Assembly (NCBI GenBank): GCA_903813345.2 | Contig: CAIIXF020000009.1 | Span: forward strand, 6,320,030 to 6,384,029 | Length of the DNA: 64,000 bases | Source of the DNA: Owenia fusiformis | Lineage: Eukaryota > Annelida > Polychaeta > Sabellida > Oweniidae | Direction of reading: 5' to 3' | Part shown: piece after piece, positions 1 through 64,000 of the stretch | How positions within the stretch are numbered: the first letter of the stretch is position 1 | Layout of the letters: each line of letters starts with the position of its first letter | The notes under the pieces: generated by a model | What the model was told of the DNA's origin: nothing | The model's input: the letters and a program-made list of their open reading frames with translations, nothing else | Databases searched by the model: none | Translations under genes and position numbers: made by a program

Positions 1-1500
1 GAGAAAACACAGACAATCAGGGTCTGTTTGATAGTTAAAAAAGGGAAAGAGCATCCACTTAATCAATAAAAAATTCGAGAAAATAAATATGGGAATATTT
101 GAGAGAACATGAAAATCCGCCCACGGCCAAGGAAACAAAACTGGACATGAATATTCTAAAATGTTTCCACGATTTACAAGTGAACCAGATGACCAATATT
201 GGTATGGGATAAACATATTATCCTATAGTCGGTTCAGGATATTGGGATTATCCCTTGGCCAATATATAGGGGTTATGCAATTGGAGTTTTTGGATACAGG
301 GAATATCCCGAGGGGTTTACAATATATCTTCCCGAGGGACCAAGGGAAGATATATTATATATCCCTCGGGATATTCCCTGTATCCAAAACCTCCAAGTGC
401 ATAACTGTTGTATATAGTTAAGCATGATATGTACTTCTTTCTGTAACTGGAATACGATTCTAATATACAAGCAGCACATACGTATTCCCGGGGAACCATA
501 AATATTTTGTGTAGGGTGTGGACATTTTTCTTTTCATTTCTCTAAAATCAGATTATTCTCATAAAATTCATACAAAGATGGGCCTAAGCCTTTATTTTCG
601 TATTCTGCATGTTAAGATATTTATAATGTAAAACCTAAGAGATAAATGCAATGTCTTCAGTTGAGAATAAGTATAAGGTAAATGTGTGAATTCTGCTTGT
701 TGTTGCACTATTTTTATAATAAACAAGGTTCGATACGCAACACTGAATAGACTGCAGTCATAGCTTAGTTGTAAAGAAAACAAAAGAAGTTGGGACGTGG
801 TCATGCTTGAATACGATTTTGAATATATCGCCGTTTACATTTGTTGAAATCGGCCTGTATTAATTTCAACAGGTGATCGGTGTACAAGGGCATATATTTG
901 AGTTATTGGTTTAACGATAAGTATGACCTATGAGTGGGTAATGTTTTACAAATGCATGAAACAAATACTCCAATGGCCTAATCTCAATTTTCCTGCATAA
1001 ACTATTACATTGAAATGATGGTCATTTGCTCTCTAACTTCCGCACCGCATACGTAACTTCGTAACAATTCAATAAGCCAAGACAGGACCGCTATAATCGC
1101 TACATGCCAGTGAATGTTAGTAACCCCCCCCCCTTCCCATTTCCATAGAGAAAATGAGCAATGGTTAAAACTGAAAACAAATTCAATATCCATGAACAAA
1201 TGCAGGTTCTTCAAGCTTTTGATTGCGAGGGAGAAATAGTCAAATAATCCTCTAGTGAAAGATTGTTTTCAAGTTGAGTTTGTAAGTGTTATAAAATAAA
1301 AATTTTGGAGAGGTTCCAATTTTTCCCTTGCAGTAAAAACCTTAAAGACGTTTCAATATATGCAAACCTCACTGTTCAAAACAAAAAATATATATATTAC
1401 TGTTTTATCACACCTGGATGAAATAGATTGTTTGCAGTTGCAATTGTTCCATAAACTGTAAAAGTGGTCATAGAGTATTTACAGTTAAGGTTCATTGGTT
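1..1500. other. Intronic/intergenic DNA, no gene seen
   Basis: AT-rich sequence left of the IMPACT-fusion ORF. If ASPSCR1 continues beyond the window, as its open exon 9 implies, this lies in its intron. Apart from the palindromic repeat at 200-412 I see no coding exon, RNA gene or long repeat. The short open frames here have no recognisable domain. I searched the minus strand for the rest of the ASPSCR1 UBX domain and did not find it. Confidence 0.5.
200..412. repeat. Palindromic interspersed repeat with GGGATTATCCC core
   Basis: Two arms of about 40 bp are near-perfect reverse complements. Arm 1 is about 275-312 (TTGGATACAGGGAATATCCC) and arm 2 about 366-408 (GGGATATTCCCTGTATCCAA), separated by about 55 bp. 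The left part (about 226-262) carries TTCAGGATATTGGGATTATC, which recurs at 52865-53085. This is an interspersed inverted-repeat family rather than a gene. Confidence 0.7.
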
Positions 1501-1522
1501 ACAGATTGAAGGATTAAGATGG

Positions 1523-2779
1523 CTATGTATCTCCTATTTTGTCTTTGATAAGTTTGGAGACTAGCTTCCACTTTTCGGGATCATATCGGCCATTGTCCCA
1601 TCGAGATATTATGATCATTGTGTCAGAAAGATCCAGTTCGACGATTGTATTCCTAATAGTGCGTCCCATGCCAGAGTCTCCATCATCCTGAAAGTCATAG
1701 TATTTCCTGGCTCCATTTTGGATAACAAATGCGAAGCTGTTATTTGTAGCTTTGGCAACATAAGGATCGGAGCATGTTTTAAGGAGTGCAGGTTTCACGT
1801 CAGTAAGCTTTTTCACTTTCGCCAGATGCACTTGATACGATCCTCCAGTGCCTGATATCACCGGGCCATTTTTAAGATTGATATCGAGTGCGTCCTGAAC
1901 TGTATCTGAGTTAGATATGGGAGTTTTCAGGGGATACACCAGTTTCCCATTCACCGTCATTTTTTCTTTTGAGATGTTACATTTAGCCTCGGGGTTTTCT
2001 TGTAGAATCTGCTTCTTTGTTTCGTACATAAATCGCTGTTTTTCAATTTGTGGCTTAGGATGTTGTTCTGTTATGAACTTTCCTGTGCCTTTTAGGCGCC
2101 ATGCATTAGCTAATACGATTTCCTTACCCTTGTAAGGGTTAAACTTAGCCACAATACTTCTCGGATAGAGGTCGTGTTTCTGCGGTCCGATCCTGTGTAC
2201 TCTATCAATGGCTATCTCATCTTCAATTTTTAGATCGTTTTTTAAGAATTCATTAAGTATTCTTCTTGTATCAGCTGCTGTTTCATTCTTAATTTCAGGA
2301 ATTTTAAAGAATAACAAATTGTCCCGCATAGATCGGTCTTTCAGGTTCATAACTTCTTCTTTAGTATCTGCTAACTCTTTTTCTGATCTTTCGGCTCTTC
2401 TTTCTGCGAACATAAGTCTCTCCCTTAAATCCTTGTTATCTAATTTAAGTGATGTAATATCAGCCTCCTGGGATTGCATAGTTTCTCTTAGAATATTCAG
2501 TTCTTTTGTGTGACTTGACTTCATGTTTTGTATCTCAGTTTTCATTTTTGAGAGTTCAATAAATAGATTAGAATTTGAGGCATCAGCCAGTTTTTCGGAA
2601 CTTGGGAAGGTTTCTGTAGTTTCAGGTTCTAGCGTCTCTTGGTTTGACATTGTGGGTAAATTTTTAGTCTGTTTCTTGGTCTTTTTTGTTTCAGGTAATT
2701 TGAGAGGTTCCTCAGTTGATAATGTTTTTGATCTCAGTCTCTTTTTGTCAGATTTGCTTTTGTTTGAACCTGATGGCAT
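1523..2779 (-). CDS. LINE ORF1-like protein with C-terminal IMPACT/UPF0029-like domain (418 aa)
   Basis: Intronless 418-residue ORF. Residues 1-70 are basic and Ser/Glu rich. Residues about 72-148 form a heptad-rich coiled coil. Residues about 149-225 begin RSMRDNLLFFKIPE and include IDRVHRIG, the signature of the L1 ORF1p-type RRM. Residues about 226-285 resemble the ORF1p C-terminal domain (LKGTGKF, then KMTVNGKLVYP). Residues about 305-415 match the IMPACT/UPF0029 pattern: AKATNNSFAF, DDGDSGMGR at 365-373, and SRWDNGRYDPEKW at 392-404, corresponding to the family's A-x-H-x-x-x-A, DDGE-x-x-G and SRWYGG blocks. No reverse transcriptase lies beside it. It is on the same strand as ASPSCR1 and inside its last visible intron. 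It could be a non-autonomous retroelement ORF or a domesticated gene. The RRM/ORF1 call is firm; the IMPACT call rests on motifs. Confidence 0.75.
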   Translation of the reverse strand: MPSGSNKSKSDKKRLRSKTLSTEEPLKLPETKKTKKQTKNLPTMSNQETLEPETTETFPSSEKLADASNSNLFIELSKMKTEIQNMKSSHTKELNILRETMQSQEADITSLKLDNKDLRERLMFAERRAERSEKELADTKEEVMNLKDRSMRDNLLFFKIPEIKNETAADTRRILNEFLKNDLKIEDEIAIDRVHRIGPQKHDLYPRSIVAKFNPYKGKEIVLANAWRLKGTGKFITEQHPKPQIEKQRFMYETKKQILQENPEAKCNISKEKMTVNGKLVYPLKTPISNSDTVQDALDINLKNGPVISGTGGSYQVHLAKVKKLTDVKPALLKTCSDPYVAKATNNSFAFVIQNGARKYYDFQDDGDSGMGRTIRNTIVELDLSDTMIIISRWDNGRYDPEKWKLVSKLIKDKIGDT

Positions 2780-3261
2780 TATAAGTGTATTTCATCTAGG
2801 TCCAGTGATAAGTTTTCTCAATGTTTACAAATCAATGTACTACCTGTATCAATATGTAGTAGTATTAGTCATTTTGACCTGCTGAGAGTTTTATGGTATT
2901 AGTACATATTAGCTACACGTGCATATAAATATTTTTACAGTGTGAACTCTTTGTCAGAAAATGTTCAAACTATTTCTCCAAATATCTCAGTGATGAGGTA
3001 ACCTTTTTGGTCAGCGATTAATCCATCCCATTCCTGGTCACTTTACACTTATTTAAGCATATATTTAAATTCCTAAATATCCATCTGTAGCAGATAGAGC
3101 GAGATTATTTGAGAGCTACATTTTTGTATTCCATGTGGTAACTGTCTAACACCTTATGTTGAAATGGTTGATGACGTAGTTTATCCCTCCTCTAAGCAAT
3201 GTCACATAATGTCACATATTTTTGTTTTCTGTTGGACACTGAAACATGATAACATTAACCC
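2780..3261. other. Intronic DNA, nothing recognised
   Basis: Sequence between the IMPACT-fusion ORF and the duplicated ASPSCR1 exon end. I looked on the minus strand for further UBX exons and saw none. No repeat with clear ends. Confidence 0.4.
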
Positions 3262-3443
3262 CTGACCTACCAGTTTCTCTTGGTCTAAATTTTCAAAGAA
3301 AAAAAAAATTCAAAATATGGGCCCACTTTTCGGTTTTGGGGGCCCAAAATTTCTGAAGTTTTTTTCTAATACCTGAAATTTGCCCCCCCCCCTTGTTGGT
3401 TCCCAGATCCGTCCTTGACCTACCAGTTTCTCTTGGTCTAAAT
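3262..3443. repeat. Insertion flanked by a 28-bp duplication of the ASPSCR1 exon 9 end and splice donor
   Basis: The sequence TGACCTACCAGTTTCTCTTG, continuing to a total of 28 bp, occurs at 3262-3289 and again at 3416-3443. On the minus strand this is the last coding bases of ASPSCR1 exon 9 plus its donor (CTG then GTAGGT). Between the copies is about 126 bp of low-complexity DNA with A and C homopolymers and a GGGCCCA pair. Transcription therefore meets two identical donors about 154 bp apart. It may be a target-site duplication of an insertion or a local tandem duplication. Confidence 0.7.
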
Positions 3444-6400
3444 AGACCCTGAAGCACCACTCTATCGGGAAACTGGATGCGAATCACAGCACGATTATAT
3501 TGTGACATCTTCTGCTCATTTTGTGCCTGCCGCATGGCTGCTGTCATCAAGGGAGCATCATCTTGAGAATGACTGAAATAAAAATTGAATGTCTGAATGC
3601 CATTACTGAACATCCAATATTTAGTGTCTTTTGTATACTACTGAATGCCTTTAAGTAACAGATATCATTAAATTTCTCTTAGGTGTCATGTGCGATCGTA
3701 CCCTCCTGACTATGCCCATGGATGTCCAAATGACCCAAGCCCTTAACTCATTGCTGACCAACCCCGAGATATCTCGTCTATGACGTCATAGTCGTATCTG
3801 AGCAACCCCGATATATCTCGGGGTGCTGTACAATAATTGTCACACAATTTGTACCAATAATCTTCCGAAATATTGTAGGGGTCACAAGGGGAATACCGTT
3901 GGGTGCAATTGAAATTGGCGCTACATCAATCTTTTGACATGCTCCCTAAGTAGAGGTGTTCAGATTAAAGAGGTATTTCTATTTGGATATCCAGATTTAA
4001 CTGTACATGTAAAGAACAAAGAGGCTTGTACTTACGCTTCCTTAGATAAATCCATCATCATCTTCCTGAGGTCAGACTCTGTGACTTGAAAGAAATCATC
4101 GGATAAATCTTCATCTAAAATCAAGCAATGCAATTGAAACTGTTATTACAATCTTCATTTATATCAGTGGCACATGTACAGTTAGATATTATCCATGATC
4201 ATTCTTGAGAATTCAAGTGCATTAGTGCAAGTGTGCCTACATATAGAACTAGGTCACTGGGTAGTTCAAGCAAGTGTGCCTACCTGTAACATTAGATTAC
4301 TGAGCAGCACAAGTACATGTGTACCTACTTATGGCTCTAGAATAGATTACAGGGCAGTACAAGACTACAAGTGCATGTGTACCTACCTATAGCTCTGGAT
4401 TACAGGACAGTACAAGACTACAAGTGCATGTGTACCTACCTATATTAACTGATTACTGGGCAGCTCAAGGGCATGTATACCTACCTATAGTTCTGGATTA
4501 CAGGGCAGTACAAGACTACAATTGCAAGTGCATGTGTACCTACCTATATGAACTGATTACTGGGCAGCACAAGTGCATGTGTACCTACCTGTAATGTTAG
4601 ATTGCTGTGCTGTTTTGTGCTCAATATTGTATACCATAATTTCTCTGTCACATGGCTTGAACTCCTTCCTGCTAACATCACTGGAAACATTGGAACAAAA
4701 TAGATTGCGTTATAATATGCTCTTTCCTGGAATTTAAATCATTTTAGATGTTAAGTGATGGATGGATAGCAGGGATCTCTCCAGTATTGAATAAGCTGGA
4801 TCCAACCAAATTATCCAACCAAATTATAGATGCACTCATTTGTATTGTATCTTCAAATAACATGGGCATGTATGAAAAAATGTTGTATGTATCTCCGATA
4901 CTAGACTACATGAACATGTACAAGACTCACTTAAGTCTGATTTATCTTAAATAACAGAATAGTGTTTTAACCCCCAAAATACGGTCCCTTTTTCAAAATT
5001 TAGTAAATAAAAATACTAAAGGTCTATAGAGCACTAGTTTGCTCTTGCATTTGTAATAATTTCAAGTTGAATGGATAAGCAGTTCAGGCACGTAGTCAGG
5101 GGGGGGGGGGGTTCGATGGGTTCGAGCGAACCCCCCTATGGCCAAAAAATCTTTCAAAATCATGCAGTTTTTCACCATTCCGAGCACTTTTTAAGTGATT
5201 TTGGCCATTTTTGGACAAAAATTGAACCCCCCCTGGAATTTTTCAAAAAGTGAACCCCCCTTGGGAAATCCTGGCTACGGGCCCGCAGATACAAGATTTA
5301 TGTGGCACCTGCCGCCAGCAAATGCATTGCACACCCATCAGCACAAGAGAATGGGAATATAGCGACTTTTCAAAGTGTGATAAAAATGTTTGACCCTATC
5401 CGTATATTGTAACGCTGTTGCTATAATATGTTTCTTACCTTAATTCATTTTTGTATAAAGACTTTCCTTTTGTAGATTCAGGAAACTATAAATAAAGAAG
5501 CCGAATAAATTCTGTGTCACAGTACCTTACAGAGGAATGGAGCGAACAAGTATTGTGCTTATTATCGCTCTGTCACCATCAAAATCTGAAAATGGGTCCT
5601 TCTACTGGTACATGTATTTTCAATTTATTTCTAACAATCCTCAATGACCTATGTAAGAAGATATCTTACATTAAAAGTAGTGTACTGATTTTATTTTCTC
5701 CTGTTTAAGTTTGAATTCGTGGCTTATGAGACCAGTGAAATAAACCTTACCTTAAATTCTGACACAACAGGTTGTTGAATTTGCCTGGGTCTTGCCCCAC
5801 TCTGATTTTGTGATAGCTGAGCCTGGAACATTCCACTCAGTTGTTGCACTGCCTATAATATACAACATAGTACAGTAAAACTTGAATATCAAATACCATT
5901 CTTGCATTTTGTAATTCAGAAGTATTTGATAGAACAAGGCATTAACATGCAAAATTTCACCACCTGCCATGTTGAACAATGAAAACCAACCACCGCACCA
6001 TCCACAAAAAAGTTGGAGACAATAATGATATGTCAGATCATCACTTCTGGTGATGACATAATAAAACCTTTTCACTGATATAAGTCACAGGTGACAAGGG
6101 TTCCATAGCATCAGGTGGAAAAAATTACACAAAATGATTTGCCCCCAGCCCCCTTCAAATGGAAGGCCTGATGTACCTGGCGTTGATTAGGTGTGAGCTC
6201 CTGAGTTACATCTACCTCCCCTGGTGGGAATATTTGTACACCCGTAATTCTTCCAGGGCCACTCGAAGACTCATTTCCAGTTGTTTCTTGTTTACTAGTT
6301 GCTTCACTAGATTGAGAATCCATATCTCCATTGTTCTCTTCTGGATTGGTAACATCACATTTTTGGGTTTGGGCACTATGCGGTTGATCTGTGGTATCCA

Positions 6401-9400
6401 TTGCTTCAACATTTACATGTGGTGTTTCATGTTTAGCATGTGGTTGCTCATTTCCAGTGTCCATTGGTTCAGTCTCATTTTGGGATTTTACAGATTCGCA
6501 TTCACTGGGAGATACAATCAGAGTTTTTGTAACTGCTTGAACTGTGTCTCTGGATACTGTATTCGAGTTCATTTTTTGTTGTCGAGCATTTTCTTTGTCT
6601 ATTTTGGCATTTATTTCAGCAATAGTTGCATCATCAACCTCTCTATGTATTAACCTGGAATAAAGTGAAGTGAAAATATATGTGCGGTGGTAAAGCATCC
6701 GACATGTAATTGGGAGGTTGTGGGTTTGATTCCCACCAAAGTGGAGTGACTTTTTCAAAACAGCCCTTAGCATAGGATTTGATCCATAATCTGATATACC
6801 GTAAACATATTACAGTTTTGTACAAGGGATAAGACATTGAATAGCCAATCCATTTATTTACTTAATTACCTTAAAATTGCACGTCCTCCTATAAGCCCAA
6901 GGCCCCTTAGAGTGGTGTTCTCCAAGGCATATACCCCTATGATCTCCTCCCTCATGTAAATACATACAGGATGTCGAGAACCACTTTCGCTAACTACAGA
7001 CACACCATCAGATGTCAGCACTTCCATCAGCGTACAACTTGGGTTAAATTCATTCTGAAGTCGTTCACCTGTCTCCAATTGGACAGCTAGTGTCACCTTT
7101 GTCTCTGTGCGAGATTTTGTCGCTTTAACCAACTCAAGTTTAGCGAGATTGGGTAGCCCTGAATAGCGGAATGTCATTGTGGTGTCCAACACTTTCTTTC
7201 CATGCCTACAATTGTAAAAATTAACATGGACATGTGCATATGAAGACCTCAGTTAACAAAAATAAACAAGGAATTAACATGCAAAATTTCACTACCTGCC
7301 ATTTGTTATATAGACTGAATGCTGACCACTGAACACCAACCAATGTCCACTATATAATAGTATATTCAGTGTATATGAATCACTTAATGAAGAAATTCTT
7401 CCTTTTTTGTATAATTACTCAGATGCGAGTAGGTAGTTACCAGTTTCGCCACCAGGTGGCTGATTCGGGGGAATTAACATGGCAGGGTATTACAAAATTC
7501 CCTTAAACTTGAATATGCATCAGGTTTGATGGTTAACTTTTCATATTACCTTTATGTATCTGATAGTTATACAATTTAAAATAGGTCCAGTAAAAGAAAA
7601 CATTATCTGCCCAACACAAGAAAAGATATTTCACTTTTTGTGGTTTTACAACATGGGCTCTATGGGGAATCTCCCCGACCTAGAAGTCACATTTTCAAAG
7701 AAAATTAGATTTTGAAAGTTGATAAACTCTTTTCAAAACCACATTTCTAGACGTAATTTTACATGTAGATTCCAAATATGACATCAGTTTGACTGAATTG
7801 TGAATTTCTAATGACGTAAATCAAGATTATTTCTACTCGCAACTGGGATATTGCATTTCATGTATGTAAATATGTATTTTGGCAATAAATTTAAAACAAA
7901 AAACAAAATAAAATGTCAAATTGCCAACCACCAAACACCATCTACAAAAAAAGATGGAGACCGTCACACTTCTATAGTGAGTGCAAAAAAAACCTCACGC
8001 CTCATGTTGGGAGGGTGACAATCTAACTAGGAACTACTGTAGTCACCATATATCATGTCACACCATGTATGTGATATGAAGTATGTGATAAATAAAGGGG
8101 GGGGGGGGGTAGTAGATAGGTTAAGAAAGTGATAAGATCATATGAAGTTCAGAATTTATTTGGGTTATTGTGGTTTACTCACTTACTTGAGTTCATAATC
8201 TTCAGCTGGAAGAAACTTCTGCTTTTGGCACACATCCTCCAATATCTAAATTTAATGCAAAAATATACAGTTATGCTTGGTATAAAAAGGTAAATAAATT
8301 GGAACATAACATAAAAATTGAAAGCGCTGCCTTATATGTTGTCTCGGTTACTTAACATTGTTGAAGTATTTTGGCTGTTGTGATTTGAGTTGGTCAAATA
8401 AGGGCAAGATGGTCATATATCAATCATGGATTAGTACATGGAAACCATAGTGAACACCATCCATTGATCTCTATTGATAGTTACCTGTCAGTCTCCTACA
8501 GTGCGGGTGCTGATACAAATTAATTGACAAGTCGTATAGTTGGCATATTTCTTGAATCTTAACATTTAATGTTCCAAACTCCCACAAACTGCAGAAAGGT
8601 ATACACTGTAAATCGTATTTTTTTACCAAAATGAGTGTCTCCAAGGCTTCATACCAGCGTATGCAATGTATTTGTCACGAGTTTGAGCTGAAATTTCACA
8701 AAAATGAAGTAAGGGTAATCTCCGCCAGGTTTGTTTATTGTGGTTAGCTTTTAATGGTAAGTGCTCAGAAGCAAATAATTCATGTGTGCAAATTAATCAA
8801 ATAATCTGATTGGTTTAAACTTTATCGCGTATTTGACAATGTGTACCATGTTATTTTCTAGTGAATTTGTTTCGTTTCAGGGAGTTTGTGTTTCAGTGTA
8901 ACTTCCGCAAAAATGGCGGACCAATGACAGAATTTACAGGTAAAATCACTTCGAAATTTAAAGATGCAGTATACCATAAGTTTCTCGCCAAGACAATCAA
9001 AGATGTCCCAAACGCCATATTGAAATTTGGCAGAAAAAACATTCACTCGACTAACAATTACAAGTCTTGGTCGAAAAGGAAGTACTTCAGCGCTCCAATA
9101 CACGCACGGAAGGATGGTGATGATGTATGACATAGTTAGAGAACAAAAGTAAGCCACTGATCGACGCTGATAAACTTAATTCGTGTTTCAAAGGTCACTA
9201 TTATTCAGCTGTCCATTTCCCCGTTTGAGAGTGAGTGAGTAAGATTGGACCATCACTGGTACAATCATCCAATGGAATTGGATACAATGAATTCAAATTC
9301 AAAAGCAAAATAAACACATATTTAACAATTCATTGTCGTAAATTTTGCAAAATGACAGAGTAAAAATACTTATTTCAAAACATTGAATGATTAGCCATTG

Positions 9401-9558
9401 TATGATGATTTTGACATTAATATTGATCCAGAAGTAAGCTTCATATATTCATGATAAATAAATAGGTGTAGTTTTACCTGTAATATCTTTGTATTGGGTG
9501 TAACTTTAACATTTTGCCGTCGGCCGTTCAAACACAAAACTTGCACGGAGGCTGCCAT
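3424..9558 (-). CDS. ASPSCR1: ASPSCR1/TUG, UBX-domain tether protein, 5' nine coding exons (3' end off window)
   Basis: TUG proteins bind p97/VCP and, in vertebrates, tether GLUT4 vesicles. Minus-strand coding exons: 9478-9558, 8187-8245, 6870-7205, 6177-6654, 5751-5852, 5439-5485, 4589-4680, 4036-4114 and 3424-3572, all with GT-AG borders and matching phases. Together they give 474 codons plus one base. Exons 1-3 encode the N-terminal ubiquitin-like domain (MAASVQVLCLNGRRQNVKVT, then FRYSGLPNLAKLELVKA) and the second one (CIYMREE, LRGLGLIGGRAILR). Exon 4 is a fast-evolving acidic linker. Exon 7 has KPCDREIMVYN, exon 8 DDFFQVTESDLRKMM, and exon 9 the start of the UBX domain (FPDRVVLQGLFRPRET). 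Human TUG is about 553 aa, so the last exons, to the left of 3424, are missing. The 47-bp exon 6 is inferred only from splice sites and phase, which it satisfies exactly. No TATA box is evident; an AAAATGGCAGCC motif overlaps the start codon and ETS-like AGGAAGTG lies upstream. Confidence 0.92.
4220..4605 (-). repeat. Minisatellite built from the ASPSCR1 exon 7 end and its splice donor
   Basis: About eight imperfect units of 45-58 bp. On the plus strand each carries a GTGTACCTACCTATAG-like core, with cores near 4223, 4274, 4319, 4376, 4430, 4475, 4534 and 4579. On the minus strand each core reads AG then GTAGGTAC, a good 5' splice site. The copy at 4579-4605 is the true exon 7 end (ATTACAG, GTAGGT), and the unit at about 4274-4305 retains exon-derived bases (TGTAACATTAGATTACTG). 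The array lies immediately downstream of the exon in transcript order. Confidence 0.8.
5085..5287. mobile_element. MITE-like repeat with GTAGCCAGG termini and G/C homopolymers
   Basis: Left end CAGGCACGTAGTCAGG followed by a G-run; right end CCTGGCTACGGGCCCG. The internal sequence (CATGCAGTTTTTCACCATTC, GAGCACTTTT) recurs at 25047-25195 and, more degraded, at 42463-42612. A fragment of the right end is at 11325-11350. It is a non-coding terminal-inverted-repeat family; superfamily not determined. Confidence 0.65.
5934..6062 (+). mobile_element. Pearl/HINE-like repeat, copy 1
   Basis: Starts CAAGGCATTAACATGCAAAA, has a CCAACCACCGCACC middle and ends with a hairpin-forming TCATCACTTCTGGTGATGAC then ATAA. 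It lies in the ASPSCR1 intron, antisense to the gene. The family is described in the findings. Confidence 0.7.
6684..6780 (+). mobile_element. tRNA-derived SINE, copy 1
   Basis: Contains a Pol III B-box (GGTTTGATTCC, 6723-6733; one change from GGTTCGATTCC) and an A-box-like TGGTAAAGCAT about 35 bp upstream, followed by a shared non-tRNA tail (GTGGAGTGACTTTTTC, CAGCCCTTAGCATAGG). A second copy is at 44015-44095 on the other strand. It is too diverged at the 5' half to be a working tRNA gene. Confidence 0.65.
7266..7355 (+). mobile_element. Pearl/HINE-like repeat, copy 2, interrupted
   Basis: Left part CAAGGAATTAACATGCAAAA to about 7355. The right part (CCAACCACCAAACACCATCT, AAAAAAGATGGAGACCG) resumes at about 7921-7985. 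The 424-bp MITE at 7421-7844 lies in the gap, so a nested insertion is likely. Confidence 0.6.
7421..7844. mobile_element. 424-bp MITE with AGATGCGAGTAG termini, copy in ASPSCR1 intron
   Basis: Begins AGATGCGAGTAGGTAGTTAC and ends with the near-reverse complement CTACTCGCAACT. It is alignable over its whole length to 49161-49584, which has exactly the same length and a perfect 12-bp inverted terminus. It carries CCACCAGGTGGC at 7449-7460, a full match to the CTCF core consensus CCASYAGRKGGC. No ORF, and no convincing target-site duplication. Confidence 0.8.
8246..9477. other. ASPSCR1 intron 1
   Basis: About 1.2 kb intron. It contains open frames on both strands around 8860-9157 with no recognisable domain, and an AAAATGGCGGACCAAT stretch at about 8910, which is YY1-like next to a CCAAT box. 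No repeat with clear ends was found. Confidence 0.45.
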
Positions 9559-10203
9559 TTTGCGACTACTTTACCATACCAAAACAAAAATTTGGGGGAG
9601 TTTTTAAAGTGCAGTTTTCTCTTCTGTAAAACATATTTTAAACAATAAATTGTAAAAATAGCATTGGAAAACAGATGTTCCATTTTGATCAGTGGTTGTT
9701 TTGTATTGCCATTCAGGTTCAAACAAGAAAATACAGATTTTCCACTTACTTCCAAAACATCCGGGCATTTCACTTCCTTTCGGCCATATTGGAAAATTAA
9801 CAAGGAGGTAAAAATATTTTTGCTATGAAAATCGGCCCTAATCTGTCTCTTAGAGGTATCATACCCCTCATTTTTGTAGTAGATAATAAAGTAATGAATA
9901 TGTGGATAAATTGTAAACTATATAGCTGTCTTATTGTTTGATTTCTTATCAAGATGTTCTCCCCAACAATTATTTCTGATGATTTCCCTTCAAAAATGCT
10001 CTACAATTTCCAATACCACTTCATCAAAAGATTTTCGAATTATGAAATGACGTATTCTTAATGTCTTGCCCCCGGGGGGTTCACTCCAAATAATTTGGGT
10101 AGGTATTTGTGCGGCACGGACAATTTTGTCTTTGAGCATAAAACATGGAAATTGGCCCTGAGAGAAAAAAATTGGCCAATCTGATGGGTGTTACCACAAT
10201 ATA
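9559..10203. other. ASPSCR1 upstream region
   Basis: 5' flank of ASPSCR1. CACTTCCTTT and ATCCGGGCATT at 9758-9780 look like ETS-type sites on the minus strand; no TATA box. The rest shows no gene. Confidence 0.4.
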
Positions 10204-10579
10204 GTCCATTTGTCACCCCTATACATACTATAGTGAACCTATGAATTGTTAAAAACACGATGTTTTATGGTTAATTTATAATAACAAGGGTTTTCTGAAG
10301 TGATTTAACTGGGTTGGACAAAAAGTTAGTTTGGGGAAAAAAGTATATCGGCTGATTAGGGAGGGGTGCATTGGCTTAACATGGCGTTGATTATTGACTT
10401 AGCTTCGGGATACCACCATGTACCTGGTATGTTACCATGGTGATAGATACAAAAAATTTCCCCAATGTTAATTTTTTGGCAACCCAGCTAAATCACTCCA
10501 ATAAACCCTAATAATAGTATTTGCACAGAAAAACATCATGTTTTTAAATATTCATACGTTAAGAAAATGACAAATGGAC
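10204..10579. mobile_element. 376-bp mariner-type MITE
   Basis: Inverted termini GTCCATTTGTCA (left) and TGACAAATGGAC (right), flanked by TA on both sides (10202-10203 and 10580-10581). Internal arms also pair (GATGTTTT with AAACATCATG). The TA target-site duplication is typical of Tc1/mariner relatives. No transposase. Confidence 0.75.
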
Positions 10580-10904
10580 TAATATATTGCATTTAATACT
10601 TCTTTTTTGTTATTGTACAAGACGATTGACTGATCAGATCTTGAATTTTAGGATATATGACACGGATAGTGGGAAGTCCTCCATCTAGGAGGTATTATCC
10701 CGTACCAGGACTATAGTCCTGTACTGAGTGCATACATTTGCCTGTACGATTACGACTTGAGAGAATTATCTATGCCCCTTCCACTTAAGAAACCTACCTC
10801 AATGCATTCTAGAACTCAAAATGTAACTTCTAATATATTGGAACCGCCGATTGTCTGGGTTAGTTGGCAGAACGAGGTCTTTTGGTTTCTTATGGCTCTT
10901 TTGG

Positions 10905-11005
10905 TCGAAGTTCGATTAAGATGGCGGTTATAACGGAATTTTCCGAACTTTTCCGTAATAGCACGAACTTGGTATTTCGTTACGTCACTTCCGTGTAAAA
11001 TGGAT
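10905..11005. promoter_or_regulatory. Candidate promoter: YY1, CRE and ETS motif cluster
   Basis: AAGATGGCGG at 10918-10927 (YY1-like) and TTACGTCACTTCCGTG at 10980-10995, a CRE (TACGTCA) joined to an ETS site (ACTTCCG), within a locally CpG-richer stretch. Such clusters mark housekeeping promoters. It lies between ASPSCR1 (minus) and RPL38 (plus). It could be the start of an unseen noncoding exon or of an unannotated transcript. Confidence 0.35.
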
Positions 11006-11199
11006 TTCTTTCCTGTAGAGGGAATTTCGAAAATTTCGGACAATATTTTCAATATTTACTGCCATGTCGACATCCTATGCTCTTAACTGTATACCGAATG
11101 GTTAAACAATGTTTCTTACCGGAAACAAATCTATGAAATAAATATGAAAGCTCAAATTTCGCCACTATTTACTGTCTGCCCAATACCTTGTTGTCTTGA

Positions 11200-11330
11200 G
11201 TTTTACTTGCCTCACTTACAGGGAATATTTGCCTCACTAACAGAGAAAATTTACCTAACTTACAGAAAAAATTTACCTCACTTACAGAGAAATTTTGCCT
11301 CACTTACAGAGAATTTTTTGCCTCAGTGCA
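11200..11330 (+). repeat. 27-bp tandem repeat, about 5 copies
   Basis: Units of TTGCCTCACTTACAGAGAAA type from about 11205 to 11325, running directly into a fragment of the GTAGCCAGG MITE family (CCTTGGGAAATCCTAGCTA). Confidence 0.75.
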
Positions 11331-11350
11331 CCCCCTTGGGAAATCCTAGC

Positions 11351-12046
11351 TATGGCACTGGAATGAGTGTATGTTAGTGAGGTAGGCCTACACAGAATTT
11401 GAGGCAAGTGTTCCCCGTATGTAACATAATTTGACTATCATTAATATGTATTGTGATAATAAAGACCTCAATGTAAGACCATCTTGAGAATTATTAATGT
11501 GAGTGGGGATATAAAAGGGATTTGAGAGACTACCAGGGGGGATGCGATCGTGTCAAAAGCAACTTAAAAAAATGTTTAAAGATTTGTTTTGAATTTTAAA
11601 AAAAATAATGCAACTTCAAAATTGAGCTAGAAGCTTCAAGTAAAAAGCATTTGAAAGTTCTTCAGTCTAACGCGTTTCTTTTAAATTGTTTTATGGTGGG
11701 GTGGGTGTGATCGCACCCCTGACTACGCCTATGACTACCTTGTGTATTATGTGTGTATGTTAGTCGAAGAGCAATGGCATGGGACACGACTACATTGTGC
11801 AAAATCGTGTGGGATAGGCGGCAAATGAGCTCGATGTAAGGTTACCTAGTAAAGAGATTGGGTAGGGAGTTTCAAAGGAATATGGTCATCTGGGGCATTG
11901 ATAGGGCCTATGCCGGGGGCCTATGGACCGGGGACATGAAATATGGGGTTGATTTTCACATAAAATACATATCAGGGTACACACGATCTAGTCTAATAAG
12001 ATTAAGGGATATTTAATTACTACTACTTTAGTAAACCATGGTACTA
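11351..12046. other. Intergenic DNA, nothing recognised
   Basis: No coding exon, RNA gene or clear-ended repeat seen. Confidence 0.4.
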
Positions 12047-13120
12047 CAGGGTGTCCGGAAAGTAAAGATACAAATACTCTAATTTTAAGAGATTTAGTAT
12101 TTTTGTAATGAAATCGCTACAGATTGTAGAGGAACTACATTACAATACATTTACTAACTTTTATAACATATAGTCTAAATGTGTTAAAGTTACGGCTGTC
12201 ATGGTTACGGTGGTGAGGGGTATGCGGAGCAGTTCCATGATATCGCTAAATTGTGATAAATTGCTAAAATATAACCATTTGAAATAGCGTTTATTATTGT
12301 ATTTCTTATCAGTTTTTTGTTTTGTTCAATATTGTATTCTTGCTGCCATAGTATTCTCTTTAGTATAACGGTATCATTGATACATATCAGAACTATGTAA
12401 TGTCAAAAATATGATCAAAGAAAAAGAGTATATAAGTTTTTAGAAAAGGGGTCCCTGGATTAATAGAAAAGTCAATGGTGCACCTCCACAGACAATGTTC
12501 CAATGCACAAACCAAAGAAAACAAATCTTACAATTGAATGTCTTGACATTAACCTTTTTGTACAATGGCCCATATTTCCCTGATAATGTCCCGTTGGACT
12601 TCTACATTAATGAATATGTTAAAGCAATATTTGTGAGGAGTTCCACATAAAAATGAGACTCCGCTAGAAACCAATGTTATCAGCAATCTTAGAGACTGAC
12701 AGCAAACGTTTTGTCAGGTCTTTGAATCTCCGGTCAAAATGCACCAGGAATGTTTAGATAAAGGTTAAAAATACGTAATACTGGATAACAGTAGTAATGT
12801 CAAATGATCAAATAATGTTACAGTGCTAATCCTTTTGCTGTTGTGGTACATAATTTGATGCATAATAACAACAGGCAACGGAGTGTCAAGATGATATGAA
12901 CAGGAGAAAAGAATTAGAAAACATAATTGTGACACTGCTCCACATACCCGCAACTCCTGTTACCATAACAACCATAACTTTTTTATTTTGAGACAATTTG
13001 TCATGACAGTTGCAGGATAAATTGTTACAATGTCATTCTACAATCTGTAACAATTTCATCTCACAACAGGTAAATCTAGTGAAATTAGAGCATTTGTATC
13101 TTTACTTTCCGGACACCCTG
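12047..13120. mobile_element. 1074-bp non-autonomous mariner-type element
   Basis: Long inverted termini: CAGGGTGTCCGGAAAGTAAA at the left and TTTACTTTCCGGACACCCTG at the right, continuing to about 40 bp with few mismatches. TA flanks both ends (12045-12046 and 13121-13122). No transposase frame inside. Confidence 0.88.
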
Positions 13121-13960
13121 TATATCGTAAACAATACCTTTTATCTGCTGCTGATTTGAAGCAGTCATTTTTGCTGACGATCTGGATTTCTTGTTTGATG
13201 ACACACCCCATATTAGATCTAGACTGCTCCTGTTTTTTCTCCAGAATTTTAATCGGGGACGATGAAAATGATATTTAAGCGTATATACCTCTGACTTTAT
13301 TCCTTTTGATGAAAGAAATCCAATTTGAATTTATGTTTGCACCACTTCAGGTTCAAATAAAGGACTTAATATAAACAGACATGGGGCGTCGTTCTCATGT
13401 AGTTGCATAAATAATACGAACAAACCAAGTCTGAAGTGATAGATTTAAACAAGGGCAACTGGAGAATAAATTCATATCAAGATATAGATATGTGGTTTTT
13501 CGTATATTTATCGGCAAAATGAAAATGTTCACTGCTTTTATCTCCTTTGTATTCATTTTAAATAGATTCCGAAATAGCGAACATCAAATTGAAAAATTAT
13601 GCGTTCGTAAATTTGTCGTATTATCGCTCTCCGATAAAGAGGTACAAAAAATATTTTCAAAAAAACATTTTGCCCCGTTTTTTCAAAGCTAATACTTGAT
13701 TATATTGATGGGCTTCGTTGGTTTTGGCGAAATCTGTTTATTGGTGAGATGTTACATGTTCGTTCATGTATAGTTCAGTGTGTTTTAGTTTAACGGTAGG
13801 TGGATTCTGAAAATCTCCTACTTTTCACCCAACTCACTCCTTTCGCTGGGCCAAAAACAACCGGAGAAACGTTGAAAATAACTGGAGATTTTCGCCGGTC
13901 GCCGGCTTGTAATGAAACGCTTGGGTTTACTGTCAGAATGAGAACATTCTCTTGTAATTG
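13121..13960. other. RPL38 upstream intergenic DNA
   Basis: Nothing coding recognised. The open frames at 13492-13692 and 13790-14092 have no domain features. Confidence 0.4.
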
Positions 13961-13964
13961 AGAA

Positions 13965-13995
13965 AGATGGTGCCTCTTTTCAAGATGGCAGTAGG
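13965..13995 (+). promoter_or_regulatory. Candidate RPL38 transcription start with 5' TOP tract
   Basis: CCTCTTTTCAAGATGGCAG at about 13973-13991 combines a terminal-oligopyrimidine-like CTCTTTTC with a YY1-like AAGATGGC and is followed by a possible donor (GTAGGG). The RPL38 coding exon starts behind a splice acceptor at 14180-14181, so a short upstream noncoding exon is required. This is the nearest plausible one, but it is not proven. Confidence 0.35.
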
Positions 13996-14181
13996 GTTTA
14001 GAAGGGGAATCTCCGTAATAATATTGGATGTACCAATAGATGGAGGCGCTCGGTAGTTGATAATCAGCAGTCAAGGTCTGTAACAAGGCCATTTTTCATA
14101 ATGCATTGTTTTTCAGGTGATGATCATATCCAATCCTCTATAGAATACTTGTGTCTAAAATGATACATTCATTGCTTTCAG

Positions 14182-15912
14182 ATTGCATTCCTTGAGGCCA
14201 TACAAAATTCAAGATGCCTAGGCAGATAATGGAGATCAAAGACTTCCTGCTGAAAGCAAGGAGGAAGGATGCTAAATGTGAGTGTTTTCATTAGATCAGA
14301 CAATGTTAATTGTGGTAAAGTAAAATAATCTATCATCTTGATGAGTTTGGATCAAAGAATAGCTGTCAGTTTACAAATCATGATTCTGTTTCCACAAATT
14401 TGGTTAGAAAATTAAAATGATTGATCCTTTTAATAATAAAGCCATAAAGTTGAACAATATTGTTTTATTCTATTTCAGCTGTAAAGATAAAGAAGAACCG
14501 TGAAAATGTCAAGTTCAAGGTCAGATGCAGCAGATTCCTTTACACACTTGTCATCCAGGACAGAGAAAAGGCAGAAAAACTAAAACAATCTCTTCCTCCA
14601 GGTAAGCGTTTGAATATAGCATTTTGAATGCATTCATGGTCTGTTGCAGGGCTTCTTGAAAAAAATGTGTTAAGGTCTTGGGGTAGTTATCAGAAATTTA
14701 CACCAAACAGGAAATGAAAAAACCATGTGAATTTTAGAATTTTTTAAAGTAAGATAACAATGTTCTGCTTTGATCTTCATTCACTTGTAAAAATCCCATA
14801 TATCATTTACATGGCCAGGATCACAACCTTACCATACCTTTTTATGACCACATTTTTTCTTTTAGCCAAGTTTTCTTATTTTCAAAGCTCATTTCATTTA
14901 AAGCAATATATTGGGCATATTTTCTGAAAAATTCAAAATATTTTGTTCACTGACCTTTCAGAAATGCCAACTTTTAACTTTTTTCAGTCACAATTTCAGA
15001 GGGCTGAAAAAGCTATTTCAGCATGGTAAGGGTAATTTTGACCATGACCATTGTGATCCTGGTCATGTAAATAATATATGGGAATAGTCAAATTGATTGA
15101 AGATGAAAGCAGAACTCTGTTATCTTAGTTAAAAAAATTCTAAAATCCACATTTTTTTTAATTTCCTGTTTTTTTTCATTTCCTGTTTGGTGTAAATTTC
15201 TGATAACTACCCTGAGACCTTAACTGACATGTGCTGTTGGTTTGGAGCAGGTTTTTGAAAAAAAGTGTGTTAAATGTGGTCTTGGATTTAATTGTGTAGG
15301 TTTTTGAAAGAATTGAGTCGAGTGTGGTCTTGGTTTGGAGCAGGTTTTTGAATGAAGTGTGTTGAATGTGGTCTAGGATTGATGGAGGTTTTTGAAAGAA
15401 CTGTTGAGTGTGTACTTGGTTTGGTGAAGTGTGATAAGTGTGCTCTTTGTTTGGTACATCATGTTTTTGAAAGCAGTTATGCTCTTACTTAGTTTGTTAA
15501 GTGTGCTCTTGGTTTGGTGCAGGTTTTTGAAAAAAGTGTGTTGAATGTGGTCTTGGATTGGTGTAGGTTTTTGAAAGAACTGTTTTGAGTCAGTGCTCTT
15601 GGTTGTTGAAAATATGTTGACATTGCTCATTTGGTTTGTGGATTGTGCTTTTTTATTACTAAATAATTGAATTAGATGTTTGATGATTTAACTGTCATGG
15701 TAAATGATATTTCTAAATTGACAAATCAGACAGCAGTCCTTAGCATAGGAGTTGATGTGTTTGAAAGTAACACGAAAAAAACATTTGAAAATACAGCATT
15801 TAGTTACTTGTAGAGAAGTTCATAGTGGCTATTCTCAACATCTGTACATAAACATGTACTTTTATATTCTTTGTGTATATTTGCAGGTCTACAGGTGAAA
15901 GAACTCAAATAA
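14182..15912 (+). CDS. RPL38: 60S ribosomal protein L38 (eL38), complete, three coding exons
   Basis: Exons 14182-14277 (ATG at 14214), 14479-14601 and 15887-15912 (stop TAA), with donors GTGAGT and GTAAGC and acceptors TTTCAG and TTGCAG. The joined frame is 213 nt and encodes exactly 70 residues, the same length as human RPL38. It starts [20 protein letters not shown] and ends [11 protein letters not shown]. The protein is a small basic component of the large ribosomal subunit. Exon 1 is preceded by an acceptor (ATTGCTTTCAG), so the 5' UTR is split. Intron 2 contains a TTAA-flanked MITE and a tandem repeat. The match along the whole length leaves no serious alternative. Confidence 0.98.
14674..15219. 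mobile_element. 546-bp fold-back MITE with TTAA target sites in RPL38 intron 2
   Basis: Left end GGTCTTGGGGTAGTTATCAG and right end CTGATAACTACCCTGAGACC are inverted, with homology continuing inward for about 150 bp (for example CCAGGATCACAA with TTGTGATCCTGG). Both ends abut TTAA (14670-14673 and 15220-15223), as in piggyBac and Kolobok families. No ORF. Confidence 0.85.
15235..15620 (+). repeat. Degenerate tandem repeat in RPL38 intron 2
   Basis: About seven diverged units of roughly 50-60 bp built on GTTTGGTGCAGGTTTTTGAA and GTGTGTTGAATGTGGTCTTG. Confidence 0.75.
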
Positions 15913-15975
15913 ACACAGAATCTACAGAGCAGTAACAAGAGACAATTGCTATTTGTGCTGTACCAATTATGTACA

Positions 15976-15981
15976 AATAAA
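15976..15981 (+). terminator. RPL38 polyadenylation signal
   Basis: Canonical AATAAA 64 bp after the RPL38 stop, followed by a GT-rich stretch (AGTGTATATTTATGTGT). Confidence 0.75.
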
Positions 15982-18791
15982 GTGTATATTTATGTGTAGA
16001 CCAACTAAACACATCTTTCCCTTGTTAATATTTTGGAGTTTTGAAGAGAATCATATCAATGTCTTTTATACATTTGGATTAAGTGTATAAAATATACAAG
16101 GTTTTTATAGGAATAAAATACCATCACGATAAAACATGCCATGGAACTGCCTTCCTTCATAAGTTGGAACCAACATTGTACTACTTTTCATGATCCAACC
16201 CCTGATCTGAAACTGATAATTCAAACAGCCAATGCAGTGGAAAATAAAAAAATTGGAATTTTGATTTCACAGATCAGATTCAGGTATTTATTACTATTTT
16301 GAAAATTATATATGACATTCAATACAACATGACGCTCTCAAGAGCATATATGTTGGTTTTAACTGGACAGAAATGGGTCAGTGACACCAACAGGTAAGAC
16401 AAATAAAAATGGAGTGGAGAAATACCTGAGAATGACACTGGCCCAAGTCTGTTGGAAATCATTTCAAAAATGTAAAAAATATTAACTCTCGGGGACAGAG
16501 ACACAGGACACGAGAACGGGTAATTGCTGCAATTGTGTTTTTCCAAGGTAGTTGATGCTTAGTGCAGTTGAGTCAAGTTCACTATTTTGAGATTTTAATT
16601 GATATTTGAAAGCAGGTTATCCCCCAATATTGAATATTGCTATATTACCCATTTTAAAAAATGGCAACCATTTTTATGTGTAATTTATGACAGAAATCTG
16701 AAGACAAGAAGGTGTGATGTTCTTTCAGAATTGCTTTTAATGACTATTTACAAAAATGTTCCAGAGACACTCGTCCAAAAAAATAAGTCCATATACTAGT
16801 AGTTATGGGTTTGTGTTGAATTAAGAAAACCCCTATGAAACCTACAAACTAAGAGAAAAACTGCAGGTTTCAAATTGCAATGTATACAATCTGTATACAA
16901 TCTGCCCATCTGATCCTGTTTAAAAAACTGCCGAACATGACATGTACCGAGTTCTAGAACATGTTCAAACTGGAATATAGAACTTTCTCAATATTGCAAT
17001 TGCTTCCATGTCCTGTATACAGGTATATACCTTGATATGCTTCATAAAATGTCATAAGGCAATATCTCCAAATAAAACCTTAACCAAGTAGACCGGGGAA
17101 CACTTGTAAATAATTTTCACAATGAACTGATGAATTTTGTTTGTGCATTTCAAATTTCATCTTCCCGATTTCATGATTTTGTCTATAGCACGCAAATTTT
17201 GGGTAGACATTGTCATTCCCAGATGCCCAAGCGTCTCTGGAACACATAGGTATAATGACCTTGATTGGATATCATGGTGCAGAGAAATCATAACTTTACT
17301 ACGAACAAGCATTATTAAATAAGGTCATATTTGATTTTTTTCCTATGAAAATACTTTTTCTTCTAAACTTAATAGTATTTGTAATGAGTCTACATTACTC
17401 TAAAAAAGCACTCAATCAAATCTCTTTTCCCAAAATTTCTTAAGAGGGAGGACCCACCCAAATCACCACTCGCTTGGCCCGCATCTTTCGCCATTAAATT
17501 TTCTGGAAATTTGAAAGTTGTTGCTTTAAGCCATGAAAATCACTTCGAACAATATTATGTTAATATCTGGCGTGATAACCAACAACAACCAACAGACCAA
17601 GCTTGTTATTTCACATCAACATAAAAAAATGTAAGATGAAATTCTACATGTTCTAACATTGTTTAAAACATCACAAAGACATGATAAACAAAGACTGATT
17701 ACCATGCCATCTTTATTTAAAAATGATTTCTATCGCCCTTAGCCATGGTTGAAACAATACCAGAGGGGAGAAACACTGGGGTTCAAAGATGACATACGCT
17801 TATAATGTAAATCTGTATTGAGATGACATCATCGCTGATTGGTCAAAAGTCGACAAACAAATCATGTCATCAATGGCGGTTTCGAAATACGCTTTGAATA
17901 ATATTATGTTCATTTCTGGCGTGTTAACCAATATCATAGCTTCTCGTTTCACAGCAAGCTAAAGAAAGGTGTACGGAATATGCCTATATCAATTAAACAT
18001 CCCGTCGAAGTGTAGTATTTGATAACTAGCTGATGAAAATTCGAATGAACGAAGGTGGTAAGCAAGAGGGCTTTCCCTCAATTCAATACAGTGGGTAAGA
18101 ACTGAAGAAATTGTAAAGGTCTTGGGTTTTCCCTCCTCTTTCTTTAACCTCTAACAGATTGATTCTTATTGAAAAATATTTCTATCGCTCTTAGCTTTTG
18201 GTATCAAAGTAAATGGTGTAACTAATGAATCTCGTATTAAACTGGCTCCTATTATAAAGATGGCATTCAACTTCAGTTCTTGGAAAAAATGGTGATCGGT
18301 CCCTTGATCGCTTTTGTAGGATTGTTATCCGTACTTTTTCCGAATTATAAACATCCGGGACTTCAAGTGAGATTGACTCGCTAGAAAAATTCTCTGACAA
18401 TTTTTGTTACATTTACGATTATTTTGTACAGTATACGGATTTTAAATGCACGAATTACGATCGCAACTATACGCTTACACACGGACTTTAGTTGGGGAAT
18501 AGTTTCATTTGGTGAGTAACCTAAATTCTTCGCTGAAAGTCAATATACATTTTTGTTTCACAAAAAGAGCTGCAACCCGAACTTGCACATTTTGCAGTCA
18601 ATGCAGTGCAATACAAGATCGCAGCAAACAGTTCAACAGAGAAAGCATGGGGAGCAAGTCAACCCATAGAGAATGTAAGAGAGGGAGTTGACTTATTCCT
18701 TGTGAGAGAAAGCACAGATTTCATAAAGGAATGAGAGTGGGTCTTGTTGCATCTCTGTTCGGTCTTGTGTCTGCATTCAAAGTCAGCACCA
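15982..18791. other. Intergenic DNA between RPL38 and Kir
   Basis: No gene recognised. A diverged direct duplication is visible: AATATTATGTTAATATCTGGCG at about 17550 resembles AATATTATGTTCATTTCTGGCG at about 17898, and TTCTATCGCCCTTAGC at 17727 resembles TTCTATCGCTCTTAGC at 18179. A possible 5' noncoding exon of the Kir gene could lie here, but no site can be assigned. Confidence 0.4.
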
Positions 18792-19093
18792 TCTGGGGTC
18801 TATTTCTCCAATCTCCGTAAAGTTAAGAACTAGGAGTCTTGCGATTGCTCGGATTTGCTCAAGCGCTCGAGCAATTTGGCATGATAGCGTATCGATACTC
18901 AACTGAATATTGGTTAAAATTCTGTATGTAGGCCTATCTTAATTCTGAAAAGAAGGCTATGACGACATGAATATCATTAACTTACAGAAATTCCACAAAA
19001 TCCTGTGAATCTACGATTTTTAAGTTTGTGAAAGAACAATTGACTTATGGATCCATAACTTTACAGAGTTTGGAGAAATAGACACCTGGATCT
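18792..19093. mobile_element. About 300-bp inverted-repeat MITE
   Basis: Left arm TCTGGGGTCTATTTCTCCAA (continuing TCTCCGTAAAGTTAAG) pairs imperfectly with right arm TTGGAGAAATAGACACCTGG. The boundaries are approximate and no clear target duplication was seen. Confidence 0.55.
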
Positions 19094-22000
19094 TACTATC
19101 CTGTCGTGTGACATGACACCTTGTTGTTTATTTGCTCTAATTTCTGATCTAGGTAAACTGGTAAAGCAATGTTTTTCTTCTCCCATGGATCCATGGCGGG
19201 AAATAAAATTCTAATTTCTAACTAATAAATGTCACAGGATCCAGCTTATTAACTTAAACACCCTAAAATGAAATCTTAGGAACACAGGGAAATAGCCTTG
19301 TAGCTATTAGTGTTGTCGCTATGTGCCATAATCGTACATCGATGCATCAGCAATTTTCAGTAGTAAACATCGATGCACATCGCGATGTACATCGAGAAAA
19401 AGTGTACTGAAATACTGAACGCTGTTACACTAAAATACTGAACAGAACAAATTAATAAGAGTGCGCTGGTACATCCGGGAACTTCTAGTAACGATGAAAT
19501 GAAAGTTGAGTGGTCATAAATAAGGAATTTTTATGTATCATGATTTTTCCGACGACATATAATTTTTCCTTATAATAATATTATAATTATATTTGTATCT
19601 GATTTGTAAATGTAGTATATTTTTAAGGTTTGATTAATATTGCCTTGGATTCTAAGGCGTACTCCTGTATTAACTGATAAAATATATAAGGAAGCTGTAA
19701 TTTATCATGAAGATAAATGATTGAAATTTTCTATTATCTGCTATTTTATAGGGATTAATCTTGTTACCAGGTCATCCTGACATCTTAATAACACACCTAG
19801 TCCCTGTTCGTGTTTCCACCTTGCAAAAACTCATAAAAAATACATAAATTTTGTAACATTTGGACGAGCAAAGACATGTCTAGAAAATTAAGTAAGAAAT
19901 CTCTTGAGAATGAAACATTGAATTAGCATTGAAATTCTTCAAGGTTAACCTTCAGTCTGCAATTAGGAAGAGTGTAGATTTTCTACCGAACAAATCAACA
20001 AATCGGGGTCATATTGCCCAGACAGACAGTAATATATGTCACGATCCTCATTTTTCTTTCTACATAGAATTCCTATAAATGTTACGTCATTCAGTTAAGC
20101 ACCTTTTCTATATTTTTGTGATCAGTTTGTAATTTAGGTCAAAAGTATACGACATATTGAATGGATGGTTGAGTACGGTGCGCAACAATGGTCATATTAC
20201 CATACATTAGAAGAGCAATGAATCGAACATTTCCGGTTAGAAAATTTAGCAAAATTTCTCGCCAATTCATGTTGCTTTTACAAAACAATTGCAAAATCAG
20301 AGCAAAGCTGGAGGTCAGAACCAAATAGTACTATTTATTCAGCTGGCAACATTGAGATCTGGATGTTTTTCAATAAAAGCCGAAGTGAACAAATGGAAGA
20401 GTTATATTCTCAAAATTGTATGTATATTTAAACTTCTAAGCTGGTTAACCATTATGTCAATAAGAATTTCAATGTAAATATTAGGAAACTTCTATTTGCT
20501 CTGGTTCCTGAATTGAAACTTGTTAATTCTTGTATATACATAAGAGTAGAATTATATTGAAATGCCAATAATATCAGTGTCATAAATATTTGGTAAACAT
20601 TGAGTAAATGATTAAATAATCAAACAAAATGGTCAAATTATAAATTGCAGCTTTCTAATGTTACATCAGTCTTGAGCTGACATTCAATTATATCACAAAA
20701 GCTGATCAATAAAAATGAATGACCCCCTTTTGAATTAACAGAGAAAAAAATATTTTCCCACTGTGGATCAATTTTGTTTATTAACATATTGTTTTCTCTA
20801 GCATAAATAATACATTTACTTTCCTGATTATTATCTCAATGGCTAACTTTTCATCACATATATAGAGGATGGATAAAAAACAAGAAGATCATGGGATATG
20901 ATATTTATCACATGAATTTATCTTTGCCTTTCACACATTCTAAAAACAGCCCTCTTAAAGTTTCACAATAACATAAAAAAATAAATAAAAACTAAATATA
21001 AAAGTTCAAAAACCACATTTTTACCCAGAGTGAAATGTTTTCATATGAAGAACTGAAGTTGAAAGACAACATTGAAATCATAAGAGAATGCTCCTAATCT
21101 TTTTTATTTTTGACAGCCACTTCAACCATTCAGTGAAGATCTTTGCTTCCAAATTCATATCTTTAGAAAGCAAGGCATTAACTTGACATGACTCCTTGAT
21201 GTAGTAAAGTCTGTTAAGTAGAACACATCCATAGGTGGAACACTTTTCTAAGTTTTGTTAATTTGAAATGATCGTAAGTAGAGCACCTCCCAAGTAGAAC
21301 AGTTATATTAAGGTATCAAAGGTGTTCTACATACACAGTTATTTATAATACCTAAAGGATCAATATGTACATATTAGAATATTGTTTTTGTTTTCGTATA
21401 TGTCTTCTAGATGGATTGATGGATTGCTATGCTTACATGTTAATTACAAAAGGCGTACTGAAATGTCATTGATATTAAAATTGCTATGAAAAAATATTGG
21501 TCAACAAAAATAATGTTTTCAAGCAAACAACTGTACCCTACTTGTATTATGCTAAATATATGGTACTGACTGACTTGTAAGTTACCATAGAACTATGTAT
21601 TCAAATTTACTTTCAACAAAAAAGTAAGATATTGGAATCAATCCGGGGAATGGCAGCGTCTCATTTGTCCCAATATTTCTAGAGCGCTTACTTGGTTAGA
21701 TTTCTTTGTAATGTTCATTTTTGGGCATGCTTAACAAATTATAAGGTGGTTATTTTGATCACTATACAAAGATGAGTAGAATTTGCAATTTGTAGCTATT
21801 TAATGTTTTTACGCTGGTGTCTATATATATATCTATGCTATTAATACTTGTATACATTGGATGCTATCAATTACTATCAGTAATACTGTCATCACACGTT
21901 TCAGCATGTGATGCTGGAAATATTCCATAAAAGGTAACACCGTTTCATCCACGAAAACGAAGCACACATTTTTCTGGAAGGAAATATGATTTTTTCTAAA

Positions 22001-22128
22001 GCTAATCTGAGCATAGTCATTGTATGTTTTTCAAAATATATTAAATTTGTCTGTTGAATCATGTCTTCCGTTTTTAATCTTGATATATTGAATAACCATT
22101 AATTTATTGATAATATTTCACTGTTCCA
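19094..22128. other. Kir upstream region
   Basis: AT-rich, no gene. At 19310-19390 a cluster of ATCGATGCA palindromes (ACATCGATGCATCAG, CATCGATGCACATCGCGATG) resembles subterminal repeats of a hAT-type transposon end, but no partner end was found. The acceptor at 22128-22129 (CACTGTTCCAG) shows that the Kir 5' UTR is spliced from an exon somewhere upstream. Confidence 0.35.
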
Positions 22129-22196
22129 GGTGCTGTGGTTCCTGACTTGAAGGGCCTTCAAGATAATATTCACTGGGGGCAACACTAGAAATAAAA

Positions 22197-23555
22197 ATGG
22201 AACCAAATTATACTATACCAAACAGTACGGCAACCAATTCACGACTTGAACTCGTTTCTAACAATGATGGTCTCGACCAATCATTTCAGAGCCAGAAATC
22301 ATACAATAGTTCAAATGACTCATTTATGGAATATTCCCAGCAGTATCTTATGACAAAACACTCTGGGAATTTTAGATATAGACCATCGTCAAAACGATCG
22401 CGACGTCGTCTGGTTTACAAAAATGGTGAAATGAACATTGCCCATGCTAACATTAAAAAGCGAAGGCAGCGATTTTTAGCGGATATTTTCACAACTTTAG
22501 TGGATATTAAATGGCGATGGAATCTATTGATATTTACTATGGGCTTTATAGTTAGTTGGCTTATATTCGCATTTATATGGTGGTTGATATGTTTTTCACA
22601 TCAGGATTTCCAGAATTTTGGACGGCCAGATTGGAAACCTTGTGTCGCGAATGTGAAAGACTTTACAACTGCACTGTTGTTTTCAATAGAAACGCAGCAT
22701 ACTATTGGATATGGATTCAGATTCACAACACCGAATTGTCCCGAGGCGATCCTAGTCATGATGCTGCAGTCGTGCTGTGGCGTAATAATCCAAGCTCTTA
22801 TGACGGGGCTTGTATTCGCGAAGTTATCACGTCCGAAAAAACGTGCAGAAACACTCATGTTTAGTAAAAATGCAGTAATTTGTAAACGCAATGGAGAATT
22901 GAGTTTGATGTTCCGTGTTGGAGATATGCGGAAGTCTCACATCGTAGAAGCGCACATCAGAGTGATGATGATCACAAAAAAACTCACAAAAGAGGGAGAG
23001 ATTATCCCATTATACCAAGAGGAGTTAGAATTAGACTTACCGGATGGGAAATTATTCCTAGTCTGGCCAATCATAGTTGAGCATAAAATTGACGCAAACA
23101 GCCCATTTTGGGATATATCCGCTATAGACTTACACAGCCAGCAGTTTGAGCTTATTGCTGTTTTAGAAGGTATTGTTGAATCAACAGGGATGACCACCCA
23201 AGCGCGTACTTCTTACCTCCCAGAGGAGGTTCTATGGGGGCACAGATTTGAAAGGTTAGTGACATACCAGCGTGAAAATGGGGAATATCAAATCAACTAT
23301 GCACGGTTCCATGCCACCGTTCCTCAGGATGTCCCACAGCATAGTGCAAAAGAACTCGCTGAACTTGCATCAACTGTATCATCAAATGATAAACTAAATG
23401 TACATCATGAAATTGATGAAGATGAAGACACTGAGACAATATCATATCGTTCTCATTCGCCAGTAGAGGGTCGGATTATGGCCAATGGGGAGGCTCAAAC
23501 ATACGAGTCGAACCACAAACATAACTCAGACAGAGATGTTATCATAAACATGTAG
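22197..23555 (+). CDS. Inward-rectifier potassium channel (Kir), 452 aa, single coding exon
   Basis: Plasma-membrane K+ channel, tetrameric, two membrane segments per subunit. N-terminal cytoplasmic region 1-108 with a Ser/Asn-rich extension and basic SKRSRRR; M1 about 109-132; pore helix and filter FSIETQHTIGYG (filter TIGYG at 169-173); M2 about 183-209; PIP2-contact RPKKR at 212-216; then the full cytoplasmic beta-sandwich (HIVEAHIRVMM, SPFWDISAIDL, LEGIVESTGMTTQARTSYLP, LWGHRFE). Cys149 and Cys181 flank the pore as in the conserved Kir disulfide. The QHTIGYG spelling is typical of invertebrate Irk channels. The M2 rectification-controller position (Asp in Kir2, Asn or Glu in others) is Gln199. 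The start follows an acceptor in the 5' UTR at 22128-22129. Family certain; subfamily nearest Kir2/Irk by inference. Confidence 0.97.
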   Translation: MEPNYTIPNSTATNSRLELVSNNDGLDQSFQSQKSYNSSNDSFMEYSQQYLMTKHSGNFRYRPSSKRSRRRLVYKNGEMNIAHANIKKRRQRFLADIFTTLVDIKWRWNLLIFTMGFIVSWLIFAFIWWLICFSHQDFQNFGRPDWKPCVANVKDFTTALLFSIETQHTIGYGFRFTTPNCPEAILVMMLQSCCGVIIQALMTGLVFAKLSRPKKRAETLMFSKNAVICKRNGELSLMFRVGDMRKSHIVEAHIRVMMITKKLTKEGEIIPLYQEELELDLPDGKLFLVWPIIVEHKIDANSPFWDISAIDLHSQQFELIAVLEGIVESTGMTTQARTSYLPEEVLWGHRFERLVTYQRENGEYQINYARFHATVPQDVPQHSAKELAELASTVSSNDKLNVHHEIDEDEDTETISYRSHSPVEGRIMANGEAQTYESNHKHNSDRDVIINM

Positions 23556-25044
23556 GCAACTTTGGTACGTGAGAATTTTAAACTACGCAACTGAGTATTA
23601 AAGATCTGTGAAACACAAGGCTTCACCGTTGTCTGTACATAAATTATTTGCATCGCAAAATGATTGTATTCATTTTTCTAACAATTTTGGTTCCAAGTCT
23701 TAATAAGAATAGCAAATGTTCAAAGTTATTATGAACTTTGCAATTTGCCATTTATTATTTATTACTGTTTCCAATAGCAAGCCTTATGTACTGAGTGGCA
23801 GAATAAATCCAAAACAGAACAGGGAAATAATTAACAGAACCAACTGGTAAACCTTGAAGAATGCTTGCTATGTACACAGCTACATCGTATCCATCTCCAT
23901 CAAAGCCCATCTTCATCCCCGGGGCTCAATGCTTCGATCAAGCAAACTGACAGGAGGCGTCTAACCAAGATAACTAAAATCTTGACCCTGAAATGTCTGT
24001 TTTGGGTTTATATGATTAAATTTAATTGATTTAAGTCTTATTTTGTAAATATTGATCAACTTTTGAATGTTAAGAACTTTTGGGTGCAATCCAGAAGTGA
24101 TGTATGCTCAAGGAAGGAAGTAGCCCTGAGCTTAGTAATGTAATTGATCTATAAGTTAACTGAGGTAAAAATAATATGGCCTAACGAAGTCAGGGTAGTA
24201 TTAAAGACAGTATTCTCTTTGTAATTAGATAGAAGCTCAATTAGCGCACATGTAGGCCCCAGAGGTAATCAGCCAGCTGGTTTCGTTAATTGCATCGTGA
24301 TCTGGTTTTGATATAGGAAAATCCTCAGTCAAAATCTTGTAGATAGTGTTTCCATTTAAATGTTCATAGAAAGCTTGGTAATCAGGCCCATAGCCAGAGG
24401 GAGCTACCTACCTGGCTTCGGGCCTGGTAATTTATATCAGGGGATTAAGTACTTGCTACAACTCTTTTGCTTTTCCCATAAGTTCCCATAAGTTCAAAGC
24501 CTTTGATGATGTTAAAGTGGATCAAGGCATTTGGTATTCTGCAAGGGTGGTGTGTGACAAAATTCTTCTCATAAAAAAGTCAGACTGCTTTTTCTTTTTC
24601 TTAATTACATGCAGAAGCCATCATCTTACTGGCATATGTTACCTTCTGGCGCAGTCTGTAAAGTAGCATGGATAAACCTGATACCAATTTTTGTTTGTTT
24701 ATATGCTACTTAGTAACTTAGAATACTTATAGATAGTGGCTATCTCTATGGTAATATATAGAGGTAACAGTAATGTATCTATGGTGATAAAGTCAGAATT
24801 ATGTTTCATTCTAAGAAAGGTAGGTGTACTCACCACCGAGTGATTTCTTTGTGAAATGAACACAATGAAAGAAAGTCTTGTTGTTTGCTTGGTTTTTCCT
24901 TTTTTGAAGCAAGCCTAGATTTTGGTAATTATTCAGCACTTCAGCGTAATGGTTCTCAATTTTAAGTTGTTTACAAACAGTTTTGTTAAGGCAAGCAATA
25001 TCAGGTAACGATACTGTGAAGTCAAGCATTTTACATGTACTGTA
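23556..25044. other. Kir 3' flank and intergenic DNA
   Basis: Probable Kir 3' UTR after 23555; no strong AATAAA is placed with confidence. At 24386-24432 a short fragment (GGCCCATAGCCAGAGGGAGC) belongs to the GTAGCCAGG MITE family. Confidence 0.4.
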
Positions 25045-25046
25045 AC

Positions 25047-25195
25047 AGGCCCATAGCCAGTGGGTTCGGGCCAAATATTCTTTAAAAATCATGCAATTTT
25101 CCACCATTCTGAGCACTTTTCATTTTTGGCCATTTTAGGCTGAAGTTGTCAAAAGTGACCCCCCCTCCCCTTGGCAAATCCTGGCTACGGGCCTG
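25047..25195. mobile_element. GTAGCCAGG-family MITE, second copy
   Basis: Ends CAGGCCCATAGCCAG and CTGGCTACGGGCCTG are inverted. CTGTAA flanks both sides, a possible 6-bp target duplication. The internal sequence matches 5085-5287. Confidence 0.7.
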
Positions 25196-25894
25196 CTGTA
25201 AAGTCAAGACTATTCATTTTGTAACATGATAAACATGTGTAAATAGTATTTGTGAACCATTTAAGAGTCTCAAAATTGCATGTAGTCTTAACCATAGACT
25301 TGTTTTACCCAAGTGAATATCAATGTTAACCTGACTGAGGATACTCTCTCATTAAAGTTTTACATGAAATGAATCTCATGATATAGTGATTCATCGTTTA
25401 ACTGACAACTGACATCTCATTGATTCAATACTCATAAAACTCCCTGGGTCTTTTTATAGATCTCGTTTAAGTAATCGCCCGGTAGACTAATGCTTGTACA
25501 TCGTGTGAATACTGAATGAAATCTCAAGATCCGCACGTTGACTCATCAAATGTCTGCAAGGAATCAGATCAAATTCAAGAATTGTTTTACTGATCAAGCG
25601 TGTAAACAGGATCCAAGTACAGCATTTATTGATCCAAATTGTCAGCAGTTGGAAGATAGTATCACAGGATTCACAGGGGGCTTGGGAAGTGATCATTTTT
25701 CAGTCTTAATGTGAAAAGAAGATTCAGACTTCTCAAATAAGTTTTTCTCATCCTTTAACTCTTTCATCTAAGTAAGAAATATAGTATTGCCCTCAGCGTG
25801 ATATCTGGATTATGTATGTCACTTTAAACTCCTCTGCCACTAGAATCCCCTAATACTAATGTATATATCATTCCACTCTTATGTTAAATGCCAT

Positions 25895-26225
25895 GTCAGT
25901 CATGTATGGAATATTATGCTACTTTTATGGGGTTATTCAATATTATTTTGCCATTTAAAATATGATATCGTTTCAATATCAACATTATGTAAAATATCAT
26001 GCTACTTATTTGTGGAATATCACATTTTCTTGACATGGAATATCTAGTTTTCATTTATGGAATGCCATGGTAGATATATGGAATGCCAGTCATATTTGAA
26101 ATATCATGTCCTTATATGTGGAATATCATGGCAAAGATATATACGTAGAATATCCATCCATACATGGTATATCATGTTTAAAGTGGAATATCATGACAGC
26201 CATACATGGAATATCATACCACTAT
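25895..26225 (+). repeat. Irregular GGAATATCATG repeat
   Basis: About ten spaced copies of (T)GGAATATCA or TGGAATGCCA motifs at 20-40 bp intervals, a degraded minisatellite. The open frames across it are products of the repeat. Confidence 0.6.
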
Positions 26226-26239
26226 GCTGTGGCATTTAA

Positions 26240-27550
26240 AAAGTACTAACTTTATCTCTGGGTTATACTGATCATAGTTTTAAAGGGAAATTGTTCACAC
26301 CTCCTTGCCGATGTTGCAATAATTTCCCAGACTTATGGCCCACTACAGATTATAGTTTAGCTACTTTAAAACAAAGGTTACAATTTTGTGTATTTTCACT
26401 CCAAGTATCAATATCAAAGGGAGGGGTTGAAAGACATTGGATATCATGAAGTTTTTATCATGGCTGCGCCACCTATCATGTAGGTCCCTGGCCCTCTGAG
26501 AATAATTTAAATAGAGTTCAATCGGTGCTATTGCCTGATAATATAGGAGAAAATGGATTATATTCTTGCATTTTATACAGGAGAAATTCAGATTTTGTGA
26601 TCGCATTAACAGTCTATGGATGATTTTTAAGTTTCATGAAATTAACTTGTGTAGCAATTAGGGAAAGCTTATAAGGGTTGTGAAATGAGATTTGAAGAAC
26701 TTGTTTGTTCCAAGCTCAATATGCCATGAGGCAAACACTAGGAAGATTAAGCTTCACATTTTTAAGAGAACTTATACTTGATCATGTGTAATTATGGTCC
26801 TCTGGGGATAAGGTCTCCCCTTCATAGTATTTACTTGCCCGAGTGAGTATAAGGAAAATATTTGTTATTAGGTCCCTGGAAAAAATAATTGATAGGAGAG
26901 AGTAACCCCTAGGGGTAATCATATAACACATTAACATACAAGTCCTCTTAAACCACCTAAAGAACACATCTTGATTATTTGACCTGATTCGCTGCACTCT
27001 GCAATAATATTGACTCAAAGGCTTACGAAATCGAAATCGTATTTCCTCATTCAGAGTTTCAAAACAACTTCAGATTATTTCCACATCCAGACTTGTTTCT
27101 TATTTTTAGAAATCCAGACTAAAATTAACCTGTCCATCTTTGCACTGATAATACAGAGCAGTCTCAGAAATCCAGCTTGCCATGTTTTGAGGTGATAAGA
27201 TATACCCTTAGTTTTATTTTTAGCAAATCCATGTCTATTTTCGGAGTGCCATCTCATGAGATCAATCTACACCTGCTCATGCCAAATAAAAACCTTTTTC
27301 AAAAAATGTATTACTTCCAAACAAATTTAGGTTTTCAAGCTAACTTTTCCATTTATGCCTTTGTTATTTTCCTGTTTTGCCCATTGTTCAGTAGATCATT
27401 TCATAACTATATTTCATAACAAACATATTTGATACTAATATGTGATATCCACACTCAATTTCTCTTTCTTGATGAGTATTGGTTTTACTTTATTGGTATT
27501 ATACAGAATCAGGCAATAAGTTGGTGAGGGAGATAAGTAGTTTCTCTAAC
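26240..27550. other. Intergenic DNA, nothing recognised
   Basis: Several short frames on both strands without domains; no RNA gene or clear-ended repeat. Confidence 0.4.
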
Positions 27551-27581
27551 ACATAAGTCATAATTTGATCAGTCCTAACAT

Positions 27582-27815
27582 CCATAAATCATAATTTGAG
27601 CCATAAGTCATAATTTGAGCCATAAGTCATAATTTGAGCCATAAGTCATAATTTGGGCCATAAGTCATAATCTGAGCCATAAGTCATAATTTGAGCCATA
27701 AGTCATAATTTGAGCCATAAGTCAAAATTTGAGCCATAAGTCATAATTTGAGCCATAAGTCAAAATTTGAGCCATAAGTCATAATCTGCGCCATAATTTG
27801 AGCTTTAAGTCATGA
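27582..27815 (+). repeat. 19-bp minisatellite, about 12 copies
   Basis: Head-to-tail units GCCATAAGTCATAATTTGA with few substitutions and no spacers. Confidence 0.92.
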
Positions 27816-28669
27816 TTTGAGCTCTAAATCAATCCCCTTCAATTTAATCCCCATCCTATTATAGAAGAAATCAATGTTATGATGAAATCATGCCCTCTCC
27901 CCCCCATGAAAAATTAAGTTGTCCTTCCAAAACTTTTGATATTTTGACACTACTCTTATTATGCATAATGCAAGTCAAGATGCCTTCTTATGCTGTACAA
28001 AATGTTTTAACAACTCATGCTTTTCTTCAAAAATATCAGAAACATGATAAAGTTGAACAATTTTCTTGACTGTGGCAAATATACAGTATACAATAATGGA
28101 ATATCACAATTTGCAAATAATAATTGTTTGATTCATGTATTGATTGTTTTCTAAGGAACATTTGTGAAAAGCTATTCTTCATGTCTGATAAGTGTTAATT
28201 AGGATTATAGCCCATCGATTGGTTTCTCTCTAAAAGCTTTTTGTAACCCGACCCAATTTAACCCCATTGACATTTTGAGAACAATTTTTAGTACTCTGCA
28301 GTAATGGGAATCATAGGTTTGAACAAATGGTTTAAAACATCAGCAGTATTTTTTGCCCCGAACCATTAACAGTCTAGTAGTCACAAACAAATTAGGTGCC
28401 TTAAAATGTGTATTTTCAATGTGAATTCTATTATTCTTTCTGCATCATGGATTTCATGTTAAAGTATAAAAAATGTTCACCTTAAAAAGATTGAAATAGC
28501 ATAATGAGGTGTTTAACATGATGTAGAGGCCTATAAAGAGGTAACTACTTTACATGAATGTCAGGATTCCTAAACTAATTCAACTGTATCTATAAGGTCA
28601 ATTGGTGAAGAAACTGTATTCAATCCTATCCCCATCTTGATCTAACAAGGTATTACAACATGACTGAAA

Positions 28670-29067
28670 CAGGCCTGTCAACTGTCCCGCAATTTGCGTA
28701 TTTGTCATGCATTTGCTGAAGAATTTGAAGTCATGCCAGTTTTTTTTACGATACGGTAAAAATACGAACGCCGGAAAAAAACGAACGCAATTTGTTCGGA
28801 TTTGTCACGCGAATCCCGTATGTGTCACGCATGTTCATTGGAAATTTTTCGTACCTCCCCCCCCCTCCCGTTGACGACAACGCGAGCGTAGCGAGCGCGA
28901 AAAATTTGAGGTGTTCAAAGTTTAGCAAAGGTGCTCAAACTTTGGCCAAAGGTGTTTAAAAGTTGGCCAAAGGTGTTCAAAATTTGGACACAAGTGTTCA
29001 GATTTGGACTTAGGTGTCCAACATTTTGAAGTCACTCATATTAGGTGGTCCCAAGTTGACAGCCCTG
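28670..29067. mobile_element. 398-bp hAT-like MITE
   Basis: Termini CAGGCCTGTCAACTGTCCC and GGTCCCAAGTTGACAGCCCTG are inverted. CTGAAA occurs immediately outside both ends (28664-28669 and 29068-29073). Inside are a C-run, GCGAGCGTAGCGAGCGCG, and a tandem AAGGTGTTCAAA repeat of about 20 bp at 28908-29020. The short CDS-like frame inside is not supported. Confidence 0.72.
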
Positions 29068-30397
29068 CTGAAAGAACACGCTGATTTAAATATAACAGTT
29101 TGTCCTATCCCATGAGTGATTATATATTACAATATGGTCCCAGTTGTCAACTCAACAGGTTTGCATACATTCTGTAAGTAATTCATTTTGTTTTTCATTT
29201 CGAGCACTGACCAATGACTCAACCCTTGCAAAGCTTTTTTTATGCTAAAACGGGGAAGTTTTGTTTTTGAAGATTGACACTTGCATACCTGGAGGGCCTG
29301 ATTAGAATATAAAGTTCTCTTTAATAAAAAGATACAAAATCAAACTGTATACATAACATGCATAAGGTATGGTCATTTTTCATTTTTAGATGACCTTTTA
29401 GTGCTTTTACCTTACCACTTAACAAAATACTTTGCAAAACATTTATGAAATCATTCAAGTTGTATAAAATCACATGTATGTAGTTCGTGTTGAAGACCTA
29501 TTTCCTAAGCTGCACAAGTGGCACTAAGCAGTGTTTGAATATAGACTTAGTTAAATAACTGGAAAATATTTCAGATTGTGTCTCACCATAACTTTCCTAC
29601 TTTTAGTTTTGAACCTCATAAAATGCGTCATAACATCCCATATTCTTAAATTTATGTGAAACGAAAATGAGGGTTTCATGCTGAACTTAACTTAATCTCT
29701 GTAGTTAACTTAATGACTGTAGTTGTTCATCTATGCCAATGATAACATATTCCCTTTGAAGAATGGTAGTTGGAAATTAGCAACATTATTTTAGTCATCT
29801 TGGAAGTAATTGTTCATCAAGAGTAATGGAAATTCCCTGTCATTCTTGTTCGACTTGAGCAATTAAAGTAGAGCATAAGGCCATATTAACATTGTTATTT
29901 GAAGGCTTTGTACTGTTTAGAGGATCACAAGAGTCTTGTATTGGAACCCTTACCCTTTGGCTTTATATAGTCGGATTGCACTCTTTAAGAGACTTTCTCT
30001 GTATAATTTAGACTCTCACTAGGCTCTGCACATCAGGGTACAACAGTACACCCCATAAATAAACCCATCTTACCACTTTAACACAGCTTAGTGATTGAGG
30101 AAATGGAGGGAGGAGGTTGTGGCGCCACAACGTGATGATGCAATATGAAGGACTATCATGCTCTCTTGAGTATAATGTACCTTTACTGTACTAAGCTCGT
30201 TAAAGTGGCATACAATGTTCAAGCAATGATTGAGATTCTCATTACATATTAATTGATTGAATATTTCTCAAAGGCGTACTCAAAGTATTTTAGTTCATGA
30301 TATTGGGATCATGCAAAATATCAGTTGAATCTCAGAGATTCAAAAATTTCAATTTTCAATAAATGATGCTTATTTATAATTTACTGAGTTATGTATA
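29068..30397. other. Intergenic DNA, nothing recognised
   Basis: AT-rich with no coding, RNA or clear-ended repeat signal. Confidence 0.4.
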
Positions 30398-30589
30398 CAG
30401 TAAAACCTGTGTATATAAGTATATTGCACCCTTTTGCCAAGAAAAAATATTCAGTCTTGGTAGGTGTTTACTACATGAACTACAGAGAGGGCTATTTATA
30501 CAGAAGTCTTAGAGTATATGTTGAGGGAGGGTGTCTACTAGAGACAGGTGTTCACTAGAGAGAGATGTTCACTAAGACAGGTTTTACTG
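30398..30589. mobile_element. 192-bp pogo/Tigger-type MITE
   Basis: Ends CAGTAAAACCTGT and ACAGGTTTTACTG are exact inverted repeats with TA on both sides (30396-30397 and 30590-30591). Confidence 0.82.
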
Positions 30590-30955
30590 TATGTCACAAT
30601 GTGCTCTTTCTGAACACCAGCTGAATTTATATCACACTGTTTGGTATATTTAGTTTATGTGTTAATTATTACTTCATATTCACTTTTCATTGTTACCTAG
30701 CTCTATACTTATATTTACTTGAATAATAGAAATTCCAGTAACATTTTAATTTATGATCTTTTGATCGTGTATAGAATTACAATAATTTAATATGATTGCT
30801 TATTTATTGATAACACTTACACAACTGTACATTTTACTTTACATAAGTTGCATTTAATATATAAGTAATTGGAATAAGTAATTTATTTATTATTTTAGAA
30901 TAAGATAATATTAGGTTGAAATAAGAATATTGTACTTAAAAACATGCACTGTCTA

Positions 30956-31191
30956 CAAGGAGGATTGGCTCCCAGGATCAACCCTTGATATTTTTCAACA
31001 ATGAAAATGTCGAAATGTCATTATTTTCTGAAATTAAAACCGACTAAAAATTCAGGAAATAAGACCAAAATTCAAGATTCAAGTTTTGAAGTGAACAAAA
31101 TGGCGGTTGTTTGAATTCGAATTTTGTATCACGACATGCCCATATATGGGACAGAATATCAATGTTGCACTCTGGGAGCCAATCCTCCTTG
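30956..31191. mobile_element. 236-bp hAT-like MITE
   Basis: Perfect 20-bp inverted termini CAAGGAGGATTGGCTCCCAG and CTGGGAGCCAATCCTCCTTG. The flanking 8-mers ACTGTCTA and ACTGTTTA match at 7 of 8 positions, the duplication length of hAT elements. Confidence 0.82.
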
Positions 31192-32066
31192 ACTGTTTAT
31201 GTATGCGATCAGTTGCATTGAATCAATTTCATGTGATAAAAATACGTCTGTCTACGCATTTCAATAAAGAATGTAAAGTATCAGTATCATAAAACGAGAA
31301 GCATGTCAATTATGTTCTTTTTACATGTTTAACGCATATTTTTCTGAATCTCATTAGTGTATTTGTCATTTGTCTGTGTAAACTTTACTTCAAAAACAGA
31401 TATTAATGAAATATTAAAATACCATATTGAGATGAAGATGACTGACTTAGTTTATACACATATTATAAATGATATACCTTTATAGAAAAAGAAGTAAACA
31501 AGACATTAAGAGCAGTGTAACTTGCAACCTCCATTTTGAATTATATGAGAAAATAACATGAGTAGCCTCTAACTGAGCTTCTGTTATTTTATATAGAATA
31601 TATGTTTTATGGTATCTATTATTTTTGATCTCCTATTATTTTATATGTTTGCAATCTCAGAAGATGCAAAATACTCTGTTGGTTGAATTCCAATCTAAAC
31701 AGTCAAAACACAGCCACAAAAATCCTTCAACTTCTTTCTTAAATCTGCTTGATATGTTGTTTTTATCGAGGCTGTGCACTAGGCTGTAAATACATATGCT
31801 AAGCAATTGTTTATATGAACAACATTGCGGTTTAAATAATGAATTCTCTTGTTAGAATCTCTGTGCAGAAAATTGTTACATGTATGAATAATGTATAAAA
31901 ATAAAACTGTACAAATAGTATATTTAACAATATATTTTATGTGAATTATGGAGATGGCCTTATGGATGGATGTCGACCCTAATGGACTTCGAGATTGAAT
32001 TTTGTCCACCCCACGTCATTTGAGACTGGATGCTCGATCTGCACCCATTTTTGATGTTTTAGTATA
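31192..32066. other. Intergenic DNA, nothing recognised
   Basis: No gene or repeat with defined ends seen. Confidence 0.4.
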
Positions 32067-32645
32067 AGCTTCTAGTCAGTTCAATGCTTTAGAGAGTCTG
32101 TGCCCTAGACTGTAATGTCAGAGTTCTGAATATGTTAGTCTGTACAATGCTTTAGAGAGTCTGTGTCCTAGACTGTACTGTCAGAGTTCTGAATATGTTA
32201 GTCTGTACAATGCTTTAGAGAGTCTGTGCCCTAGACTGTACTGTCAGAGTTCTGAATATGTTAGTCTGTACAATGCTTTAGAGAGTCTGTGCCCTAGACT
32301 GTACTGTCAGAGTTCTGAATATGTTAGTCTGTACAATGCTTTAGAGAGTCTGTGCCCTAGACTGTACTGTCAGAGTTCTGAATATGTTAGTCTGTACAAT
32401 GCTTTAGAGAGTCTGTGCCCTAGACTGTACTGTCAGAGTTCTGAATATGTTAGTCTGTACAATGCTTTAGAGAGTCTGTGCCCTAGACTGTACTGTCACA
32501 GTTCTGAATATGTTAGTCTGTACAATGCTTTAGAGAGTCTGTGCCCTAGACTGTACTGCCAGAGTTCTGAATATGTTAGTCTGTACAATGCTTTAGAGAG
32601 TCTGTGCCCTAGACTGTACTGCCAGAGTTCTGAATATGTTACTCC
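32067..32645 (+). repeat. 63-bp minisatellite, nine copies
   Basis: The motif TTTAGAGAGTCTGTG recurs at exactly 63-bp spacing (32088, 32151, 32214, 32277, 32340, 32403, 32466, 32529, 32592) with very few substitutions. Because 63 is a multiple of 3, the minus strand shows an open 21-residue periodic frame at the right end. There is no evidence that it is expressed. Confidence 0.95.
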
Positions 32646-32941
32646 ATGATAATGATGTTCTGACAAGTAAACAACTAACATAACAAGCACTGTTTATAGA
32701 CTACCTTAGGCATCATTTCATGTTTATCTAAATACATGTTATTGCAAAATCATTTTTGAGAGTACCTTTCTCTAAAATTTGAACTTTTATTCACATAGGA
32801 AGGTGTTCTCTTTTGAGACGGGTATCAAGCCTTGTCCCCCATGACCTATTTTCACATCCTTGTGTAAGTAGGGGGGGGGGGGGTCAATGGACTAATTGGA
32901 TTTGATACGAGTCTTAGCCTATCTACCCTGTACTATGTAGA

Positions 32942-33768
32942 CACAGGCTGGTATCGAAAGATTTGTCCGCTGTGATGGAGCATGCTATTTTTCATAAAAA
33001 CACTAAGAATGCTTCACGATTTATCTTTTAACTCATGTTTCGTTATATCAAAGATAATTACTTACTCCATGCAATGGATATATCATTTGCGGATAACTTT
33101 CACTTCTGTTTGAAGTCCAATTACGCTGGGAAGAAAAGCTATTGAAAATGGCGCCGGGGTATCATACTTCAAAATGTACCATTTCTTGTTTAACTTTCTA
33201 ATGGCACGATATAGTGACACGATAATATTTACACATGGTTTCAGCATAACTATGAAAGTACAAATGAGATGTTGATGTATTTGGTCTTTTTAATTCTTTT
33301 ATAAAAAATAATGTTTAATTTTTTTGTCCGCTGTGACAGAGCAGTTGCAAATGTGAACTGTGAAAATGCTCCGTCACAGCGGACAAAAAATATTAATATT
33401 ATTTTTTATAAAAAAATTAAAAAGACCCAATGCATTAATATCTCATTAATACATTCAGAGTTATGCTCAAAACATATGTTTATATTATCGTGTCACTATA
33501 TCATGTCATTAAAAAGTTAAAAAAGAAATGGTACATTTTAGAGTTTGATACTCTGGCGCCGTTTTCAATAGATTTTACTCCTAGCGTTATTGGACTTCAA
33601 ACAGAAGTGAAGGTTACACGCAAATGATATATCCATTGCATGGAGTAAGTAATTATCTTTGATATAACGAAACATGAGTTAAAAGATAAATCGTGAAGCA
33701 TTCTTAGTGTTTTTATGAAAAATAGCATGCTCCATCACAGCGGACAAATCTTTCGATACCAGCCTGTG
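32942..33768. mobile_element. 827-bp fold-back element with 5-bp target duplication
   Basis: Nearly the whole element is two inverted arms of about 385-400 bp. Ends CACAGGCTGGTATCGAAAGA and TCTTTCGATACCAGCCTGTG are exact complements, and GTAGA flanks both sides (32937-32941 and 33769-33773). Around the centre (33325-33385) a second TTTGTCCGCTGTGA and TCACAGCGGACAAA pair surrounds a short spacer. CAC ends with a 5-bp duplication recall Transib elements, but no transposase or known terminus confirms this. Confidence 0.9.
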
Positions 33769-34490
33769 GTAGATGTGACAAAGTGCTGATCAAGAGCCCC
33801 AGAGTAAAGGGATTTTTTCTGTATGCACATGTATGGTAAACCGCTGGACCATATATACAATACATAATTCAATTTTGAATAGAAGCACCCATTGTATACA
33901 GGTATTACTCTTCTTGTTCTGAATGAGGAATGGAGAGATGGTCTTGGAAAGAGATAAGCAGATATACTCTGGTTCTATGAGAGATCAAAGCAAACCTATG
34001 GCGTATACTAGTACATTCAACTGACCAAACAACAGAATGATGATGGATAGCTATGCTTTTGTAACTTTCAAGGCTTATGCTCTTAGGTTATATTGTAGTT
34101 CCCTGGAGTGTTGTAAACTCTCAAATTATAGGATCTTGTTCTTAGCATTGGAAGTTATTGCTTAAAAAATGACGCAGAGTATGTTACGGAATTGCGTCAT
34201 GTTTGATAGTAGCATACTCATTTCCATAATCACACCCACCAAATCCAAGATTTTGATTGGTTCTTAGGAATGAGTGTACCAAGAAACCCCATGTGTATAA
34301 AAAAATAATGTACTTATTGATGGATTTGAGCAAGATTTCCCAATTTTAAAAGAATCTTCGCTGATTTATTATGATGAGTTTGAAATTATCTCACCTCTTA
34401 CTCATAAAAGTGAAATAACATTTCCAGGAAAATCTTATGGCAGTAAAACATCTACACAGATTTTGTAATAGAAAGTTTCCACTCTTGACA

Positions 34491-34753
34491 TACACTCCCC
34501 TAAAAAGATTTGGCAACACAAACATCCCTATTGAACCATATGTAAAGCCTGTTTATGATGCATCCTCCTAAAGCTGGTGTCCAGAATCCATAAAAAAGAA
34601 AGATGTTCTGGATTCTGGAGCTCTGCATATGGAGGATGATGTTTTTTTTGATATAGAAATAGCCTGATGTAATGTGGATGAGGAAGAAAATTCTTACAAA
34701 TCAAATTGTATGCTATGGGAGTTAATGTTGCCAAACTTCTGAAGGGGAGTGTA
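34491..34753. mobile_element. 263-bp MITE that borders a minisatellite
   Basis: Left end TACACTCCCCTAAAAAGATT then TGGCAACA; right end TGTTGCCAAACTTCTGAAGG then GGAGTGTA. The ends are inverted. The right end is directly continuous with the 80-bp array at 34754-35905. Confidence 0.78.
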
Positions 34754-35905
34754 TATACACTGTATAGCATTTGCATGGCTATTGTGTTAACATGCTATCT
34801 ATAGGGAGTCAAGATTGCCAAACTTTTGGAGGGGAGTGTATGTATAGCATTTACATGGCTATTGCATTAACATGCTATCTATGGATCGCAAGATTGCCAA
34901 ACTTTTGGAGGGGAGTGTATGTATAGCATTTACATGGCTTTTGTGTTAACATGCTATCTATAGGGAGTCAAGATTGCCAAACTTTTGGAGGGGAGTGTCT
35001 GTATAGCATTTGCATGGCTTTTGTGTTAACATGCTATCTATAGGGAGTCAAGATTGCCAAACTTTTGGAGGGGAGTGTCTGTATAGCATTTGCATGGTTT
35101 TTATGTTGACATGCTATCTATGGGGAATCAAGATTGTCAGACTTTTGGAGGGGAGTGTATGTACTGTATAGCATTTGCATGGCTATTGTGTTAACATGCT
35201 GTCTATGGAGGATCAAGATTGTCAGACTTTTGGAGGGGAGTGTATGTATAGCATTTACATGGCTATTGCTTTAACATGCTATCTATAGGGAGTCAAGATT
35301 GCCAAACTTTTGGAAGGGAGTGTATGTATAGCATTTTCATGGCTATTGCTTTAACATGCTATCTATGGATCGCAAGATTGCCAAACTTTTGGAGGGGAGT
35401 GTATGTATAGCATTTGCTTGGCTATTGCGTTAACATGCTATCTATAGGGAGTCAAGATTGCCAAACTTTTGGAGGGGAGTGTTGCAGTTATAACTGCCAA
35501 ACGTTTGGATGGCTTTTGTGTTAACATGCTATCTATAGGGAGTCAAGATTGTCAGACTTTTGAAGGGTAGTGTATGTAAGTGTATAGCATTTGCATGGCT
35601 TTTGTGTTAACATGCTATCTATGGGGAATCAAGATTGCCAAACTTTTGGAGGGGAGTGTCTGTATAGCATTTGCATGGTTTTTGTGTTAACATGCTATCT
35701 ATGGGGAATCAAGATTGTCAGACTTTTGGAGGGGAGTGTATGTACTGTATAGCATTTGCATGGCTATTGTGTTAACATGCTGTCTATGGAGGATCAAGAT
35801 TGCCAAACCTTTGAAGGGGAGTGCATTTGCATGGCTTTTGTGTTAACATGCTATCTATGGGGAATCAAGATTGTCAGACTTTTGGAGGGGGTGTATCATT
35901 GAACC
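34754..35905 (+). repeat. About 80-bp minisatellite, about 14 copies, carrying a MITE terminus
   Basis: Units of 76-90 bp, each containing GCATTTGCATGGCTTTTGTG, TTAACATGCTATCTAT and GATTGCCAAACTTTTGGAGG followed by GGAGTGTA. The last part is the right terminus of the MITE at 34491-34753. Confidence 0.9.
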
Positions 35906-36177
35906 CAACAGATGCAACTATCTACAGTATTCTTTCTTGAATGCTATATGTCAACACTAATTATATGGTTGTTTTTAATAGCTCAGACCTTGGCTTTTTC
36001 TGTTTGAAACTTTGGAGATGATTGAATGAGAAAGATGAAAAATAAAGACTCTTCCAGCACCAATGCAGAATGTTGTATGTATTTATGAACTACGAAACAA
36101 CCGTTACCTCAAAAATGAATTCATTACTTTTGCTTATTTTCTTGAATCGTCTTACTGGAAATGGCCATGGTTGCCAC

Positions 36178-36332
36178 CAGCGGATCTAGACGGGGGTGTG
36201 GGGGGCGCACCCCCCCTAAAAAGTCGGAAAATTCGTGTTTTACCGCATTGCTTTTTACAAAATTTGACTGTTTGCTCACAATTACTATTACACGCCCCCC
36301 CCCCCTAACACAAAATCCTGGATCCGCCCCTG
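36178..36332. mobile_element. 155-bp hAT-like MITE
   Basis: Ends CAGCGGATCTAGA and TCCTGGATCCGCCCCTG. Flanking 8-mers GTTGCCAC and GTTGCCCT share the first six positions. CAG/CTG ends and 8-bp duplications suit hAT. Internal C-runs; the frames across it are spurious. Confidence 0.7.
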
Positions 36333-36789
36333 GTTGCCCTAAAGTTTAGCTAGGTTCAGGAACCAGAGTTTGTCACAAAGGTCTTTCTTCATACATGAAC
36401 TATCATAACGATAATTAAATTATTTATGATAACATCAATTAACTAATAGATTTTACATCCCAGACATGGATCAATCTAATAAGAATTCCACAATCTCCAT
36501 GCAGTGGTCGTGAATCAGGACACATTATCTTCATTCCATTGTTCTTTTAATTGGATGCTGGAGCTCAAATTGATGCTAACACAAAACTGGTATCATATTC
36601 ATATACTGTACATTTCCGAGTCACATTCACTTATTGATTTTATCTTAGATTGAACGTGAATGTGAATGACTATTTCAGAAACAAGAGCATTATAGCTCTT
36701 CTACAGGTTAAGCAAAAAAATCTACATTTTTTGGCCCACCCTATTATTGTTCTAATTGCAGTTGAGGGCTACCTTGACATAATAATGAA

Positions 36790-36944
36790 ACAAGGCATTA
36801 ACTTGCAAAATGTCAGCACCTGCCATTTGTTACATTACAGATGCCAAACACCGACTGCTAAGCACCGAACACCAACTGCTGAACACAGTCCACAAAAAGT
36901 TGGAGGACTTTAACAATATGTCACCACTTCTAGTGCCGACATAA
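36790..36944 (+). mobile_element. Pearl/HINE-like repeat, copy 3
   Basis: CAAGGCATTAACTTGCAAAA, then a variable ACACCGACTGCTAAGCACCG middle, then CCACAAAAAGTTGGAGGACT and a TCACCACTTCTAGTGCCGAC hairpin remnant. Confidence 0.75.
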
Positions 36945-37007
36945 AAATTCAGAAAACCTCACTCCTTTGAAGTCACTGTTGTATGTACATTGATAGGTTG
37001 ATACTTG

Positions 37008-37235
37008 TCAAGATCGCGAGTCACAAAAGAAAAGTACATTGATCCTTGTCATGATCTCAAGACACAAGAGAAAAGTACATTGATGCTTGTCATGATCTCT
37101 AGACACAAGAGAAAAGTACATTGACGTTTGTAAAGATCGCGAGCCACAAGAGAAAAGAACATTGATATTTGTAAAGATCGCGAACCATAAGAGAAAAGAA
37201 CATTGAAGCTTGTCAAGATCCCGAGCCACATGAGA
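37008..37235 (+). repeat. About 41-bp minisatellite, six copies
   Basis: Units containing ACAAGAGAAAAGTACATTGA and CTTGTCAAGATCGCGAG. The overlapping minus-strand frames in it are periodic artefacts. Confidence 0.85.
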
Positions 37236-40200
37236 AAAGATTGAAACTATCGATGTGACACTGAACTATTCTTAATCTATAGAGGCTGACTAATCCAGCC
37301 TGCCTCGTTAATATTTAAGAGGAATGTACTGACTGAACATGATTAATATGACTCATGACACCAGAGTCAATAGTTGACATATACATGTACGTATATGTCA
37401 GCTCAAAAGGTTATTTATTTAGAGCATTACATGAAAAAGTCTTCCTTGAAAGGTCAGCATTTCAAGTAACGCATCATCATATCAAATACATATCTCTTCA
37501 ATATTGTATGAAACATTAAGCAACAAACACGTTTCGCGATCTTGAATAACAGAACAAATAATTTTAATTATAGAAAAGCATCTGATTACGTCCAATAAAT
37601 GGCAAGGGAGGGCAAATTTTAATGAATTGAGTAATTTCTTCATATTAATTCAGGAATAAAGATGCAGATTTTAATTTATGATATGAGATTCATATTTTAC
37701 TCTGTTGAACGATCATAATCACATAGTGATTGAGGCCATAGGTAATGGCCAGAATAAAATCAGAGATCATATATTATGTGCCACAAATAAAAGAAACAAG
37801 GTCTTTATTATGATTCTAATATCACAATGGCAAAAACATGCCACCATAACATCTGGTATTACAACTACTGGCCTAAAATGAAATTAACTAGTCATACATA
37901 CATACTCCAGTATAGACCAGTGAATCAATTGTTGTATTATAGTTATCGTGTTATCATATATCATGTTAGAATCTGCAATGGCCTCCATATTTCATTATTT
38001 GATTAGGTATCCAGAATCTATAGAATTAGGATTGTAAAAAAAACGTTGGCATTTTTTTTGAAAAATAATCTCCATTTACCAATAATAATGAATGAAAGTA
38101 ATTTCTGCAACAACTCCCATATTTGATCGGATTTTCCCGTCATTGACCTAGATTCTATAGAGTTGACAAAATAATTTCAAAAATTATTCTCTCCATTCTA
38201 TACTACCAAGTTATTATATCACAGGACTGTGAATAAGAATGGATGATGTATGGCATTGTATTCTATTACATGGACCTCAGATTTTGTCATTATTTGGATT
38301 ATTGCTTTCTCTTAAATTCCCCATTAAATATCGGGTAAATGGTCATCATTTTTTACCTTAGTGCCCCATATTTTTGTAAATTCCCTGTAAAAGAAGTGCG
38401 AAAAAATGCGAAAATTATTTTTATATATTTCATATAACTGTTATTTTTTGTTTTTTAGTACAATTGTTTTTTGTTCCTTTCTACCAATTCTTGGGAACGA
38501 AATAAAATGTCTCTCCGAACCTTGTTGGAACAAAATAGCATATACAACATTTTCTCAGACCTGTGGTAAATAGTGATCATTTCTCAATATTTGCATATTA
38601 CCTTTTTACACGCACATTCAGCATTATAAGCGTATCACATATGCTTGCAAACCAACTCTAGGTTATCAGAATAACCCCTAACTGTCACCAGGTTAATTCA
38701 TTCCATTGCAGGGCCGAGATAAAAAGTCCAATCAAGGTAATTGATCATCGTAATAAATCGAACATAGAGTAATTTTGAGAGCCCTCAGAAAAATCCAATA
38801 AAGAATATTGGAACACCAAGCAATTTTTGAGGCTCTGAGTTTTGACAGAATTCCAATATTGTATCCAGACATATAGATCATATTGGTCAATTAGTTAAGA
38901 TTATATCTGACAACAGGCCTTATAACCCTGTATATCTTGAAGTATTTTATTGGGTGAAACTAATAAAACATTTGATTGTGTTGCTCTTTAATATTGCATG
39001 ACCAATTAAGGAACTAGGTTAAAATATCGTTTTTTTGCAAGATATGATTACATCCATTTTTCAGTGGTAACATTCATGTACATTTTAAACAAAATTTGCT
39101 CATTTTCTCTCCTAATTTCAAATTTAGGTAGTCCAGGGTTAACCTTGTAAGTGTTCCACATGGCACCAGATTTATTATTGCCCTTAATGGTATTGAATTT
39201 TTCCAAACGTTTCAGCAAGTTATTACTGACTTAAATGCATCTAACATACTCCACATATTGACACATTATTTAGGGAGCGCATCAAAAATTCATTGTAGCA
39301 CAAAAAGCTATACTTTTATATTATCAGTCCCAGACATCCCCCCTCCCCCCCGTTAACTATATATGGAAAATGTTGGCACATGCAATTCTTAACAAAAAAT
39401 ATTCATCATGTACCTTGTTGATGAGTCTTTCATATTCATTAAATGGGGTTTTATATATCAGTTGTGCTATAATAGTGAAAAACACCTTTAAAGTGTGCGC
39501 CCGACCTGGCTACGTATATAACAGAGTTTATACTGGCGGATTAGACTAGTTCATTTTTTATATGTGTGTGAAAGCTTTCTCTTATTTGCGTTTTTTTCGT
39601 TTAGTACGGTTTTGTTATAATTGCCGAGGTCATATAACCGGGATAAAACAATGATTATCGTTGACTGCGCACACACAAAAATTTACGTCGAGTGAACAGT
39701 GTTATTAAAAACAACAAGCTTTAAAATACAATGCCCAGTAGTGTGATAATAAGCTGTACACTACCACTGCTGCATGTATATATTAGGGCTCATAAAGAGT
39801 GGATAGGGAGGTTGTGTTTGTCACTTTTAAAATTTACATTTCAAAATTGCCATTTTACATGTCATGATTTCTTGGTTTCATTCGTTTAGCCGATCAAAAC
39901 ATTGTAAAACAATAAATCGTCTGTTACGTATAATCAATTTTGTTCAGTTTTGATTAGTTGTCAATGAAGTTACGTTCATCTGAATCCATGATTCAAAACA
40001 AAAATCATATTTTCTTCACTTCAAAATACTTCAGTGAGATGAATGCTCGGAATTGTCGTTTGCAATAACTTATTGTCGTATTCGTTCTTTTATCTACTCG
40101 ATAGAAGCATTTAGTCGTACATTTGATGCCAGGTCACCTTCTCGCGTACCTCTTGGGGAGCCCCACATTTGTGTCTGTACTCATGGAAGTAAATTCCCCG

Positions 40201-40766
40201 GTGTAGCCGAGAGCCACAAACTTTCAACAGGTTCGAAATGGCCAATTTCTCTCATATATACTCATATTTTATTAATTATCACCAGTACAAAGTATTGCTA
40301 ATAACTATATGTAATTTCAATAAGGAAACTTATCTGGCTACATGTAAATTCAATATGAACACTAGATGTTCGCTCAACACGTCCTGGCTTACCTTGTGAT
40401 GACAAACCCTGGGTTTTCGCTATTTATAGTTTATCAACACCTGGACGCATGCGCATTTTATAGTTTATCAGGCACTTTAACTGATAATACAGTACATAGC
40501 TTATTTGGTGACATTGATCTTTTGACATGCTCCCTTAGAAAAAACAGAACTGATTCAGATTTATATTTCTGTACATTTCAACATGCAATATTTATTATTC
40601 CTTTGTACAAGACAGTTATGGTCATATTGACAAACATAAACAAATCATTATAAATAAATAGGTGAATTCTACAAGTTATTTCCTAAGTTCCTAAGATTTT
40701 TCAATATCACTAGACAATTATATTCCATCACTTTGAAAAGACTGCAAAAAATTATGTTATGAAATA
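37236..40766. other. Intergenic DNA, nothing recognised
   Basis: 3.5 kb, AT-rich. A somewhat GC-richer patch at 40130-40230 has an open frame (40053-40301) but no domain, splice or RNA signature I can name. Confidence 0.4.
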
Positions 40767-40902
40767 CAAGACATTAATATGCAAAATGTCACCACTTGCC
40801 ATTTGTTACAGACACTGACCACCGAATGCCAAATGCCGAATACTGTCCACAAAAAGTTGGGAGACTATGACAATATGTCACCACTTGTGGTGGTGACATA
40901 AA
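40767..40902 (+). mobile_element. Pearl/HINE-like repeat, copy 4
   Basis: Full-length short copy: CAAGACATTAATATGCAAAA to TCACCACTTGTGGTGGTGAC then ATAA, with CCACAAAAAGTTGGGAGACT in the middle. Confidence 0.8.
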
Positions 40903-41429
40903 AACTGGCAGAAAAACATTTTGATAATGTTTAATGAAATATTCTTCAGTGAAAATGTGTTTTCTGAAAACACCGTTCTGACTGTATTGGCTATTGTGCA
41001 CAATGTAGCCTATGCTTTCCATGAGAATTGGTGATGTAAAATGTCCTGTTATTAATTTCTAATTACACTTGCACTGGGTATATACGATATTGAGCCATAT
41101 AAAATAGTGATACCAAATTGTAAATGATATTTTTATTGTACTACAAGTCATAATTAGGCCGAGCCTAGATTAGAAAATTAGCTGAGTATCTGTACATTGA
41201 CACAGCGTATGATTTGGACATTGTAATATATCTGCTTCATTACTCCAATATCCAGAGATCAAGGTTACATTTATAATATCCAGTTTTTATATCAAAGCTT
41301 TTCACAATTACATCCTAATAACAGATTAGCAGCCATCAAATAGTATAGTAGAATTTGCAGTCATTAAGATGGTCTATAAGTATTACAGAGAACACAGCAT
41401 GTTGTATTTTGTTTAATTGTACTGCACTT

Positions 41430-41757
41430 GATGCTGTACTGCAATGTACTGTACTGTAATGTCTGAATGTACTGTGCTGTACTTCAATGGACTGTACTGT
41501 ACTGTACTGTATTGTACTACGATTGTAACGTGTTGTACACTGCACTGTACTGTATTTTGCTCATCTGCACAGCACTGCACTGTACTGTACTGTTCTGTAC
41601 TGGTACTGTATTGTACTACAATTGTATCATGTTGTGCACTGCACTGTACTGTACTGTACTGTACTGCACTGTACTGTACTGTACTGTACTGTACTGTACT
41701 GTACTGTACTGTACTGTACTGTACTGCAATGTATTTCGATGTACTGTACTATAACTA
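41430..41757 (+). repeat. (TACTG)n microsatellite
   Basis: Long, partly interrupted pentamer array; the purest part is 41640-41725. The 95-106 aa frames across it are repeat artefacts. It lies about 70 bp beyond the ATAD5 stop codon, so it may be in the 3' UTR, where the transcript would carry CAGUA repeats. Confidence 0.95.
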
Positions 41758-41821
41758 CACTTGAAATTTGCACAAATACTCCCAAGATGTGAGTATAATA
41801 ATCATTATTTCAATTTCTTTA

Positions 41822-44800
41822 TCAAGTAGCACAGAGATTGTCAATGGTGGACTGTCTCAAATATATTTGGATCTGCTCTAAATAGTGAAAGAACCTGCAA
41901 AGAAAAAAGCATGAATTTAGGGAAATATAAAACAGCTGTTGAAATTCTTTAAGCCTTGAAATAATTTGCAAGAATTTTTTTTACTCTTCACAATAAAATG
42001 TATGATTCATTAATGTTAGCTATGTAGAAGGGTATTACTTTTCTATGTCACATTACCTTTTCATGTGACATTAATTATTATTTGCACGTGTATCTATCTA
42101 CCATGTCTACTGCAAATATGCATTGTTTTGTTTCTGTATTTTAGCTTAAAATGTATGTAATTTGGGTTTCCATCCTCATTCAAAGTCTTCTGTGAGACCC
42201 TCAGACTTAAAATTGTTCACCATTCACAATGCCCTGGGCTTAAATCCTTTAACAAAATTTCAAAGTAACACCCAATGCTTTGATTTGATATCTTGTAGTT
42301 GAAATTACAGTTAAAAAATAATTACCACAATACTAAAAGTAAAAAAAAAAAACATACTAAAAGTCGGGGCCAATTAGACTCTAATATTACATAGAACCTT
42401 TAACTCCCTATAACATTTACTGTATGAAATAGGATGAAAATCAGCTAGACAGATGTAAGTTTGGGGGGGGGGGGGTGAGCACCCCTGGCACGAAATGTTT
42501 CACTATTCTGAGCACTTTAAGCGATTTTGGGCTTAAGTTGGCAATTGTGAACACTCCTAGAATTTTTGGAAAATTGAACTCCCCTTTGACAAAAGCTGGT
42601 TACAAGACTGCTAGCTATATACATACCTTCTTTTACATTTAGCAGCTTGTCTGCATTGCTCTGTCTTGCAAATAAGCCTCAGTATTGGTGTGTAGTCTGT
42701 GGAGATCACAGAATGATCAGTCCCCAGAGGAAGACATTCAGTTATGTTGGAATGCATCTTCATATTGACAGATCCCCAACTGAAAATGCAATGGGATAAT
42801 CTCATATCATACATGCCACAATAGTATATCGTACTAGTATATCGTTATACAACAAACTGACAAAGTATTGAAAGTTCAATCAAAAACACAGACATGACAT
42901 ATAAGCATTCATTTTGGTTAAGCTAAACCAGAACAACGGCAACGCCAAAGCGTAGCANNNNNNNNNNNNNNNNNNNNNNNTATTGCCCGGACGGACGGAC
43001 GGACGGACGTACGTACGGACGGACGGACGTACGTACGGACGGACGGACGGACGGACGGACGGAGGCGTTCCCTATATCCCTCCGAACTTCGTTCGATGGG
43101 ATAATAATTGTAAAATTACTCTAACCGAAGCTTAGAATTGCATTATTACCTTAAATAATTCAGAATAACATTTTATTTTTGTTTCAAAATTATCACAGTT
43201 ATCATTGAATAATTAATATCGAATGATATAGAAAAGAATGTAGCGTTTACCTATCTTTGATTAAACCACTAGAAAATGACAATCTGTTTTCTGTCACCAC
43301 TGGCAATGTTAGTCTCTCTAGAACATCATCTTTGCCCTCACATTGTTTTAACACTCCTATCATTGTGGCTGAGCATTTCTTTAGACTCATCACCTCTATT
43401 GTTGAATTGATATCCCTAGCTAAATCATTGCTGTGCCCAATTGCAGGAAGCTCATCTAAGAGTCCCCCTTGTAGGATAACAGAGTCAGAATTCCATAATT
43501 TACTCCCATGTATTTTATTTGTGTCTGGTGGCGTAGTGAAACTATCCATATATGATAATGTATCCAATAATTTAGATATTGAATCTAATGAGTTCGATAC
43601 AAGCCTTTTCTTGTGTATGTCACCTGGGGTTGATTTAATATCAATTTTCACTGCAATATTACCCTCTTTCACGTCACTGCATTTTTCTGTATCACAAACC
43701 CCCTTGTTTTTTAAAGTATCAAACTCTTGTTCATTTTCGCTATCACTTTCAAATATATCACTATTATCTCTAATCCTAGATCTCTGTAGGACCTGGGAAG
43801 GGTCTAGTATTCTGTATTTGTCTCTAGACACCAGTTGGGTTGGCAGAGGTAGAAGACTGTAGAGATTATTGTACATTAAATTCCCTCTTACGTTTGACAT
43901 CTGATTCAAAGCCTCTGATGCGCTAAACATGTCTGGATTCTGCAAATGAAACATCAAATTAGGGTCTTTTTATCAACAGATTTTACTGTCATTAATATAA
44001 TCTGAAACATAGGACTAAACCCCATGCTAAGGGCTGATGTGAAAAAATCACTCCACCTTGGTGGGAATCGAACCCACAGCTTCCTGATTACATTAGGGTC
44101 TAAATAAAACAAAATGCACAACGTTCACTAGATTCTTTCTGGACTATGCTGCTAACTACTAAGTCTACCCTTTTGATTGAAACATCACAATGTCATCCAT
44201 TTAATGCCTGGGTCACATTTGCTCCGATCCATCGGCTGGGCTTTTGTTCAAAGTTGTATTCAATTTTGAACAAAATACTCAATCGCCCAGGCGCCATAGT
44301 GAAAATAGGAGCAAATGTGACCAAGGCATAACAGGGCACTAAGTTATTCTCAACAAGGTGGTATGTAATTTTCAACAGAGTGGTTGGGTGGAACACCAGG
44401 TTGCTTTAACATGATCAGGGATATCTGATCTGAATATTATACTGCAATACCTTAAAAGAAAAGTATGCGAATGGACTCATTTGAATGACGAGCAATGATG
44501 GAAGATAAAATAACAAATGAAAAGAACGAAGGAAAGTAACATAACTCTAATTGATACATTTTACAAAATCAAAAGATCCTACACACTGGAGTTTGTTTAG
44601 GCTTTTTGTACTGTGTGTGTAGAAAGTGAATACCAACCTGTATGGCATTAAAAGTAGACTGAGGTTTCCCCGCATATACACTAGTCATTCCTAGTAGACT
44701 CTCCACACAACAACTATGTCCTAAAGCATCCATTTCTCCAGGCAGAGTTTTCATACTGGCATTTATAGAGGCTGCATTTGTACCTCCAAGTGCAGGCTTT

Positions 44801-47800
44801 GCATCTGAACTCTGGGGTGTTTTCACTGGACTATCTAAGATATTATCACAAGAGGATTCATCCATTATTTTCAAATTTCTAGGTTTGCGTCTAGTCCTTG
44901 GTGCTAACTGGAAATCATCGTCACTCTCCTCTGTAGTGTTTGCTAAATGGTCATCCACCTTTTCAATCTCCTTGTTTTCATCTACAACAATTTTTGCATT
45001 ATGAGTCTCTGCCGAAGGTACATATGGCTGTGTATTGTCTGTAAGAGCACCCCCTGATTCAGCCCAAAACTGAGTAGCGAGTATACTTTTCCGGATATCA
45101 CCTCTGTTTAATTCCACTAGCGAACATAGCGCATCATTATCGACGAGGAAATTTTCCGCTAAGCTCAATGTTTGCAAGTAACTGGCGACTAAATTCTGTA
45201 AAATAAAAGTACCCATATTAATTAGTTATTCTCGTTAAATTGTTTATAGTGCTATATAAACTATATAAAATATTACACATCATACAAAGTCAAACAAAGA
45301 TACTCTTCCCCAAAACTGAAAATATGAGAATGGATTTAGTCAAAAACAAAAAATAAGATTAAATGTTTTACAATTTGCTACAACACAATGTATGAATGAA
45401 GGTTTTATTTTCATTCTTTAGAGACTGTATATGTAGATTCTCACAAGGTATTAACATGAAACATCACAACCTGTCATTTGTTACAGACAGCAAACTCTGA
45501 AACCCAACCACCAAATGCCAGACTTTGAATGTCAGACACTGAACACTGTCCTTAAAAAAGGTGGCGACTATAACAATATGTCAGCACTTGTGGTGATGAC
45601 ATAAAACTGAAAAATAACCATAGTTTCTATATTGTAAAATATGTACTCACAAAAGAAGGCTGTCTGAATTTCAACTCCTCAAATCGTCTGTCGAGCTTGC
45701 TGCTAAAATAGGGGTCGCTAGTAGTCATGATGATTGGTCTCTTTGTTCCAACGATGAACTGCTGGACTGCAGCTAGGAATCCTTTGTCTTCCTCCAGCAC
45801 TACATCAACCTAGGGAGTAGAGGTATAAATAAGTAAACTGTTGTTATATTGATGAGGTTTAATATGAAATAAAACAGAAGTGGTATTAAGTTACTTGGAA
45901 ACCTATTTGGCCTTGACATCGGGTGTGTATATGCACTATGTAGCAACCCCATAAGCATGAAAGCATGTTGGCAAGTCTGAACTGAGTGTTCTGCTATTTT
46001 TCAATATTGTGTCACAGACGAATATAAATAATAAAGGCCAAGTCTGCGAGTGTACCATGTACTTTGACAGTTATATATGATTTGCAAAAAAAGTTTAATC
46101 ACCTCCTCAAAGAGAATCAAAGAAACACTTGACAGATTAAGGCCTTTTAGAGATGTTGGACCCTGCTTGTTAGTCAGTCCTCCTCCAACACTGGACTTCT
46201 TATGTGATTTCTCCTTCTTTTGTTTCACTGGGCTCTCTTCTTTGGGTTTCCTTCCTAAAATGGACAATATTTCAGTTGCATAATGATAATGATAATGTAT
46301 GATGATAAATGATAATGTATGATGATAAATGATAATGATGAATAAGGCATTAACGTGACACCACCTTGTTGTTATCAATGTCACCACCTTGTTGTTATCA
46401 ATGTCACCACCTTGTTGTTATCAATGTCACCACCTTGTTGTTATCAATGTCACCACCAAATTGTTACAGAACCTGAACTCTGAATGCTGAACAACATTTC
46501 ACAAAAGGTTGGAGACAATAACAAAATGTCACCATCTTAAGTTATTGTAAATTTATAGACGTCGAACTCAACTTGTTACAGATGCCAAATTCAGGAAGCC
46601 AAACACCGTCCACAAAAAGTTGGAGAAAATAATATTTGTTAATACCAATAATTGTCAATTGTAAATTGTGACTGAAACTAATACCTCTTTTCTTTGGTGG
46701 TGCTTTTTCAGTGTTAATACTGGGTATTTTCTTGGTGAAGAAGTTGGCCACTGATTGTGTCCCTGCAGCAGGGGGCGCTGCCTTTGTGGAGGTATCTATG
46801 GGCAAAAAATTTTAACTCAAAGAACTATTGAAACCTTCAAAAAAAGTTTTTACATTTTACAATGTGTTTTTCATAATAAAAGTTTCATATATCCACATAT
46901 CTCCAAGTATTACATATGAAATAAATAAATATACAAAAAGCATGCACAGTACTCTACCTTGTGAGTTTGATTTTCCGCTGGTACTGTTGAAACTGAAACT
47001 TTTCTCAAGATGATTCTTTGAGACCTGGTGGGATTGTGTCGCCTCCTGTAGTTGTGACATCACACGTTTTCCGTTACGACATGATGATGCATTCACTTCA
47101 AACACCTTAAAGAATAAGTCTTCTCAATAACTCTATCCAAATGATTAAGTAAAACCAATTGTTGTAAATCAAAAGGTTCAATGGTTGATATGACCCCATG
47201 TGTACCAGTAAAAACAACAAAAAGTGTTAAAAACACATCTCTGAAACTCCTTGAGTGACACATTGGCTTCAAATAGAGTTAAGAAACGTTTAGGTATATA
47301 TATTTTCTTCTCAAACAAATCTATTCAAATGATTACGTGAAGTGTTTATTTTCAATAATAATGTAGTGTTCTAACCAGGATTTTTTCTTTTTCACTTGAA
47401 TGGATGCAAATCTCATTAACTCAACTTTGCCAAAATATGCCAAGTTTTAAGTAATTCTCATGTTCAAATGTGTTTTCAAGTTGGGAGCAGAGCACACTTG
47501 CTTTAATTCTGGGGAAATCGTTGATGTATGCATAATAGATAGCTAGTGTGTCATAATTCAACATTTTACACCAATCAGAGAACTCTTATATGTCTCTGCA
47601 CCAATATAAAAATCTGACAATGCCTTTGTAAGGGCAGATTCTGACTCCATACCTTGTATCCAAGATCCTGTGCCAATGCATACACAACTGATGTCTTTCC
47701 AATGCCATGTGGTCCACAGATGACTGTAGTGTTACAGAGGCCATCATCTTCCTCTTCTTCCCCATCACTTCCCTCGCTGTAGCTGGCATCTATGTCAAAG

Positions 47801-50800
47801 TCTGAGTCATCGTCCCAAGCGTCTCCAGCCTCGGCTACAATACAATTCGACCGAATCATGGATTGTTATATGATATGTACAGGGTGTATAAAAGCAATGG
47901 AACCCCTGCTCTAAAGGCGAACTGCATATAGTTTAATAATATATAATGCATAATAGGGTGATATATCATATTCAAAACTGGATTATTACTAGGTATTAGT
48001 AAGTAGAAAATATTGTATGATTTAATGTCACAGACTGACAACAGTTTCTTTATAATATGTACAGTCACTATTTGCAGCAATATACATATCAGAATATTTC
48101 TGCATTTCAGCATGCTGTGAGACTGTTTGCTACATGATGAAAAGGTAAGCTAGTCGAGACCAAAAGAAACTGGCTCAGATCATGCCAATCATGCCTTGTT
48201 TCGCACCCTGCATTTATATACATAAATGGAGTTTAGGGAGATAATACATTCTATAATTCTCCTGGGTCACTTGACCACCACTTACCTTTAATTTGTTCCT
48301 TGTTCTTCCCTGCTTTTTTCGCTTCCTTCAATAGTTGAATCTTCAATTTCTTTGCCTCCTTGTTAGTCCGTTCTTTCCACTCTTGGAGCCATCGACTCAG
48401 TTTCTTTACATTGTGTTGCTGGCCAATGATCTCAGTTGCCTTACTGGGTTGATACTTCTCTGTCCAATGCATGGTCCTCTTACCTGGAAGTGTTAATATT
48501 AAATGTTTAAATTGGACCGTGTCATACAAAGACTGTGCTGCTCTAATACTTCTCTGTCCAATGTGTTGTTCTCTTACCTAGACAATATATCATTGGTATA
48601 CTCAGAATGAAATCCTTTGTATTGGATGATATGTGTAAAAGTCAGCCCAACCCTTCAGGAACATGACGGACAGTGTTATGATGTGAACTGCTCCTCATTT
48701 TCCTTATGGTAGAAACTCTATTTTACTGCATGGAACAAATCTTAATGGGCTTAATTATGAATTGAATTGAGTGTTGATTGGATGGACAATATTACATGCT
48801 AATCAAACCGATCTTACTTTTATAGATTCACTTTGTGCAACTTATTGGATAAGCACTTTGTCTTTATTTATGTAACTTACTCAGTTCTTCTGGACTTGGT
48901 TCCTTTGTTACACCTTTTATTGTATTTTCTGCATCGCTCACAGCATATTTGTCTTGTGTGGCCTTCTCAGGATCTTTCTCTTTAGTGGGAACCACCTCAG
49001 AATCCATATTGTTGAGACTGCGTCTACTGCTTCTCCTTGGAAGAGCTTCTTCTACATATACAATTAATAAAACCCTGAAGACATGCAAATAAAATAAGGA
49101 TATTCTCTATAACTCAAAATATGTTCATGAAAATATTCAAATAGAGAATGGCAATAACGCAGATGCGAGTAGGTAGTTACCAATTTCACCACCAGGTGGC
49201 TCGTTCGGGTCAGATAGCATGGCGGGTATGGTAGAAAGTTCCCTTTAACTTAAATTACATCTGTTTTGGTGGTTCAATTTTCATATAACCCTCATGTATC
49301 TAATAGTTATGCTAATTAAAAAATGTCCAGTGAAGGAAAATGATATTTGTCGATTATAAGAAAAGATATTTCACTTTTTGTGACTTTGTAACATGGGGTC
49401 TATGGGGATTCAACCCGAACTAAAAATCTCATTTTCAAAATAAATTAAATTTTCAAAGTTGATAAACAATTTTCGGAACCATATTTCTAGATGTACTTTT
49501 ACATGTAGATTTCAAATATGACATCACTTTGACTGAATTTTGAATATTTAATGACGTAAATCAAGGTTATTTCTACTCGCATCTAGTTTATTGGCCTTCA
49601 GAAATATCAAAATATATCATACTGATTTTTCAAACCAAATATCAAATCCATATACTGTTTGCAGAATTAGTTAGTAGAGGAAATTTATTTTCTTGATTAC
49701 TGTTCATAAATAAACTAAGTTTTACATCTCCTGGGGTTTATTACCCTGGACTTCTAAGATTTTTTCTGAACAAGAATTGGTGAAATAAAAGATCATATAT
49801 ATGATGAATCTGTATGTACAGGGTGGTCCAAAAAAAGTGAACCCCTGCAACTGGCCATATTTCCCTTAATACTTGCAGGAATTATTTTTTATTTTCACAT
49901 GTTGTAGATGAAGGTCTAAAATTTATGTTGGTACCATACATTTTTCTTAGTCTTGAAATTTGCAGAAATTATAAGCCCTAACCAAACATTACTGAAAATG
50001 GACAAATTGTGATTTTCAATATCCGCGATTCTTCAACCCTTTAACACCTTTCCCCTGAGAATTTTTTAAGCTGCAGTCTTAAAGAACTTATATTTTCTGA
50101 CTTTGTTCAATTTTAAATCTTGCACATTATGGCTTAAACCTAGCATCCTACATTTGCAAAGTTATTGTGATCCAAAGAGATGTGCTAAGCTTCCACAGAC
50201 GAAAACATTTTCCAGTGAAATCATGAACATACCCCTATATGATCTTGAAATGTCAATATCTTCATAAATCATGGACCAATTCTAATGATATATGGCTCAA
50301 AACATTGAATATTGGATTTTCATTTGATTTTTTAAAGATATTTGATGAAGGGGTTATCAGATTCCTGGTCACAGGGGGCAACTTCCTTCCATAAGAGTCC
50401 CCCCTCTAACTGTTGGTGGAGGTAACATGCCCCTGAACTGTTGAACAGTTAAAAATGCTTCAAAATGATCAATGAAAGTGTGAAATGTGTTTTCTGCTTG
50501 AATAGTGTCCCTTTTGTCATATGATAGGGTTTTAAACTTGTATCTCTAACTGAAAGCTGTTTAATAATAAATGTGTTTCAACAATTTCCGTGAATCACAT
50601 TTGTAAGATTTTGTACAATATCTAATTTCCAGGCATGTTTGTTAAACGCTTGTAATTTCTTCAAAATTTAAGACTGAGAATAAATTATGGCATCAACCAA
50701 AATTTTAGACCTTTCTCTACTACATGTGATAATATGAGCCAATTCATGCATGTATTAAGAAGGTTGTAGCCTGTTGCAGGGGTTCACTTTTTTGGACCAC

Positions 50801-53800
50801 CCTGTAGTCTGTTCAAGCTATTTGGATTAGCGGATATCCTTTGGTTGATATAATAATACTTGTATATACATGTATCTGCCCTAAGGACCTCTGGCTCAGC
50901 CGAGGCATATATACTGTAGATTGGGTTAATTTGGCGATACTTAATTTGGCGATTTTGCCATTTTTGGCATATTGGCGGCTATTTAATTTGGCGGATTGCA
51001 AAAAGAAAAAAAACATTTTAAGGACCACTGGCGATATTCACCACGTTTGTACATTTTTGTAAGATCATCCTTTACATTTTGTACCTCGATCTATGCTGCT
51101 ACCATACTGCGTTTTTCCCTGAGTATTAATGAGTGACTGACCAATTCTGAGCCAATTTATGAGAGACATTTTTTCATATTTTTGGAGATAAACCGGAAGT
51201 GACCTAAATACACTGGACCAAATACCCTAGATAATTCCCGGGGATTCATTCCTTTTTGGCGAAGATTTAAATTGGCGAATTTTTCATTTTCGCCAAATTC
51301 GCCAAATTAAAGCGGGCGCCAAATTAACCCAATCTACAGTACTGGTCTCAGGATGACACCAATATACAAAACATCATGTACTATAGGGTACTCTATACCT
51401 TGTGTAGGAAGTTTATGTAACCATATGATGAGGGACTCATCTGATAAATTCATGTAATTCTTAGAGGCTTAAATGTTATAATTGAGACTTACCTCCCTGT
51501 CCTGACTTTTTCTTTGACGTGGAAAGTTTCTTGCGTTTATTTGTGATTGGCTGGTCTTCTTTTAACTTTCTCTTTTCACCAGGTTTTGCATCATAAGCAT
51601 CTGAAAAACACAAATAGTAAAATGAGTACAGTTTGTATGAATAAACAAGGTATTAACATGCAAAATGTCAACCCCTGCCATTTCTCTCAAATGCAGAACA
51701 CTTTCCACAAAAAAGTTGGAGACTATAACAATATGTCACCACTTGTGGTGTTGGTGACATAATTAACAACACACGGGTGAACAATATCACATCTTTGAGG
51801 AGTTTATCAACTAAGTTCTAAATTTTCATACGAAAAGAAGCATTCCTGAAAATTTCAATCAAATCAATTTATCAAATAATTTATCTGGAAACGAACAGAC
51901 AAAAAATGATAAACCCATCGTCAGCTCGCTCATCAATTTCTGACAATATAGCACCCAAGGGTGTGAGGAAAATCAGCCTGTGTAAGACAAGCATGAAATT
52001 CATATACTCTTCAGAGCATTGTAAATATCTTTCTTTTAAAACAATGAATTTAGCAATAACAAATGAGTTACAAAGTTGCAAATAGGCTATAAATTGGATG
52101 TTAATTTCATCATATGTTCACCAAAATTCTAAAAAATGCACAATTCCATACAAATATCTTAAATATATTAAATCATTCCATTAAAACATGTTTTCAGATA
52201 ATATTATATTGACACTCCGGTATAATAGCCCTCGGTCAACGTGATATTTTCTTTGGCCATTATCATATTTTGCTTTCATATTCCATCCCTCCCATTAAAT
52301 AACCTCTATATATTTCAGTTGAATATTGAATCAATGTGAGGAGTGGTAAGTAAATTAATTAATTGACCAGGTTGACAAGTTAATTATTAAAATTGATAAG
52401 GACGTTCATCACGTGATGAGAGATAAGCTATTTGCATATTTGACGATCTGAACACCATATAATCAGTTGAAATGTAAAGCTGTATATATAAGGGTAAGGC
52501 TGATCTTTTAAATATGAGGTCCGCCCGGGGTGGGTTATCTGAATGCGCCTCACGACGCTCCCTTCTCCCCCACCCCAAAATTAGACCTTTTGCACTTTGG
52601 GAAAAAAATTCACTAATTTTGAGGTGTTGTAACTTTTTATTGGTGGTTCAGCTAAATGCATGTATACACTTTGGAATTTGGTAATAAATTTTCATACTAA
52701 TCTATAAAGCGTTGTAATTATTATTGCTGTAAATTAGTGTTGAAAGTTTGTAAATTATTGTTGCTGTGAACTATTTCATGGAACTCTGGGGTTAAAACAG
52801 CAGTCAATTTGTATGGGCTGTCATTTTTACTGCATACATGTAGTATACATTTATATACATAAATTATATATATAGAGATTATCCTATACGAGGTTCAGGA
52901 TATTAGGATTATCCCGAGGCTAATATAATATATCTGCCCAAGGGCCGTAGATCCCGAGGCTAGATATATTGTATTGGCCAAGGGATAATCGTAAAGCTAT
53001 ATCTGCCCGCTAATGAAAATATATAGAGATTATCCTATATGAGGTTCAGGATATTGGGATTATCCCGAGGCTAATATAATTAATATTTTTGCACGAAAAT
53101 ATAAGTTTTTACAAACTGGCTTTATGTACCTGTAACACGTCCAAGTATGGGATAAAAGTTTTTACAAACCGGCTTTATGTACCTGTAACACATCCAAGTA
53201 TGGGATAAAAGTTTTTACAAACCGGCTTTATGTACCTGTAACACATCCAAGTATGGGATAAATAGAAGCATCTGTTGGTTCTAAACTTGATTTGAATTTT
53301 CCATGACTCATTCTCGACACATTTAGACTTTACAATAACACCAGTTGTTAAATGTATATGGCAATCTCAGATGTTATGATAAAATTACAAAAAAACAAGG
53401 CATTAACATACAAAATGTCACAGACACCAAACTCTGAATGCCAATCACCGACCGCCAGATGCTCAACACTGTCCACATAATAGTATGTTACAGTTAGCAT
53501 CAAACTTCTAGGTACAACAATAAACAAAAGGTGTTTTAAAATAAAAGTTCTCAACAGTTAACATCAATCAGATCTTAATCCTCAAAGCATTTCAATATAA
53601 ATAAGTGTTTAATAATAATAGTTTTTGACAATTAACATCAATCAGATCTTAATCCTCAAAGCATTTCAAGATAAAACAAGGCATTAACATGACAAAATGT
53701 CACCACCTAAAACAATTTGGTCAATTTAAAGCAAGTTGGAAAATACCTTTTGACCTTGAGAAGGTCATTGAAGGTCAAAGGTCAAATCTAAAGCCAGATT

Positions 53801-56800
53801 TGAACTTCTGAGAACTTGTAAAGTCAAATTTGAACTTCTGAAAAGATGTAGATGATTTTGAAAAAAAAATTTGGTCAATTTGAAGCAAGTTGAAAATAGA
53901 CCTTTTTGACCTTTTTTGACCTTGAGAAGGTCATTAAAGGTCAAATGTCAAATCTAAAGTCAGATTTGAATTTCTGAGAACATGAAGATGATTTTGAAAA
54001 AAAAATTAGTCAATTTGAAGCAAGTTGAAAAAGACCTTTTTGACCTTTTTTGACCTTGAGAAGGTCATTGAAGGTCAAATGTCAAATCTAAAGTCAGATT
54101 TGAATTTCTGAGAACATGTAGATGATTTTGAAAAAAAAATTTAGTCAATTTGAAGCAAGATGAAAAAAGACCTTTTTGACCTTTTTTGACATTGAGAAGG
54201 TCATTGAAGGTCAAATGTCAAATCTAAAGTCAGATTTGAATTTCTGAGAACATGTAGATGATTTTGAAAAATAAATTTAGTCAATTTGAAGCAAGTTGAA
54301 AAAAGACCTTTTTGACCTTTTTTGACTTTGAGAAGGTCATTGAAGGTCAAATGTCAAATCTAAAGTCAGATTTGAATTTCTGAGAACATGTAGATGATTT
54401 TGAAAAAAAAAATTTAGTCAATTTGGAGCAAGTTGAAAAAAGACCTTTTTGACCTTTTTTGACTTTGAGAAGGTCATTGAAGGTCAAATGTCAAATTTAA
54501 AGTCAGATTTGAATTTCTGAGAACATGTAGATGATTTTGAAAAAAAAATTTAGTCAATTTGAAGCAAGTTGAAAAAAGACCTTTTTGACCTTTTTTGACT
54601 TTGAAAAGGTCATTGAAGGTCAAATGTCAAATCTTAAGTCAAATCTAAAGTCAGATTTGAATTTCTGAGAACACTTAGATGATTTTGAAATTTTTTTTTA
54701 GTCAATTTGAAGCAAGTTGAAAACAGACCTTTTTGACCTTTTTTGACCTTGAGAAGGTCAAATGTCAAATCTTAAGTCAGATTTGAATTTCTGAGAACAC
54801 GTAGATGATTTTGAAAAAAAAATTTAGTCAATTTGAAGCAAGTTGAAAACAGACCTATTTGACCTTTTTTGACCTTGAGAAGGTCATTGAAGGTCAAATG
54901 TCAAATCTAAAGTCAGATTTGAAGGTCAAATGTCAAATCTAAAGTCAAATCTAAAGTCAGATTTGAATTTCTGAGAACATGTAGATGATTTTGAAAAAAA
55001 ATTTAGTCAATGTGAAGCAAGTTGAAAAAAGACCTTTTTGACCTTGAGAAGGTCATTGAAGGTCAAATGTCAAATCTAAAGTCAGATTTGAACTTCTGAG
55101 AACATGTAGATGATTTAGAAAAAAATTGAAGTCAGTCTAAACAGTATTTGTTAAGTTATAGGAAGTTGTAAGAAATTGTTACAGACGCCGGACGCCGGAC
55201 GCCAACCTCCAACCACCAACCGCCAACCACCAACCGCCGTCGCAAAAAAAACGGAGACCATAACAATATGTCACCACTTTTGGTGGTGACATAACGATAA
55301 ACAAAAGGTATCTTATAATATAATAGTGTTTGACAGTTTACAATTTAAATAAGGTCTTAATTCTCAAAGCATCTCTAAATCTAAAAAAAACATACTACAC
55401 TAGTAAACAACAGTGCTAACTTGAAGCTAGCCGAAGTCATGACAGTTCATGACATGTTTATTTATTGAGTTAGGGGTGGGTCAAGCTTCTTTGGGCCAGC
55501 CCAGATTGGTTGTTTTTAGAAACTCAATAAAAAACATTATATAAAGAAAATAAACTAATATTTTACTTTCCTATTCCTAATATCTTTTTTATCAGGCAAA
55601 ATTAATACCAGCAGAGCATATATAAGCATGGAAAAATTGACATGGAAACAGTTGCTAAGTTCCCTAAAACAACAGAACAACATATGATTTCAACTAACCT
55701 GAGAAAATTGTGAACATTGATTTGAATCGGTGGGGAACTCCTCAATCATCAAGGAGGTGGACCCTAGATTGAAGTAGAGTGAAAAGAGGGAGGAAGGAGA
55801 TTAACATTAGTTTTTCAGGGGAAAGCGCGAACGCAGTCCCCCACTATCAGAAATTACGCACCCGAGTAACCCACATTTGGGGTTATCGCAGCGGTCAGCC
55901 CGCCCGAAGTGCAATGGACAGGCCTCACACTGGGGGAACCGCCTCGATGATCACGGTATCCCCTGTGCCAGGTAAGTATGCCTGAACATTGAAAGGCCTT
56001 TGATTAAATACAAACTGAATTATTGAAAAGCACGTTTAACAATATTAGGATTCTATATATACACTAACCACTCCAGCAAAATGGAGAAATTATTGAATAA
56101 ACCAAGTTTGGTATCAAAATATTGCTATTAGATTTCTGTATATTTAAATTTTAAATAACATTTTGATACATTCTATATTTGATTTATTATACCAAAAATA
56201 AGAATTTTTTTTAAAGGTCTCCCCGTCTTTTCTGAATATTACTCACACTGACTTAAACAGCTGCTGATAATAACGATATTAGCTGTTCCATCAAACGTGC
56301 TCACCACATCTAACCAGAAAAAACTTTTGAAATGAGAAGTGCATGTTTACAACTAAGAAAATTGTAAATCACCCAGAAAACATTAAATTCATCCCATCAT
56401 TTTTATTTCGTTGTTTATTTTAAAAGAAATAATATCATTAACAATCTTCTACTACTTGATATGAATGCATATGGGGAGGGAGTTCACAAGACATAACAGC
56501 CATGTTTGATTGATTAAGTGCCATTAATGTTTATACAGCAACTACAAATGTACGAACATGGGCTGCCATCTTTATAAAATTCCATATATTATTCCGCAGC
56601 TTCTAAAACTGTATGTTTTTCATAACTCAGTAATTCTCCATGACTATGAAGTAAACAATTATCATTTGACAAACAGATATCCAGCTTCATGAAAAGCCAT
56701 ATGAAAGATATGAAGCAATTTAGCATCTCTACTTTTAGATCTCAACAAAGCACTAAATTGAGCAAAAAATTGAATCAATATAGATTTAGATGGAGAGCTT

Positions 56801-59800
56801 GTGAGCTTGTTCAAAAACTCTTAATAACAGAAAAAATTAATTACTAAGATCAACATATTCAGTTTAACACGTGGTTAGACATGGTGTACTCAAGGGTTCA
56901 ATTTTAGGCCCAAACTTCTTCATTATTGATTTCAATGATCTTATTTCAATAAGCAAAATAAATATATATTTAAGGTGACTCTATGGATACTATTTAGTGT
57001 TCTTTAGCAAAGTATCACTTACATATCACTTACTTTCCAACGTGATATTTTTAATGAATTGTTAAGAGCTCCACCTTCCATTTAAAACGATAGAAAGCTC
57101 AAATGGCAAATCTTTCTAAATCATATGATTTATTTACTTTTAGTCTCAGTGTTTTTCCACCAAGATGAAGATGAGGTATTAACATTGATTGTGTGACTAA
57201 CATGTTCCCATGATTTGTTCCTTTTGAAAAATCTATATTTTGAAGTTTGTCATGTAATGATGGGTGTGTGGGCAGGACGCGCCACATGAATCAATTCTTG
57301 CCATCAACATTTTACAGATGCAAGAGAAGACTAGCACTAAAATCTGATTAGTTTCGAGTATGCTGGCTAAATAAATTATGTGTTGGCCATTTTGAATTCT
57401 TTGATAAATATGCCATTTAACTTTTTTCATAAAACGTAATAAATTCCGTTCAACTTGAAATTTTTGCAGATGCAAGTGCAGTTTATTGTCAAGATCTGAT
57501 TAAGTCTTTGGCATTCTGGGTGAATAACATGGTGACCATTTTGCCCTTTACTTCGTGATTCCACGAAAACAGTGCATTGGATTTTCAAAGTTCAAGAGCT
57601 GATTTTAGCAGTCCACAAGCAGCTAATTATTGCGATTCCATATATGGCAAGGTTGCCATAGTCAGGAAAATATGGAGAAAAACACCAAAAGCTGTGACAC
57701 ACTGTCATAGCCTCTAAGCTTTTTATATACATGTAGTTGAAAAGAATGTGTCCAACCAGTTAGTGTCATTTTGTCATATTAATACCTTGTGTGTCTGTTT
57801 GGTGGTTTATTTCATTCATGTAATGTGCCTTGTTAGGTCTTTTTCTACATTGTAAAGGCAATACATAAAAGAAACACAAAAACATGAACAAAGGTTATAT
57901 TTTGAAACAGTTATGATTAATAGCAAAAGGTATAGGTGAGTGCATAAGATGAAGGTTAAGGCGACCTGACCATTTTCTAATTCAACAAGCAAAAACTACA
58001 TTATCATCCACTAGGCCTGTATTACATTACATTACATTTTGCTGTACACTGAAGATTAATGTCAAAATGAGATTTTCTGGCAAAGGAGTTATCATTACTG
58101 GTTCAAACAGTGGTATTGGGAAGGCCACTGCCCTGTTGATGGCTAAAGAAGGAGCCAGTGTTGTCATACATGGCAGGGACATGAAAACACTGGAACAGAC
58201 TGTTCAAGAATGCAGGGAAGTTGGTGCACAGACTGCCAAGTTTCCTATTGTTCAGGGAGACTTTAACACTGACAAGACATTGATACAGCGATTATATGAC
58301 ACAGCTATGGAGGCATTTGGGCGCATTGATGTTCTAGTGAACAATGCCTATACAGTCGAGGCCTGCTCATTTGAGAATGTCACAGAGGAACAATTTGACA
58401 AACAGATTAATGTTAATCTTAAAGCGCCTTTATTTCTGTCGCAGAAATGTTTCCCAGAGCTTAAGAAAAACGAAGGAACAATTGTCAATGTATCAGGTGT
58501 TGCAGGAGCAAGACCTTTTTTGTTGGGATTTGCTATGCTTGCTGTTTCAAAAGCAGCACTGAATCAGTTTACCCAATGTGCGGGAATAGAATATGGTTTT
58601 GAAGGAGTCAGAGTGAATGCAGTATGCCCTGGGATAGTTGCCACAGATAGTGCCCTCAAAGTTGGAATGGTTAACACGAAGAAAGAGCAAGATGAATTTT
58701 ATAAATGTTTCACACGCTGTACCCCGTTAAAGAAAACTGGTACACCTGAGGAGACTGCGAAGCTTATTGCATATCTGGCGTCAGATGATGCATCTATGAT
58801 GAATGGTGCTAACATTATACAAGATGGAGGAGTCAGCCTTATGGGACTTGATACAAAAACAATTGAGAATGCTGCAAAGTGCGCCAGCAAATAAATAATA
58901 TAAACTTTTGACTGCCTATCTGGCAAACATTATTTGCTAAGTGCTAAGATAGCTACCTGTCTTTGGCAACCAGTTAGATATTTGCTTCCATTTAGTACTT
59001 GTGTATTAAACCAAAACTTTTGTTAAAATGAGAGATATCTTATTATATAATTTACTCATAGTAATTAAAATGAACAAAACACATACAGTAATAAGTATCG
59101 CACTCAATTTACTAAAATGCAAAATGGTTGATTTATAGAGGAATTCAAATGACTGCCATATCATTTAGCCAGCACCCAAAACCTAATCATATCTTAGCAC
59201 TTTTCTGCCTTTAAGATTTACTGACATTCGCCTGCCCGCATATTCATCCACTTCCACATGCATGCTCAGAAGCAAAAGATGGTTAGATAGAGAACTTTTT
59301 CAAACTGCAGTAATTTTAGGTCAAATTGTATGTTAGTTGCAAAAGCAGGTCAAAATGCAAACAATTGCAACATATAATATCTGTATGACTATATAATCAT
59401 TTTGTTAATCATTTTGTTTGCTATTTTAAAAGAAGAAATGCAATCTATAATATTAAATGAATTATACTTGTGTCAAAAGATGTAATATTTATAAACAAGT
59501 ATCTACTTTAAGTGGTTGGTTTAAGTGGGCTGGGCTGTTATTTTATTACTTTTCTTTTGTACTGTACTGAATTAACTGATCTAAACTTACCACTGTAAGT
59601 AACAATAACAATAAAACTTAACTAAACTGATAGACTTGTATATTGGGAACAAGGCATCAACATTACATCACCACCTGCCATTTGTTACAGACAACGAATG
59701 CCAGATGCCAACCGCCATCACAAAAAATGGAAACCATAGCAATATGTCAGCACTTTTGGTGGTGACATAAAAATGTGATATTCTGATGACAAAGAAGCGG

Positions 59801-62800
59801 ATTCATCCAAAATGAGGCAAAAGAAGGAGCACAGACAAATGGTGTATATTACCAGCAAAGCCCCAAAAAACGGAGATGAGCATTCATTAGTTCGGCAATT
59901 TTCATTTGTTTTTATATAGTTGACAGACAGATGGAGAGAAACAAATGGGAGATTTCATAAGCTAGCTATCCATGCAAGTCAAAAATGAGAATACACATCT
60001 TCAATTTTTTTTACGGAAAAGAAGGTATACGTTTCAAAGTCAGTGAAAATGGCAGACTGTTACAATTTGAGCCACTTTGAGGGAGGCTGTTCTGAGCTTT
60101 TTATTATTTAAAGGAACTTACCCTCCGTGTTGTTGCAATTCCCAAAGTCCTCATTCTGCTTGTATCTACTAGTGAAAAGTTTGTAAAGTCGTTTAACAGG
60201 TAAGTCTGGTTGTCTACGCTTTATTTCACTTAAAAGCACATCTCTGGTACTGTCTGATATAGCCGGGTGTTCACAAAAGTTCTGGAAAATATGAGGTTTT
60301 ACAATATTACATTTTTTATTGTGAGGCTAGAGTCAATAGATCAGGCAAAAATTTGAACGATATATTGCGATCAATGGAATTTGTTCATTGTGTGAAATGT
60401 TAGAGGTAGTTGCCTTGCATACCTGTCTGGCTATGGTCATTGTACACTATAAATTGAAAAAGCGGAATATATTAAATTTTGCACTCACAATGTTAACTCT
60501 GCAATCTCTATTATCATCGCAACATGATAGGCTGACATGCCCCTTGGTGAGAGTCTTACTAGGTTGGATTTTAGTATCTTCGACAGCTTTAAGATTAAGC
60601 CTTGGACTTGAAAGATCCCATAATGAGTCTCCTTCTAGGGGACGTTGTTGAATATGGTCAACCATCGAAAAAGCCTGGAACTCTGTGGTGGATATTACAG
60701 TACTGCTTGTTTGCTGTTTCTTGATTTCCTCGGGCACCCCACTCAACAGAAATGCTTGACGCTCTTTCACAACTTCTGGGTCAACTATTTGGAGAAGTTC
60801 ATTTGTCGTTGGGGAAGTTTTTGGCTTCTTCAAAAATATAGAAGCTAGCTTGACTCCTAAAATCACAAAACATGTGTTATGATAAACTTAGTTATCTTAA
60901 CAGCTATATGCCAGTTTTGACAAGTTGTAACAAGTAAGGCATTAACATGCAAAATGTCACCACCTACCATTTGTTACAGATGCCGAACCCCATCTTCTTG
61001 GTATGAAGAAGTCTATATATATTTTCTCCAATTATTTTCTCAGATTCTTAAGAACTGTCAATCAACATATCATGTTCCTACAGTGTGGGTCCAAGGATTT
61101 TCTGTCACTCACCGGGGGTTTTCACACTCGCCAATGAAATATTACACTCACCAAAGTGTTGCCATTGACAAAATGAATACTCCCAGTTTCTTTGTGAATA
61201 AAAATCTTTAAAAAGAAAGTAATATGTTTCTGAAAGTACTAAAAATTGACTTTGTTCTAGATAATATTCAACAATGGCGAATTTCATGTTTCATGTTCGA
61301 CAATGTGGCAAAGCACTTCAATTTTAAATATTTACATCCGCCTGGGGCTACTGTCAAGTGGATATGACCCACACTGTTCTATCTGCGTTGCATCGGCATA
61401 CAATTTTGAATTACTTTTACATACCTTTCTTTGCAGGGGTAGATCTTTTGGCTGTCATCTTGGAAGAGCTCTTGGGTGTACTAGAATTGGGATTAGCTTT
61501 CTTGTGTTTTGGAGTTCGTGGAACATTAGGAGGTATGTCAGTTTTTACAGATTTTCTTTGAGATTTAGATGATTTTCCCTCTTTCTCCACCTTAGTCCTA
61601 AAATATGGAATGCGTTTTAGTTGGGGATTTCAATTGTTTTTATTTTATATAAATAACAGCCGAAATAGCAATAATATAAAATTCCAGGTCTAAAACTTGG
61701 AGAGTTTTAAATGTATGCAATGTATGTAATGTAATGTTAATATACTATTTTACTACTTTTACTACTACATGTACTGTATGTGCATAATTCAGTCATCTGA
61801 TCATTGAAATATAACTATGAAATTCTACGTAATGTATTATGAATTATAGCCATGTTTTATTTAAACATATGCAACTTAAGAAACATGACAATCACTTGTT
61901 TGGAGAGCAACAGTAGCAGGAAAAGTGATGAAAAGACAGATGAAACTCTAATTCCACATTGAATAATTCTTATTTCTTGTGTGCAAGTGTTTTTAAGTGT
62001 TTTTAATATAGATCTATGTTTTAATGTAAATGGTCCTCAGTGCACATCAACAAGCCTACACTACTGGTAAAGAGGGGTGATGTCAATGGTATTTCAACAT
62101 TAAGGGACTTCCTAGGGGGGTACAGGCGCCAAACAGGAAGGTTCCTTTAGTTTAAATTTTAAAATGAGTTGTAAACCATAGATCTATTTTTAAATGTTAA
62201 GGTTTTAAATTATATTCTATTCAAATTGTATCACTGTTAAATTATATATCTGCTTTATATGGGCTTATTAGCCTTTTGCAGATTATTGACATAGACATAG
62301 ACAAGAATACACAGTGGTTAAATAAAAGAACGATTTCACAAGTCAAGTACACTGAGCATTCATATGCAATAAGACAATGAAACTCCTTACTTCTTATTTT
62401 TTGATGTGTGCTTCACTTTTAACTTGCTCTGCTTGCTTGACTTTGCCTTCTGTAGCAGTTTGTTAGCTTTCTTTTGTTGACTGGTTTGTTGTACTGGTTT
62501 AGCATCAGCCTCATCTTGAGACGAGCTCTTGTTAAGCCTGGAATACATTCACAGAATTTGGGATTCAGTGATTCTGGTCACTATGTTGGTCAATAGGAAT
62601 GACTTTTGGAAGGATCGATATTAGATTATCACGTATCAGTAAGGTAAAGAGTACTTTTGAATAAACATATTAGTCAAACATTTTAAAAGGTATTTGTCAG
62701 TTACCTTTTTAAATTGCAGGTAACTGTGTTATCAAAGACAGGACTTATTCTTCTAATAATATGTAAAATATAAGGTTGAAGTCTCAAGAGGAGGATATAA

Positions 62801-64000
62801 ATTATCCAGCTGTAAAGGTTTTCCGAAACAAATAAAATTATGCTAAAGTGCATACTCGCACTCCTACAAGTCTTACCCCATCACTACCAGAGACTGGAGT
62901 GTATTTCATTTTCAGTTTACAGTGCATTTCTCGTATATGTACACAGTGTTTTCCCCAGGATTTTTCCTCAAGTGGGTGCAAAATTCAGACCGAAATCAGT
63001 CAAAATATGCCCATTTTTCATGATTTTTTCTCATTTTCAAGTGGGTGCAAATGGATTTTCAGGTGGGTGCAAGCCTTTTTTTTAAAATCTCAGGTGGGTG
63101 CTGCGCCCACTTGCTTTAATGCTGGGGAGATCACTGGTATATACACGTCTCAAAACTAAAGGTTATGAATCAGTTTCAAAACTTACCTGGAAATTCTCAC
63201 TCTAAGAGGTGTCCTGTTGGGGTCATCTATGTAACACATCTTGTATGTTTTCCGTCTCTTTTTACTCTTAGATAGTGTACTGAACTCCTCAATGTCACTC
63301 CTTTCTTGGCTACTTTCACTTTCCTTCTCAAGTATCCGTTTTGATTTCCGTTTGCCTGATATTTGAGGTTTTTCAGTCTCAATATTTTCTTTACTTTTGG
63401 ACACTTCACTACCTGAGTTTTCTTCTTTGATTTTCTTTGGCCTTCCTCTTTTCTTTGGTTTATTTTCTATAGTATCCTTTTCAGATCTGTCTGAATTGTC
63501 AGTTTTCTTTTTCAGTTTTGTTGTTTCTGCTTTCTTTACTTCAAATCCACCATCTTTTCTGAATCCTAATGTTGCTTGCTTAGTTTTACTTGGTGCTGTC
63601 ACTTTCTCAATTTCCTCTACTTTTGGTTTCACATCTTTATTTATTCCGCATGTGAAAAAGTCAGATAATTTCTTCGGTTTGACATCTTCAGTGTTTTCCC
63701 CATTGAATTTATTGTTAAATAAACGGACTTGATCATCACATGATAGTTCCTCCTCATTGTAATCATCCATATTTTCAATCAATTTCTTTCCCGATGGGCT
63801 TGTTTCCTCATCTTTTACATTAGCAGCGTTAATTATCTCAGACCCGAGCTGGGTGATACTCAAGTCTATTTTGCTTCTCCCGACTGAGACATTTGAATGG
63901 ACTGATTCTGGGCTGAGAGGACGATCCAAACTCATTCGGGATTGGGGACGTGATTCTGGAGAGTTTGTTGGTGAAGTATGGACAACCGCTTTGGTAGTGA
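41822..64000 (-). CDS. ATAD5: ATAD5/Elg1, PCNA-unloading RFC-like subunit; 17 exons, N-terminus off window
   Basis: ATAD5 replaces RFC1 in a clamp-loader complex that removes PCNA from DNA in the nucleus and also directs PCNA deubiquitination. Minus-strand exons: 63187-64000 (open to the edge), 62391-62537, 61425-61597, 60489-60856, 60122-60281, 51493-51600, 48881-49051, 48286-48483, 47653-47834, 46958-47105, 46685-46795, 46103-46254, 45651-45809, 44638-45195, 43251-43939, 42627-42779, 41822-41894 (stop at 41822-41824). Every border is GT-AG and every phase agrees. The joined frame is 1453 residues, while human ATAD5 is about 1840. The conserved WTEKYQP, AAA+ core and C-terminal YTPILRLICKTE identify it. 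The middle introns are short and the 60122-51600 intron is 8.5 kb. Exon calls are by eye, so single borders may be off by a few bases. Confidence 0.95.
42463..42612. mobile_element. Degenerate GTAGCCAGG-family MITE
   Basis: G-run then GAGCACCCCTGGCACGAAAT, TTCTGAGCACTTTAAGCGAT and CTGGTTACAAGACTG, matching 5085-5287 with many changes. It lies between the last two ATAD5 exons. Confidence 0.55.
42627..45195 (-). CDS. ATAD5: ATAD5 C-terminal exons
   Basis: Exons 44638-45195, 43251-43939 and 42627-42779. The first begins NLVASYLQTLSLAENFLVDN and contains NRGDIRKSILATQFWAESGG, the clamp-loader lid region (human CDIRKSILYLQFWIRSGG). The second has the Leu-rich SKLLDTLSYMDSF, corresponding to human SEFMDNMSFLDAL. 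The third has YTPILRLICKTEQC, the best-conserved C-terminal block. The stretches between blocks are acidic and low-complexity, as in other ATAD5 proteins. Confidence 0.93.
42958..42980. other. Assembly gap (23 N)
   Basis: Run of N in an ATAD5 intron, immediately left of an ACGG tetranucleotide array, so the true length is unknown. Confidence 0.99.
42987..43063 (+). repeat. (ACGG)n microsatellite
   Basis: CGGACGGACGGACGTACGTA-type tetramer array beside the gap; it probably caused the gap. Confidence 0.95.
44015..44095 (-). mobile_element. tRNA-derived SINE, copy 2
   Basis: On the minus strand a perfect B-box GGTTCGATTCC (44064-44074) is followed by the tail GTGGAGTGATTTTTTC and CAGCCCTTAGCATGG shared with 6684-6780. 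An orphan tail fragment (GTCCTTAGCATAGG) is at 15736-15750. Confidence 0.7.
44204..44329. mobile_element. 126-bp palindromic MITE
   Basis: TGCCTGGGTCACATTTGCTCC-type left arm and GGAGCAAATGTGACCAAGGC right arm pair, and an inner pair GTTCAAAGTTGT and AATTTTGAAC follows. It lies in an ATAD5 intron. Confidence 0.75.
45444..45604 (+). mobile_element. Pearl/HINE-like repeat, copy 5
   Basis: CAAGGTATTAACATGAAACA start, CCAACCACCAAATGCCAGAC middle, TCAGCACTTGTGGTGATGAC end. Antisense in an ATAD5 intron. Confidence 0.75.
45651..48483 (-). CDS. ATAD5: ATAD5 AAA+ ATPase core exons
   Basis: Exon 48286-48483 opens the clamp-loader domain (MHWTEKYQPSKATEIIGQ). Exon 47653-47834 has an acidic stretch, then Walker A GPHGIGKTSVVYALA. 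Exon 46958-47105 has VFEVNASSCRNGKRVMSQL and EATQSHQV. Exon 46685-46795 holds TQSVANFFTKK, a PIP-box-like insert in the place of human TLANYFK. Exon 46103-46254 ends SLILFEE, and exon 45651-45809 continues VDVVLEED, so the Walker B region (human LILFEEVDVIFDED) is split by an intron. RPIIMTTSDPYF follows, holding the sensor-1 position. The Walker A Lys and Thr are present, so the ATPase looks active. Confidence 0.95.
46343..46536 (+). mobile_element. Pearl/HINE-like repeat, copy 6, with internal 24-bp repeats
   Basis: Starts TAAGGCATTAACGTGACACC and contains about five tandem units of ACCTTGTTGTTATCAATGTC (24-bp period, 46358-46455), then ACAAAAGGTTGGAGACAATA. The internal array replaces the usual short middle. 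Confidence 0.75.
46556..46650 (+). mobile_element. Pearl/HINE-like repeat, copy 7 (fragment)
   Basis: TTGTTACAGATGCCAAATTC then ACACCGTCCACAAAAAGTTG, lacking both ends. Confidence 0.6.
46762..46780. promoter_or_regulatory. CTCF-like motif inside an ATAD5 coding exon
   Basis: CAGCAGGGGGCGCTG fits the canonical CTCF core (CCASYAGRKGGC at 11 of 12 positions, plus the downstream GCTG). It lies in the exon encoding the AAPPAAGT stretch, so the match may be partly a coincidence of codons. Confidence 0.35.
48484..48590 (-). pseudogene. Partial duplication of the ATAD5 WTEKYQ exon start with its acceptor
   Basis: Plus-strand ATACTTCTCTGTCCAATG occurs at about 48451 (true exon) and again at about 48547, each followed by a ...CTCTTACCT acceptor about 30 bp on. 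Read on the minus strand, the copy has an AG acceptor and an in-frame start resembling SKRTTHWTEKY, then hits TAG. Splicing to it would truncate the protein. Confidence 0.65.
49161..49584. mobile_element. 424-bp MITE with AGATGCGAGTAG termini, copy in ATAD5 intron
   Basis: Termini AGATGCGAGTAG and CTACTCGCATCT are exact complements. Same length and sequence family as 7421-7844. CCACCAGGTGGC at 49189-49200 is conserved between the copies. Confidence 0.85.
49819..50804. mobile_element. 986-bp non-autonomous mariner-type element
   Basis: Ends CAGGGTGGTCCAAAAAAAGT and ACTTTTTTGGACCACCCTG, with the inverted match extending through GAACCCCTGCAAC (about 33 bp). TA flanks both ends (49817-49818 and 50805-50806). 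No transposase frame. A different family from 12047-13120. Confidence 0.9.
50914..51339. mobile_element. 426-bp MITE with GGCGAA/TTCGCC subrepeats
   Basis: Ends CTGTAGATTGGGTTAATTTG and CAAATTAACCCAATCTACAG are exact inverted repeats flanked by TA (50912-50913 and 51340-51341). The interior is packed with TTTGGCG(A/G) motifs facing inward from both sides. Mariner-type by target site. Confidence 0.88.
51493..51600 (-). CDS. ATAD5: ATAD5 basic linker exon
   Basis: Lys-rich (KRKLKEDQPITNKRKKLSTS), a likely nuclear-localisation segment before the AAA+ domain. Phase fits both neighbours (49051 side and the 60122 donor across the 8.5-kb intron). Confidence 0.85.
51646..51763 (+). mobile_element. 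Pearl/HINE-like repeat, copy 8
   Basis: Compact copy: CAAGGTATTAACATGCAAAA, short middle, CCACAAAAAAGTTGGAGACT, TCACCACTTGTGGTGTTGGTGAC hairpin. Confidence 0.8.
52865..53085. repeat. GGGATTATCCC-family repeat, two units
   Basis: GAGGTTCAGGATATT(A/G)GGATTATCCCGAGG occurs at about 52889 and 53040 around a palindromic middle (CCAAGGGCCGTAGATCCCGA, GGCCAAGGGATAATC). Related to 200-412 at the far end of the window. Confidence 0.7.
53088..53262 (+). repeat. About 56-bp tandem repeat, three copies
   Basis: Three near-identical units of TTTTTACAAACYGGCTTTAT and GTACCTGTAACACATCCAAG. Confidence 0.88.
53396..53480 (+). mobile_element. Pearl/HINE-like repeat, copy 9 (3' truncated)
   Basis: CAAGGCATTAACATACAAAA, then ACCGACCGCCAGATGCTCAA and GTCCACATAA; lacks the hairpin end. 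Confidence 0.65.
53677..55293 (+). mobile_element. Pearl/HINE-like repeat, copy 10, with expanded internal minisatellite
   Basis: Family left end CAAGGCATTAACATGACAAA at 53677 and right end TCACCACTTTTGGTGGTGAC then ATAA at 55293 enclose about ten units of about 137 bp (53720-55125). Before the right end are short CCAACCACCAACCGCC repeats. Other copies in the window are 85-195 bp, so this one grew by internal amplification. Confidence 0.85.
53720..55125 (+). repeat. About 137-bp minisatellite, about 10 copies, rich in AGGTCA half-sites
   Basis: Each unit carries TTTTGACCTTGAGAAGGTCA then TTGAAGGTCAAATGTCAAA, followed by AAGTCAGATTTGAATTTCTG and ATGTAGATGATTTTGAAA. Some units are shortened or have a locally duplicated GTCAAATCTAAA. 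Confidence 0.92.
55816..55979 (-). ncRNA. RNU1: U1 spliceosomal snRNA
   Basis: 164 nt on the minus strand, the standard U1 length. The 5' end ATACTTACCTGGC is the intact splice-donor-pairing sequence. Then come GTGATCATCGAGG (U1-70K loop region, slightly changed), CCATTGCACTTCGG (stem-loop II with the U1A-binding ATTGCAC), AACCCCAAATGTGGGTT (stem-loop III, with both stem sides changed compared with human so that pairing is kept), GTAATTTCTGATAG (Sm site) and the terminal GGGGGACTGCGTTCGCGCTTTCCCCTG-like stem. The paired changes argue for a functional gene rather than a decayed retrocopy. It lies inside the large ATAD5 intron on the same strand. I could not identify a PSE or 3' box with confidence. 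Confidence 0.95.
56050..58066. other. ATAD5 large-intron DNA between U1 and the SDR gene
   Basis: No exon or clear-ended repeat. A reverse-orientation remnant of the pearl-like family left end may be at 57765-57795 (TCATATTAATACCTTGTG). Confidence 0.4.
58067..58894 (+). CDS. Classical short-chain dehydrogenase/reductase, intronless, catalytic Tyr replaced
   Basis: 275 aa Rossmann-fold SDR of the FabG-like classical type. NAD(P)-binding TGSNSGIG at 11-18; GRD at 36-38; DF at 65-66; NNAY at 92-95 where NNAG is usual; NVN at 115-117; VNVSGVAGARPF at 140-151; VRVNAVCPGIVATDS; C-terminal LASDDASMMNGANIIQDGG. In the YxxxK active site the Lys is K162 but the Tyr position (158) is Leu (LAVSK). The Ser position reads S143-G144, where most relatives have two serines. 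Fold and cofactor site look intact; redox catalysis is doubtful. The gene is complete without introns and nested antisense in the largest ATAD5 intron, which suggests an old retrocopy or tandem-family member. Substrate unknown. Confidence 0.93.
   Translation: MRFSGKGVIITGSNSGIGKATALLMAKEGASVVIHGRDMKTLEQTVQECREVGAQTAKFPIVQGDFNTDKTLIQRLYDTAMEAFGRIDVLVNNAYTVEACSFENVTEEQFDKQINVNLKAPLFLSQKCFPELKKNEGTIVNVSGVAGARPFLLGFAMLAVSKAALNQFTQCAGIEYGFEGVRVNAVCPGIVATDSALKVGMVNTKKEQDEFYKCFTRCTPLKKTGTPEETAKLIAYLASDDASMMNGANIIQDGGVSLMGLDTKTIENAAKCASK
58895..59649. other. SDR 3' flank, ATAD5 intron
   Basis: An AATAA-rich stretch begins at the SDR stop codon (AAATAAATAATATAAA). No poly(A) tract that would mark a recent retrocopy, and no other gene. 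Confidence 0.4.
59650..59770 (+). mobile_element. Pearl/HINE-like repeat, copy 11
   Basis: CAAGGCATCAACATTACATC, CCAACCGCCATCACAAAAAA, TCAGCACTTTTGGTGGTGAC then ATAA. Confidence 0.75.
60122..64000 (-). CDS. ATAD5: ATAD5 N-terminal exons (incomplete at window edge)
   Basis: Five exons of mostly disordered, Lys/Ser-rich sequence. Exon 63187-64000 stays open to the window end. It contains PKKLSDFFTCGI, a PIP-box-like motif comparable to human NILDYFRK, a second candidate TKQATLGFRKDGGF, and several basic NLS-like runs (KKRGRPKKIKEE). Exon 60489-60856 has DPEVVKERQAFLLSGVPEEI, matching human KAKRDFLMSGLPDLLKRQ. Exon 60122-60281 has STRDVLLSEIKRRQPDLPVK, matching human EVRNLLLEEIRWSNPEFSLK. A Met at 63935 is internal, because the frame continues upstream without a stop. 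Confidence 0.9.
60936..60988 (+). mobile_element. Pearl/HINE-like repeat, copy 12 (left end only)
   Basis: TAAGGCATTAACATGCAAAA then GTCACCACCTACCATTTGTT and ACAGATGCCGAA. Confidence 0.65.
61598..62390. other. ATAD5 intron, nothing else recognised
   Basis: No repeat with clear ends and no RNA gene. The intron at 62538-63186 is similarly plain, except for a GTGGGTGCAA-repeating patch at 62970-63110. Confidence 0.4.

Follow-up and report, generated by a model that had tools for sequence, protein, structure and literature searches.

The window analyzed here is a stretch of 64,000 nucleotides from the annelid Owenia fusiformis. Positions 1523-2779 hold an open reading frame of 418 codons that runs from ATG to stop with no internal stops. 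The uninterrupted 418-residue frame of the initial annotation is exact at these positions; it lies on the minus strand, which that annotation had not given, and the motifs it quoted are all present in the protein. The features of the locus, including parts of the surrounding mobile element and of an insertion into it, are as follows.

1523..2779, minus strand: likely ORF1 of a LINE (non-LTR retrotransposon), 418 aa, with coiled coil, RRM/CTD-like core and UPF0029 domain
2336..2572, minus strand: coiled coil, residues 70-148 (single-sequence model with helix 64-157, pLDDT about 76-90)
2081..2335, minus strand: RRM-like part, residues 149-233, RSMRDNLLFFKIPE ... IDRVHRIG (borders approximate; moderate evidence)
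1922..2080, minus strand: CTD-like part, residues 234-286 (borders approximate; same evidence as for the RRM-like part)
1535..1846, minus strand: UPF0029/IMPACT-family domain, residues 312-415 (Pfam match 315-396)
2780..3154, minus strand: 5' UTR of the element, its 5' end common to copies L006, L007 and L008
1113..1522, minus strand: first part of the spacer between ORF1 and ORF2, with homology to L006 as far as the insertion point
1113..1118, minus strand: AACATT, one of the two copies of the 6-bp target site duplicated by a nested insertion
1..1112, minus strand: near end of the 8119-bp insertion (15-bp terminal inverted repeat at 1098-1112)

The coiled coil, which had also been annotated, agrees with the AlphaFold model of the single sequence, where residues 64-157 form a confident helix and the rest is unreliable. 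Modeled without an alignment, the UPF0029 domain and the whole protein reached mean pLDDT values of 43.5 and 43.0, respectively, and the prediction was poor outside the coiled coil. Coiled-coil proteins were also present among the PDB matches of a profile built from 16 ORF1 rows, and an NCBIfam scan of the window ORF1 gave no match. Elsewhere in the window, a 220-aa ORF was found on the minus strand at 6111-6773.

A UPF0029 domain behind a LINE-type ORF1 core

That an IMPACT-family domain is joined to a LINE ORF1-type protein had been proposed before and is borne out by profile searches. The window ORF1 matched Pfam UPF0029 (PF01205) at residues 315-396 with E 4e-7 (30.4 bits, cut-off 27), which is the significant hit that the proposed HMM check had looked for. 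A phmmer search of the PDB returned Yih1, the yeast IMPACT homologue (6bqi), with E 1.3e-4 for residues 287-412, and with a profile of 16 related ORF1s, all from one genome, the Yih1 match over the C-terminal part improved to E 9.6e-15. When each of the 16 ORF1s was scanned alone, UPF0029 was detected at E<=0.001 in every one. Because these four comparisons agree, the fusion is, as judged from sequence, well beyond chance.

UPF0029 is a conserved domain of both bacteria and eukaryotes (PMC7140605), and we compared the ORF1 domains with a representative of each. Identity was 25-32% with the IMPACT protein of the host and 13-20% with E. coli YigZ; all 14 aligned domains, some of them near-duplicates, were nearer to host IMPACT, after the near-duplicates L008, L014 and L020 had been dropped from the set. 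Bacterial YigZ is disfavored as the nearer source by this uniformly lower identity. A shorter DDG loop is common to the ORF1 domains and IMPACT. What the ORF1s share with IMPACT and Yih1 is the UPF0029 domain, whereas the RWD domain and the GG-x-LG loop set those proteins apart: an RWD domain was found in none of the 16 ORF1s at E<=0.001, the GG-x-LG loop of IMPACT and YigZ is not kept in the ORF1 domains, and the setting is that of a retroelement.

The part between coiled coil and UPF0029 had been described as an L1-type RRM. A LINE-ORF1-type core with moderate likeness to L1 ORF1p holds up, but the likeness is not significant once the coiled coil is removed. The 16-row ORF1 profile matched LINE-1 ORF1p in the PDB (2ykp, E 2.7e-5; 2yko, E 3.7e-5) with a score that is partly due to the coiled coil, and the unrelated coiled-coil protein gp26 scored alike with the same profile (E 4.6e-5). 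The RRM and CTD part without the coiled coil gave E 0.24-0.49 with LINE-1 ORF1p, below matches to ISWI that cover a short motif only and look like chance. The suggested check against Transposase_22 (PF02994) was negative, both for the 16 ORF1s at E<=0.001 and for 14 core parts at E<=10, although matches above about 0.1 are mostly removed by the HMMER filters. The core part is evidently related to the ORF1s of LINEs without UPF0029, with an hhalign probability of 99.9 and E 3.6e-34. A profile of four such domain-less ORF1s had LINE-1 ORF1p as its best PDB match when the coiled coil was included (2ykp, E 3.3e-5), and it matched 2ldy only after the coiled coil, with E 0.011.

These comparisons suggest that the core is probably a type II-like ORF1 core composed of RRM and CTD, and they lend moderate support to LINE-1 ORF1p as its best solved relative. 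The likeness to type II (L1-type) ORF1p of LINEs lies in the coiled coil and in a core that appears nearest to LINE-1 ORF1p among solved structures. With the LINEs that carry type II ORF1s, including the Transposase_22-type elements of the CR1 and L2 lineages, the position of ORF1 upstream of an ORF2 for endonuclease and reverse transcriptase (RT) is also shared (PMC4120745). The C-terminal UPF0029 domain is an extra of the window-type ORF1s.

Genomic copies and the split window element

The searches covered a single eukaryotic genome, that of the window itself (498 Mb in 525 contigs). A protein search with the window ORF1 gave at least 80 matches, the best candidates being scored; among the matches listed, one full-length copy is 97% identical, and others fall at 79-82%, 60%, 52-53% and 37-43%. 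A search of the same genome with PF01205 gave 37 matches, all above the cut-off, which were cross-listed with 37 of the 80 rows of the window-ORF1 search. In 24 cases UPF0029 forms one continuous match with an ORF1 core, eight are C-terminal pieces of ORF1s like the window copy, one has the core part in an adjacent frame, and one belongs to the host's IMPACT gene, whose exons lie in L013. The three left over (L031-L033) match a profile of the 14 ORF1 domains with E values of 4.8e-28, 1.2e-9 and 1.1e-9. The fusion is present in several related families, one of which has near-identical copies. A scan of viral contigs with the ORF1 alignment gave 14 pattern matches, among which no relative was confirmed.

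At locus L028 (5624-6664 and downstream), a 347-aa ORF1 was seen whose UPF0029 domain goes on in the +1 frame. Read by eye, the domain letters of L032 and L033 are nearly those of L028.

Seventeen loci with UPF0029-bearing ORF1s (L005-L012 and L014-L022) were fetched with their flanks and checked for a partner ORF2. Fifteen of them are followed, at a distance of 0.4-2.2 kb and on the same strand, by an endonuclease/RT frame, or 16 if the split window copy described below is counted; at L020, no such frame was found within about 5 kb. In L006, L007, L010, L011, L016, L018 and L021, ORF2 is open throughout as one frame of about 1030-1250 aa. It reaches 1145 aa in L022, where it is cut by the end of the locus, and is shortened or divided over two frames in L008, L009, L012, L014, L015, L017 and L019. 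The ORF2 of L006 matches the Pfam families RVT_1 (E 3.7e-34) and Exo_endo_phos (E 1.1e-8). We tentatively take these RTs to belong to the CR1/L2 lineage of the Jockey superfamily.

The L006 element measures 6.1 kb and has an (ATTGA)n tail. At least 34 of 47 match rows, some of which are pieces of one copy, end at 6080-6101 of the element, and their 5' starts vary. No target-site duplications were evident by eye in the flanks of L006 and L007. Because a 5'-truncated copy at C7:33369510-33373028 shows 100% (rounded) identity with L006 along 3.5 kb, the family moved recently.

Alignment of the L006 element with the window copy revealed why no RT is seen near the window ORF1. One part of the copy, C9:6321142-6323183, corresponds to element positions 9-2042 (96% identity), and a second part on the same strand, C9:6308931-6313022, corresponds to 2037-6089 (97%) and holds the ORF2 region, which was recognized by this DNA match. 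The two halves overlap by six element bases, AACATT. The 8119 bp between them begin with CACTGGCATGTAGCG and end with its reverse complement, giving 15-bp terminal inverted repeats, and extend from window positions 1-1112 on to C9:6313023. The terminal inverted repeats and the duplicated 6-bp target mark this stretch as a younger nested insertion. From L006, the start of the ORF2 frame is expected about 9 kb from the window ORF1 stop. The absence of RT sequence within the window is explained by the nested insertion and the window edge, which together cut off the ORF2 region. The statement that no reverse transcriptase is nearby was an edge effect, given the element's own ORF2 region at C9:6308931-6313022 and another RT frame at C9:6316747-6319530, about 0.5 kb outside the window edge.

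Two simpler descriptions of the window copy were rejected. A 3' truncation is incompatible with the resumption of the element behind the 8119-bp insertion with a duplicated AACATT, and an orphan ORF1 is contradicted by the copy number, the downstream ORF2 frames and the map of the split element.

A 928-aa RT frame (RVT_1, E 1.1e-40) lies between the insertion ends and is either the insertion's own or that of a further nested element. An inverted repeat was also noted around GGATACAGGGAATATCCCGAGGGATAT, at about window positions 260-400; by eye, the coding sequence at the start of the 928-aa RT frame seems to have similar letters.

Selection and history of the domain

Omega values were calculated by the Nei-Gojobori method for L006 versus L007, the ORF1 of the latter being 81-82% identical to the window ORF1. 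The core gave omega values of 0.032 (RRM-like part) and 0.056 (CTD-like part), UPF0029 one of 0.049, the coiled coil 0.124 and the N-terminus 0.222; these values are approximate because dS between the two is 1.1-2.0, with saturation in the linker. Comparisons of more distant ORF1s are mostly saturated, and near-identical pairs offer too few changes in UPF0029 to judge selection (synonymous/nonsynonymous 2/1 for window-L006, 3/2 for L007-L008, 1/3 for L010-L020 and 1/2 for L012-L014). Judged by the L006-L007 ratios, the UPF0029 domain is under purifying selection and about as constrained as the core (0.05 vs 0.03-0.06). Because it is kept about as strictly as the core, it probably does something useful for the LINE.

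The RT tree separates two deep groups with 100/100 support, and both include elements with UPF0029-bearing ORF1s. Group A consists of L006, L007, L009, L010, L011, L015, L017, L018 and L019, and group B of L012, L016, L021 and L022. The domain is kept in ORF1s that are only 19-23% identical to the window ORF1, across both RT lineages. Relatives without the domain occur in group A as well: in L024 and L025, ORF1 stops after the core, and L037 has an ORF1 of another kind. A six-frame search with the profile of 14 ORF1 domains detected no UPF0029 at E<=1 in L024-L027, L029 and L034-L038; the same profile did find L028, L030-L033, L020, host IMPACT and YigZ.

Some of these relatives have features of their own. 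In L026, L027 and L029, the ORF1 that precedes an RT of a distinct group has a related core and lacks UPF0029; L026 also has a zf-RVT domain. The L037 ORF1 (3399-5282) is 628 aa long, and the RT of this element is 50% identical to that of L011. The C-terminal half of the L037 ORF1 had looked SGNH-esterase-like, but a Pfam scan of this ORF1 gave nothing at E<=0.001.

Mapped on the RT tree, the presence of the domain requires at least five changes (23 rows, with L005, L034, L036 and L038 left out and without L017, L022 and L030). L034, L036 and L038 were omitted since no ORF1 was found in 3.9-4.4 kb upstream, and L005 because its row represents the RT of the nested insertion. For the core part, an AU test did not reject one clade of all domain-bearing ORF1s, L028 being counted among them (p 0.44), and such a clade appears in the best core tree at 85/73 once the long rows L029 and L035 are left out. 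The position of L017 and L018 differs between the two proteins. Grouping them with lineage B is rejected by the RT data (p 0.011, with L017 only 40% filled), whereas the ORF1 tree places them with the lineage-B ORF1s at 100/100; a clade of lineage B alone was not rejected for ORF1 (p 0.357). This conflict is a hint, not proof, of ORF1 exchange. Overall, the trees fit one origin of the domain, after which ORF1s were lost, replaced or exchanged, as has been described for CR1 and L2 lineages (Metcalfe and Casane 2014, PMC4120745).

Possible functions of the domain

We consider it likely that the frame is ORF1 of a two-ORF, endonuclease-bearing LINE with an accessory domain under selection. L1 ORF1p trimerizes through its coiled coil and binds element RNA with RRM and CTD. 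By analogy, the protein studied here would trimerize through its coiled coil and may coat the element RNA via RRM and CTD, the RNA-binding parts of ORF1p (PMC4120745). The coating step is carried over from L1 ORF1p because the RRM and CTD part alone is not significantly similar to LINE-1 ORF1p. In the least certain part of the proposal, each trimer would display three UPF0029 domains, and the domain would be an accessory module of the RNP that was captured from a host IMPACT gene. This module could dock the particle on a host partner, a reading that we put forward tentatively. Docking is proposed rather than competition for GCN1 because the RWD domain is missing, and the translation machinery is favored as partner since IMPACT and Yih1 are found with ribosomes (PMC4503747). 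In Yih1, the stretch that suffices for binding ribosomes overlaps residues 68-132, which bind Cdc28, on the RWD/linker side rather than in the ancient domain (PMC4503747), so that ribosome docking carried over from IMPACT as such is disfavored.

The main rival to docking, which we regard as possible if somewhat doubtful, is that UPF0029 extends the core and gives ORF1p a second module for RNA binding or RNA chaperoning. Similarities have been noted between the YigZ fold and folds that bind nucleic acids, namely EF-G domain IV and the ribosomal S5 domain 2-like fold, and the domain's place directly behind the RRM/CTD-like core, with about the same constraint, would suit such a role. It would also suit the charge of the domain, which is +1 to +7 with a pI above 8 in 13 of 17 ORF1s, compared with -2 for the host IMPACT domain. 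This charge is modest for domains of 106-127 residues, however, and is -2 to 0 in the remaining four (L015, L016, L021 and L022); in nearly all ORF1s, UPF0029 is less basic than the RRM-like part, which carries +3 to +8 in 84-96 residues.

The initial annotation had raised the idea that ORF1p mimics IMPACT, binding GCN1 and damping GCN2 so that the element is spared translational shutdown. The homology of the domain to IMPACT speaks for this, as does the discussion of mouse LINE-1 ORF1p bodies alongside the integrated stress response (PMC10289378). Still, we judge it improbable: Gcn1 binding and Gcn2 inhibition sit in the RWD domain of Yih1, the very domain that the ORF1 scans did not detect. 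GCN2 evasion may occur, but the domain content does not speak for it. The Yih1 RWD alone, when overexpressed, inhibits growth under amino acid starvation, mutations in its helix H3 weaken Gcn1 binding, and the ancient (UPF0029) domain has no known function in Yih1/IMPACT (PMC7140605, PMC4503747). A host gene domesticated from a LINE ORF1, the other proposal made at the outset, would account for an ORF1 frame that stayed intact while the ORF2 region was split off by the insertion. It is very unlikely, as the window ORF1 is 97% identical to that of L006, whose ORF1 and ORF2 frames are both open, and as the fusion is multi-copy, with many relatives, near-identical copies and endonuclease/RT frames downstream; the rest of the window's own element lies about 8 kb away. 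We give equally little credence to a functionless passenger that was fused once and carried along. The functions proposed for the domain are predictions, which leaves room for this view, but an omega of about 0.05 between families and retention in highly divergent ORF1s of two RT lineages argue against it.

No paper on a UPF0029-bearing LINE ORF1 was found among the open-access PMC full texts, which do not include Repbase, and a term search inside PMC4120745, PMC11203168, PMC10294476 and PMC3905857 did not find the architecture. The first of these surveyed 448 Jockey-superfamily elements and lists PHD, RRM, CCHC, esterase and zinc finger/leucine zipper among the ORF1 domains; the words UPF0029, IMPACT and YigZ are absent from its main text. 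The esterase- and PHD-bearing ORF1s of CR1/L2 lineages described there (PMC4120745) set a precedent for domains added to or swapped into ORF1. They carry other domains, whereas here UPF0029 has been added after a type II-like core.

Among the parts of a LINE, the ORF1 protein is the one least understood, and its accessory domains, such as esterase and PHD, indicate host pathways used by the particles. A speculative extension of the docking proposal is that a captured IMPACT domain, whether ancestral or exchanged, may have become a fixture of the LINE particle in two deeply separated RT lineages, docking the RNP on a conserved partner in translation or stress signaling. A retroelement that keeps UPF0029 under strong selection provides an independent handle on the function of the domain. 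If the extension is true, this class of ORF1s with a captured IMPACT domain would offer a way into the function of UPF0029, in IMPACT as well.
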